Below, piece after piece: positions 1-41,203 of a stretch of DNA of 41,203 nt (its first letter is position 1; each line of letters begins with the position of its first letter). Origin of the DNA: Acidobacteriota bacterium (GTDB taxonomy: Bacteria; Acidobacteriota; Blastocatellia; Chloracidobacteriales; Chloracidobacteriaceae). The position numbers and the translations under genes are program-made. The stretch lies in contig JACQXX010000097.1 in NCBI GenBank assembly GCA_016208495.1, forward strand, positions 1-41,203, given 5' to 3'. Below the pieces are notes generated by a model. It was not told where the DNA came from. It did not search any database and saw nothing but the letters and a program-made list of their open reading frames with translations.

Positions 1-29
1 AGTAGTCAGTAGTCAGTAGTCAGTAGTCG
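1..29. repeat. Heptamer tandem array (agtagtc)x4
   Basis: Four perfect head-to-tail copies of agtagtc begin at the first base, so the array probably extends beyond the window. The same unit recurs in the opposite orientation at 135-180, and in single arrays at 8084-8109 and 35487-35510. With the array at 135-180 it forms inverted arms around a unique spacer of about 100 bp. Confidence 0.9.
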
Positions 30-134
30 AGTGTTGGGATTTGAGGACTTGTGTCAAGTGGATTTGGTTCTATTTGAGTCAGTTATGAACAATTCTTTTC
101 AAGAATTCGACGGATTCAACGATCCGGGGTTTAT

Positions 135-186
135 CTACTGACTCATCAACTACTGACTTATCAACTACTGACTACTGACTGGTATC
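135..186. repeat. Degenerate inverted heptamer array (ctactga) ending in ggtatca
   Basis: Interrupted copies of ctactga, the reverse complement of the array at 1-29, end in ACTGGTATCA. That terminal sequence also borders the arrays at 8072 (as TGATACCAGT) and at 35515. The array sits about 20 bases upstream of the EutN-like gene and so lies in its promoter or leader region. Confidence 0.8.
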
Positions 187-207
187 ACAACATTTGAGGG
201 AACTATC

Positions 208-471
208 ATGATTTTGGCTCGAACCTGGGGAACTGTGGTTGCCACCCGGAAAGATTCCAGACTGCAAGGTCATAAATTGCTGGTGGTCAAACCAATTAAC
301 CTGGAAGGCCAGGAGGAAAACAGCTTTTTAATCGCGATTGATACGGTTGGCGCCGGGGCTCGTGAAACCGTGCTGGTTGTCTCTGGAAGCTCAGCCCGAC
401 TCGCCCACGGGCTCAAGGATTGCCCCGTTGATGCCGCCATCGTGGGGATTGTTGATACAGTAACCGTCTAA
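208..471 (+). CDS. EutN/CcmL-family bacterial microcompartment vertex protein
   Basis: An 87-residue protein of the BMC-P (EutN/CcmL/CsoS4) family. In known microcompartments, pentamers of this family cap the vertices of the icosahedral protein shell. The family hallmarks are visible: an N-terminal MILARTWGTVVATRK strand, the LLVVKPIN segment, an AIDTVGAGARETVLVVSGSSAR core and a C-terminal VDAAIVGIVDTV. The length is normal for the family. A gaggga Shine-Dalgarno sequence sits 8 bases before the ATG. No BMC-H shell gene or enzyme typical of a microcompartment follows: the next gene is convergent and unrelated. The protein is therefore either the last gene of an operon lying left of the window or a solitary EutN homologue. 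The family call is firm; participation in a true microcompartment is uncertain. Confidence 0.9.
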   Translation: MILARTWGTVVATRKDSRLQGHKLLVVKPINLEGQEENSFLIAIDTVGAGARETVLVVSGSSARLAHGLKDCPVDAAIVGIVDTVTV

Positions 472-495
472 TAACCCAGAGCGTTAGACATCACT

Positions 496-825
496 TTACC
501 AGCTTTGAATTCGTCGAATCAGCATCCACGTTCCAACCACGAAATAGACACACAGGGACCCCAGACCACACATCACAATCAGAACCCAAATGAACCGGTG
601 TAACGGCTTTTCCGCCAGACGGTATGGGTGTTGGAACGTACCTGGATGACCAAAAATGAGGGCAAATACGATAAACCCCAGACTGGCCAGAAGCATGGGC
701 CAGCTCTGAAGCAGTGATGCTCCGATCAAGAGCAGGCAAAAGACACCAACCTGCGAATGATGGTCCGGTGTGAGTTTCTCGATCCAGCGATCTATTTTTG
801 CCAGCAGACTTGTTTCAGATTCCAT
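496..825 (-). CDS. Small two-to-four-helix membrane protein, unknown function
   Basis: A 109-residue protein I do not recognise. The N-terminus is hydrophilic (MESETSLLAKIDRWIEKL). It is followed by hydrophobic stretches at roughly residues 27-60 (probably a helical hairpin) and 78-103, so it should be an inner-membrane protein. The chosen ATG at 825 follows a gagg motif by about six bases; an upstream in-frame start at 852 would lie in the terminator region and is less likely. It converges with the EutN-like gene, with only 24 bases between the stops, and lies downstream of the aminopeptidase gene, separated from it by a strong hairpin terminator, so it is probably transcribed on its own. 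Confidence 0.65.
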   Translation of the reverse strand: MESETSLLAKIDRWIEKLTPDHHSQVGVFCLLLIGASLLQSWPMLLASLGFIVFALIFGHPGTFQHPYRLAEKPLHRFIWVLIVMCGLGSLCVYFVVGTWMLIRRIQSW

Positions 826-854
826 CACGAACCTCGCCTGGGGGATACACATGG

Positions 855-895
855 AAAAACCCTCGCCACTCCAACTCGGTGCGGCGAGGGTTTTT
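855..895 (-). terminator. Strong, probably bidirectional rho-independent terminator
   Basis: A perfect 13-bp stem (aaaaaccctcgcc at 855-867 with ggcgagggttttt at 883-895) encloses a 15-base loop. The run of T on the 3' side in both directions suits termination of the aminopeptidase transcript on the minus strand. Confidence 0.9.
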
Positions 896-922
896 CATTT
901 GCGGAATTTTGGATGTTGGGGA

Positions 923-3013
923 CTACTCAGTCACGACAATCTGAATCGGGGCTGAAGTTGAAGCGGTTTTCTTATTCACTCCGGTCAAGGTCACGTGGTA
1001 CATGCCGGGCTTCTCAAAGGTGTAGCTCAACTGGCTTCCCTGACCAATTACCTGACGCTCAGTTGACCACGTCATGGAACTGGGTGGGAGGACAGCACCG
1101 CCTGCCGTTCCCGTCAACTCAACTGTGAACGGGGCTTTCCCAGTGACCACACTGGCATTGGCTTCCATTGCCAGTGCTTTTCCAATGGAAGGTGTGGCCG
1201 GTTGAACAATTTCCTTTAAGAGAAAATTATCGCCATCAAAACTCACATTGCGCGGTTTGGCTGGAACTTTGAGCGCAAAGACCTGAGACCGAAACCGGTT
1301 GAGGACCTGAAATGTCTGCTTTTCGCCACCTTCCATCACCACTGAAAGTTGAACCGGCACTACATATGTCGAAGGACCTTTCTGACCAACCAGAGCATGA
1401 GTTTGCCGCTGGTCAAGACGAACCAGCACGGTGTACGTGCCATCTGAATTTAGCTTTGTCTGAGTCACGTAGCTATAAATCGGTCGGCGTTCAGAGTACA
1501 CCCATTCAGTAAAGAAATCTGTCAGCGGTGCTCCATAGTGGTCTTCGCAAACCTTCTGAAAATCCGCCGTGGTTGCATTTCCAAAAGCAAAGCGTTGGCG
1601 GTAATCCCGCAACGTCGCGAAAAAGACGTCATCTCCCATCATGCCCCGCAGCATGTGCAAGACCCACGCCCCTTTGGTGTAAATGGCATTGGTATCATCA
1701 AACGGGTCGCCTGGATCCTCGGCATACACCGTGCCACGGAGTGCTCCGCTGGCTCGACCGTCATCATAGTAGTCAACCATCAGGCCACCAGCGAACAGGT
1801 CAAAGTTTTTCTCGAAAAAGAGAACTTCCGAATAGGTGGCAAAACCTTCGTTGAGCCAGATGTCCGCCCAATCCCTGATAGTGACATCATCTCCCCACCA
1901 CTGGTGTCCAAGTTCGTGAGCAATGATGCTTTGGCTGCTGCCATTGCTGGTGATGACGGGGGCACCCAGTGACGTCATCGTTTGATGTTCCATCCCCCCA
2001 CCCCAGGGAAATTCAGCCATACCGTATTTTTCACCGACAAACGGATATTCACCAAAGAGCGGTGCATAGAGTTCGAGCATGCGACGAGTAATGGCAAATT
2101 TCTGCTGGGCAATGGTGAGGTGTTCAGGATAGACATAATGCACGATGGGCATGGTCGTGCCGTCGAGTGCGGTGTAGGTATCTTCAATCGTTTTGAAATT
2201 GGTAATGGCCAGTGATACCAGATAGGTTGAAACCGGGTAGCGTTCGTCCCAAACAAAGGTTTTGCGGCCATCGGCTTCAGTTTGAACATCTTTCAACATG
2301 CCATTTGAAGCAACAACATAGGGATCCGGCACGGTTACCGCCAGTTGCACCGTCGCTTTATCGGCTGGGTTGTCCACACAGGGCCACCAGGTTGAGGCGC
2401 CGTATGGCTCGGAAAGTGTTGCAATAAGCGGGGTTCCAGCATGTTGGGTAAAGAACATGGCCCCACCTTCCGGCCCCAGTCCCCCAAATGATTTTGGGGC
2501 GCCGCTATAGCTGAGCGTCACCCCAAATTCAGTACCCGCCGCCAATGGCTGGAAAAACGAAACCACAATCTGGTCGGTCTTTCGGGTGTAATCAGCCTGT
2601 TGTGACAATCCAGTTACTTGCAAGGAATTGACCCGCAACTGTTGATCCAGGTCAATCAAAAACGTCGCCACTCCATCAGCTTCGGTTTTGGCTGTGAGTT
2701 CCACCGTGCCACTGATAAACTGCTGGCCCGGAGATAAATCCAGGCTGAGTGAGTAATTCAAAACATCAACTGGCTGAACCGTAACATACGGATTGGCTTG
2801 AGCCGCTCTGGCTTCCATCATGTGATGGTAGCGGTGCTGGCAGCCATTTCGCTTTAACCACTCCTGGTTAAACCGGGCTTCTTCCAGAATGGCACGGACT
2901 TCAGAGGAAAGATTCTTCAACCTTGGGGTTTTCCCAAAGGTTGAAAAAGGGGTCAGGAGAAAAAGACCAACGAGCGTCAAAATGACGCAGTGTTTCAGGC
3001 GAGTCAATCGCAT
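923..3013 (-). CDS. Secreted M1-family zinc aminopeptidase with C-terminal PKD-like domain
   Basis: A 696-residue secreted metallopeptidase that probably removes N-terminal amino acids from peptides outside the cytoplasm. A signal peptide covers about residues 1-27 (basic MRLTRLK, then a hydrophobic core). The M1 N-terminal beta domain spans about 75-290. The exopeptidase motif appears as GGGMEHQT at 338-345 rather than the textbook GAMEN. The zinc motif HELGH is at 366-370 with the distal ligand Glu389 in NEGFATYSE, and the likely transition-state Tyr is Y445. Residues about 605-696 resemble a PKD/Ig-like fold (YTFEKPGMYHVTLTGVN), which is common in secreted hydrolases and may help bind substrate or the cell surface. 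The gene is monocistronic and ends in a strong terminator. The family assignment is firm; substrate preference is unknown. Confidence 0.93.
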   Translation of the reverse strand: MRLTRLKHCVILTLVGLFLLTPFSTFGKTPRLKNLSSEVRAILEEARFNQEWLKRNGCQHRYHHMMEARAAQANPYVTVQPVDVLNYSLSLDLSPGQQFISGTVELTAKTEADGVATFLIDLDQQLRVNSLQVTGLSQQADYTRKTDQIVVSFFQPLAAGTEFGVTLSYSGAPKSFGGLGPEGGAMFFTQHAGTPLIATLSEPYGASTWWPCVDNPADKATVQLAVTVPDPYVVASNGMLKDVQTEADGRKTFVWDERYPVSTYLVSLAITNFKTIEDTYTALDGTTMPIVHYVYPEHLTIAQQKFAITRRMLELYAPLFGEYPFVGEKYGMAEFPWGGGMEHQTMTSLGAPVITSNGSSQSIIAHELGHQWWGDDVTIRDWADIWLNEGFATYSEVLFFEKNFDLFAGGLMVDYYDDGRASGALRGTVYAEDPGDPFDDTNAIYTKGAWVLHMLRGMMGDDVFFATLRDYRQRFAFGNATTADFQKVCEDHYGAPLTDFFTEWVYSERRPIYSYVTQTKLNSDGTYTVLVRLDQRQTHALVGQKGPSTYVVPVQLSVVMEGGEKQTFQVLNRFRSQVFALKVPAKPRNVSFDGDNFLLKEIVQPATPSIGKALAMEANASVVTGKAPFTVELTGTAGGAVLPPSSMTWSTERQVIGQGSQLSYTFEKPGMYHVTLTGVNKKTASTSAPIQIVVTE

Positions 3014-3233
3014 AGGGGAGGAAGACCTTTACAGAGATAAATGGAAGTACTCTTCACTGATTGGAAGTGAATCAAGATGTATGATTTGCAACCTTGCATT
3101 ACACCAGAGCAGTCTCGCTCTCGCAACCCATCTACCACTCTTTTTCTTCCTTCTCGTGCAAAACTCACCTAAAAATCCAGTTGAGCCAGATGAATACCGT
3201 TCAAGAACCAGTATTTTGCTTCAAGCCAGGCTC

Positions 3234-3692
3234 TCAATGCGCAGCCGGTTGATAGGTACCCGCCACGGCTCGAAACGTAATCGCGATTCGATTCCAGGTA
3301 TTGATAGCGGCAATCGCCCAGGTCAATATCACCAGTTCTTCATCGGTAAAGTGGGGTTTTACCGCCGTAAAGACATCATCCGGAACATGCCCGTTGGTCA
3401 CCAGGGTCACCGCTTCCGTCAGCATCAAAGCCGCCCGTTCACGTTCAGTATAAAATGGTGCTTCACGCCAGGCATTGAGCAAATACAGACGTTGCTCGCT
3501 TTCTCCTCCGGCGCGTAAGTCCTTGGAGTGCATATCAATACAATAAGCGCACCCGTTGATTTGCGAGGCCCGAAGCTTGATCAAATGCAACAGCATCGGC
3601 TCAATACCGCTTCGTGAAACCTGATTTTCGAGGTGCAACATTGCCTTATAAATACTGGTCGCAAATTTTGAATAATCCATCCGTGTTTCCAT
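3234..3692 (-). CDS. AhpD-like / carboxymuconolactone decarboxylase-family protein
   Basis: A 152-residue all-helical protein of the AhpD/CMD superfamily. It keeps the peroxidase-type motif GCAYCIDMH with Cys48, Cys51 and His54, the redox-active cysteine pair and proton-relay residues of alkylhydroperoxidase D-type enzymes. It therefore probably reduces peroxides or acts as a thiol oxidoreductase. The ATG at 3692 is preceded by an excellent aaaggaga ribosome site; a longer ORF upstream lacks one. It is divergently transcribed from a MocR-type regulator, and the shared intergenic region contains repeated GACCA boxes (3765-3811). Such a pairing usually means the regulator controls the divergent gene. 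The CMD family is confidently recognised; the exact substrate is not. Confidence 0.9.
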   Translation of the reverse strand: METRMDYSKFATSIYKAMLHLENQVSRSGIEPMLLHLIKLRASQINGCAYCIDMHSKDLRAGGESEQRLYLLNAWREAPFYTERERAALMLTEAVTLVTNGHVPDDVFTAVKPHFTDEELVILTWAIAAINTWNRIAITFRAVAGTYQPAAH

Positions 3693-3764
3693 ACAAAATC
3701 TCCTTTTCGAATTTAACTGAAGGGAAATTCCCGTTGTGTGTGACACGGAAAACTTACCAGAATA

Positions 3765-3811
3765 TGGTCAAGTCAAAAGATCCATTTAGACCATTTTGAC
3801 TAGACCATTTT
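3765..3811. promoter_or_regulatory. Candidate operator: repeated GACCA boxes between ahpD-like and MocR genes
   Basis: TGGTCAAGTCAAAA (3765-3778) and TTTTGACTAGACCA (3794-3807) form a 14-bp inverted repeat with one mismatch. TAGACCATTTT also occurs twice as a direct repeat (3787-3797 and 3801-3811, period 14). MocR regulators such as GabR are known to bind direct repeats upstream of divergent targets, so this is a reasonable binding-site candidate. Confidence 0.5.
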
Positions 3812-3876
3812 CATTCGGGTTCCGGGTTCCAGATTTGAATTCTTTTCTCTTATGTCCTTTATGTCTTTTAAACCCC

Positions 3877-3909
3877 GATACCCTGAACCTGATACCCTAA
3901 TTGGTATCA
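3877..3909. promoter_or_regulatory. Repeated GATACCCT boxes and TGATACC/GGTATCA palindrome before the MocR gene
   Basis: GATACCCT occurs at 3877-3884 and 3891-3898 (period 14). TGATACC (3890-3896) and GGTATCA (3903-3909) form an inverted repeat just before the ribosome site of the MocR gene. This could be an autoregulatory operator, but it could also be a degenerate member of the local heptamer repeats, since TGATACC also borders other arrays. Confidence 0.35.
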
Positions 3910-3932
3910 AACACCAGGGAGAGGATTCAACT

Positions 3933-5438
3933 ATGGCCAAAAAAGCTACTTTTCAGGATTTTTCACCTCAAAGGAAACCTGAAGAACAGACGTTGTTTCG
4001 GTGGTTATATGACGAACTTCGGAGCGCCATCCTTGAAGGCCGATTGAAATCAGGGGCTCGCCTCCCCTCAACACGCAACCTTGCCCAACAGTTTGGAGTT
4101 TCGCGGGGCACGGTAGTGGTGGTGTTTGAACAACTCCAGGCTGAAGGATATATCGTGAGTCAGACCGGATCCGGTACTGTGGTCGCAACCTCTTTACCAG
4201 ACGAGTTTACCCAGGCGTCCCAGGTGCTTCATTCACCTCAAAACGGATTGGTTTCGACGAGGTCACTTTCAGAGCGCGGTGCCCGCTTGCTGACAAATCC
4301 ATTCCTCATCCATCGGCAAACCGCGGTTGGAAAACCTTTTCAATCCAATACCCCAGCCGTTGAAGCCTTTCCAATCGAAGTCTGGAGTCGTCTGGCGGGA
4401 CGGCGGATGCGTCGGGCAACCCGGCTGCTGCTTAGTTCTGGGGATCCAGCCGGGTATCGTCCGCTCCGTGAAGCGCTGGCAACCTACCTTCAGACCGCCC
4501 GAGGTGTCAGGTGTGAAATTGAACAAATCCTGATTGTTTCGGGAATTCAGCAGGCGCTTGATTTAACCACCCGCCTTCTGCTTGATCGTGGAGATTGGGT
4601 TTGGATGGAAGATCCAGGCTACCCCGGTGCCACAAGTTTGTTTCGAGGCTCCGGGCTCAAGCTGTATCTCCTGCCCGTTGATAAAGGGGGACTTGATGTG
4701 GAAGCAGGGTTACGTGGCTGTCCAACGGCCCGACTCATCTATCTCACCCCGGCACACCAGTTTCCGCTCGGAGTTATGTTGTCGCTTGAGCGACGGCTGG
4801 CTTTGTTGAAATGGGCCCAGTCCAATGGAAGCTGGATCTTTGAAGACGACTATGACAGCGAATACCGCTACGTTGAGCGCCCGTTGGCGGCACTCCAGGG
4901 TCTCGACCAGCATGGTTGTGTGCTGTATGCCGGAAGTTTTAACAAAATTCTGTTCTCTGCCCTGCGCATCGGGTATCTGGTTGTTCCTCCGTCACTGGTT
5001 GATGCGTTCACGGCGCTTCGGTCAACCGTTGATCGGTTTCCAGCCGTGATGGATCAGGCCATTCTGGCTGACTTTATCAGTGATGGCTATTTTGGTCAGC
5101 ACATTCGTCGAACTCGGGAACTCTATCACCACCGACTTCAGGTTTTTCTGGAATCAGTCAGTCGTCGGCTGGGAGGGTTGCTTGAGGTAGCTTCCACCAA
5201 TGCCGGGTTACAAACCATCGGCTGGCTTCCACACGGAGCGGATGACCAACAAACAACTCAGCGGGCAGCCGATTTCGGAGTGGAAACCATTGGAATATCA
5301 CGATATACCATCCAGCATCGGGTCCGACCTGGGCTGGTCCTTGGCTTTGCCGCAGTTGATGAGAAGGAAATTGACCAGGGGGTTGAACGACTTGGGTTTG
5401 CACTTGAAAGTATGCAGCGTCAGCGGCCTTCGCCATGA
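3933..5438 (+). CDS. MocR-type transcriptional regulator (GntR HTH fused to aminotransferase-like domain)
   Basis: A 501-residue PLP-dependent regulator of the GntR/MocR (PdxR/GabR-like) subfamily. Residues about 15-90 form the winged helix (SGARLPSTRNLAQQFGVSRGT, then the EGYIVSQTGSGT wing). Residues about 130-500 form a fold-type I aminotransferase domain with EDDYDSEYRY near 304 and the PLP-binding lysine K338 in AGSFNKIL. The chosen ATG at 3933 follows a gggagagga ribosome site; the longer reading frame from 3852 has none and crosses repeats. Known relatives regulate pyridoxine synthesis, GABA use or amine metabolism. Here the divergent neighbour is an AhpD-like gene, so that gene and the regulator itself are the likeliest targets. 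The family is certain; the effector is unknown. Confidence 0.92.
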   Translation: MAKKATFQDFSPQRKPEEQTLFRWLYDELRSAILEGRLKSGARLPSTRNLAQQFGVSRGTVVVVFEQLQAEGYIVSQTGSGTVVATSLPDEFTQASQVLHSPQNGLVSTRSLSERGARLLTNPFLIHRQTAVGKPFQSNTPAVEAFPIEVWSRLAGRRMRRATRLLLSSGDPAGYRPLREALATYLQTARGVRCEIEQILIVSGIQQALDLTTRLLLDRGDWVWMEDPGYPGATSLFRGSGLKLYLLPVDKGGLDVEAGLRGCPTARLIYLTPAHQFPLGVMLSLERRLALLKWAQSNGSWIFEDDYDSEYRYVERPLAALQGLDQHGCVLYAGSFNKILFSALRIGYLVVPPSLVDAFTALRSTVDRFPAVMDQAILADFISDGYFGQHIRRTRELYHHRLQVFLESVSRRLGGLLEVASTNAGLQTIGWLPHGADDQQTTQRAADFGVETIGISRYTIQHRVRPGLVLGFAAVDEKEIDQGVERLGFALESMQRQRPSP

Positions 5439-5549
5439 CTGACTAGCCAAACAAGAGTTCCTCTGCTAGAAACCACCTGCTCTGAAATCTCAGGTACCTG
5501 AAACACCTGAATTTCTCTATCTTCATATATTTAAGGACAGAACAAACGC

Positions 5550-5876
5550 ATGAGTGCAACTTTAGGCATTGAAGAGATCGTGGTTGGGTCGGGCGCTTCA
5601 CCAAAAATCGGTGACACCGTGGTGGTTCACTACACCGGCGTGCTCACCAATGGCGTCAAGTTTGACAGTTCAAAAGATCGCAACCGCCCATTTGAATTCA
5701 TTTTGGGTGTGGGACAGGTCATCAAAGGGTGGGATCAGGGTGTCGCGACCATGAAAATTGGCGGCAAACGCAAACTGACAGTTCCACCTGAACTTGGCTA
5801 TGGAAGCCGTGGGATTGGTCCCATTCCACCGAATTCAACCCTGATTTTTGAAGTTGAATTGCTTGGCATCAAATAA
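5550..5876 (+). CDS. FKBP-type peptidyl-prolyl cis-trans isomerase
   Basis: A 108-residue single-domain FKBP that catalyses proline isomerisation during protein folding. All the family landmarks are present: VVVHYTG (Y28), [12 protein letters not shown] (D39), the VIKGWDQG motif with W61 on the floor of the active site, [14 protein letters not shown] (Y84) and the closing strand [11 protein letters not shown]. There is no signal peptide, so it should be cytoplasmic. A weak aagga ribosome site precedes the ATG. It is a monocistronic gene convergent with the glycosyltransferase pair; the short interval between them holds an inverted pair of tagcgaag-type repeats that may serve as a hairpin terminator. 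Confidence 0.95.
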
Positions 5877-5962
5877 AGCGAGTAGCGAAGTAGCGAAGCA
5901 GGTCAGATTGTTTCCTGTCAATCCTTAAACTCTTTGTCTTTCGCTATTTCGCTATTTCACCT
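5877..5962. repeat. Inverted tagcgaag / cttcgcta-type short repeats
   Basis: Two copies of tagcgaag-like units (5883-5898) are mirrored by ttcgctatttcgctattt (5939-5958). They could fold as a hairpin between the convergent FKBP and glycosyltransferase genes. The TAG stop codon of the glycosyltransferase gene (read from cta at 5952-5954) lies inside the right arm. Confidence 0.7.
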
Positions 5963-6923
5963 TCTTTGCTATTTGGCGATGCGGGTCACTTGCCAACTGG
6001 CGATATTCGTAAAATTCGCCACGGAGCCGATGATATTTGACACCGGTTCGAAATCGCTGGCAGGGGGCCCCAAACCGACTGAACTGATATTGAACCCAGG
6101 CCAGCGGAATTTTGAGCCAGTACCGCACTGGAACGTTGAGGATTTGCAGTAAGGCCGGTTCAGAATCCATCCGCGCCCGGCCCCGCCCATAGAAAAAAGC
6201 CCGACGAAATAACCAGTCGAATGAAATCTGGCCGGCATCCACATTGTGACTCACCTGCGCGGTTGGAACATAGATAATCTGACATCCTCTGGCTCGCAAT
6301 CGTTGAAGAAACTCTGTCTCTCCGCCCATTGGGTAACTCCTGCCCTGAGGACCCATCTGAGGATCAAAGTGAACTCCCTCCATTGCTGTTCGTCGAACAG
6401 CAAAGTTCGGCCCAAAAGGTAAAATATTGTGATATTCAAATGGGGTTTCTTCGGTCATGGGAGGAATCCATACCGGAGGGAATTTTGAAAAGGCAGTTGA
6501 AGTGAAGACTTCTTCTTTCAACCAGACTGGTGTTTCAGGTGGGTATGTGGGTTCAATTGGGCCGCAAAAAATATCAAAGTCTGGCCACCGTTGAGCCGCC
6601 TGATACAGATCAACTAACCACCGGTTCGAATGAGTACCATCATCATCGGTAAAAACCAGCAATTGACCTTTTGCAACCTTCAGTCCTTGATTCAAAGCTC
6701 GATTTTTTCCAGGTTCGGGTTCAAAAAGCGAGACCAGAGGAAGTGTGCGGCGCGCCTGCTCCAAAACCTGTGGCGTGTCGTCAGTACTGTTGTTGTCAAT
6801 GACAATGACTTCCCATCTAAGTCCATTCATTTCCTGGCGAGCAAGAGAGGCCAGGGTCGGGCCAAGGAGTCTGGCCCGATTCCGGGTGGCAATCAACACG
6901 CTGAGATCAAGAGGGTGAGTCAT
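5952..6923 (-). CDS. Family 2 glycosyltransferase (second of a tandem pair)
   Basis: A 323-residue GT-A fold glycosyltransferase. The N-terminal SVLIATRNRA strand binds the nucleotide sugar. VIDNNSTDDT lies at about 42-50, PGKNRALNQG at about 71-80, and the metal-binding acidic motif TDDDGTH has aspartates at 93-95. The C-terminal part has aromatic segments, including a weakly hydrophobic stretch after about residue 225. It overlaps the upstream paralogue by four bases (ATGA), a sign of translational coupling. Together they probably add sugars to a cell-surface polysaccharide or glycolipid. The donor and acceptor cannot be told from the sequence. The stop codon falls inside a short repeat. 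Confidence 0.9.
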   Translation of the reverse strand: MTHPLDLSVLIATRNRARLLGPTLASLARQEMNGLRWEVIVIDNNSTDDTPQVLEQARRTLPLVSLFEPEPGKNRALNQGLKVAKGQLLVFTDDDGTHSNRWLVDLYQAAQRWPDFDIFCGPIEPTYPPETPVWLKEEVFTSTAFSKFPPVWIPPMTEETPFEYHNILPFGPNFAVRRTAMEGVHFDPQMGPQGRSYPMGGETEFLQRLRARGCQIIYVPTAQVSHNVDAGQISFDWLFRRAFFYGRGRARMDSEPALLQILNVPVRYWLKIPLAWVQYQFSRFGAPCQRFRTGVKYHRLRGEFYEYRQLASDPHRQIAKKVK

Positions 6924-7876
6924 AGAGAAGGAGGAATTGACTGACCTGACCGATGGATCTGGCGGTATTCAAATATCTGTCCGCGCAGGAAATAAAGCGT
7001 TGAACTGGTTTTGAACTTTTGCGGTTCCGCCCGAAAAAAGAACAGATGGTGGAACAACCAGGTAATGCAGAAGACAACCATCAGTCGAGCAGGAACACCA
7101 CCCAACCGAAATGAGGTGGTGTTAGGTGCAAAATGAACAAACCCACGCCCAAACCGAAACGCCCGGTTCAACAGCCAGGCTGATTCAAGCTGGTGCTTTT
7201 CAACCCGGTGAAAGACTTTCGCTCTGGGAACATACCCAATCTGCTGATTTTCTTCATATATCCGGGCTAAAAACTCAGTCTCATCTCCCAGGGGTGATTG
7301 TGGATCCGCCGCCTGTGGTCCCAGACTTAATGAAAAACGCTTTCCACCAACAGCGGCTGCCCGCAGGGCATAATTTGGCCCAAATGGCAGGGTTGGATCG
7401 TCAAGCCGGGTATTTTCAGTGTGATTGAGATCAAAATGGGAAAAGGCAATTGAGGTAATCCGCCGATTTTGGCGAATCCATTCCGGCGTTTCAGGTGGCA
7501 GTAACGGGATAACCGGACCGCCAAAAATTGAAATTTCTGGCCATTGTCTGGAGGCAGCGACCAGTTCTGAGACCCATTGTTCAGTGTGCTCAGTGTCGTC
7601 ATCAGTAAAAATCAGTAATTCACCTGTCACGATATCAAGTGCCCGGTTCAATGCCCGGTTTTTTCCTGGGGTTGGCTCCGTCAGCGGAATCAACGGCAAC
7701 CAGCTTTGGGCTTCGCGTAAAACCTGGGCTGTATCGTCGCTGCTTCCATTATCAACGACTACAATTTCCCATCGAATTCCATTCAAGTGTTGATTGCGCA
7801 ACGATTGCAACGTTTGCCGCAAAACGGACGCTCGATTTCGAGTGGAAATCAAAATACTGACATCAACGTTCTCCAC
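6920..7876 (-). CDS. Family 2 glycosyltransferase (first of a tandem pair)
   Basis: A 318-residue GT2 enzyme and clear paralogue of the downstream gene, with matching landmarks: SILISTRNRA near the N-terminus, VDNGSSDDTAQVL, PGKNRALNRA and the acidic TDDDTEH motif with aspartates at 92-94. The reading frame begins with GTG at 7876 behind a gaggggg ribosome site, and the stop overlaps the next gene's ATG. The C-terminal region contains a hydrophobic stretch near residues 265-285 (LMVVFCITWLFHHLFFF) that suggests membrane attachment. The pair probably arose by tandem duplication and acts in one pathway. No other polysaccharide-assembly genes such as wzx or wzy adjoin it, so the product is unknown. 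Confidence 0.9.
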   Translation of the reverse strand: MENVDVSILISTRNRASVLRQTLQSLRNQHLNGIRWEIVVVDNGSSDDTAQVLREAQSWLPLIPLTEPTPGKNRALNRALDIVTGELLIFTDDDTEHTEQWVSELVAASRQWPEISIFGGPVIPLLPPETPEWIRQNRRITSIAFSHFDLNHTENTRLDDPTLPFGPNYALRAAAVGGKRFSLSLGPQAADPQSPLGDETEFLARIYEENQQIGYVPRAKVFHRVEKHQLESAWLLNRAFRFGRGFVHFAPNTTSFRLGGVPARLMVVFCITWLFHHLFFFRAEPQKFKTSSTLYFLRGQIFEYRQIHRSGQSIPPSL

Positions 7877-7958
7877 GATATCAGCCCCCTCAAAACAAGA
7901 CTGGAGATGGTTTTGAGGGAACCAAAACCGATCTCCAGTATGACAAAATAAAAATTAC

Positions 7959-8034
7959 TGGTGCTCGCGGCGGGAATCGAACCCACGACCTACCGCTTAG
8001 GAGGCGGTTGCTCTATCCACTGAGCTACGCGAGC
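7959..8034 (-). tRNA. tRNA-Arg (anticodon CCT)
   Basis: On the minus strand the sequence folds into a complete cloverleaf: acceptor GCTCGCG/CGCGAGC, D-arm with AGCTCAGTGGATAGAGC, anticodon stem ACCGC/GCGGT around the loop CTCCTAA (anticodon CCT, reading AGG), and a GGGTTCGATTCCC T-arm. The mature body is 7962-8034, and the 3' CCA is encoded at 7959-7961. Confidence 0.96.
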
Positions 8035-8071
8035 AAATCTCGAAGGACAAGGAATGAGAAACTCAACTTAA

Positions 8072-8109
8072 TGATACCAGTTTGTAGTCAGTAGTCAGTA
8101 GTCAGTAGT
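8072..8109. repeat. Heptamer array (gtagtca) with TGATACCAGTTT border
   Basis: About three and a half perfect copies of gtagtca follow the border TGATACCAGTTT. The 24 bases 8071-8094 are exactly the reverse complement of 35501-35524, so the same repeat unit plus border occurs twice in opposite orientation 27 kb apart. Confidence 0.85.
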
Positions 8110-8193
8110 TTACTAACTTTACTTCTTTGAGTTACTTCACTGTTCGCGAATCCAGGCAATTCATTCCGCTGAAAGTCTTTCAACTCTCCGCTC

Positions 8194-8715
8194 TTATGAA
8201 TCATAGCGCAGGAGTGATTCGACGTGATACCCGGCCAGTTTTTCACGACCGTTGAGAAAATCCAGTTCGATCACAAAGGTAATGCCCACGACCGTACCGC
8301 CAAGGCGTTCAACCAGTTTGGTTACAGCCAGGGCCGTTCCGCCGGTTGCCAGCAAATCATCCGCGATCAGCACCCGATGACCAGGCTGGATCGAATCTTT
8401 GTGGATCTCAAGACAATCACTGCCATACTCCAGGTCATAGCATTCACGCTCGGTTTCCGCCGGAAGCTTTTTGGGTTTCCGAACCGGGACAAAACCGGCC
8501 CCCAGGTGATAGGCGATGGCTGGGGCAAAAATAAAACCACGGGCTTCGATCCCAACCACCACGTCAATTTTCTCGCCGACAAATCCTTCGCTCATGCGGT
8601 TGATCACACGCTTGAGCCCCTTTGGGTCTTTCAAGAGGGTGGTGATGTCATAAAACAAAATGCCGGGTTTAGGAAAATCCGGGATTTCACGAACAAGTTT
8701 ACGAAGAGCATCCAT
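8194..8715 (-). CDS. apt: Adenine phosphoribosyltransferase
   Basis: A 173-residue purine-salvage enzyme that converts adenine and PRPP to AMP and pyrophosphate in the cytoplasm. It shows the conserved N-terminus [18 protein letters not shown], the [12 protein letters not shown] loop, the [10 protein letters not shown] segment and the PRPP-binding motif [15 protein letters not shown] at about 115-129. The length is typical for bacterial Apt. It starts 12 bases after the acylphosphatase gene and has a ggataggaa ribosome site, so the two are probably co-transcribed. Nothing unusual is seen. Confidence 0.97.
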
Positions 8716-8727
8716 AAAGCAAAATTC

Positions 8728-9006
8728 CTATCCATTAATGCGAAATGTATCAAAATGTCCGGTTGGTTCGACGGCGGTTTCACTGATTTTTCGAACTTCC
8801 GCATACATCGGACCAAAGGCAAGATCGTGTTTGAGCTTTTCAATGGCATCAAGAGTACCTTCAACCCAGGCTTCAACTGAGCCATCGGGCAAATTTCGCA
8901 CCCATCCTCTGATTTGATACTGACAGGCGGCGCGAAGCGTGTAATAGCGATACCCGACTCCCTGCACACGGCCAGTAATCACAAAACGTCGAGCAACAAC
9001 GGCCAT
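8728..9006 (-). CDS. acyP: Acylphosphatase
   Basis: A 92-residue acylphosphatase, which hydrolyses acyl phosphates such as acetyl phosphate or carbamoyl phosphate. The family signature RRFVITGRVQGVGYRYYT is present with catalytic Arg20, and Asn38 lies in GWVRNLPDGSVEAWVEG. The ATG at 9006 follows agagg by about ten bases and gives the usual family length; a TTG nine codons upstream is possible but less attractive. It is the first gene of a short operon with apt and lies just downstream of a tRNA-Pro gene from which it is separated by a hairpin terminator. Confidence 0.94.
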   Translation of the reverse strand: MAVVARRFVITGRVQGVGYRYYTLRAACQYQIRGWVRNLPDGSVEAWVEGTLDAIEKLKHDLAFGPMYAEVRKISETAVEPTGHFDTFRING

Positions 9007-9042
9007 GAGAACATTACCTCTACCCACTCTCAAAAATGCAAA

Positions 9043-9075
9043 AAGGCCATCAATTCGAAGTGAACGGATGGCCTT
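9043..9075 (-). terminator. Rho-independent terminator after tRNA-Pro
   Basis: The stem aaggccatc (9043-9051) with gatggcctt (9067-9075) is followed on the minus strand by a run of T. It ends the tRNA-Pro transcript before the acylphosphatase gene. Confidence 0.8.
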
Positions 9076-9089
9076 CCTTTAGGATAACC

Positions 9090-9166
<77 letters not shown>

Positions 9167-9229
9167 TCAAACTGGAATGTCCTGGAAAGGGACGGATAGT
9201 ACTCTCCGGTCCAGGTCTTGTCAAATGAA

Positions 9230-9356
9230 AAACCTGGGGCTGAGAAAACCAGGGCTGAGAGCTTGGGGCTGAAGACAACGGGCTGAAGACTTCGGGTTTA
9301 AAACAAAATTCCCAACTTCTTCAGCCCGTTGTCTTCAGCCCCGAGTCTTGGAGTCT
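9230..9356. repeat. Inverted gggctgaagac repeats
   Basis: Several copies of ggggctgaagac/gggctgaagactt (about 9236-9300) are mirrored by cttcagcccgttgtcttcagccccgag (about 9321-9347). The inverted block could fold into a hairpin at the 3' end of the neighbouring secreted-protein gene. The same unit appears near 14380-14428, 28527-28580 and 39036-39085. Confidence 0.8.
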
Positions 9357-9370
9357 TCCGCCCGCCTTTC

Positions 9371-10255
9371 TTAGTTGCTGGTGCTAATTCCCGACCAACT
9401 GGGCAAGGTCAACGCTGGCACATACGCGGATTCTTCAAAGTTGAATTTAAAGTACCCTTTGAATTTGGTGACGTTGGAGATGCCTTCCCCGCGAGCCAGG
9501 GTGGGCATTCGGAACCGACCATTAAATTCTGAATAATCAACCGTGGCACTGATTGATTCGATATCTTTGAGGTGTTTATCCAACACAGCCAGGTTGTACA
9601 TGGCTTCAACCTGAACGGTGAGCATATCGCCGGTGGTGCCATTGACATAGACAATCCCAACGGCCAGGGGAACGCTCTTGATATTCGCTTTGGGTTTAAA
9701 GCGGAAGGCGCGTTCACCTTCGCGTTCGGCGGGCGCCGGTTCAAACTCATAATAAGGTAATTTTTCGGGCAGGAGCGGAAAGAAAATCAAATCCAGGAAC
9801 GCCTGTGAGGTCAGCCCGGTGCTTTCCTTGGGATTGACTTTGGTTTTTGGATTGCCTTTGTCGTCAGTGTCAGCAACGACTCTCGGGACAACCAGGTAAT
9901 TGGTTTTGTCGTTTTCATCCACCTGATATCCGATCTCAACTTCCGTATCCCGAAATTGCTTGCGTTCTCCAGGAGGGAGACCAGGGGCTTTTGGTTTTTC
10001 ATAGCGCTCCATGTGCAGCCGTTGCCGATACTTACATCGGTCACGAATCACCAGTGATTGATGCTGGTTGCAGGCGGTTTTACAAATTAATTCTGGAACA
10101 CCGGTGCAATCCATCGTCGCCACGCCTGGACAATCCGGCGTCCGAGTCGGGTCAACCAGCGGTGTTCCTCTGGTAACGAGCGCCGAGCCAGTCACCCACA
10201 AAAAGGCGACCAGAGAAAGCGAAACCAGCCGGGCATGTAATTTATGAATTTTCAT
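9371..10255 (-). CDS. Secreted protein of unknown function
   Basis: A 294-residue protein I do not recognise. The ATG at 10255 gives a convincing signal peptide (basic MKIHKLHAR, hydrophobic core to about residue 27); a longer ORF from 10459 would bury it. The mature N-terminus is rich in cysteines (six within about 50 residues), suggesting disulfides or metal binding in the periplasm. The rest looks like a beta-rich domain (for example YYEFEPAPAEREGERAFRFKP). There are no catalytic motifs I can name. It is monocistronic, with repeats downstream and a divergent gene upstream. Confidence 0.7.
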   Translation of the reverse strand: MKIHKLHARLVSLSLVAFLWVTGSALVTRGTPLVDPTRTPDCPGVATMDCTGVPELICKTACNQHQSLVIRDRCKYRQRLHMERYEKPKAPGLPPGERKQFRDTEVEIGYQVDENDKTNYLVVPRVVADTDDKGNPKTKVNPKESTGLTSQAFLDLIFFPLLPEKLPYYEFEPAPAEREGERAFRFKPKANIKSVPLAVGIVYVNGTTGDMLTVQVEAMYNLAVLDKHLKDIESISATVDYSEFNGRFRMPTLARGEGISNVTKFKGYFKFNFEESAYVPALTLPSWSGISTSN

Positions 10256-10485
10256 GGTATCTTTTACTCCATCTCGCAGTTTCGAAATAGTTTGTTGTTT
10301 GAAGAATGAGATTTTGAAATTGAGCACTGTCAGGAATCCATTGTCTGATGCAGCAAGGCCACTGCTGTGTTTTCCGATGAGAACCAACCTGATGCACCAA
10401 CAGACTTCCCTGGCTGTTTTTCGAGCGTGGCTTCCGACTTCACTACCTTGATTGGTCATTTAAATTTTCCAAGAGCCACTGTTTT

Positions 10486-11160
10486 ATGCAGAACCGATAT
10501 TACCGGCTTCCCAATGCCTTTCATATTTCACTTGACCCATTACTGGATGAACTGCGGCAGTTTTTTGTCTTGAACGGCCATCAGGTTCAAATCATTCCAA
10601 TCAATAACGGTCATATTCTGCAAGCCCAAAAAGAATCAACCTTGAGCAACCTGACAGCTCAGTCCTCGGCCCTGACGGTGCGGTTGACCCGCGAACTTGA
10701 TGGATTGCGAGTTGAAGTCGGCAATGGGCGGTGGCTGGATAAAGCGGCCATCGGGTTGGTTGGATACGTATTGCTGGCACCGCTCATTTTGCTTCCAATT
10801 GTCGGTGCAATCAATCAGTTTAAGCTGTCAGAAGATGTTTGGGAAAAAATCGAAGCCTTTGTCGCCCGACAGAACGGCGCGCCAATGCCAGGAACGGCGT
10901 ATTCCCCCCCTCCCCCGGCTGGCTATACTTCTCCAACCTACTACCCACCCCCCGCTTCCGCCGTTGAGGTACGCTGTGCTTCGTGTAAGACCGTTCTGGC
11001 AACGGGTGCCATGTTTTGTTCGCGGTGCGGAACCAGGGTTGGAAACGGTTCGGTGGTCGAATCGTTTGCCAGTTCCAGCCCAACCTGTCCCGATTGTGGC
11101 CTGATGAACCCTCTTGGGGCACGGTTTTGCTCGGGCTGTGGTCATCGGTTTGGTGGATAA
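10486..11160 (+). CDS. Membrane protein with two C-terminal zinc ribbons
   Basis: A 224-residue protein of unknown role. The first 80 residues form a soluble alpha/beta region. A hydrophobic segment at about 87-110 (IGLVGYVLLAPLILLPIVGAI) should cross the membrane, followed by a Pro/Tyr-rich linker at about 130-160. Two double-zinc-ribbon-like motifs follow: CASC...CSRCG (164-182) and CPDC...CSGCG (201-219). Such zinc ribbons usually mediate protein contacts in bacterial membrane proteins. It is divergent from the secreted protein at 9371-10255 and followed at 293 bases by another gene of unknown function in the same direction, possibly an operon. Confidence 0.75.
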   Translation: MQNRYYRLPNAFHISLDPLLDELRQFFVLNGHQVQIIPINNGHILQAQKESTLSNLTAQSSALTVRLTRELDGLRVEVGNGRWLDKAAIGLVGYVLLAPLILLPIVGAINQFKLSEDVWEKIEAFVARQNGAPMPGTAYSPPPPAGYTSPTYYPPPASAVEVRCASCKTVLATGAMFCSRCGTRVGNGSVVESFASSSPTCPDCGLMNPLGARFCSGCGHRFGG

Positions 11161-11453
11161 CACCACCGTCTCGGGCTTCCACAAAGCCTGAAACGATCAA
11201 GGGTTTGCTGATTCCAATTTGCTTTGCCCCCTTTGAAATCAAACTTTTTCAAAGGCCAACGCACCCAAACCCATCAATGTGAAGTTCACGCATCAAGCCG
11301 TGTGGACTTCCGCTTTTCCTGCCCCCTTCGTTCACCAACCAGATTCCATTCCAGGGGTTGGCAGTTTTTTGGTTTCACTCCAGTCAGGGTTTATTTGGCA
11401 TTGCAACCATTGATGCCGGTTGCAACTTTTCCCGCGCGGCGTTGTGACTTTTT
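11161..11453. other. Gene-free interval of 293 bp
   Basis: I see no supported gene, repeat array or terminator here. Short reading frames are shadows without ribosome sites. Confidence 0.5.
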
Positions 11454-12791
11454 ATGAGCAGTGCTGTTCCGTCACCCTATGATTTGCGGAAATATTTGGA
11501 GCAACATCGGTTGCGGGCCGATCAAATGCTGAATTTGGCCAGCCCGGCGCTCAATGGCGGGTTGCCGACCAATCAGCATTGGGAATGGTTGAACGTCTTA
11601 CTGACCAGGGCGTTTTCACCCGACGCCAAAACCGGGGTTGGCATCCGCGCCAAAGACGAAGTCACCCTCATCAACTCAATTACACCACTGATTGTCAGGC
11701 CCAAATTTGTTGATTACCTGGAGAAAGAATCCATTCTGGATCGAAGTGGGAGTCTGCTCAAACAGGTGCAACGCACCAGTACCTTTGATGAACTGGTGCG
11801 AAATCAGCTACCGGCCAAGCGCGCACTCCACTCCCTGTTTCATCAAAACAGCACGTCACCCGAACTTCTGACCCGAAACGTGCAACTCAACATTGAGATG
11901 CACGACAAGTTTGAAAAACTCTATGGCGAAGTTATCAGACAGATGCAGGATCTTTCCGAGCAACTTCGCCAGCTTCGGGTTAATCCAGCCACACTCCCCG
12001 AAGAATCTTCAGAAACGTCCGTGGTCGCGGCGATGGAATTTGCCGTCAGGCCGGCCCCCTGGGTAACTGGCGATTACAGCAAAAATGTTGCGAACCTGCA
12101 GACCGTGATCCGGATGCGAGACATGCTCCAACGAGCGGTCATTTACTTTGGAATGAGTCTTCCAGCCGTAAACCCAACCGCACCGGTCACTCTGGCTGAT
12201 CCAGCCGCTTTTTTTCACTCAACTCCAACTCCCCCTCCGACTCAAGCCCGAACACCAGCCCCAACTTTTACCATTCAGCCAACCCCATTGCCCCAGGGAG
12301 CGGATCCAAACCTCGCCCACGAACTGGAAACCGAAATTCAAGCCTGTATCAACTATCTCACCCAAACGATGGCGAATTCGGGGACAAGTTCATCAACAGT
12401 GCGGGTGATTCGCCTTTCCTCAGGAAGCTTCCTGCTGACATCCTGGGAAGCTGCTGCCTTCGAACCAACAGCCAATGTCCCGGAATGGCAGGTTAGCTAT
12501 CTCGTTCGTGAAGGCCGCAAACTGTTGCAACGCAGCATTGCCCTGCTTGCCGTAATTGAGCAGCGACGGCCCAAACCCACTGAAAACATTAAGTTAACCC
12601 CCGGTCAACGGAGCGCGGCGCAATACTACCTCGGTCAAATCACCGAAGTTCTCAATACCTTTGACCGCTTTTTGCAACGTTCGGCAACTTCGGCAACCGA
12701 TATCGAAATCCTCTCGAATATTCGCAATACCCGCCGCAAAATTGTCATGACCCAAACTCAGTTAAAGCAAACCCTGGGGATTCATTCGTGA
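11454..12791 (+). CDS. Predicted cytoplasmic protein of unknown function
   Basis: A 445-residue protein with no signal peptide or transmembrane segment, and not recognised. It appears to have two mostly helical halves (about 1-180 and 285-445) joined by a low-complexity Pro/Thr-rich linker at about 250-285 (runs of TPTPPP and TPAPTF). The helical stretches are rich in Gln, Arg and Leu and could form coiled coils, for example LYGEVIRQMQDLSEQLRQLR near residue 155. It lies in the same direction as the zinc-ribbon protein upstream. The 3' end is directly followed by a gtggttc heptamer array. I assign no function. Confidence 0.7.
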   Translation: MSSAVPSPYDLRKYLEQHRLRADQMLNLASPALNGGLPTNQHWEWLNVLLTRAFSPDAKTGVGIRAKDEVTLINSITPLIVRPKFVDYLEKESILDRSGSLLKQVQRTSTFDELVRNQLPAKRALHSLFHQNSTSPELLTRNVQLNIEMHDKFEKLYGEVIRQMQDLSEQLRQLRVNPATLPEESSETSVVAAMEFAVRPAPWVTGDYSKNVANLQTVIRMRDMLQRAVIYFGMSLPAVNPTAPVTLADPAAFFHSTPTPPPTQARTPAPTFTIQPTPLPQGADPNLAHELETEIQACINYLTQTMANSGTSSSTVRVIRLSSGSFLLTSWEAAAFEPTANVPEWQVSYLVREGRKLLQRSIALLAVIEQRRPKPTENIKLTPGQRSAAQYYLGQITEVLNTFDRFLQRSATSATDIEILSNIRNTRRKIVMTQTQLKQTLGIHS

Positions 12792-12807
12792 ATGAAGAAT
12801 GTGGTGA

Positions 12808-12835
12808 GTGGTTCGTGGTTCGTGGTTCGTGGTTA
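12808..12835. repeat. Heptamer array (gtggttc)x3 plus gtggtta
   Basis: Three perfect gtggttc copies are followed by one gtggtta, starting 17 bases after the stop codon of the upstream gene. The last unit equals the unit of the arrays at 23873 and 37876, suggesting related repeat families. Confidence 0.85.
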
Positions 12836-12907
12836 GGGACTGTAAAAAATCAACTTCCCGGTTTCTTTTGGAAATCAGGCATTTGGATTGAGCATCCTGA
12901 AAGGCTG

Positions 12908-13035
12908 CCGTTCGGATAGCTGGTGGTTGCGAGGCTTTGTGAGCTACCACCGGAAACAGGTTCGTCCTCTCCAGTGCTCTCCCGCTTCGCGGTGCAAAAC
13001 TAGAACCTGGACGGAACAGGACGCCCGCTCCCCCA
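12908..13035 (-). repeat. Degenerate multi-hairpin palindromic element (third copy)
   Basis: The hairpin agctggtggttgc (12918-12930) with gctaccaccgg (12943-12953), read on the minus strand, resembles the CCGGTGGT...CAAAGC...ACCACC hairpin shared by the elements at 23897 and 39097. A second long-range pairing, caggttc (about 12957) with gaacctg (about 13003), and a cccgcttcgcggt mini-hairpin add to the structure. No terminal inverted repeats or target duplication are evident, so this may be a decayed copy. Confidence 0.5.
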
Positions 13036-13090
13036 GGAACTTATTTTTTAACGCTCTCTAAGCACCAGTCACCAGTCACCAAAAAACCAA

Positions 13091-13122
13091 ACGGCACAGG
13101 TGATGAGTTCAACCTGTGCCGT
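13091..13122 (-). terminator. Rho-independent terminator after the RDD-domain gene
   Basis: A perfect 11-bp stem (acggcacaggt at 13091-13101 with acctgtgccgt at 13112-13122) has a 10-base loop and a T-rich tract on its minus-strand 3' side. It lies about 30 bases past the stop of the RDD-domain gene. Confidence 0.9.
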
Positions 13123-13152
13123 CTCCATTGATTCCATCAAACGAACTCAAAA

Positions 13153-14085
13153 TTAGTTATTGTCATAGACGTGCATATTCAGGATTTTGTCATACAACTG
13201 CTTCTTCTCCGGGTCAAACAGCAACCACAAGTTCAAAAAACAGAAGCTTCCAAAAACCTGTTTTAATAACTCACGACCAAAAGCCAGCCAGAATCCTGCT
13301 ACCTGTCCATCATCCTTTAGACAAATTAAATTCATGAGCTTTTTTCCTGGAGTTATCCCACGAGATCCAAGTAAATAGATTTCCCATATTGCCACCAGGA
13401 TTATCCCAACAAATGCCACGAGCATCCCCAATACCATAACTGCCTCTTCCTGGCTGGCACCTCCAATCATCATGAGTAACATTCCTGGGATTCCGCCTAA
13501 ATTTATAATGATTTGATCCACAATATTAGCAATCAACCGTTTCCAGGGATTTCCCGGCTGACGGGTGCCGTATCCCAGTTGACTCAAAAAACCTGGGGTC
13601 TGAGGCCCCCCATATTGACCATAGCCTGGTGCCTGGCCGTATCCAGGTGATTGACCATAGCCTGGTGCCTGGCCGTACCCAGGTGATTGACCATAGCCTG
13701 GTGACTGACCATAGCCCGGTGACTGACCATACCCTGGCGTTTGGGGCGTTGAATAGGGTGACTGATACGAGGGGGGTTGCTGGCCGTAGGGGCTCTGGGG
13801 ACTGCCTCCATAAGGATCTGGGCTGGCGCCATACCCACCAGCCGGCGTGTTGCCATATGGGTTTGGATTAGAAGAAGGTTGATTGCCGTAGGCTCCACCC
13901 GAAGCACTTCCATATGGCGGTTGTTGCCCCTGGCTTTGTCCATACCCACCTGAAGAGCCACCTTTGCCAAGATCCACGCGGGACAATTGATTACCACAAG
14001 AAAAACAATTAAACGCGCTGTCTGGGTTTTGTGTGCCGCATTGAGAACAAATCAATGGCATAGATTTTCCCCGTTGGTGGCTCAT
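13153..14085 (-). CDS. RDD-family membrane protein with N-terminal zinc ribbon and Tyr/Gly/Gln-rich repeat region
   Basis: A protein of about 310 residues. A zinc ribbon (CSQCG...CFSCG) opens the protein. A low-complexity region of about 150 residues follows, with near-perfect [12 protein letters not shown] hexapeptide repeats. The C-terminal half is an RDD domain with the typical first-helix basic-Asp pattern ([16 protein letters not shown]), three hydrophobic segments, and the [11 protein letters not shown] motif. RDD proteins are integral membrane proteins of poorly defined, possibly transport-related, function. The Tyr/Gly/Gln repeats would lie in the cytoplasm. The ATG at 14085 has an aaggtgg ribosome site; ATG 14061, eight codons later, is also plausible. 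A strong terminator follows. The fold is confident; the role is unknown. Confidence 0.85.
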
Positions 14086-14231
14086 TACTACCACCTTCAC
14101 AGTAAAGTCAGAAATGAGTCTCTCACTCATTTCAACAGAGTTGAGGTTCGGATTATCAATCTTTTGATGGAAAGCTATTGGAAGATGGGGAGTTTAACAG
14201 CTTTCGGCGGGTAGAAGCTATGGGAAAATGG

Positions 14232-14426
14232 TTAGAGGCCAGGGTTCAGGGTTTTCGGAAGGGATGAGGGATGAAGATGGGGGATGAAAAAATCACCATG
14301 TCACCTTGTCAGTCGGTCATCTTGTCAAGGTTCAGGGTTTCGAAGGGATAAGGAATGAAATCAATTCAAAATAGTTCACCCGTTTTCTTCAGCCCGCTGT
14401 CTTCAGCCCGATTTTCTTCAGCCCCG
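14232..14426. repeat. Mosaic of short repeats (ggttcag, gggatga, gtcacctt, cttcagcccg)
   Basis: Four repeat motifs occur in sequence: gggttcaggg, gggatgagggatga, a few gtcaccttgtca units, then cttcagcccg units running to within a few bases of the stop codon of the ABC gene. The order from gggatga through gtcacctt to ggttcag is repeated at 41070-41203. Confidence 0.75.
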
Positions 14427-15941
14427 CTAATGTCCACCAGTCATCATCAATCCAAGTTCTTGCTGGCTCACAAGAGCTGGATCAACTTCCCCGACAACGG
14501 CCCCGCCGTACATCACGATCAACCGGTCCGCGAGTGATGTAACTTCTTCAAGTTCGGCAGACACCAGTAAAATCGCAACTCCGTTATCGCGTAACCCAAT
14601 CAATTGGCGGTGGATGAACTCGATGGCGCCGATGTCTACCCCACGGGTTGGCTGAGACACCAGGAGCAACTTGGGCGGCAATTCAAATTCACGAGCAACA
14701 ATCAGTTTTTGCTGGTTTCCTCCAGACAATGCCCGGGCACGCAGGGTTCGATTGGCTGGGCGAACGTCAAAGCGCTGAATCAGGACATCAGCTCGTTGAT
14801 CAATTGCCGGCTGGTCCAGAAAAAAACCTTTAAGGGCTGGTTTGTGATAGTGATCTCCCAGGATCAAATTATCAGACAGGCTAAAATCCAATAGCAATCC
14901 ACGGTGGTGGCGGTCTTCAGGAATATGGGCAACACCGATGGCTCGGATTTCGCGTGGTGAACGGCCTCCGATGGATTGATTTTTAAAAGTAATGCTTCCA
15001 TCTGACGGTTTGAGCAGGCCAGCCAGGATTTCAATCAGTTCGGTTTGGCCGTTCCCTTCAACTCCGGCAATTCCCAGGATTTCACCTGCCCGGACTTCAA
15101 AATTGAGTCCTTTGATCGCCTCGACGCCGTTGGGCCGGGTAAAATGTAGATTGGAAACTTTGAGCACAACGTCGCCAGGATTGGCTTTGTCTTTTGAAAC
15201 CCGAAGCAACACATCACGTCCCACCATCATGCGAGCCAGTTCCGCCGCTGATGTCAGTTTGGTCTCGACTTCACCGACCACCGTACCGTCTCGCATCACC
15301 GTGACCCGACTGGAAAGCGCCAGAACTTCAGAGAGCTTATGGGTAATAATGATCAGCGTTTTGCCCTGCTCGCGGAGCGTTCGCAAAATGGCAAACATTT
15401 CCTCGACTTCCGGCGGAGTCAAAACTGCAGTGGGTTCGTCCAGAATCAGGATTTCAGCCCCACGATAGAGCGTTTTTAAGATCTCGACCCGCTGCTGTTG
15501 GCCGACCGAAAGGTCTTGAATTAAGGCATCCGGATCAATGTGAAGGCCATAGGTTTGAGAGAGTTCCTTGATCCGTTCCTTTGCCTGTCGGTAGTGAATG
15601 CGAATTCCCGGGCCGGGCTCGGCTCCCAAAATAATGTTTTCAGTGACTGAAAGTGTCGGCACCAGCATAAAGTGCTGGTGAACCATCCCTAGTCCGCGGG
15701 CAATTGCATCGCGTGGGGTTTTGAGCGCCACGGTTTCTCCGTGCAACCGGATCTCACCGCTGTCGGGCACATAGAGCCCATACAACAGATTCATGGCGGT
15801 GGACTTCCCCGCGCCGTTTTCTCCCACAATGGCGTGAATGCTTTGTTTTTCGATACGGAGTGTGATCCGATTATTGGCCGTGACGGCGCCGAAACGCTTG
15901 GTCACTTCAAGCATCTCGACGGCGTATGCTGGGGGAGTCAT
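14427..15941 (-). CDS. ABC transporter ATPase with two nucleotide-binding domains (sugar/BMP-nucleoside type)
   Basis: A 505-residue tandem ABC ATPase like RbsA/MglA and the ATPases of BMP-family nucleoside importers. Domain 1 has Walker [10 protein letters not shown], signature LSVGQQQR and Walker [14 protein letters not shown]. Domain 2 has a degenerate Walker A (GVEGNGQTE), signature LSGGNQQK and an altered Walker B region ending in [11 protein letters not shown], as is usual for this class. The full-length double-ATPase architecture energises uptake of a sugar or nucleoside. No permease or binding-protein gene lies next to it, so partners must be elsewhere. The ATG at 15941 is preferred because the longer ORF runs through the adjacent tRNA-Arg gene; no clear ribosome site is visible. 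Confidence 0.9.
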
Positions 15942-15981
15942 TGGATTTGAACTCGAAGTTGGAGATTGAAAAAAGTGGGGA

Positions 15982-16055
<74 letters not shown>

Positions 16056-16131
16056 AAATTTTGTGAGCGCGAAGAGTACATACTTGAACCAGAAATTTCA
16101 AGTGGTCAAATTTTGTTTTCGCAAAGCACGT

Positions 16132-16281
16132 AGGTGACAAGGTGACAAGGTGACAAGGTGACAAGGTGACAGGGTGACAGGGTGACAAGGTGACAAGGTG
16201 ACAAGGTGACAGGTGACAAATGACAGGGTGACAAGGTGACAAGGTGACAAGGTGACAGGGTGACAAGGTGACAAGGTAACA
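16132..16281. repeat. Octamer tandem array (aaggtgac)n, left arm
   Basis: About 18 head-to-tail copies of aaggtgac or agggtgac, with rare shortened units. The array begins shortly after the 5' end of tRNA-Arg(CCG). It faces an opposite-orientation array at 16303-16426, so the two could form a very long imperfect hairpin. Confidence 0.92.
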
Positions 16282-16302
16282 AAACCTTCATTTCCTGAGC
16301 AT

Positions 16303-16426
16303 CTTGTCAAAAAGTCACCGATCAAAAGGTCATCCTGTCAAAAGGTCACCTTGTCACCCTGTCATTTGTCACCTTGTCAAAAAGTCACCTTGTCACCCTG
16401 TCATTTGTCACCTTGTCATTTGGTCA
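16303..16426. repeat. Octamer tandem array (gtcacctt)n, right arm
   Basis: Degenerate copies of gtcacctt, gtcaccct, gtcatttg and gtcaaaaa continue to 8 bases before the stop codon of the bactofilin gene. They are the inverse of the array at 16132. A degenerate inner pattern of alternating perfect and variant octamers is repeated twice (about 16338-16380 and 16384-16420). Confidence 0.9.
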
Positions 16427-16433
16427 GGAATCG

Positions 16434-16949
16434 TTAGTCCCTGCCCTTTTGCTTTTGCTGGCCACCCTGCTGACCACCGCCCTGCTGGCCGCCGCCTTGC
16501 TGACCACCGCCCTGCTGGCCGCCACCGCCCTGTTGTGGTCGGTTTTGTGGTTGGGCGTCACCACCGGCTGGCGCGGGTGCCGCCGGCGCACTCCCTTCTT
16601 CTTTTCCAACTTCAAGGCTGCAATTGCCAAACTGAACCTGGAGTTTATTTGAATCGGGGGTGCTTAATTTGACTTCAAGCATCGTGGCGCGAATGATCGT
16701 CTGATCGTTGACTTTGCCGGATAATTCGACCATTTCCGCATCAATTTGACCAGCAATTTCACCCTGTGATTTCAGGTCGTTGACTTTAATGGTGCCGTGA
16801 ACCGAGCCTCCTTCACTGACCACCAGCGACGGCGAATGGATTTCACCGTTGACTTTGCCACTGACCACAACGGCGCAGTTTGACTTTAACGTCCCGGTCA
16901 GTTCGCTTCCTTCTTCAATAATGGTGCGTTTGGTATTTTGATCACTCAT
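16434..16949 (-). CDS. Bactofilin (polymer-forming cytoskeletal protein)
   Basis: A 171-residue bactofilin. Residues about 7-115 form the right-handed beta-helix core, with recurring short strands such as IIEEGSELTGTLKSN, VVVSGKVNGEIHSPSLVVSEGGSVHGTIKV and AGQIDAEMVELSGKV. Bactofilins self-assemble without nucleotide into filaments that position cell-wall enzymes or polar complexes. The C-terminal tail (about 118-171) is low complexity with GGGQQ/GGQQ repeats ending in KQKGRD, which is unusual. An aaggag ribosome site lies about 13 bases before the ATG. It is the third gene in a row on this strand after the Hpt/HhH-like and pentapeptide/bactofilin-like genes, suggesting a shared structural role. 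Confidence 0.92.
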   Translation of the reverse strand: MSDQNTKRTIIEEGSELTGTLKSNCAVVVSGKVNGEIHSPSLVVSEGGSVHGTIKVNDLKSQGEIAGQIDAEMVELSGKVNDQTIIRATMLEVKLSTPDSNKLQVQFGNCSLEVGKEEGSAPAAPAPAGGDAQPQNRPQQGGGGQQGGGQQGGGQQGGGQQGGQQKQKGRD

Positions 16950-17052
16950 GGCGAATACATGCTCCTTGAAAGTAAGGTCAGGCGCCAGGCGCCTGCCAAC
17001 ATCTTTTCATAAGTCGAAGTTAAAATAACAATGTGCTGCAATGCGAAGTGGT

Positions 17053-17085
17053 CCGCAGCGGGCTTGTGGAATGAGCCCTCTGCGG
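17053..17085 (-). other. Inverted repeat downstream of the pentapeptide gene
   Basis: Stem ccgcag..gggct (17053-17064) with agccc..ctgcgg (17074-17085). It lies past the stop of the pentapeptide-repeat gene and could end its transcript, but it has no T run. A short ggcgcc palindrome (about 16981-16997) lies between it and the bactofilin gene. Confidence 0.4.
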
Positions 17086-17107
17086 TGCGCAATGAGGGGA
17101 TGGAGGA

Positions 17108-18373
17108 TTAAGTGGAAGTTGCAATCTTGAGCCGCAGGAAACAACCTGGTTCAAAAGCAAATTGTGTCAGAGACGGGGGTTGTTTGATCATGCCTTTGAC
17201 TGATCCGGTTGCACCGACAATCAGTTGCTTGGCACCGTCAATCCCAGGGGCGGAGTCTTCAACAAACCGGCCATACACAATAATGATCCCGTTCCCTGAA
17301 ATTCGACATCCATCCAGCAACCCTTCTTTTCCGATGATGAGTTGTGCGCCATCGCCTAATGCAATCGAGCACTTCAAGAATCGGCCTTCGACTTCAACAA
17401 TTGAACCAGTATCAAATTCGAGCTTCGCGTCGCGTAACACGTCACCGCGCCCAAAATAGCGGCGGTTCCCGGTTGATGGTGCCACAGCGGCTGGTGCCGC
17501 CGCCGGTGCCGCCGCGCCACCGCCCTCTTTCAAACCATTGAGGTAATTGACCAGTTCAGCGCCTTTGACCCGTTGTGAGCCATCGCCCTCTTTACTGAAA
17601 TCAACCCACTCGGCCTTCACCATTTTGGCCAGGTCCGCCGTCAAATCACCACCATACAACAAAACGTCATTGAAGGTGGCACCTGATAATTGAGCTTTGC
17701 CCCAGGTGACGTGCCGGCAGTCAGCTTTGGTGAAATTCGCCCGCTGCAGGGTGGCATCCGCCAGAACAGCACGCTCCAAAATCGCCCCAGTCAGGTTTGC
17801 ACCAGGGAGCAGGGCGCCGCGCAGCGAGACATCCCGCATATTGGCTCCGGTCAGGTCCGCTTCTTCCAGATTCGCCTTTTCCAAAACCGCATTTTGGAAA
17901 TCAGCTTTCACCATTGAAGACCCACCCAAATAGGCTTCTTGAAGATCGGCATTGCTCAGTATCGCACCGTCGAGGCGGGCGCCACCAAGGTTGGCCAGAG
18001 CCAGTTGAGCGGCATTGAGCCTGGCTCGCGATAAATTTGCATTTTCCAGATTGGCGCCTTCCAGATTCGTCCGCGACAAATCAGCGTCTGACAGGTTGGC
18101 CCCTTCCAGATTGGCGCTTTCCAGGTCAGCCCCTCGCAGGTTGGCCCCTTCCAGGTTGGCCCTGGCTAAAAAGGCATCCCGCAAGTTGGCACTCGCAAGG
18201 TTGGCCTTGCGCAAGACCGACTCTTCGAAATCAACACCTTCCAGGTCGGCTCGGCGTAAATTCGCCCCCTCCAGTTGGGCCTGCGCAAGCTTTAAATCAC
18301 GCAAGTCGGCACGCTCCAGGCCCTCTCCATTCGCTACCTTCTGAATTACTTCTTCACGGGAAAATTCAGCCAT
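17108..18373 (-). CDS. Pentapeptide-repeat protein with C-terminal bactofilin-like beta-helix
   Basis: A 421-residue cytoplasmic protein. After a short helical N-terminus, residues about 19-247 consist of some 45 pentapeptide repeats of the A(N/D)LxG type (GANLE, SADLS and so on), a quadrilateral beta-helix. An Ala/Pro/Gly linker (about 284-303) leads to a C-terminal domain (about 304-421). There, hydrophobic-Gly turns (VEVEGRFLKCSI, QLIIGKEGLLDGCRISG, KQLIVGATGSVKGMI) resemble bactofilin repeats. A fusion of two beta-helix types beside a true bactofilin gene suggests that it co-assembles with, or caps, bactofilin filaments. A ggggggag ribosome site precedes the ATG. The pentapeptide region is certain; the bactofilin-like call for the C-terminus is by eye. 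Confidence 0.88.
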   Translation of the reverse strand: MAEFSREEVIQKVANGEGLERADLRDLKLAQAQLEGANLRRADLEGVDFEESVLRKANLASANLRDAFLARANLEGANLRGADLESANLEGANLSDADLSRTNLEGANLENANLSRARLNAAQLALANLGGARLDGAILSNADLQEAYLGGSSMVKADFQNAVLEKANLEEADLTGANMRDVSLRGALLPGANLTGAILERAVLADATLQRANFTKADCRHVTWGKAQLSGATFNDVLLYGGDLTADLAKMVKAEWVDFSKEGDGSQRVKGAELVNYLNGLKEGGGAAAPAAAPAAVAPSTGNRRYFGRGDVLRDAKLEFDTGSIVEVEGRFLKCSIALGDGAQLIIGKEGLLDGCRISGNGIIIVYGRFVEDSAPGIDGAKQLIVGATGSVKGMIKQPPSLTQFAFEPGCFLRLKIATST

Positions 18374-18495
18374 AAAGACTCTCCCCCCTTAATTGTTGTA
18401 AGCTTCCCAGCGCAAAGAATATGTGACTCTTTTGTTATGCATGTGATGATGGCGCCACAGGAGCCAGGGCGTCACCCGGAAAAGTGCGGGAAATA

Positions 18496-18530
18496 AATTA
18501 AGAATTAAGAATTAAGAATTAAGAATTAAG
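18496..18530. repeat. Heptamer array (aattaag)x5
   Basis: Five perfect consecutive aattaag units lie between the pentapeptide-repeat gene and the upstream co-oriented gene, probably in the 5' leader or promoter region of the former. Confidence 0.9.
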
Positions 18531-18619
18531 CTTTTGATCCAGCAAGAGGGCTTGTTCATCCTTCTTAATTCCCGGAACTGATTCGAACCACAGTCGCCAC
18601 CAGCTCACCGCCGGTTTCA

Positions 18620-20455
18620 TTACATTTCATTTCCTAACGTCTGAAGAAATTCCTGAAGCCGTTGAATGCGTTTTTCAAATGAGAGGCGCTGAATTTCCTT
18701 GACCAGGTCAACCGCCTGCAATTCAGCCAATACAATATTGATCTGAAGCTGGGTATCCTGCCGGGCCTGACGATAATACCGACGGTCTTCAGCCGCGGCG
18801 GGGTTTGTCCATTCAGCCGCCGTGGCTTTTTCATACTGGTCGTGAAATTCTTTCAAATCCTGAGTCAGGTGTTCCAATCGAGCCCGATGCGCACTGTTTC
18901 CAGCATCAACCGGGCTGGTCTCAAGATCGTGTTGATATTGCCGGAATTTTTCGCAAATCCGTTCGGCCAGCCAGATTGGCAATCCAGAAGCTACCGCAAT
19001 ATCTTCTTTCGATCCCATAAAATAGCTCTCAAGCGTGGTCAAACCGGCTCGATAGAGCTTATCAATGGTGACCTTTCCAACATCTGGAATTTGCTTGAGG
19101 AGCGAGTTGATGATCATACCTTCAGACTGGGCACTTTCCTCACCCAGGGTGAAGGTCTGGGGCAGCATCTCGACCAGGGTTTCATAATAGGCGAGAACCC
19201 GCTCGCGTAGATCGCCCGTGATGGACGGTTCAAACGAAGCCCTGGCTTCAATGAGCAGTGCGTCAAAATTCCCGACGGCATCACTGACTTCCGTCAGTCC
19301 CATGCCATTGGCCGATTTTGACAGGCTCATCAAGGCTGGTTGACAGATATCAAGCCATTCTTTTCGCGCGGCTCCGGACCGGAGTTCAAAAATAAAGTTC
19401 TTGACCGGCTTGATGTAATTGGCGGCAATGTTGGCAAACAGTTCGCGAATTTCAGCCTGATCTACCTCAACCCCGGTTGACTCACCATCAGCGTGGGCAG
19501 GGGCCTCGCCAGCCATCAGCGAATCAAAGGCGTCGTCAAAATCGCCAAGTTCATCATCAAAGAAGGATCCACCCTCCGGGGCAACCGCTTCTTCATCCGT
19601 TACAAGCCCAGGCCCAGCCGTTGTTTCCACGGTGCCGCCAAAAAATTCAGCCGTTGTTTCCACACCGGTCACAGGTTCGGCATGCAATGCCTCAGCCACA
19701 AAAGCCCCATCCATGACCAGTGTCGGAGCAACTTCACTGATCGCAGGCAATTCACCGGTTGGCTCAGAACTGGTTTCCATATCCCCCAACAGTGACACCA
19801 GCGCCCGGTCCAGTTCAGTCGTCGAAGGTCCCTGGGCAAATCCAGACAGGTGTGACTCCCGGGCTGGGGGTACAGATGGGGGCGGAGTGGGCGCGGGCTG
19901 GGAAGAAACTCCCTGGTTGGCCTTACGGGCTTCCTCGCGTTTTAACTCAAGTAAAATCAGCCGCTCTTCTTCGGTCAATTCACCAAATTCAGCAAACAGT
20001 TCCGCTTCCAGCGCGGCATCATCCGGGAAGGCCGGTTTTGATTCAATCACTGGTGCCAGTGGGAGCGGTTCACTAAAGAAGGAGACCGGTTCTGGTTCTG
20101 GTTTGGTAATTTGGACTGGCGGCTGAGGAAGGTCTTCCTGAGTTTTGACGGGCCCGGTGATGGGCACTGGCTGGCTACTCACCGCCGGCTCCATCAAGTC
20201 CGCCGTCGTTGGAGGCGCCACATACGTTGACGGAAGCGACAACGGACCGGCGGGTGCCGTGGGGGCGGCAAGCGGTGCGGAGTCAACTGGTTTAACGGAT
20301 GGTTCAGGGGTTCGCGGTGGGGCAACCGGCGGCGCAGGTTTTGGCGTTTCCGCAACAGGTGGTGGTGGAGTAACACGTGGAGGCGGTGGTGGTGGTGGCG
20401 TCGGTGGCGGAGGGGCTTCTTTCCGTTTACCGAAGAGGCGATCAAAAATTCCCAT
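18620..20455 (-). CDS. Large proline-rich protein with Hpt-like and helix-hairpin-helix-like domains
   Basis: A 611-residue protein of unknown function. It starts with an amphipathic basic helix (MGIFDRLFGKRKE), which could touch the membrane. A proline/alanine-rich disordered region follows (about 14-145) and an acidic low-complexity region (about 200-325). Residues about 332-440 form a helical bundle resembling a histidine-phosphotransfer domain, but the usual phospho-accepting His is absent (SLSKSANGMGL replaces the HxxKG site). Residues about 448-505 resemble a helix-hairpin-helix (IPDVGKVTIDKLYRAGLTTLESYF), and about 520-605 is a coiled coil. A gagga ribosome site precedes the ATG. It is the first of three co-oriented genes ending in the bactofilin. 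I infer a scaffold or adaptor role; no enzyme activity is indicated. Confidence 0.75.
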   Translation of the reverse strand: MGIFDRLFGKRKEAPPPPTPPPPPPPRVTPPPPVAETPKPAPPVAPPRTPEPSVKPVDSAPLAAPTAPAGPLSLPSTYVAPPTTADLMEPAVSSQPVPITGPVKTQEDLPQPPVQITKPEPEPVSFFSEPLPLAPVIESKPAFPDDAALEAELFAEFGELTEEERLILLELKREEARKANQGVSSQPAPTPPPSVPPARESHLSGFAQGPSTTELDRALVSLLGDMETSSEPTGELPAISEVAPTLVMDGAFVAEALHAEPVTGVETTAEFFGGTVETTAGPGLVTDEEAVAPEGGSFFDDELGDFDDAFDSLMAGEAPAHADGESTGVEVDQAEIRELFANIAANYIKPVKNFIFELRSGAARKEWLDICQPALMSLSKSANGMGLTEVSDAVGNFDALLIEARASFEPSITGDLRERVLAYYETLVEMLPQTFTLGEESAQSEGMIINSLLKQIPDVGKVTIDKLYRAGLTTLESYFMGSKEDIAVASGLPIWLAERICEKFRQYQHDLETSPVDAGNSAHRARLEHLTQDLKEFHDQYEKATAAEWTNPAAAEDRRYYRQARQDTQLQINIVLAELQAVDLVKEIQRLSFEKRIQRLQEFLQTLGNEM

Positions 20456-21187
20456 ACGTGTTCCTCGAAAATACCCACCCTGGCTCGCTCGGCTTTAGAC
20501 ATAGCCGTATGATCTTGCACGTAACGTTGAGCTATGTTGGTTAGGCGGCCCTGCCCATTCAGGTGACTGATCGGTTGAAGGACTTCCACAACAAGGAGGC
20601 TCAGGTTGACCTGAACCCGGTTTTTGCCAATTTCTGACGACGAATGTTGCGAGTGAAACACCTCTCCAAATCACCAAAAAGTGAAAAGTGGAAAGGTCTA
20701 CGCGTGACAAAGATGGAATCTCAAAAACAGGGAGTGCGGTGTGGCTGGTGAAAGCCAGCACCTCTTTTTCGAAACTACTGAATGCGGAAGCAATCTTAGC
20801 TGGCACGGTACCGGATAAACCACTTGAGTCATCCGAAGCACGGTGTCATCAGTCAGAAGTACCAGATCCACGCTGGAGTAAGGGATAGTTCATCCCCTGT
20901 CACCAAAAATTCAGATGTCCAGAAGGGTGAAAATATCGTCAGGTGGGTGGAATTGCTGTTTGGAAAAGAAGACTTGCCTGAATCTCACTGATGCTGCACG
21001 AGTATAGGCACGCCAAGCTTGGAACGCAACCAGTAATTTCTATCTCTGGATAGTCCATTCCTGGACAGTTGCTGGATTTTTCTTCGATGAAAGCCGGTGA
21101 GTTACACGCATTTTTCGGGCATTGCTTTCCCAGGCTTTTGATTCCGGGTACTATGCTGACCATTCCAACTTCCCTTTTTCATTTCCA
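20456..21187. other. Gene-free interval of 732 bp with a candidate plus-strand hairpin
   Basis: No reading frame here has a ribosome site, codon pattern or recognisable product. The region lies between divergent genes and should hold both promoters. A hairpin at about 20738-20763 (ggtgtggct...agccagcacc) followed by TCTTTTTC resembles a terminator although no gene precedes it. It may mark the end of a small RNA. Confidence 0.4.
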
Positions 21188-22651
21188 ATGACCCAATCTG
21201 ATTCACCTTCCCTCCCTCGACCGGCCCCGAGCCTGCAACGAATTCTGGGGGTTGGCGCTGGGCTTGCAGTTTCAATGGGTGTGGCAATTGGCGCCGGGAT
21301 TTTCCGGAATCCAGGCGAAGTTGCCGGACTTCTGCCCACAAGCAGCCTGATATTGCTGGTTTGGCTGGCTGGAGGCATGTTGACCTTGATTGATGCCCTG
21401 GTGCTGGCTGAACTCTCAACGTTCTTGCCAAAGGCCGGGGGCTGGTATGTGTATCTTCGTGCCGCTTATGGTCAGTTTCCAGCCTTTCTGTATGGCTGGG
21501 CGTCATCACTGATCACCTATCCAGGCAGCGTGGCCGCCGTAGCGGTGGCGATTGGCGAATATTTCGGGAAACTGGTGGTTCCGGTCGGGCAGGCCCTGGG
21601 CCTGACGGTCACCTATGGTCAGGCTTCGATCAAAGCGGTGGCGGTGGCGGCCATTTTGATCTTTACCATCCTGAATCTGACGGGTTTGCGCACTGCCTCC
21701 TGGGCACAACAAATCTTTACCAGTATCAAAGTTCTGGCCTTGTTGCTGATTGTGGGACTAGCTTTTGGGTTGACCGGAAACACGCCGCCCGTCACACCAG
21801 CCCCAGCAATTGCCCCTTCGATATCAACCTGGGTGGCGTTTGGCATCGCCCTCCAGTTTGTGGTGTGGACCTATGACGGATATGCCGATGTCATTACTCT
21901 GGCTGAAGAAATGAAGCAGCCCGCGCGGGATATTCCTCGGGCGTTGTTCGGGAGCATTGGAAGCCTCACGCTCCTGTACCTGCTGTTGAATGCCGCCTTT
22001 TTGTACGTGCTTTCCCCAACTGAAATGGCAGCGTCCAAAGAATTGGTCGCCGCTGAGGTCTTTGCCCGGCGGACTGGGGCCGCAGGTGAGTTATTTTTGG
22101 TGGCTCTGGCTTTTATCACCGTGGTAGGTGGGCTTAATGCCCATTTACTCTCTGGCCCGCGCATCACCTTTGCCATGGCCCGGGACGGGTTGAGTTTTGC
22201 CTGGCTCAGCCGGGTCACCGAACGTGGAACTCCGATTGGCGCCCTCCTGCTTCAGAGCACCTGCGCCGTGATTTTGACCTTGACCGGAACCTTTGAAAGC
22301 CTCATTGCGATGACGATCTTTGTCATCTGGATCACCAATGCGCTCAACACGTTTGCGGTCTTTCTGTTTCGCCGCTGGTATCCAGACGCCGAACGCCCCT
22401 ACCGAATTCCTGGGTATCCTGTGGTGCCATTGATTGCGTTGCTGGTGTCGGTGGTTTTGCTGGTCAATATGGTCCGCGAAACCCGACATCAGTTTCAAGA
22501 AGCTTATCCATTGCTCACAGCCGGAAATATTGGTCAGGCGCTTCAAATCCTGTCCACCAGCCCAGTTCTGATGGGAATTTTTGTGGTTGTGGTCGGCATT
22601 CCGGTGTACTGGCTGTGGCAACGGCTGAAACGTGACAAGGTGACAAGGTGA
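21188..22651 (+). CDS. APC-superfamily amino acid permease
   Basis: A 487-residue integral membrane transporter with about 12 transmembrane helices. The family hallmark GVAIGAGIFRNPGEVAG in the first helix holds the unwound substrate-binding Gly-x-Gly. Later landmarks are the FVVWTYDGYADVITLAEEMKQPARDIPRAL segment and helix-10 LAFITVVGGLNAHLLSGPRITFAMARDG. It probably imports or exchanges an amino acid across the inner membrane. The ATG at 21188 gives the usual cytoplasmic N-terminus; an earlier TTG frame from 21122 lacks support. The last codons (RDKVTR and the TGA stop) are read out of the aaggtgac octamer array that continues downstream, so the C-terminus looks recently rewritten by repeat DNA. 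Confidence 0.9.
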   Translation: MTQSDSPSLPRPAPSLQRILGVGAGLAVSMGVAIGAGIFRNPGEVAGLLPTSSLILLVWLAGGMLTLIDALVLAELSTFLPKAGGWYVYLRAAYGQFPAFLYGWASSLITYPGSVAAVAVAIGEYFGKLVVPVGQALGLTVTYGQASIKAVAVAAILIFTILNLTGLRTASWAQQIFTSIKVLALLLIVGLAFGLTGNTPPVTPAPAIAPSISTWVAFGIALQFVVWTYDGYADVITLAEEMKQPARDIPRALFGSIGSLTLLYLLLNAAFLYVLSPTEMAASKELVAAEVFARRTGAAGELFLVALAFITVVGGLNAHLLSGPRITFAMARDGLSFAWLSRVTERGTPIGALLLQSTCAVILTLTGTFESLIAMTIFVIWITNALNTFAVFLFRRWYPDAERPYRIPGYPVVPLIALLVSVVLLVNMVRETRHQFQEAYPLLTAGNIGQALQILSTSPVLMGIFVVVVGIPVYWLWQRLKRDKVTR

Positions 22652-22720
22652 CTGGGTGACAAGGTGATAAAGTGACAAAGTGACAAGGGGACAAGGGGAC
22701 AAGGGGACACAATGACAAGG
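22632..22720. repeat. Octamer array (aaggtgac) merging into aaggggac
   Basis: Copies of aaggtgac, then gtgacaaa and aaggggac, begin inside the last codons of the permease gene and include its stop codon. The shift of one base across successive units shows local homogenisation of a variant octamer. Confidence 0.88.
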
Positions 22721-22762
22721 TGGTGTAAGGGCGCTGTTGCTTTGAACCGCACCCACTTCGAA

Positions 22763-22830
22763 AACCCGGAACCCGGAACCCGGAACCCGGAACCCGGAAC
22801 CCGGAACCCGGAACCCGGAACCCGGAACCC
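22763..22830. repeat. Heptamer array (aacccgg) with about 9.7 copies
   Basis: Perfect tandem aacccgg units end 7 bases before the ATG of the thioesterase gene. Because 7 bases times 3 is one codon cycle, all frames stay open as a seven-residue repeat (for example NPEPGTR), which creates spurious ORFs on both strands. Confidence 0.95.
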
Positions 22831-22837
22831 TAAAGTT

Positions 22838-23257
22838 ATGACTGAACTGACCGTTGAATCGCACCTTCGAGTGCGCTATGCCGAAACCGACCAGATGGGT
22901 GTGGTGTATCACACCAATTATTTGATTTGGATGGAAATAGGTCGCACTGACTATTGTCGGCGGTGTGGCTTTCAATATGCTACGATGGAGCGTGAGGAAG
23001 GCGCGTTTCTCGCCGTCGCCCAGGCCCAATGCCGGTTTTTGGCTTCGGCCAGATACGATGATGAAATCGTGGTCCGGACCCGGCTCAGCGAACTTCGTTC
23101 GCGACAGATCAAATTTAGCTACTCGATCCACCGCCATAATGACAATCTGTTATTAGCCGAAGGTGACACGGTTCATATCGTGATCAACCGCGAGGGTCGG
23201 CCCATGCGATTCCCCCCCAGGTATTCAGCTCTGCTTTCCCAGGCGCAGTACCCCTGA
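22838..23257 (+). CDS. YbgC/4HBT-family acyl-CoA thioesterase
   Basis: A 139-residue hot-dog-fold thioesterase that hydrolyses acyl-CoA thioesters. The signature VRYAETDQMGVVYHTNYLIWMEIGRTDYCR is complete, with catalytic Asp18 and the Tyr-His pair after it. Length and start match the family: the ATG at 22838 begins MTELTVESHLRVRY. The longer ORF from 22712 merely translates the aacccgg array. No good Shine-Dalgarno sequence is present; the repeat array runs to within 7 bases of the start. It precedes the HD-domain gene by 32 bases in the same direction, possibly an operon. YbgC proteins elsewhere associate with the Tol-Pal system, which is not seen here. Confidence 0.92.
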   Translation: MTELTVESHLRVRYAETDQMGVVYHTNYLIWMEIGRTDYCRRCGFQYATMEREEGAFLAVAQAQCRFLASARYDDEIVVRTRLSELRSRQIKFSYSIHRHNDNLLLAEGDTVHIVINREGRPMRFPPRYSALLSQAQYP

Positions 23258-23289
23258 CGCTTAAATCAACGACAGCGAATCATCACACT

Positions 23290-23874
23290 ATGCCCTTCTC
23301 TGCCCGGTTCGAAGAAGCCCTGGTGTATGCGGCCCAGCTCCACAAAAATCAGCTCCGCAAAGGTTCACATACACCCTATGTTGCCCACTTACTGGCGGTT
23401 GCAGCCCTGGTCATCGAATATGGCGGTGATGAAAACCAGGCTATTGCCGCCTTATTGCACGACGCCATCGAAGACCAGGGAGGCGACGCCATCCGGCAGG
23501 AAATCCGCCGGCGCTTTGGCGATGACGTTACGGAACTGGTGGATGGCTGTACCGATGCCGAGACGATCCCGAAACCACCCTGGCGCGCCCGAAAAGAAGC
23601 CTATATCGAACATCTGCAAACAGCTTCGGCCCGCGTCCGACTGGTCTCAGCCGCTGACAAACTGCACAACGCCCGTGCAATCCTGACCGATTATCGGGTC
23701 AATGGTGAAGGGGTATGGGGCTACTTCCGAGGCGGGAAAGAAGGGACGCTGTGGTACTACCGGACGCTCCTCACAGTCTTTCAAGCCGGTGAACCCAATC
23801 GCCTGATTGATGAACTGGAACATACGGTGCGCGAACTTGAGGCACTGGTCGGTCAGAATGAGAAGACCATTTAG
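23290..23874 (+). CDS. Stand-alone SpoT-type HD-domain hydrolase (small alarmone hydrolase-like)
   Basis: A 194-residue HD-superfamily phosphohydrolase. The metal-binding set is complete: RKGSHTPYVAH with His33, HDAIED with His57-Asp58 and Glu61-Asp62, and AADKLHNAR with Asp123. This pattern matches the (p)ppGpp-hydrolase domain of SpoT/RelA enzymes. The synthetase, TGS and ACT domains are all missing, so it resembles small alarmone hydrolases (MESH1 type). It may degrade (p)ppGpp or a related nucleotide. It follows the thioesterase gene closely. The TAG stop codon is part of the gtggtta repeat array that begins there. The family is confident; the alarmone substrate is inferred. Confidence 0.87.
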   Translation: MPFSARFEEALVYAAQLHKNQLRKGSHTPYVAHLLAVAALVIEYGGDENQAIAALLHDAIEDQGGDAIRQEIRRRFGDDVTELVDGCTDAETIPKPPWRARKEAYIEHLQTASARVRLVSAADKLHNARAILTDYRVNGEGVWGYFRGGKEGTLWYYRTLLTVFQAGEPNRLIDELEHTVRELEALVGQNEKTI

Positions 23875-23896
23875 TGGTTAGTGGTTAGTGGTTAGT
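23873..23896. repeat. Heptamer array (gtggtta)x3, left part
   Basis: Three units of gtggtta, whose first copy overlaps the stop codon of the HD-domain gene. The array is interrupted at 23897 by a palindromic insertion and resumes with AGT at 24182. Confidence 0.9.
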
Positions 23897-24181
23897 GATG
23901 CCAGTTAAGAGTTGAAGCCGTTTTGGTTCTCAGCCCACGAAGTGGGCGCCGGCTCGTAGCCCAGGGCGAGTCTTCGAGCCCTGGGAACCTGGTCACTCCC
24001 CACCCGTTCCCCGCCCGGCCAGCCGCCGCCGTAGGCGACGGCTGGCCGGGCGGGGAAATTTGGATTGGAGATGACCCGCATCCGGTGGTGGCGCGTCCAA
24101 AGCGACGCTGACCACCGGCTCACCTTACTCCATCCCAACGGGGATGAAAACCAAAAAACACTTCAACCCTTAACTGGCATC
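23897..24181. mobile_element. 285-bp multi-hairpin MITE-like element with 21-bp terminal inverted repeats
   Basis: The ends GATGCCAGTTAAG... (23897-23917) and ...CTTAACTGGCATC (24161-24181) match at 20 of 21 positions as inverted repeats. The surrounding gtggtta array continues in phase if AGT (23894-23896 and 24182-24184) is taken as a 3-bp target duplication. The interior contains at least five hairpins: gcccac/gtgggc, cccagggc/gccctggg, a 17-bp GC-rich stem (ccccgcccggccagccg), ccggtggt/accaccgg and catccc/gggatg. No reading frame for a transposase is present, so movement would need an enzyme supplied elsewhere. Confidence 0.8.
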
Positions 24182-24266
24182 AGTGGTTAGTGACTGGGTT
24201 TAGGCTCTTCTTCAAAGTATTGATTTCTAACCACTAACCACTAACCACTTTCTTCATTCTTCATTC
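24182..24266. repeat. Heptamer arrays: gtggtta remnant, inverted ccactaa, cttcatt
   Basis: The resumed gtggtta units are followed by a short unique core containing caaagtattgattt, then three inverted units (ctaacca, 24223-24249) and cttcatt units (24251-24265), reaching the stop codon of the YajQ gene. The same order of modules occurs at 37876-38046. Confidence 0.85.
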
Positions 24267-24267
24267 A

Positions 24268-24765
24268 CTAAGTGGAGCGATAATTGGTGAACTGCATATC
24301 AATCCCAAAATCCTGGGTTTTCAACCGACCAATCACGTCTTGCAAAATGTCGCGATCTTTACCAGCCACCCGGACAAAGTCTCCGTTGATCGTGGCCTGG
24401 ACCTTGAGCTTGGTTTCCTTGATAAACTTCACGATGTCTTTGCATTTTTCAGTTGGAATTCCCTGCTGGATTTCAATTCGCTGACGAACAGTATCGCCGG
24501 CAGCCGGTTCGATCTTTCCGTAGCTTAGCCCTTTCAAGGGAACATTGCGTTTGACGAGCCGGGCTTCCAGGACCTCGGTCAAACTTTTGAGTTTATAGGC
24601 ATCATCCGCTTCGAGGACGATTTCCTTGGGTTCGAGTTGAATGTCACATTTGCTCCCTTTGAAATCAAAGCGCTGGCCAATTTCTTTGAGAGCCTGTTGA
24701 ACCGCGTTATTGACCTCGGTGTGGTCAATTTTTGAAGTGATGTCGAAAGTATTTTGTTGCGCCAT
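24268..24765 (-). CDS. yajQ: YajQ-family nucleotide-binding protein
   Basis: A 165-residue cytoplasmic protein of the YajQ (UPF0234/DUF520) family, members of which bind cyclic di-GMP or nucleic acid in other bacteria. It shows the family N-terminus FDITSKIDHTEVNNAVQQALKEI, the RFDFKGSKCDI motif, LVKRNVPLKGL, and the C-terminal IGRLKTQDFGIDMQFTNYR. The ATG at 24765 gives the standard length; the nine-residue upstream extension lacks support. It lies 193 bases downstream of the truncated gcvPA gene in the same direction, with an inverted repeat between them, so it is probably transcribed separately. The family is confident; the regulatory role is inferred from relatives. Confidence 0.95.
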   Translation of the reverse strand: MAQQNTFDITSKIDHTEVNNAVQQALKEIGQRFDFKGSKCDIQLEPKEIVLEADDAYKLKSLTEVLEARLVKRNVPLKGLSYGKIEPAAGDTVRQRIEIQQGIPTEKCKDIVKFIKETKLKVQATINGDFVRVAGKDRDILQDVIGRLKTQDFGIDMQFTNYRST

Positions 24766-24827
24766 ATCTTGAGAAAGAAAACGGGCGGTCACTCAGCCAG
24801 TGGTGAAGTGAGCGCCCGGACCTTGTA

Positions 24828-24926
24828 TGTGAATACCAGTTCTGAGGGATGAATTATGAGTTATGAACTGGTTAACCACTTCATATTCAATGAGATGATT
24901 TTTTATAATTCATAATTCATAATTTC
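24828..24926. repeat. Inverted ataattc heptamer repeats with ACCAGTTC/GAACTGGT border
   Basis: ACCAGTTC (about 24835) and GAACTGGT (about 24864) bracket gaattatgagttatg. A further (ataattc) array follows at 24905-24926 in the opposite orientation. The block directly adjoins the truncated 3' end of gcvPA. Confidence 0.7.
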
Positions 24927-24958
24927 TATAAGATGAAAGTTCCAACCGTGGTCTTTCC

Positions 24959-26125
24959 TTATGAGGCAGCCCCGGCATTAAAAACAGGGGCCGAAAACGT
25001 TCGCGAATATCCATCCAGTTTACAAATTTCACTCAGGGCATAGGCGGTTTTCTGGGCATTGCGGGTGGCCAGTTCCTGCATTCCCCGTCGCCCAAGCGTG
25101 GCCAGAAAGACACTGGCGACCAAGGCACAAAGCGCCTCGTTGGTACAGATGTTGGAGGTCGCCTTCTCACGACGAATGTGCTGTTCTCTGGTGGCCATGG
25201 TAATGGTAAACGCCCGGTTCCCATCCGTGTCAAATGCCTGTCCGACCAGGCGGCCTGGCATCTGACGCTGGTACTTTTCACGAGCCGCGAAAAAACCGAC
25301 AAACGGGCCGCCGAAATTTGGCGCCATTCCCAGTGACTGACCTTCGCCCACCACAATATCCGCCCCAGATTCTCCCGGAGTCTTGAGAATCCCCAGACTG
25401 ATGGCTTCGGTGACACAAACCGCCAGCAAGGCCCCAACCGCATGGGCGGCAGTGGCCAGTTTTGACAAGTCTTCAATGCTGCCAAAGAAATTTGGGGATT
25501 GAACAATGACAGCGGCGGTTTCTTTATCAACCACCAACGTCTCCGTTTCAACGGTGCCGGTGTCTCCCCACCCAATGGTCTCAACCGTAATCCCACTATT
25601 GTAGGCATAGGCTTTGATCACCTGCAGGTATTCTGGATGAACCGTGCCGGCACAGACTACTTTTCGTCTTCCAGTGACCCGAACCGCCATCATCATGGCT
25701 TCCGCCAGCGCTGTCGAACCGTCATACATCGAGGCATTGGCCACATCCATTCCCGTCAACTGGCAAATCATGGTTTGAAATTCGAAAATCGAATGCACGG
25801 TGCCTTGATTGATTTCCGGTTGATAGGGAGTATAGGAAGTATAAAACTCCGAGCGGGAAATCAGGGTGTCAATGATCAGTGGCCGAATATGGTCATATAC
25901 CCCGGCGCCCAGAAATGAAGCATAGGATTCCGGATCTCGATTCTCGCCTGCCAATTGTTTAAAAGTGGCAATCAACTCAACTTCGCTTTGAGCTGGTGGG
26001 ATGTCGAGCGGTCGGTTGAGAAGGAGGTTCTCGGGGATCCCCCGAAATAATTCGGCGATCTTGGAAACCCCCATGCTCTCCAGCATGGATTCACGCTCAG
26101 AACTGGCATTCGGAATGTATCGCAT
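24959..26125 (-). CDS. gcvPA: Glycine dehydrogenase (decarboxylating) subunit 1, C-terminally truncated
   Basis: A 388-residue homologue of the GcvPA subunit of the glycine cleavage P-protein, which with GcvPB decarboxylates glycine and passes the aminomethyl group to GcvH. Typical segments are present: MRYIPNASSERESML, YTPYQPEINQG, MYDGSTALAEA, GEGQSLGMAPNFGGP and REQHIRREKATSNICTN. The family is usually about 440-450 residues. Here the protein ends right at the conserved FNEF position (APVFNAGAAS then stop), losing about 55 C-terminal residues. No trace of the missing part is found in the other frames downstream. The pyridoxal-binding lysine is on GcvPB, which is absent here. It starts 11 bases after gcvH (ATG at 26125). 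It may be non-functional. Confidence 0.88.
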   Translation of the reverse strand: MRYIPNASSERESMLESMGVSKIAELFRGIPENLLLNRPLDIPPAQSEVELIATFKQLAGENRDPESYASFLGAGVYDHIRPLIIDTLISRSEFYTSYTPYQPEINQGTVHSIFEFQTMICQLTGMDVANASMYDGSTALAEAMMMAVRVTGRRKVVCAGTVHPEYLQVIKAYAYNSGITVETIGWGDTGTVETETLVVDKETAAVIVQSPNFFGSIEDLSKLATAAHAVGALLAVCVTEAISLGILKTPGESGADIVVGEGQSLGMAPNFGGPFVGFFAAREKYQRQMPGRLVGQAFDTDGNRAFTITMATREQHIRREKATSNICTNEALCALVASVFLATLGRRGMQELATRNAQKTAYALSEICKLDGYSRTFSAPVFNAGAAS

Positions 26126-26136
26126 GTGTAAACCAG

Positions 26137-26529
26137 TTATGCCTTTCCGTTGTTGATGAAATCTTCGTATTCCGTGGCAGACAGCAGGGCGTCTACTTCG
26201 CTTGGGGAAGTCAATCGAACAACCACCATCCACCCTTCATCATAAGGCGAGTTGTTAACCAGTTCAGGTTTGTCAGCCAACTCAGCATTCACTTCTAAAA
26301 CTTCACCCGAGACTGGAATAAACAATTCACTGACTGCCTTGACGGATTCCACTGATCCAAAAGGGGCGCCTGATTTATAAGTTTCGCCAACTTTCGGTAA
26401 ATCCACATAGACCACATCTCCCAGTGACTCTTGAGCATAGTAGGTAATGCCAATGCGACCTGTATCCCCGCTCACACGAATCCACTCGTGGTCTTTGGTA
26501 TAGGAACAATCATCCGGATAATGTGACAT
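26137..26529 (-). CDS. gcvH: Glycine cleavage system H protein
   Basis: A 130-residue lipoyl-carrier protein that shuttles the aminomethyl group of glycine between the P, T and L proteins. The biotinyl/lipoyl-like domain is complete, with the lipoylated lysine K64 in SVESVKAVSEL. The usual flanking elements are also present: HEWIRV near the N-terminus, ITYYAQESLGDVVYVDLP, and NSPYDEGWMVVV near the end. An aaggag ribosome site lies about 13 bases before the ATG. It lies between gcvT and gcvPA in the usual gcvT-H-PA order and is intact, unlike its downstream neighbour. Confidence 0.97.
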   Translation of the reverse strand: MSHYPDDCSYTKDHEWIRVSGDTGRIGITYYAQESLGDVVYVDLPKVGETYKSGAPFGSVESVKAVSELFIPVSGEVLEVNAELADKPELVNNSPYDEGWMVVVRLTSPSEVDALLSATEYEDFINNGKA

Positions 26530-26552
26530 ACTTGTCTCTTAACTCCTTGAAA

Positions 26553-26577
26553 GTGATGGGTTAGGGTTAGGGTTTGA
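26553..26577. repeat. Short ggttag repeats (gggttagggttaggg)
   Basis: Three ggttag units between gcvT and gcvH. Their likeness to telomeric repeats is coincidental; they fit the local habit of short tandem units between genes. Confidence 0.7.
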
Positions 26578-26671
26578 AAATCCGATGCCGCACGTTTCAA
26601 ACCAGTCGTTGTGAGTGGGAAGGACCACCAATCAGGATCAATGAGAGGAGGTTCCCTTTTTCCCGATGGGG

Positions 26672-27775
26672 CTATTTTTGTCGTTTATAGAACGGGGTTG
26701 GAATGACATGAGCCGCGACTTCACGACCACGGACAAAGATCTGAATGGGCGTTCCAATCTGAGTGAGATGAAGTGGCAGGTACGCCAACCCAATGTTTTT
26801 CTTCAGGTACGGCGAAGGGCTTCCGGAGGTAACGCGACCAACTTCCTCGCCATCGTGCAACACCGTGTAGCCATCACGGGCTGGCACCCGATCATCAACC
26901 TCGAAGCCAGCCAGTTTTCGCGGCAGACCCTCGGTTTTTTGGCGCTGGATCAGGTCGCTTCCCAGGAATTCACCTTTATTCAATTTGCAAATCCATCCCA
27001 GATCGGCCTCAAGCGGTGTGGTGGTGTCATCAATTTCGTGGCCGTAGAGGGCCATTTTGGCTTCCAACCGCAACGTATTGCGCGCTCCTAATCCAACCGG
27101 GACCAACCCATAGGCTTTTCCAGCCTTGAGCAAGCCTTCCCAAATGCCGACACTGTGTTCCGGCGCAAAATAGAGTTCAAACCCGTCTTCTCCGGTGTAG
27201 CCGGTACGGGTTAAAAACACTTTGCAGCCAAAAAGCTCAATTTCAGGCTGACACCAGTAATACTTGAGGCCCGAGAGGTCAAATTCAATCAGCGATTGGA
27301 GAATTTCAACTGCTTTTGGCCCCTGCAATGCCAACTGGCTGTATTCTTCGCTGTGGTTGAGCACTTCCACATCCAGACCAGAAGCGTGCTGGGCAATCCA
27401 GTTAAAATCTTTTTCAATATTGGCGGCATTGACACACAGGAAAAAACGGTCGGCGCTCAACCGGTGGACCAGAATGTCATCCACAAACGTTCCCCGTTCG
27501 GTCATCAGCCCTGAATAATGGATCTGATTATCAGCTAACTTGCTGACATCATTGCACGTCACACGTTGCAACAATTGCAGGGCGGCGGGTCCGTTGACCC
27601 ATAACTGCCCCATGTGACTTACATCAAAGAGACCAGCCGCGGTGCGGACCGCATTGTGTTCCGGAATCAAGCCTGTGTATTGAACAGGCATTTCCCATCC
27701 GGTAAAGTCAACCATCTTGGCACCCAGGGCGCGGTGCGTTTCTCCAAGCGCAGTAAGTCGTAATTGGTTTGACAA
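26672..27775 (-). CDS. gcvT: Aminomethyltransferase (glycine cleavage T protein)
   Basis: A 367-residue T protein that transfers the methylene group from lipoyl-GcvH to tetrahydrofolate and releases ammonia. It keeps the N-terminal MVDFTGWEMPVQY, FDVSHMGQ, the catalytic-site segment VTCNDVSKL, TRTGYTGEDGFELY, the folate-site LEADLGWICKL and the C-terminal IGLAYLP. The reading frame starts with TTG at 27775, behind a weak agg motif; no better ATG fits the family N-terminus. It heads the gcvT-gcvH-gcvPA unit and is divergent from a TetR regulator 83 bases away. I do not see a glycine riboswitch in the leader. Confidence 0.96.
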   Translation of the reverse strand: MSNQLRLTALGETHRALGAKMVDFTGWEMPVQYTGLIPEHNAVRTAAGLFDVSHMGQLWVNGPAALQLLQRVTCNDVSKLADNQIHYSGLMTERGTFVDDILVHRLSADRFFLCVNAANIEKDFNWIAQHASGLDVEVLNHSEEYSQLALQGPKAVEILQSLIEFDLSGLKYYWCQPEIELFGCKVFLTRTGYTGEDGFELYFAPEHSVGIWEGLLKAGKAYGLVPVGLGARNTLRLEAKMALYGHEIDDTTTPLEADLGWICKLNKGEFLGSDLIQRQKTEGLPRKLAGFEVDDRVPARDGYTVLHDGEEVGRVTSGSPSPYLKKNIGLAYLPLHLTQIGTPIQIFVRGREVAAHVIPTPFYKRQK

Positions 27776-27858
27776 GAGTATGTACCTGATTTGAGTTATG
27801 ATAAGGTGGCGGGTGAAATCAAGCCAGAAACTACCATTGCCCCGTCAATGCGTCAAGA

Positions 27859-28524
27859 ATGAAGCCTAAACCACTCCCGAAGAACGGAAAAAACTCTTTC
27901 TTTCCGACCACGTCGCCTGGAGCTGAACGTGGGTCGTATGACCAGAAACTCAATTTTATTCTCCATACCAGTGCCCAGGTGTTTGCCGAAAAAGGCTATG
28001 ACCGGGCCTCGTTGCGGGATATTTCACGGGCTACCGGATTCAGCCTGGCTGGCCTGTACTACTATTTCCGCAGCAAAGAAGAATTGTTGTTTCTCATCAG
28101 CGATGTCACCTTTGCCACAATTTGGGAGCGGCTTGAACAGGCGCTCAAACCTCAAGAATCCGAAGAACTACCCGCCATCGAGCAATTAAACCGGTTGATT
28201 TTCAACCACCTGGATTTTTACGTCGCGCACATGCCCGAGATGAAAGTACTGTCGGTTGAAGCAGATGCGCTGAGTGGCGAGTGGCAAAAGCAGGTGAACG
28301 ACCGGAAACGACGCTATACCGAACGGTGTGTGAAAATACTGACCGACCTCCAGGCTCAAGCTGGGAGTCAACCCAATCCAACCGAATGTCGGCTGAGCGC
28401 CCTGGCGCTATTTGGCATGATGAACTGGCTCTATCAGTGGTATGACCCGAAACGCGATGGGTCTCCTGTTGAATTGAGCGCCAAAATGAGCGCGATTTTC
28501 CTGCGTGGGTTCCTCCCTCGGTAA
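27859..28524 (+). CDS. TetR-family transcriptional regulator
   Basis: A 221-residue repressor-type protein. The helix-turn-helix lies at about residues 27-75: LNFILHTSAQVFAEKGYDRASLRDISRATGFSLAGLYYYFRSKEEL, a textbook TetR DNA-binding motif. The C-terminal two thirds are helical and form the ligand-binding and dimer region. The first 25 residues are basic and proline-rich and may be disordered. It is divergent from gcvT, with 83 bases between the starts, so it may control the glycine cleavage genes or itself. TetR proteins with this architecture in other bacteria often respond to acyl-CoAs, but no fatty-acid gene lies next to it. The ligand is unknown. Confidence 0.92.
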   Translation: MKPKPLPKNGKNSFFPTTSPGAERGSYDQKLNFILHTSAQVFAEKGYDRASLRDISRATGFSLAGLYYYFRSKEELLFLISDVTFATIWERLEQALKPQESEELPAIEQLNRLIFNHLDFYVAHMPEMKVLSVEADALSGEWQKQVNDRKRRYTERCVKILTDLQAQAGSQPNPTECRLSALALFGMMNWLYQWYDPKRDGSPVELSAKMSAIFLRGFLPR

Positions 28525-28526
28525 AG

Positions 28527-28654
28527 CAGCGGGCTGAAGACTCGCAGACTCGGGGCTGAAGACTTCGGGCTGAAGAAGTCAGGTTTGAGGTTGAAGATTG
28601 CTGGTCTTCATTCTTCATTCTTCATTCTTCATTCTTCATTCTTCATTCTTCATT
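28527..28654. repeat. ggctgaagac repeats followed by (cttcatt)x7
   Basis: Three ggctgaaga-type units (28531-28576) are followed by seven perfect cttcatt units (28606-28654) upstream of tpiA. A spurious ORF from 28598 translates the array as ILHSSFF repeats. Confidence 0.92.
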
Positions 28655-28765
28655 TTGCCCCAAAGTTTTCCGGTCTTTCAAAATTTCCCCATTGCTGAAG
28701 TCCCGTCTTTTGCGTATTCTTGCGTTTTTCCTTTGCCCCTATCCTTTCGCTGTCCTTTTTCCTGT

Positions 28766-29530
28766 ATGTCAAACCGAAAACCAATCATTGCCGGGAACTG
28801 GAAAATGTTTAAAACGGTTTCCGAATCAGTCGCCACCGCGCTGGATCTGAAATCAAGAACGTTTAATGCCAACCATTGTGAAGTCGTGATTGCACCCGTC
28901 TTCACCTCTTTGAAAACTGTCGCTGATCGTCTTGAAGGAAGCCACATCAAAGTTGCCGGACAGGACGTGGCCGCCGAGGGCCCCGAAGGGGCATTCACCG
29001 GTGAAATCAGTGCCGAAATGCTGGCGGATGCGGGCTGTACCCACGTCATCATTGGTCACTCTGAACGTCGTCAGTACTACCATGAAACCAATGATCGGGT
29101 CGCCCGAAAGGTTCAACGAGCCCTGGCCGTTGGGCTGACGCCGATTCTGTGCATTGGGGAAACACTGGCGCAACGCGAAGCCGGTGAGGCAGAAAAAGTG
29201 GTCACTGAGCAGTTAATTGAAGGAACTGCTACCTTGACAGCCTCCGACCTTTTCCGTATAGTCGCCGCCTACGAACCTGTCTGGGCCATCGGAACCGGCC
29301 ACGCAGCCACACCTGACACCGCCCAAGCCATGCACGCACTCGTTCGATCCGTTATCAGTGAAAAGTTTGGTACCGAAGCCGCACAACAACTGCGGATTCT
29401 GTATGGCGGCAGCGTTAAGCCAGAAAACATCGCTGAGTATATGGAACAACCTGATATTGATGGTGCGCTGGTCGGCGGAGCCAGCTTGAAAGCCGATTCA
29501 TTTGCCAGGATTGTGTTCTATCAACAGTAA
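28766..29530 (+). CDS. tpiA: Triosephosphate isomerase
   Basis: A 255-residue glycolytic enzyme that interconverts dihydroxyacetone phosphate and glyceraldehyde 3-phosphate. The complete active site is visible: Asn11 and Lys13 in [10 protein letters not shown], the electrophilic His98 in VIIGHSERR, the catalytic base Glu170 in [11 protein letters not shown], and the phosphate-binding loops YGGSVKPEN and GALVGGASL. The ATG at 28766 begins [16 protein letters not shown] as expected; the longer ORF upstream only covers repeats. There is no Shine-Dalgarno sequence. secG follows after 78 bases, a common tpiA-secG pairing. Confidence 0.98.
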
Positions 29531-29608
29531 GCTGTTGGTCAGATTGGTGTCATTTCTGACTCACGACCCAGACCGACAGCCATTCATTGGGATTGCCTTT
29601 AACTTATT

Positions 29609-30100
29609 ATGCAGTGGTACGTTTACATCCTTTACGCTATTTTCTTTCTTGCCTGCTTGATTCTGATCGGAGTGGTTTTACTCCAGCCCGGAAAGAGCGA
29701 TGCCGCCGCCGTGTTTGGTGGTGGAAGCCAGACCGCCTTTGGAGCTCGTGGGGCTCAAAAGCCGCTTGAACGAATCACTTTTGGTGCTGCGGCTGCCTTT
29801 ATGCTGATGGCCTTTCTCTTCTCACTTCCCGGAGTGACGTCTCCAAAGCCAGTGGCCGCAGGAATTGAAGATTTGCCGGTCACAGCACCAGCACCTCCTC
29901 CGCCAGCACCGCCAGCCGCTCCGGCTCAGTCAGCACCAGCCGCCACACCAGCACCGGCTGATGCGACCAAGCCAGCCGAAGGAACAGCGGCACCGGCCAA
30001 GGATGAGAAGAAAGCGGAACCCAAGGCTGGCGAAACCGATAAAACTAAGGATCAGAAAGATCAAAAGACTGATTCCAAAGCTGATACCAAGAAGAAATAA
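29609..30100 (+). CDS. secG: SecG, protein-export membrane protein, with extended C-terminal tail
   Basis: A 163-residue SecG, the small subunit of the SecYEG translocon that helps SecA-driven protein export. Residues 1-74 are the normal family: two membrane helices (about 4-24 and 56-74), with [28 protein letters not shown] between them. Typical SecG is about 75-110 residues. The remaining 90 residues are low complexity: Ala/Pro-rich (about 90-130), then Lys/Asp-rich (about 130-163, [12 protein letters not shown]). It follows tpiA, with tRNA-Leu next, a frequent arrangement. No ribosome site is evident. Core identity is confident; the tail's purpose is unknown. Confidence 0.94.
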
Positions 30101-30156
30101 GCACTGAATTGACAATTTCCGTAGCGTTCAGCTCTCCAGGTTGAAAGCTGCAAAAT

Positions 30157-30239
<83 letters not shown>

Positions 30240-30246
30240 CCTTCAC

Positions 30247-30285
30247 ACAACAACCCGCCTGCCTTAATGGCCGGCGGGTTGTTGT
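30247..30285. terminator. Hairpin terminator between tRNA-Leu and the convergent VWFA gene
   Basis: A perfect 13-bp stem (acaacaacccgcc at 30247-30259 with ggcgggttgttgt at 30273-30285) lies between convergent transcripts. The right arm encodes the last residues (QQQPA) of the VWFA protein, and its stop codon is in the loop. A T tract is weak on both sides. Confidence 0.65.
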
Positions 30286-31202
30286 TGTTTGGTCCGCAAA
30301 CTGTATTTGTTATCGTTGAGGGAGAGTAATAATCGGCGGTTGATCGTAAGGTTGACGCCTTTGGGCGAATATGACAGCACATACCAGCGATTGCGAACTT
30401 CGTCCGTGATGATTTTCATTGCCGCCAGACTGTCGTCCATTGAAAATACCCGGCCACCGGTACCTTCTGCCAGCTCTTTGGCAACAATCGCGGGCTTGGG
30501 TCCAAGTTTTTTGGCTCGTGGTGCGCCAAAGGTCCGGTCGCTGCATTGCAGGACATACACCACGATATTTTCAGTCTGCAGGAGTTCCAGGGTCTGATCG
30601 TAGGTGTATTGTGACCCATAGTCATATCCATCGGAAAAAAGAAGGATGACTCGCTTGGAAGAACTGATTTGACTTCGGAGGGCATCTTCAACCACGGCGG
30701 CAAGGGCATCAAACAAGCGGGGCGGCTTTCGTTTGGCAAACAGTTTACCAGCCTCAACCAGTTTTTTGCCGTCGTCGGTAAAGTCTTCAATGATCTCTGG
30801 CGAATCATTGTATCCAACCACCATGACCTGATCGCCCACATAAATTTCTTTGGCAATTGACCGCGCCGCCCGCTCCATATCCGAGGTTTGAGCCTGGACA
30901 TTTTGTGAATTATCAACCAGCAGCACATACCGGGCACCGGAAACATCAGACCGAAGGCCCTGAATTTCCTGTTCAATCCCAGCTTCATACACCGCAACCT
31001 GATTTCTTTGGATTGGAATTGGGTCAGCGGATTCAACCCCTTTTAAAGGAGGAAGCCCAGATTCGTCTGGAATGGGTTGGAGAATGGCGTTAATCGAATA
31101 CGACCGGGTTCCTGATTCATTCACGCGACCCGATTGCGCAAAAGCCAGTGGTGCCAGCACCACCGACGCCAACATCAATAACCACAACACCGCAATCCGC
31201 AT
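30264..31202 (-). CDS. Secreted protein with acidobacterial-type VWFA-related domain
   Basis: A 312-residue protein with a signal peptide at about 1-22 ([20 protein letters not shown], then QS). The rest matches the von Willebrand factor A fold found in many copies in Acidobacteria (TIGR03436-type): [11 protein letters not shown] at about 92-101 at the metal-site position, [26 protein letters not shown] at about 184-197, and a C-terminal [11 protein letters not shown]. The MIDAS motif is degenerate (DNSQN rather than DxSxS), so metal binding may be weak. The ATG at 31202 has a strong aggagggg ribosome site. The protein probably mediates protein-protein contacts outside the cytoplasm. The terminator hairpin overlaps the 3' end. 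Confidence 0.88.
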
Positions 31203-31427
31203 CCACTTCCCCTCCTGGCAAAATAATTTGATCAACCACACCCCGCTTCAGGTGTCTTTGGCACACAGATCATATTCCCCAACCTGAAACGTCAGGTACT
31301 GAAAGCCTTTCAGTTCCCTTCAATGCAGAATTGAGCCGCCAAAATACACTGGATGAGGATATATTTTGCCGAGCACCTCCCTTCAGCGGCGATTCTGATC
31401 AACCATCTGAAGAAAGTCAGGAAACGC

Positions 31428-32159
31428 TCAGGCTTCCATCACAACCACTTTAGGTTCTGGTCGATAAAACAGGATTCGGCTGCAATGGTCGCAAATATAA
31501 ATCACATCTCCCTGGCGGACCTCGCTATACACCTGAGGTCGGAGCGTCATGCGGCACGAAGAACAGGCGCCGTTGATGACTTGAGACAATGCCTGACCAG
31601 TCCGAAGCTTTGAGACCCGATTGTAGCGATCCATCCACGGACGCGAGACCGCAGCTTCACACCGAACACGCTCCAGCTTCAGGTGTTCCATATCCTGCTT
31701 GAGTTGCTGTTGTTTGGCCCGACAATCGGCGATGGCCGCGTCGGCTTCCTTGCGTTTGTTTTCAATATCAGGGGAGTATTTGGCGGCTTCGTCTTCGAGC
31801 CGTTTGACCTCGTCCATCAATTCCAGCAACTGGGTTTCAAGCCGGCTGATGGCCTTTTTGGCATTATCAATTTCGGTGAGGGTGGCAGCGTATTCTTTCT
31901 GATTGCGAACTCGTTTCTGGTCCTCGTTGTACTTCTCAAGTTTTTGCTGAGTGTCGGCCAGGTCGTCTTCGAGTTGCTTATTTCGGCGGTGGGATGAGGT
32001 CAGTTTTAATTGGACTTCGTTGTATGCAGCAGCATATTGCTGGTACTCAGTCTCGATCCTGGTGCATTCCGTATCAAGCGCTTTGATTTGTGCCTGAAAT
32101 TCAACCAGTCGGATGTCAATTTCATGCAGCGCAATTAGATTTTCCAAATCGGGGCTCAC
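31428..32159 (-). CDS. Coiled-coil protein with C-terminal C4 zinc ribbon
   Basis: A 243-residue protein of a widespread bacterial family annotated only as a C4-type zinc-ribbon-domain protein. Residues about 5-180 form a long antiparallel coiled coil rich in Glu, Lys and Gln. The C-terminus carries Cys199-x-x-Cys202 (GACSSCRMTL) and Cys223-x-x-Cys226 (ICDHCSRIL), a zinc ribbon. Relatives may bind nucleic acid, but no function is established to my knowledge. The reading frame starts with GTG at 32159 behind a perfect aggaggt ribosome site. Genes on the same strand upstream and downstream suggest a loose cluster with a secreted coiled-coil protein and a response regulator. Confidence 0.88.
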   Translation of the reverse strand: MSPDLENLIALHEIDIRLVEFQAQIKALDTECTRIETEYQQYAAAYNEVQLKLTSSHRRNKQLEDDLADTQQKLEKYNEDQKRVRNQKEYAATLTEIDNAKKAISRLETQLLELMDEVKRLEDEAAKYSPDIENKRKEADAAIADCRAKQQQLKQDMEHLKLERVRCEAAVSRPWMDRYNRVSKLRTGQALSQVINGACSSCRMTLRPQVYSEVRQGDVIYICDHCSRILFYRPEPKVVVMEA

Positions 32160-32266
32160 GTTTACCTCCTGAAGTCTGAGACGGCGGCACCAGGAACGCA
32201 GGAGCGGCGACTCGCATTCGGGGATAAATGATCCGAGCGGAGTACTCGGAGCCCTGCTCCGGTGGG

Positions 32267-32869
32267 TCAGTCTGCATCGTCTTCTTTGAGCACTTGTTGA
32301 ATCGTAAAGCCAGCACGACGCACTTCGTCAATTAAATATTCCCATTCAACCTGGGCGCGTGTGGCATCGAGTTCCAGATCCTGGAGACGTGATTTCAGCC
32401 GCTGGTCTTCATCCGTTTTGACGGGGATATAGACCACCTCGCCGCGCGGTCCAACGGCTCTGAGATACGTTTTTCCATCTTTGACCTGGGATAGGGAGAC
32501 CGCCTTTTCTTCACCTTTCAGCTCCTCAAGCCGCACTTTGACAAGTCCAATTTGGGAATCAATGGTACTCATCCGCGTCATGATTTCTTTGGCCCGGGTG
32601 CGAAGAGCAACCCGGCGAACTTCCTTTTGATTTACTCTTGGGGCTGGCGTGGAGGGATCAGTCGGCTCGGGGGATGGGCGCGTCTCAGGCTGAGGGTTGC
32701 GCCCACTGGGGAAATCTTCGTTGGTCAGGACACGTTGTTTCTTGGGGGGTGCCGGCTGGGAACCGGCTTTTTTTTCGGAAGGTGTGGGAGGAGGAGTCGT
32801 TTCCTGTCCATACGCTGCGCAAATTTGGGAACTTATCAGCAGCCAGGCCAGCAAAAACGTGTACTTCAT
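32267..32869 (-). CDS. Secreted proline-rich/coiled-coil protein of unknown function
   Basis: A 200-residue protein with a signal peptide (MKYTFLLAWLLISSQICAAYG, cleavage near residue 21). A Pro/Thr/Ser-rich low-complexity stretch follows (about 24-85), then a charged helical region likely to be a coiled coil (about 88-195). The mature protein should be periplasmic or surface associated. The ATG at 32869 is preferred to a TTG two codons earlier; a ggga motif precedes it. It lies between the response-regulator gene and the zinc-ribbon gene. I assign no function. Confidence 0.7.
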   Translation of the reverse strand: MKYTFLLAWLLISSQICAAYGQETTPPPTPSEKKAGSQPAPPKKQRVLTNEDFPSGRNPQPETRPSPEPTDPSTPAPRVNQKEVRRVALRTRAKEIMTRMSTIDSQIGLVKVRLEELKGEEKAVSLSQVKDGKTYLRAVGPRGEVVYIPVKTDEDQRLKSRLQDLELDATRAQVEWEYLIDEVRRAGFTIQQVLKEDDAD

Positions 32870-32913
32870 ATCCAACTTCCCTTTCCCTGAAACAACCTGT
32901 TGACCACGGAGGT

Positions 32914-33333
32914 TCAGGCATTATCGCCGCTTTCATCAGGCGGCGGCAACGCCTCAGTCAAGCGGTCTTTGATGATGCGAAGTAACTGCTTCACCTCAAA
33001 CGGTTTTGAAATACAGTCATCGAGGGTGACATTGAATTCTTTGGATTTTGAAATATCGTCCAGAACGTGGGCAGCGGAGCAAAACAAAATCGGCACCTGC
33101 CACATTTCCGGATTGTCTGAGGATCGAATCAGTTCCATCAACCGTGGCCCACTAATCACAGGCATCATCACGTCAAGGATCACCAGATCCGGCACCTGCT
33201 TCTTGAGCGATGCCACGGCGGCCAGTCCATCCTCAGCCAGAACCACCTCATACCCTGCTTCGGTGAGCAGGCCATCAAATAATTCACGTATCGCGTCGTC
33301 ATCATCCACGACTAATATTCTTTTTTTAGCCAT
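32914..33333 (-). CDS. Single-domain response regulator (CheY-like receiver)
   Basis: A 139-residue receiver domain without an output domain. The acidic pocket VVDDDDAIRELF (Asp10-13), the phospho-accepting Asp54 in LVILDVMMP, the switch serine at about 86 (LFCSAAH) and Lys110 in SKPFEVKQLL are all present, so phosphotransfer should be intact. It would relay a signal from a histidine kinase to a partner by protein contact. No kinase gene lies nearby. The ATG at 33333 starts MAKKRILVVDDD; a TTG frame 12 codons upstream is less likely. A gaagga motif lies about 15 bases upstream. It is the first gene of the minus-strand group down to the VWFA gene. Confidence 0.92.
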   Translation of the reverse strand: MAKKRILVVDDDDAIRELFDGLLTEAGYEVVLAEDGLAAVASLKKQVPDLVILDVMMPVISGPRLMELIRSSDNPEMWQVPILFCSAAHVLDDISKSKEFNVTLDDCISKPFEVKQLLRIIKDRLTEALPPPDESGDNA

Positions 33334-33740
33334 ACGCGTGTGTTTTTCCTTCACTAAATCCTTCGGCAAAAGAGAGATGTGATGTGAATCGAAGGGAATT
33401 TGAGATTGTCTTTAGACCGTGTGTGTTAGGAGATCTGTCAATTCGCATTGCAACACATCAGCTTTGTGCTGTCAATTGCCCAGTGTATGCCTGAAGCTGA
33501 TTTTCAGGTTTTGCATCCACAAGACGGAAGCTGCCTTTTATCTTTGAATTCAAAGCAGTTACCCGCATCTGGCAAGGCATTTGCCATTTCCAACTCAATA
33601 AAATGGCGCGCACTCTGCCGCTGTGGGTGGGGACCATTCAGGCGGGGCTGATCAGCCTGATACACATAAGTTCCTTGTTTTTCGGACCACATCTTTCTAA
33701 TCTAGCCTTTTTGGCTGGCTGCCCTCTGATTTCAGGCACA
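33334..33740. other. Gene-free upstream region of lysC
   Basis: The interval between the divergent response-regulator and aspartate kinase genes contains no supportable gene. It should hold promoters for both. No lysine riboswitch consensus is apparent by eye. Confidence 0.4.
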
Positions 33741-33833
33741 TTGACTCTATTCCACCCCCACCCGTTCACCCAGGTGGTACTGACTTTTGACTCTATTCCA
33801 TCCCCCACCCGTTCACCCAGGTGGGACTGACTT
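33741..33833. repeat. 46-bp direct repeat (two copies) before the aspartate kinase gene
   Basis: Copies at 33741-33786 and 33787-33833 share ttgactctattcca, a C-rich run and acccgttcacccaggtgg, with only a few differences. They sit just upstream of the ribosome site (aaggag at 33837). They could be a duplicated regulatory site or a plain tandem duplication. Confidence 0.85.
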
Positions 33834-33853
33834 TCTAAGGAGATTTTCTTTTC

Positions 33854-35266
33854 ATGCGAGTAATGAAGTTTGGCGGAACATCCGTTGGAAATGCTGACCG
33901 AATCGCCGCGTTGGCTAAAATTGTGGCGGATGCCTATGCCGGGGATAAACAACTGGTCGTGGTGGTGTCTGCCATGAGTGGCGTTACCAATCAACTCCTT
34001 GCCAGCGCCCATGATGCGGCGGCTGGCTCGCTCAACAAAGCCATCCACGCCCGCGCCACACTGACCGATAAACACCGCGACGCCATCAATGCCCTGGTCT
34101 CTGACACCTCAGAGCAACAAAAGCTGTATACTGAAGTGGATACGCTGCTCGAACACTTTGGAAAACTATGCTATGGAATTCATATCCTGGGCGAAGTCCC
34201 AGACCGGGCGCTGGATGCCATTGCCGGGACCGGAGAACGGCTTTCAGCCCGAATCGTCGCCGCAGCGATTCGCAATATCGGGTTGCGAGCCAAAGCAATT
34301 GATGCGACCGAACTGGTGGTCACGGACGATAATTTCGGTGATGCCACCCCAGATAGCATTGAAACCAATTTGAAGGTTCAGACCCGATTGCTCCCGCTCC
34401 TGCGGGATGGGGTAATCCCGGTGGTGACTGGATTTATTGGTGCGACACCGCAGGGCGTGATGACCACACTCGGACGTGGCGGCTCAGACTATTCGGGAGG
34501 AATCCTCGGCGCCGCCCTCAATGCCGATGAGGTAATTATCTGGACGGACGTCAACGGATTTATGACGGCTGATCCAAACCTGGTCCCCGATGCCCAGACC
34601 ATTCCCCGAATCAGTTACAGTGAAGCAGCCGAACTGTCCTATTACGGTGCGAAAGTCTTGCATCCAAAGACGTTGCTTCCACTGGCCCCAGCCAAGATTC
34701 CGCTCTATATCAAAAACAGCTTTGAACCTGATCATCCCGGCACTTATATCACCTCCCAAACTGGCGGCTGGGACGCCGACATCAAAGCCATCACGGCCAT
34801 CAAAAATCTGAGCCTGGTAACTATCAGCGGAAGCGGCATGATGGGTGTTCCGGGGATTGCGGCTAAAACTTTTTCCGCTGTGGCAAGCCAGAGCATCAAC
34901 GTCCTGATGATTTCCCAGTCGTCCTCGGAAAACAACCTCTGCTTTATTGTTGATTCCTCTGAAGCCGAGCGAACCCGCACCGCCCTGCGCAAAGCCCTCG
35001 ACATTGAGTTTCATCACCGGCACATCGAAACCATCACAGTGACTGATGGAATCGCGATTGTGGCCGCTGTTGGCGAACAAATGCACGGGCGACCCGGCAT
35101 TGCCGCGAGAGTCTTTACAGCCGTGGCTGATGCCAAAGTTAACGTCATCGCCATTGCCCAGGGGTCATCGGAAATCAATATTTCGTTTGTGGTTGAAGCC
35201 AAAGATGTTCCTGCCGCTGTGGTTGCGATGCACAAACGCTTTGAATTAGGAACCGGGAAGAAATGA
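33854..35266 (+). CDS. lysC: Aspartate kinase
   Basis: A 470-residue aspartokinase that phosphorylates aspartate in the first step toward lysine, threonine and methionine. The N-terminal kinase domain has MKFGGTSVGNADRI (Lys5-Ser10), TGERLSARI, a GRGGSDYSGG nucleotide-site loop and WTDVNGFMTADP. Two tandem ACT regulatory domains fill about residues 325-470 (VTISGSGMMGVPGIAAKTF and VAAVGEQMHGRPGIAARVF). This arrangement resembles the kinase half of ThrA-type enzymes but lacks homoserine dehydrogenase. An aaggag ribosome site lies 11 bases before the ATG. The TGA stop overlaps the start of the aaggtgac octamer array. Confidence 0.96.
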   Translation: MRVMKFGGTSVGNADRIAALAKIVADAYAGDKQLVVVVSAMSGVTNQLLASAHDAAAGSLNKAIHARATLTDKHRDAINALVSDTSEQQKLYTEVDTLLEHFGKLCYGIHILGEVPDRALDAIAGTGERLSARIVAAAIRNIGLRAKAIDATELVVTDDNFGDATPDSIETNLKVQTRLLPLLRDGVIPVVTGFIGATPQGVMTTLGRGGSDYSGGILGAALNADEVIIWTDVNGFMTADPNLVPDAQTIPRISYSEAAELSYYGAKVLHPKTLLPLAPAKIPLYIKNSFEPDHPGTYITSQTGGWDADIKAITAIKNLSLVTISGSGMMGVPGIAAKTFSAVASQSINVLMISQSSSENNLCFIVDSSEAERTRTALRKALDIEFHHRHIETITVTDGIAIVAAVGEQMHGRPGIAARVFTAVADAKVNVIAIAQGSSEINISFVVEAKDVPAAVVAMHKRFELGTGKK

Positions 35267-35424
35267 CAAGGTGACAGGGTGACTTTTTGACAAAATGACA
35301 AATGAATAAATATCACCCTGTCACCTTGTCACCCTGTCATATGGTCATTTTGTCACCCTGTCAATTTGTCACTCTTCACCCTGTCACCTTGTCACCTTGT
35401 CACCCTGTCACCGTGTCATACCAT
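35264..35424. repeat. Inverted octamer arrays (tgacaagg / ccttgtca)
   Basis: A short forward arm beginning in the stop codon (35264-35301) faces a long reverse arm (35312-35418) of ccctgtca and ccttgtca units. A fold-back structure is possible. A second reverse segment lies at 35524-35545, just before the next gene. Confidence 0.88.
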
Positions 35425-35486
35425 TTTGGAATGAAAAGATCGTACTAGAAAACAGTCAAGTAATTCAATCAATTGAAGTTAGTGAA

Positions 35487-35524
35487 CTACTGACTACGAT
35501 CTACTGACTACAAACTGGTATCAT
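35487..35524. repeat. Heptamer array (ctactga) with AACTGGTATCA border
   Basis: The last 24 bases (35501-35524) are the exact reverse complement of 8071-8094. The border sequence is shared with 181-186 and 8072. Confidence 0.85.
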
Positions 35525-35555
35525 TTTGTCACCTTGTCACCCTTGGTCATTACTC

Positions 35556-36386
35556 ATGTCTGATTCGTTGCTGACCCAAAAACTGGCTGCCCTTGAAACC
35601 GAATCCTGGCCGCTGGTTGATCTTCGCCAGTGGATTGACCTGAGCACATCGCCTGCGCACCGGCGGGTGAGCTTCCCTGCCCCAGGGTATACTCCGCCGT
35701 TTCAAATCCTTGACCGGCAGATACTTGGAAAACTCATCGGCGTTGAGCTGGATCAAACGGAAGGCATTTTTTCGGAGGTCAAGGATGTTTCCTCAAATCC
35801 AGCCGGGGTTTGTCTGGTGACGTCCAGTGTTTTTGGCCGGTGGAATGCCCACGCTGGCTCACACGCTGACCAACCAGCGCACTGGCTGAAAGAGCCTCCG
35901 CTGGCTCAGTTCGATGACCGGCAATATCGTGGGCCGGCCACGGTTTTGAATCTCACTTCATTTCTGGCTGGTCAATCATCACCTGCGATTACCCTCGACA
36001 TACTGACTCAGGCCATGACCCAGGCCCGAATTGATCCACTCACTGTTCGGCGGTTGATCGTGCGGACCTATCAGCGAACGCCAGTTGAGTGGGATGACCA
36101 TTTTGCCTACCTGACGCCCGAAGCCGGAAACTATCTGGGCCAGTTGCCAAACTTGCTCCTGTTTGGGACCGACGCGCCTTCGGTTGACCACCCGGCGGCG
36201 TCTCCGATTCACGCCTGTGCCCACGGCGGGCTGTGGGCCGGGCGGGTCGCCATCCTCGAAGGACTCGAAAGCAATTTTCTGCCTTTGGATTTGCGGCTGG
36301 ATGGGGTTCTGCATATTCTGTGGAATCCAATGCAACTTCACGCCGATGCCAGAGGCGTACTTGTCACGTTTTATCCTTCACATTGA
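35556..36386 (+). CDS. Cyclase-family metal-dependent hydrolase (kynurenine formamidase-like)
   Basis: A 276-residue protein of the cyclase family (PF04199), which includes KynB-type arylformamidases. The signature HxGxHxDxPxH is present as HAGSHADQPAH, with His99, His103, Asp105 and His109 the expected metal ligands. It is longer than typical KynB (about 210 residues), so it may act on another amide or lactone. The ATG at 35556 is the first to follow the octamer repeats; no ribosome site is visible. It lies 14 bases before a muconic-semialdehyde-type dehydrogenase gene, so the two probably act in one aromatic or tryptophan degradation pathway. The family is confident; substrate assignment is tentative. 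Confidence 0.86.
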   Translation: MSDSLLTQKLAALETESWPLVDLRQWIDLSTSPAHRRVSFPAPGYTPPFQILDRQILGKLIGVELDQTEGIFSEVKDVSSNPAGVCLVTSSVFGRWNAHAGSHADQPAHWLKEPPLAQFDDRQYRGPATVLNLTSFLAGQSSPAITLDILTQAMTQARIDPLTVRRLIVRTYQRTPVEWDDHFAYLTPEAGNYLGQLPNLLLFGTDAPSVDHPAASPIHACAHGGLWAGRVAILEGLESNFLPLDLRLDGVLHILWNPMQLHADARGVLVTFYPSH

Positions 36387-36400
36387 TTGGACCACTCGCC

Positions 36401-37873
36401 ATGACCACACCACGGAAGAGCTACAAACTGTTTATTAATGGAGAGTTTGTTGATGCAGTTGACGGCAAAATCTTTCCTGACTACAACCCGGCCACTGGAC
36501 AGGTAGTCGCACACGTGAGCGAAGCCGGGTCCAACGATGTCTGCTGGGCAGTTGAATCAGCCCAGGCGGCGCTCAAAGGTCCCTGGGGACGAATGGCCAT
36601 GACCGACCGCCTGAACCTGCTCCGCAAAGTCGCCGACGGAATCGAAGCTCGCTTCAATGATTTTATGGATGCTGAAATTGCCGATACTGGAAAGCCGCGA
36701 AGTCTTGCTTGCGCGGTTGATATCCCGCGTGGTGCGGCCAACTTTCGGATATTTGCCGAAATTGCCCGCAGCTTTGCAACTGAATGTTTTGAGATGGATA
36801 CTGAAGACGGCGCGGGCGCCATCAATTACAGCCTGCGCGTCCCGTTGGGTGTGGTCGGCGTGATTTGTCCCTGGAATTTGCCGCTCTTGTTAATGACCTG
36901 GAAAGTCGCGCCAGCACTCGCGGCTGGTAACACCGTCGTCGTGAAACCTTCGGAGGAAACCCCAGGCACCGCCACACTTCTGGGGGAAGTCATGAAACAT
37001 GTCGGCGTTCCCCCTGGTGTGTTCAATGTTGTTCATGGATTTGGGCCAAATTCCGCCGGGCAGGCCATTACTGAGCATCCAGGGATTCGAGCAGTGACCT
37101 TTACGGGCGAGACCCGCACCGGTCAGGCGATTATGAAAGCCTCATCGGTCAATATGAAGCAGGTTTCCTTTGAACTCGGCGGAAAAAACCCGGCCATCAT
37201 CTTTGCGGATGCTGATTTTGACAAAGCCGTCGCGGGCACCGCCCGTTCGGTTTTTTCCAACTGCGGACAGGTATGCCTCTGTTCGGAACGAGTGTATGTC
37301 GAACGCCCGATTTTCACCCGGTTTGTTGAAGCGATGAAAGTTGAAGCCCGCAAACTCAAGCCTGGCGACCCGTATGATCCGGCAACCACCATCGGCCCCT
37401 TGATTTCCGACACACATCGGCAAAAAGTCCTTTCGTACTATCAACTTGCCCGAGAAGAAGGCGCCGAAGTCGTCACCGGCGGCGGAATTCCAAATCTCGC
37501 CGAACCATTCAACGGCGGCTACTATGTCCAACCCACCATCTTTACCGGCCTTCACGAACATGCCCGTGTGGTCAAAGAAGAAATCTTCGGTCCGGTCTGT
37601 CACATTTGTCCGTTCGACAGCGAAGAAGAAGCCGTCGTGCTTGCCAACAACACCGATTATGGTCTGTGCGCGGCGATCTGGACACAAAATCTGACCCGTG
37701 CCCATCGGGTGGCTAAGCAACTTGAATGCGGCATTGTCTGGATCAATGCCTGGTTTTTACGCGATCTTCGAACCCCCTTCGGCGGCATGAAAATGAGCGG
37801 GATAGGTCGTGAAGGCGGCCTGCATTCGATCCAGTTTTATTCGGAATTAAAAAACGTGTGCGTCAAACTCTGA
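36401..37873 (+). CDS. Aldehyde dehydrogenase, 2-aminomuconic/2-hydroxymuconic semialdehyde type
   Basis: A 490-residue NAD-dependent aldehyde dehydrogenase. The catalytic residues are present: Asn159 in CPWNLPLL, Glu258 in SFELGGKNP and the nucleophile Cys292 in NCGQVCLC. The surrounding sequence, especially WFLRDLRTPFGGMKMSGIGREGG near the C-terminus, resembles the muconic semialdehyde dehydrogenases (AMSDH/HMSDH, ALDH8-like) that act in kynurenine or catechol meta-cleavage pathways. The ATG at 36401 starts 14 bases after the cyclase-family gene, an operon. The longer ORF is a frame shadow of the upstream gene. The TGA stop is immediately followed by the gtggtta array. The class is strongly suggested; the exact substrate is not proven. 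Confidence 0.9.
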   Translation: MTTPRKSYKLFINGEFVDAVDGKIFPDYNPATGQVVAHVSEAGSNDVCWAVESAQAALKGPWGRMAMTDRLNLLRKVADGIEARFNDFMDAEIADTGKPRSLACAVDIPRGAANFRIFAEIARSFATECFEMDTEDGAGAINYSLRVPLGVVGVICPWNLPLLLMTWKVAPALAAGNTVVVKPSEETPGTATLLGEVMKHVGVPPGVFNVVHGFGPNSAGQAITEHPGIRAVTFTGETRTGQAIMKASSVNMKQVSFELGGKNPAIIFADADFDKAVAGTARSVFSNCGQVCLCSERVYVERPIFTRFVEAMKVEARKLKPGDPYDPATTIGPLISDTHRQKVLSYYQLAREEGAEVVTGGGIPNLAEPFNGGYYVQPTIFTGLHEHARVVKEEIFGPVCHICPFDSEEEAVVLANNTDYGLCAAIWTQNLTRAHRVAKQLECGIVWINAWFLRDLRTPFGGMKMSGIGREGGLHSIQFYSELKNVCVKL

Positions 37874-37875
37874 TA

Positions 37876-38046
37876 GTGGTTAGTGGTTAGTGGTTAGTGG
37901 TTAGTGGTTAGTGGTTAGTGGTTAGTATCTAATGTTTTAGTCCTTAGTGCTTAGGAATCAATACTTTCAAAGTTAGAACCAAGAACCAACCACTAACCAC
38001 TAACCACTAACCACTTTCTTCATTCTTCATTCTTCATTCTTCATTC
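37876..38046. repeat. Composite repeat: (gtggtta)x7, core, inverted ccactaa, then cttcatt
   Basis: Seven perfect gtggtta units (37876-37924) are followed by a unique core with aatcaatactttc, about four inverted ccactaa units (37986-38013) and about four cttcatt units (38016-38046). The last repeat ends 2 bases before the ATG of the next gene, which consequently has no Shine-Dalgarno sequence. Confidence 0.93.
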
Positions 38047-38048
38047 TC

Positions 38049-39035
38049 ATGGCTTCACTCACTGACATTCCCGGCATTCGCGTCGGACACTGGACTGATT
38101 CACGACGGCCAACTGGCTGCACGGTGGTTTTGTTTGATTCACCGGCCACGGCAGCGGTTGATGTTCGTGGAGGCGCACCGGGTACACGGGAAACGGACTT
38201 GCTGTCTCCGGTCAATCTCGTTTCACAGGTTCACGCCATTGTGTTGACGGGTGGGAGCGCGTTTGGATTGGAGGCAGCCACAGGTGTTGTGCGCTATCTC
38301 GAAGAACGCCAGATTGGGTTTGATGTTGGCGTGGCCAGGGTGCCAATTGTACCGGCGGCAGTTCTGTTTGATCTGGTGCTTGGCGATGCCAGCATCCGAC
38401 CAGATGCGGAAAGCGGATACCAGGCATGCCTTGCGGCTTCGGATGGCCCGGTCAGTGAAGGTTCAGTCGGGGCTGGCGCGGGTGCCACGGTTGGGAAAAT
38501 GCTCGGGTTTCATCGGGCGATGAAAGGTGGCATTGGCACGGCGGCAATTCACACCGCAGATGGGCTCTGTGTCGCAGCCCTCATCGCGGCCAACCCCTGG
38601 GGAGATGTTCGCGACCCTCGCACCGGTCACATTCTGGCCGGAGCACGGAGCGAAGACGGAAAAACCCTGGCGGATCCAATCCGGCTGATGCGTGAAGGCA
38701 CTCTGCTTGACCCGTTCAACCCGGCCTCAAGTTCAAACACAACCATCGGTTTGGTGGCGACCAACGCCGCTTTAACCAAAACCGAACTGACCAAAGTGGC
38801 GCAAATGGCCCATGATGGTCTGGCACGCACGATTTTTCCTGTTCACACCCCATTTGACGGAGACACCCTTTTTGCCGTCGCGATGCCGGCATATATAAAA
38901 GGACAGCCGTTTGTAACTCATCCGGGGAGAGTCGGCATTTTAGCGGCAGAGGCTGTGGCCGATGCGGTGATTCGCGCCGTGCAAACTGCCGTGGGACTGC
39001 CGGGAATTCCGAGCACGGCAGAAATCCAGGGATAA
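38049..39035 (+). CDS. P1 family (DmpA/S58) N-terminal-nucleophile aminopeptidase
   Basis: A 328-residue member of the DmpA/L-aminopeptidase-D-esterase family. These proteins cleave themselves to expose a nucleophilic Ser or Thr and then remove N-terminal residues, sometimes D- or beta-amino acids. Landmarks include the family start LTDIPGIRVGHWTD, GGAPGTRETDLL, VLTGGSAFGLEAATGV, GSVGAGAGATVGK and the autocleavage region SSSNTTIGLVATNA. Thr231 or Thr232 is the probable nucleophile. No signal peptide is present. The ATG immediately follows a cttcatt repeat array and lacks a ribosome site. It is downstream of, but probably separate from, the aldehyde dehydrogenase gene. Confidence 0.92.
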   Translation: MASLTDIPGIRVGHWTDSRRPTGCTVVLFDSPATAAVDVRGGAPGTRETDLLSPVNLVSQVHAIVLTGGSAFGLEAATGVVRYLEERQIGFDVGVARVPIVPAAVLFDLVLGDASIRPDAESGYQACLAASDGPVSEGSVGAGAGATVGKMLGFHRAMKGGIGTAAIHTADGLCVAALIAANPWGDVRDPRTGHILAGARSEDGKTLADPIRLMREGTLLDPFNPASSSNTTIGLVATNAALTKTELTKVAQMAHDGLARTIFPVHTPFDGDTLFAVAMPAYIKGQPFVTHPGRVGILAAEAVADAVIRAVQTAVGLPGIPSTAEIQG

Positions 39036-39084
39036 AGACTTCGGGCTGAAGGCATTGGGCTCAGGGCTAGGGGCTGAAGACTCA
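39036..39084. repeat. gggctgaag repeats after the peptidase gene
   Basis: Degenerate copies (acttcgggctgaagg, gggctcagggctagg, ggggctgaagactc) start at the stop codon of the peptidase gene and lead into the palindromic element at 39097. Confidence 0.7.
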
Positions 39085-39096
39085 AGATAGGGTGAT

Positions 39097-39409
39097 TCTC
39101 CCTTGCGGAAAGGTCGGTTTTCGCCCGGATGGGCGGTGGAAAGTAGCCGGTGGGCAGCCTGCTTTGAGGCGCACCCACCGGAATCCAAGCCCCGGCACGT
39201 TCGCGCCCGGTAGGGCGCTGGATCAAAATCTCAACGGGTTTACAGAACTGAGAATATCTGACCGACACAATTTTCCAGCGCCCATCCGGGCGCGAACAGA
39301 ATCGGACCGAAGATCCGGTGGTGTGCCCAAAGCGGCAAACCACCGGCTACTCTCCGTCGCCCATCCGGGCGGAAACTGTCAAGCTCAAGCAACCTTTCCG
39401 CAACGGAGA
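39097..39409. mobile_element. 313-bp multi-hairpin palindromic element with 18-bp terminal inverted repeats
   Basis: The ends tctcccttgcggaaaggt (39097-39114) and acctttccgcaacggaga (39392-39409) are inverted repeats with one mismatch. Flanking sequences agatagggtgattctc (39085-39100) and agatagaaagattctc (39407-39422) are similar direct repeats. Inside, the halves pair over long stretches: cgcccggatgggcg with cgcccatccgggcg, gtagccggtggg with ccaccggctac, and gcgcccggtagggcgctgga with tccagcgcccatccgggcgc. It shares the CCGGTGGT...CCAAAGCG...ACCACCGGCT hairpin with the element at 23897. No transposase gene is present. Confidence 0.78.
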
Positions 39410-39445
39410 TAGAAAGATTCTCTTCTCTCTTCTGGGGCATCTTTG

Positions 39446-39961
39446 ATGAAAAAATTTGTCTTCCAACTGTGTTTTCTGTCAGTCTTGGTGTGTGTTGTGG
39501 TGAATACAGTCTTCGCAATCCAATCCCAAAAAGCTAAACCGAATCCAGAGCGAATTCCAACTGGGCCTGAACCCACACCGACTTTGAATTTTCCTGGTTT
39601 AGAACTGGCAGTTGATTTCGGTGAACTTGAATGGATTTTCAGATCAACAGAGGTCGGATTTGATCGAGGGATAGCAGGAGATGATCACCGTTTCACCCTA
39701 CCCCAAATTACCAGTCAACCCAAACCTGGATACACAGACGAAGCACGACAATCCTGCATTGTGGGAAAGGTAGTTTTGGCAATTGAGTTTCGCGAGGACG
39801 GAACCATTGGTATTATTCGAGTTGTCAGGTCACTCGGCTATGGACTGGATGAACAGGCAATTGCCGCCGCCCGACACATCAGATTTCGTCCAGCAATGAA
39901 AGACGGTCAGCCCGTCACGATGACCCGTCGGGTTGAATTCCCTTTTAACCTTATCAATTGA
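39446..39961 (+). CDS. Secreted TonB C-terminal-domain protein
   Basis: A 171-residue protein with an N-terminal hydrophobic signal (MKKFVFQLCFLSVLVCVVVNTVFA) that reads as a cleavable signal peptide or a short anchor. The C-terminal domain (about 85-170) matches the TonB_C fold: QITSQPKPGYTDEARQSCIVGKVVLAIEFREDGTIGIIRVVRSLGYGLDEQAIAAARHIRFRPAMKDGQPV. Unlike a true TonB, the proline-rich periplasmic spacer is short (about 28-50). Many Acidobacteria and Bacteroidetes have such solitary TonB_C proteins of unknown partners. It overlaps or directly adjoins the DUF4129 gene, so the two are probably co-transcribed. The ATG at 39446 is chosen over a TTG one codon earlier. Confidence 0.87.
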   Translation: MKKFVFQLCFLSVLVCVVVNTVFAIQSQKAKPNPERIPTGPEPTPTLNFPGLELAVDFGELEWIFRSTEVGFDRGIAGDDHRFTLPQITSQPKPGYTDEARQSCIVGKVVLAIEFREDGTIGIIRVVRSLGYGLDEQAIAAARHIRFRPAMKDGQPVTMTRRVEFPFNLIN

Positions 39962-39978
39962 TTCAAGTTGAACGTTCT

Positions 39979-41046
39979 ATGCCCTTTCTCGCCCGACTTT
40001 TTAGAATAATGGTGTGTGTGGCTGGGGTGTGCTGGTTGAGCATGACCACGGCGCTGGCCGGGACATCGCAGGAAGACTACCTCCGGCGGTTTGACGAAGC
40101 GCATCAACTCATCGGGCAGGCACTCAATCTTGGCCAGCAACCCGAATCTCCCGGCCAGTGGCGGGCTTCAAATCATCTCAAAATAGACGATGTGTTACAG
40201 TTCCGATTACTGCTTCCTCGGAATGAAGTCGTTGATTTTCAAGGTCAATCCCTCACGGTTGATAACTCACGGCTTTACGATTTGCTCGAAAAACAGCAAT
40301 CGGCCAAAACACCGGCGGATTCGGAGCAGGCACTGGCGCTCCTCAATGAAGAAATGACCGAACTCCGCGCCCGGATGTTTGAACCAGACAATTCCGCCAG
40401 TGCCGGGCGGGGTCAGGCAACTGAAAAAATGCAGGAAATCCTGAGTCGCCGAGATTTTAATATCAAACAGGGCGATACCTGGCGTGACCGGTTTCAACGC
40501 TGGTTAGGTGAATTTTTGCTGGATTTGCTCCGGATGCTCTGGCCGAGTTTTAAAACCGGTGGCCTGACGATGCTGGATCTGGCCAAAATGGTCGTGATTG
40601 CTCTGGTCGTGGTGGCGGTTGCCTGGATCACCCGAGTGCTGGTGCTGCGGTTTTGGAAGCGTGACCCGGCTGAGAAAAAAGGCGGGAAACGAGTCATTTT
40701 AGGCGAAGAAATTGACGAATCCACCACTGCCGAAGAACTTCTGACCGCTGGCATGGATCTGGCGCGAACAGGTGAATACCGGCAGGCGATTCGGAAGGTC
40801 TATGTCGCGCTCCTCTACGATATGGACGAACGCCAGGTCATCCATATCGAGCCAGGACTCACCAATCGCGAATACCTCAACCGCGTGCGCAGCCAGGTCC
40901 GCATCTATTCGCCAATGCACGAAATGACCAATCGCTTCGATGAGTTCTGGTATGGCCAGTTCACGGCCACCAAGGAAGATTTTCAAAAATTTCTGCTCAA
41001 ATACCGCGAAGCCGTGGGGGGACTTCCGACCAAGGCGAAAGCATAA
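39979..41046 (+). CDS. DUF4129-domain membrane protein
   Basis: A 355-residue membrane protein. Its first 28 residues look like a signal sequence or membrane anchor (LFRIMVCVAGVCWLSMTTALA). A largely helical extracytoplasmic segment follows, then a transmembrane helix at about 207-225 (LAKMVVIALVVVAVAWITRVLVL). The C-terminal DUF4129 domain is cytoplasmic (TAEELLTAGMDLARTGEYRQAIRKVYVALLY...EPGLTNREYLNRV...FDEFWYG). DUF4129 proteins commonly neighbour transglutaminase-like, MoxR ATPase and DUF58 genes, and the partners could lie beyond the window. A TTG at 39958 overlapping the upstream TGA is an alternative start. No convincing ribosome site is seen. Function is unknown. Confidence 0.87.
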   Translation: MPFLARLFRIMVCVAGVCWLSMTTALAGTSQEDYLRRFDEAHQLIGQALNLGQQPESPGQWRASNHLKIDDVLQFRLLLPRNEVVDFQGQSLTVDNSRLYDLLEKQQSAKTPADSEQALALLNEEMTELRARMFEPDNSASAGRGQATEKMQEILSRRDFNIKQGDTWRDRFQRWLGEFLLDLLRMLWPSFKTGGLTMLDLAKMVVIALVVVAVAWITRVLVLRFWKRDPAEKKGGKRVILGEEIDESTTAEELLTAGMDLARTGEYRQAIRKVYVALLYDMDERQVIHIEPGLTNREYLNRVRSQVRIYSPMHEMTNRFDEFWYGQFTATKEDFQKFLLKYREAVGGLPTKAKA

Positions 41047-41051
41047 TCGGG

Positions 41052-41203
41052 TTCCGGGTTCTTTCAAGGGATGAGGGATGAAGGATGAGGGATGAAAAAA
41101 TCCCATTGTCACCTTGTCACCTTGTCATCTGGTTCAGGGTTCAGGGTTCAGGGTTCAGGGTTCAGGGTTCAGGGTTCAGGGTTCAGGGTTCAGGGTTCAG
41201 GGT
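41052..41203. repeat. Mosaic repeat ending in a (ggttcag) array
   Basis: gggttccgggttc, gggatga-type units, gtcacctt units, then at least ten ggttcag units run to the window edge. The array starts 6 bases after the stop codon of the DUF4129 gene. The module order matches 14241-14340. Confidence 0.92.

Follow-up and report, generated by a model that had tools for sequence, protein, structure and literature searches.

A probable MITE of paired hairpin half-modules in the heptamer arrays of an Acidobacteriota genome

The element and its setting

The window, by which we mean the whole 41,203-nucleotide stretch of DNA that was analysed, contains at positions 23897–24181 a 285-bp element lying between an HD-domain gene and a DUF520 gene, which we take to be of the YajQ type; the 3′ ends of the two genes face one another. 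No listed open reading frame of at least 80 amino acids overlaps the element, in line with the original prediction, made from the letters alone, that it carries no gene. Its terminal inverted repeats are each 21 bp long, the left one at 23897–23917 (forward strand) and the right one at 24161–24181 (reverse strand). The left end, GATGCCAGTTAAGAGTTGAAG, is identical at 20 of 21 positions to the reverse complement of the right end GATGCCAGTTAAGGGTTGAAG, and the element ends exactly at 23897 and 24181, which bears out the near-perfect 21-bp inverted repeats that had been claimed.

Between these ends the element is built as half A, central palindrome B and half C. Half-module A has two hairpins at 23918–23985 (forward strand). 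Palindrome B is G+C-rich, has approximate limits of 24007–24057 and forms the junction of the half-modules. Half-module C, read from the right end, has two hairpins (CCGGTGGTCAGCGTC... and CATCCCCGTTGGGATG) at 24066–24160 (reverse strand). The fold of the window copy shows five internal hairpins, the number given in the original prediction, enclosed by a foldback of the ends. Its energy is −168.9 kcal/mol compared to −105.8 (sd 5.3) for shuffled sequences (z −11.9), and none of 200 shuffles folded as well.

The element interrupts a GTGGTTA heptamer array, its target, whose left part occupies 23871–23896 and whose right part occupies 24182–24192 (both forward strand). The last three bases of the left part (23894–23896) and the first three of the right part (24182–24184) are AGT, and when the element is excised with one AGT the GTGGTTA register is unbroken, so that the phase-restoring duplication could be read directly. 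The rest of the natural cassette, a loop and a convergent (TAACCAC)n arm, was read at 24193–24250; no strand is assigned to this remainder, to palindrome B or to the element as a whole. The window copy was inserted in the first arm of the cassette, and the loop and the second arm were kept. The element described in the original prediction is real, and these features confirm it.

Copies in the genome

The ends recur throughout the genome. With up to three mismatches, the end pattern matches 144 times in 8,375,582 bases (81 forward, 63 reverse) compared to 0 matches for a reversed control pattern, so the number of matches is not due to chance. A search for further copies with the same ends, as had been proposed, thus found many at other loci, and the case of an element lacking any second copy does not apply. 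BLAST with the window copy gave 107 matches (40 scored candidates of 398), the long ones at 77% to 100% identity.

Pairing ends no more than 600 bp apart, we read 65 two-ended copies of 78–437 bp (59 at first, then six more); drawn from 100 of the 144 ends, they are part of the family. All 65 sequences are distinct, with no identical pair. The most alike whole copies share 96–97% identity, which speaks for past mobility but shows no very recent jump. Unpaired ends at 22 loci, judged by eye, mostly look like diverged or truncated copies, and the one at L090 looks like a lone chance match.

With up to two mismatches, the end pattern has 119 matches in the window's own genome and is absent from the other 161 genomes of the class (one positive of 162, its own). 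The exact pattern matched no stretch of a wider contig collection, in which the records of its own genome were possibly left out, and a whole-element search of 38 relatives returned merely hairpin pieces, in one relative.

Two arrangements within the family may be recorded here. At L113:1877–2311 several family copies or pieces lie in series, with AAT flanks. The longer copies at L069:2001–2427, L106:2001–2353 and L122 (near 2170) hold a nested insert with palindromic ends (CCATAAGCGCCAGGATAAG...CTTATCCTGGCGCTTATGG), which in L069 seems to lie between direct repeats some 10 bases long.

Duplications and empty sites

By their flanks the 65 copies fall into three classes: those with an exact 3-bp direct repeat (32 copies), those with inverted flanks (22) and those with neither (11). 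The exact duplications are AGT/ACT in 26 copies, AGA/TCT in three, AAT in two and TAT in one. IS5/ISL2-type DDE transposons make 3-bp ANT duplications; the duplications of 28 of the 32 direct copies (AGT/ACT/AAT) fit this pattern, and those of the AGA/TCT copies and the TAT copy do not. The AGT duplication first reported stands for the window copy and has its counterpart in the 26 AGT/ACT copies, but a simple duplication is inapplicable to the 22 inverted and 11 other copies, and with inverted flanks in about a third of the copies read it does not describe every copy.

We searched the joined flanks of each copy against the sequence that had been read; the sites obtained are related rather than orthologous. 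A related empty site spanning the junction was found for 23 of the 32 direct-repeat copies, ungapped in 16. Matches were also found for 11 of the 22 inverted-flank copies, every one of them gapped, and for seven of the 11 copies of neither class. The window copy's own match is gapped (84%, 4 gaps). The flanks consist in part of repeats, so the best evidence comes from matches that reach past the array, such as those of L080 (AGA), L081 and L093. Because related empty sites span the joined flanks of 23 direct-repeat copies, the arrays of those copies predate the insertion, as the original prediction had held for the window, and the heptamer cassettes are older than the insertions that have a visible empty site. 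Its further claim, that the element is or was mobile, is supported by the copies at many loci, the duplications and the empty sites.

The heptamer cassettes

An exact array (at least two units, within 25 bases) adjoins 35 of the 65 copies; in the background, exact arrays make up 0.31% of 381 kb from the same loci, at 126 per Mb. Two intergenic cassette families, GTGGTTA and GTAGTCA, are the favoured targets, and both often take the form of an array, a loop and an inverted array. The loop of the GTGGTTA cassette is often GAAATCAATACTTTCGAAG...; with exact double units and loops of 20–50 bp we counted 44 overlapping forward matches at 32 places, 20 of which were fetched for reading. The loops of GTAGTCA cassettes in the sampled loci measure 56–145 bp in four of five cases and are longer in the fifth. 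Among the array pairs in the sampled loci with no element between their arms, 17 are convergent and none is divergent within 450 bp; several of the convergent pairs have an element inside or adjoining one arm. One divergent pair has its arms 592 bp apart.

For a time we considered that natural convergent pairs are all but absent among GTAGTCA arrays. The count behind this idea (loops of 5–65 bp, exact double units) gave two overlapping matches at one place, and the argument was withdrawn because a convergent GTAGTCA cassette with a longer loop lies at window 1–180 and relaxed counting gave five in the sampled loci, the one in the window included.

Convergent cassettes of the two families are dispersed between genes and have a partly conserved loop; examples lie in the window (1–180 and 37874–38057) and at L142–L161. 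Another dispersed unit, some 110 bp in length with the sequence ATACCATTTTGGAATG...(TGACTAC)nAAACTGGTAT, was noticed at L061, L087, L088, L096, L107 and L124 and at window 8073–8130. Its imperfect inverted ends are similar to the MITE ends (ATRCCAGTT).

Pairing and exchange of half-modules

The cores of the copies consist of half-modules A, A2 and C around the central palindrome, or of the separate cores D and E. Among the 41 A/A2/C copies, A is paired with A2 in 22, A with C in 11 and A2 with C in eight, and no half is paired with its like. Shuffling the same halves gave 14.0 like pairs on average, and zero was reached in none of 20,000 shuffles, a figure that is not a probability because the copies are related. 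The other 24 copies comprise ten E1-E2 pairs, seven D1-D2 pairs, one D1-D1 pair (L079, with a weak score of 0.49 on each side) and six in which at least one half is unassigned. In a cruder census by pattern one copy was A2-A2, a result that the alignment-based census did not recover.

As far as the sequences tell, the partner type is independent of a half's own sequence. Under a stricter cut that left 27 A, 22 A2 and 15 C halves, the nearest neighbour had the same type of partner for 13 A halves (13.9 in shuffles), 15 A2 halves (13.8) and nine C halves (7.9). The inner parts of halves, about 69 bases long, can be 100% identical between copies that have different partners: the A half of the window, whose partner is C, equals in this part the A halves of L069 and L059, whose partner is A2, and the A2 half of L082 (partner C) equals that of L074 (partner A). 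The closest C halves with differing partners are 98.9% identical. Six alignments show a similarity that spans the first half, runs into or across the central palindrome and then drops. Trees of single halves, which are poorly resolved owing to the few alignment columns, have seven, five and five changes of partner type for ten, five and five minority copies.

Identical inner halves with different partners point to a swapping of halves between copies at the palindrome, and it is very likely that this exchange has happened repeatedly. Its like-with-like products would be long near-perfect palindromes, and long palindromes are unstable in bacteria. The lack of like pairs among the three main types is probably due to selection or palindrome instability, presumably because bacteria drop such palindromes, and loss of like-pair palindromes during assembly may account for a part of it. 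A narrow literature search for MITEs of mosaic, chimeric or hybrid build came back empty, and this speaks only weakly for their absence. If half exchange is the right reading, the genome offers a natural experiment on the way in which intolerance of palindromes shapes small transposons.

Inverted flanks and the missing loop

In the 22 inverted-flank copies the arrays on both sides converge on the element and the usual cassette loop is missing. A possible reading, which we offer tentatively, is that each represents a cassette that lost its loop during or after the joining of both arms to the element at its exact ends; this may have happened in a single reaction, or by insertion and then deletion of adjacent sequence.

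Homologous recombination between copies, giving chromosomal inversions, could also have generated inverted flanks with no part for a transposition reaction, and the halves have clearly recombined between copies. However, if distant copies had exchanged parts, the reciprocal form and mixed array families should be seen as well. The reciprocal product, with AGT facing outward on both sides, occurs in none of the 65 copies, and GTGGTTA is paired with GTAGTCA in none of the 22 inverted ones (two of which are unlabelled on one or both sides), so that exchange is disfavoured and we regard this origin as quite improbable. It is somewhat less improbable, while still unlikely, that the inverted-flank copies entered loop-less palindromic arrays that were already present, without making a duplication. 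Both arms join the element at the same phase, and 18 of the 65 copies, 16 of them of the inverted class, have an outward-facing ACT on each side, as such a target would have it. Against it stands the near-absence of the target itself: exact patterns with loops of 0–30 bp, counted over the whole genome, found three tight convergent GTGGTTA arrays without an element (loops of 25–28 bp) and no GTAGTCA ones. Perfect palindromes may be lost, and this scarcity is therefore not proof.

We also considered that inverted flanks arise when one arm is copied onto the other. In the GTGGTTA inverted copies, the similarity of arms within a copy gave p 0.001 at 28 bases when L079 and L084 were included and p 0.24 when they were excluded (0.35 for the GTAGTCA copies); the signal depends on these two copies and the idea was rejected. 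Both have long inverted flanks. In L084 both flanks correspond to the same side of a loop, which simple loop loss does not explain.

For the family as a whole, we favour the following mechanism. The 21-bp ends were probably moved in trans by a transposase with a 3-bp staggered cut, mostly at AGT/ACT. The window copy, as its flanks show, entered the first arm of its cassette and duplicated AGT. In the inverted third of the copies, where the left and right ends adjoin different arms and the loop is gone, the transposase might have connected each end to its arm in a single step, acting on an extruded hairpin; alternatively, the element might have inserted first and the neighbouring sequence been deleted afterwards. 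The commonest copies carry as cargo a pair of REP-like hairpin half-modules that meet at the central palindrome, where copies have very likely swapped halves. It is tempting to go further and speculate that transposition reads convergent cassettes as hairpins and replaces their loop without a conventional duplication, while the halves pair under a rule of no like with like, a combined proposal that we think rather doubtful. If loop replacement is true, the transposase would read hairpin targets and leave inverted rather than direct flanks, and the scoring of target duplications for such elements would change.

Cargo hairpins and the nature of the element

The reverse strand of half A (23932–23985) resembles Acido-Lenti-1 (Rfam RF01687). 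The alignment covers the full model at 26.1 bits, and the curated gathering score of 37 is not reached; two unrelated Rfam families, mir-4874 and mraW, have better E-values on palindrome B, likewise under their cut-offs. Across 30 A halves, hairpin 1 stays paired despite two-sided changes in 22 cells compared to 5.6 in shuffles (0 of 500) and 0–4 in slid controls, and hairpin 2 has none. The covariation score of the two hairpins together is 0.207 versus 0.108, and the number of covarying pairs, four, does not exceed that in shuffles, 130 of 500 of which attained it. Templated repair of the palindrome, or a function of the hairpin, may underlie the covariation in hairpin 1. All 30 aligned A halves have GTAG ahead of hairpin 2, a count that is no independent test because these halves were chosen by a pattern containing GTAG.

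A similar hairpin without these ends is found in repeated arrangements in one other genome of the class, and a hairpin fitting the typed pattern is also present in a Verrucomicrobiota MAG. Its presence elsewhere without the ends suggests that the cargo hairpin, which looks like an older REP-like motif, was taken up by the element. In the Verrucomicrobiota MAG (L164, about 2200–2330) a heptamer array, (CACCAAT)n, is found close to the GTAG hairpin. As for gene setting, 40 of 64 copies lie between tandem, 15 between convergent and nine between divergent genes by a crude choice of frames, and no orientation bias is evident among them.

The element is short and without a transposase gene, and it has shared inverted repeats, a 3-bp duplication and related empty sites. 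We therefore think it highly probable that it is a MITE, that is, a non-autonomous DNA transposon inserted in the array. The GTAG ahead of the hairpin in half A, the likeness to Acido-Lenti-1 and the similar hairpins without these ends in the other class genome and the Verrucomicrobiota MAG would also suit a hairpin repeat of the REP/BIME type that a tyrosine (RAYT/IS200-like) transposase has spread, the terminal repeats then being no more than the outermost hairpin arms. Such a repeat is very unlikely given the precise 20/21-bp ends, the 3-bp duplications and the related empty sites, and given the constancy of the ends against a complete turnover of the internal modules. Least probable of all is a reading in which the element is a structured non-coding RNA gene or a terminator and its copies are nothing more than repeats. 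The covariation of hairpin 1 speaks for it, but templated palindrome correction can yield covariation too, the four covarying pairs are matched by shuffles, copies occur in every gene arrangement, and the duplications and empty sites demonstrate mobility.

Search for the transposase

The original prediction had also called for a transposase with matching terminal repeats, and none was found with three Pfam families (PF13586, PF01609 and PF13359) searched genome-wide and ten long frames read beside unpaired ends. PF13586 had 0 matches. PF01609 had two, a gene at a contig end and an element with other ends, which we take to be IS982-like (end of contig C35, L130:1–830) and ISAs1-like (L131, 1900–3110, with ends TAGGGTAAACGCATCTTAA). 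PF13359 had one, a DDE_Tnp_4 fragment at the start of contig C6 (L162:1–200). The matches to PF01609 and PF13359 have other ends or none visible, and no MITE end is seen beside them; an apparent one next to the IS982-like gene has six mismatches and was dropped on reading. The ten frames, from eight of the 22 loci with unpaired ends, matched no transposase family in a Pfam scan (six matched other families and four matched none), and the 65 copies read include no autonomous copy with these ends. The transposase that moved the element may have been lost from the genome.

Comparison with known systems

The MITE itself is ordinary; the exchange of halves without like pairs and the inverted flanks without a loop are uncommon. 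In PMC10969869, bacterial MITEs are described as short, gene-less and present in many copies, with terminal inverted repeats and direct repeats at their ends, all of which is true of the element here. It differs from them in its core of exchangeable half-modules, whose three main types show no like pair, in its strong preference for heptamer cassettes and in the one third of copies that have inverted flanks with the cassette loop gone. A parental IS was likewise not identified for the MITEs of Thiomargarita, according to PMC4853749. IS1397 and other insertion sequences target REP palindromes (PMC1525189), and the element resembles them in inserting at a dispersed intergenic repeat that is able to fold back. 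Unlike in those systems, a heptamer array within a convergent cassette serves as the target here, and the unit that moves carries no gene.

Acido-Lenti-1 RNA is an entry in Table 1 of PMC2864571. The reverse strand of half A shares with it two hairpins linked by CUA, and differs in its score below the curated value and in having its hairpins within a mobile element. Abundant intergenic TAACTGA heptamer repeats occur in Beggiatoaceae (PMC4679880). The genome studied here likewise has many short intergenic heptamer arrays, but with other units, arranged in convergent loop cassettes and invaded by a MITE. The window also holds perfect heptamer arrays of other units, at 12808 (GTGGTTC), 18496 (AATTAAG), 22763 (AACCCGG), 28605 (TCTTCAT) and 41131 (GGTTCAG).
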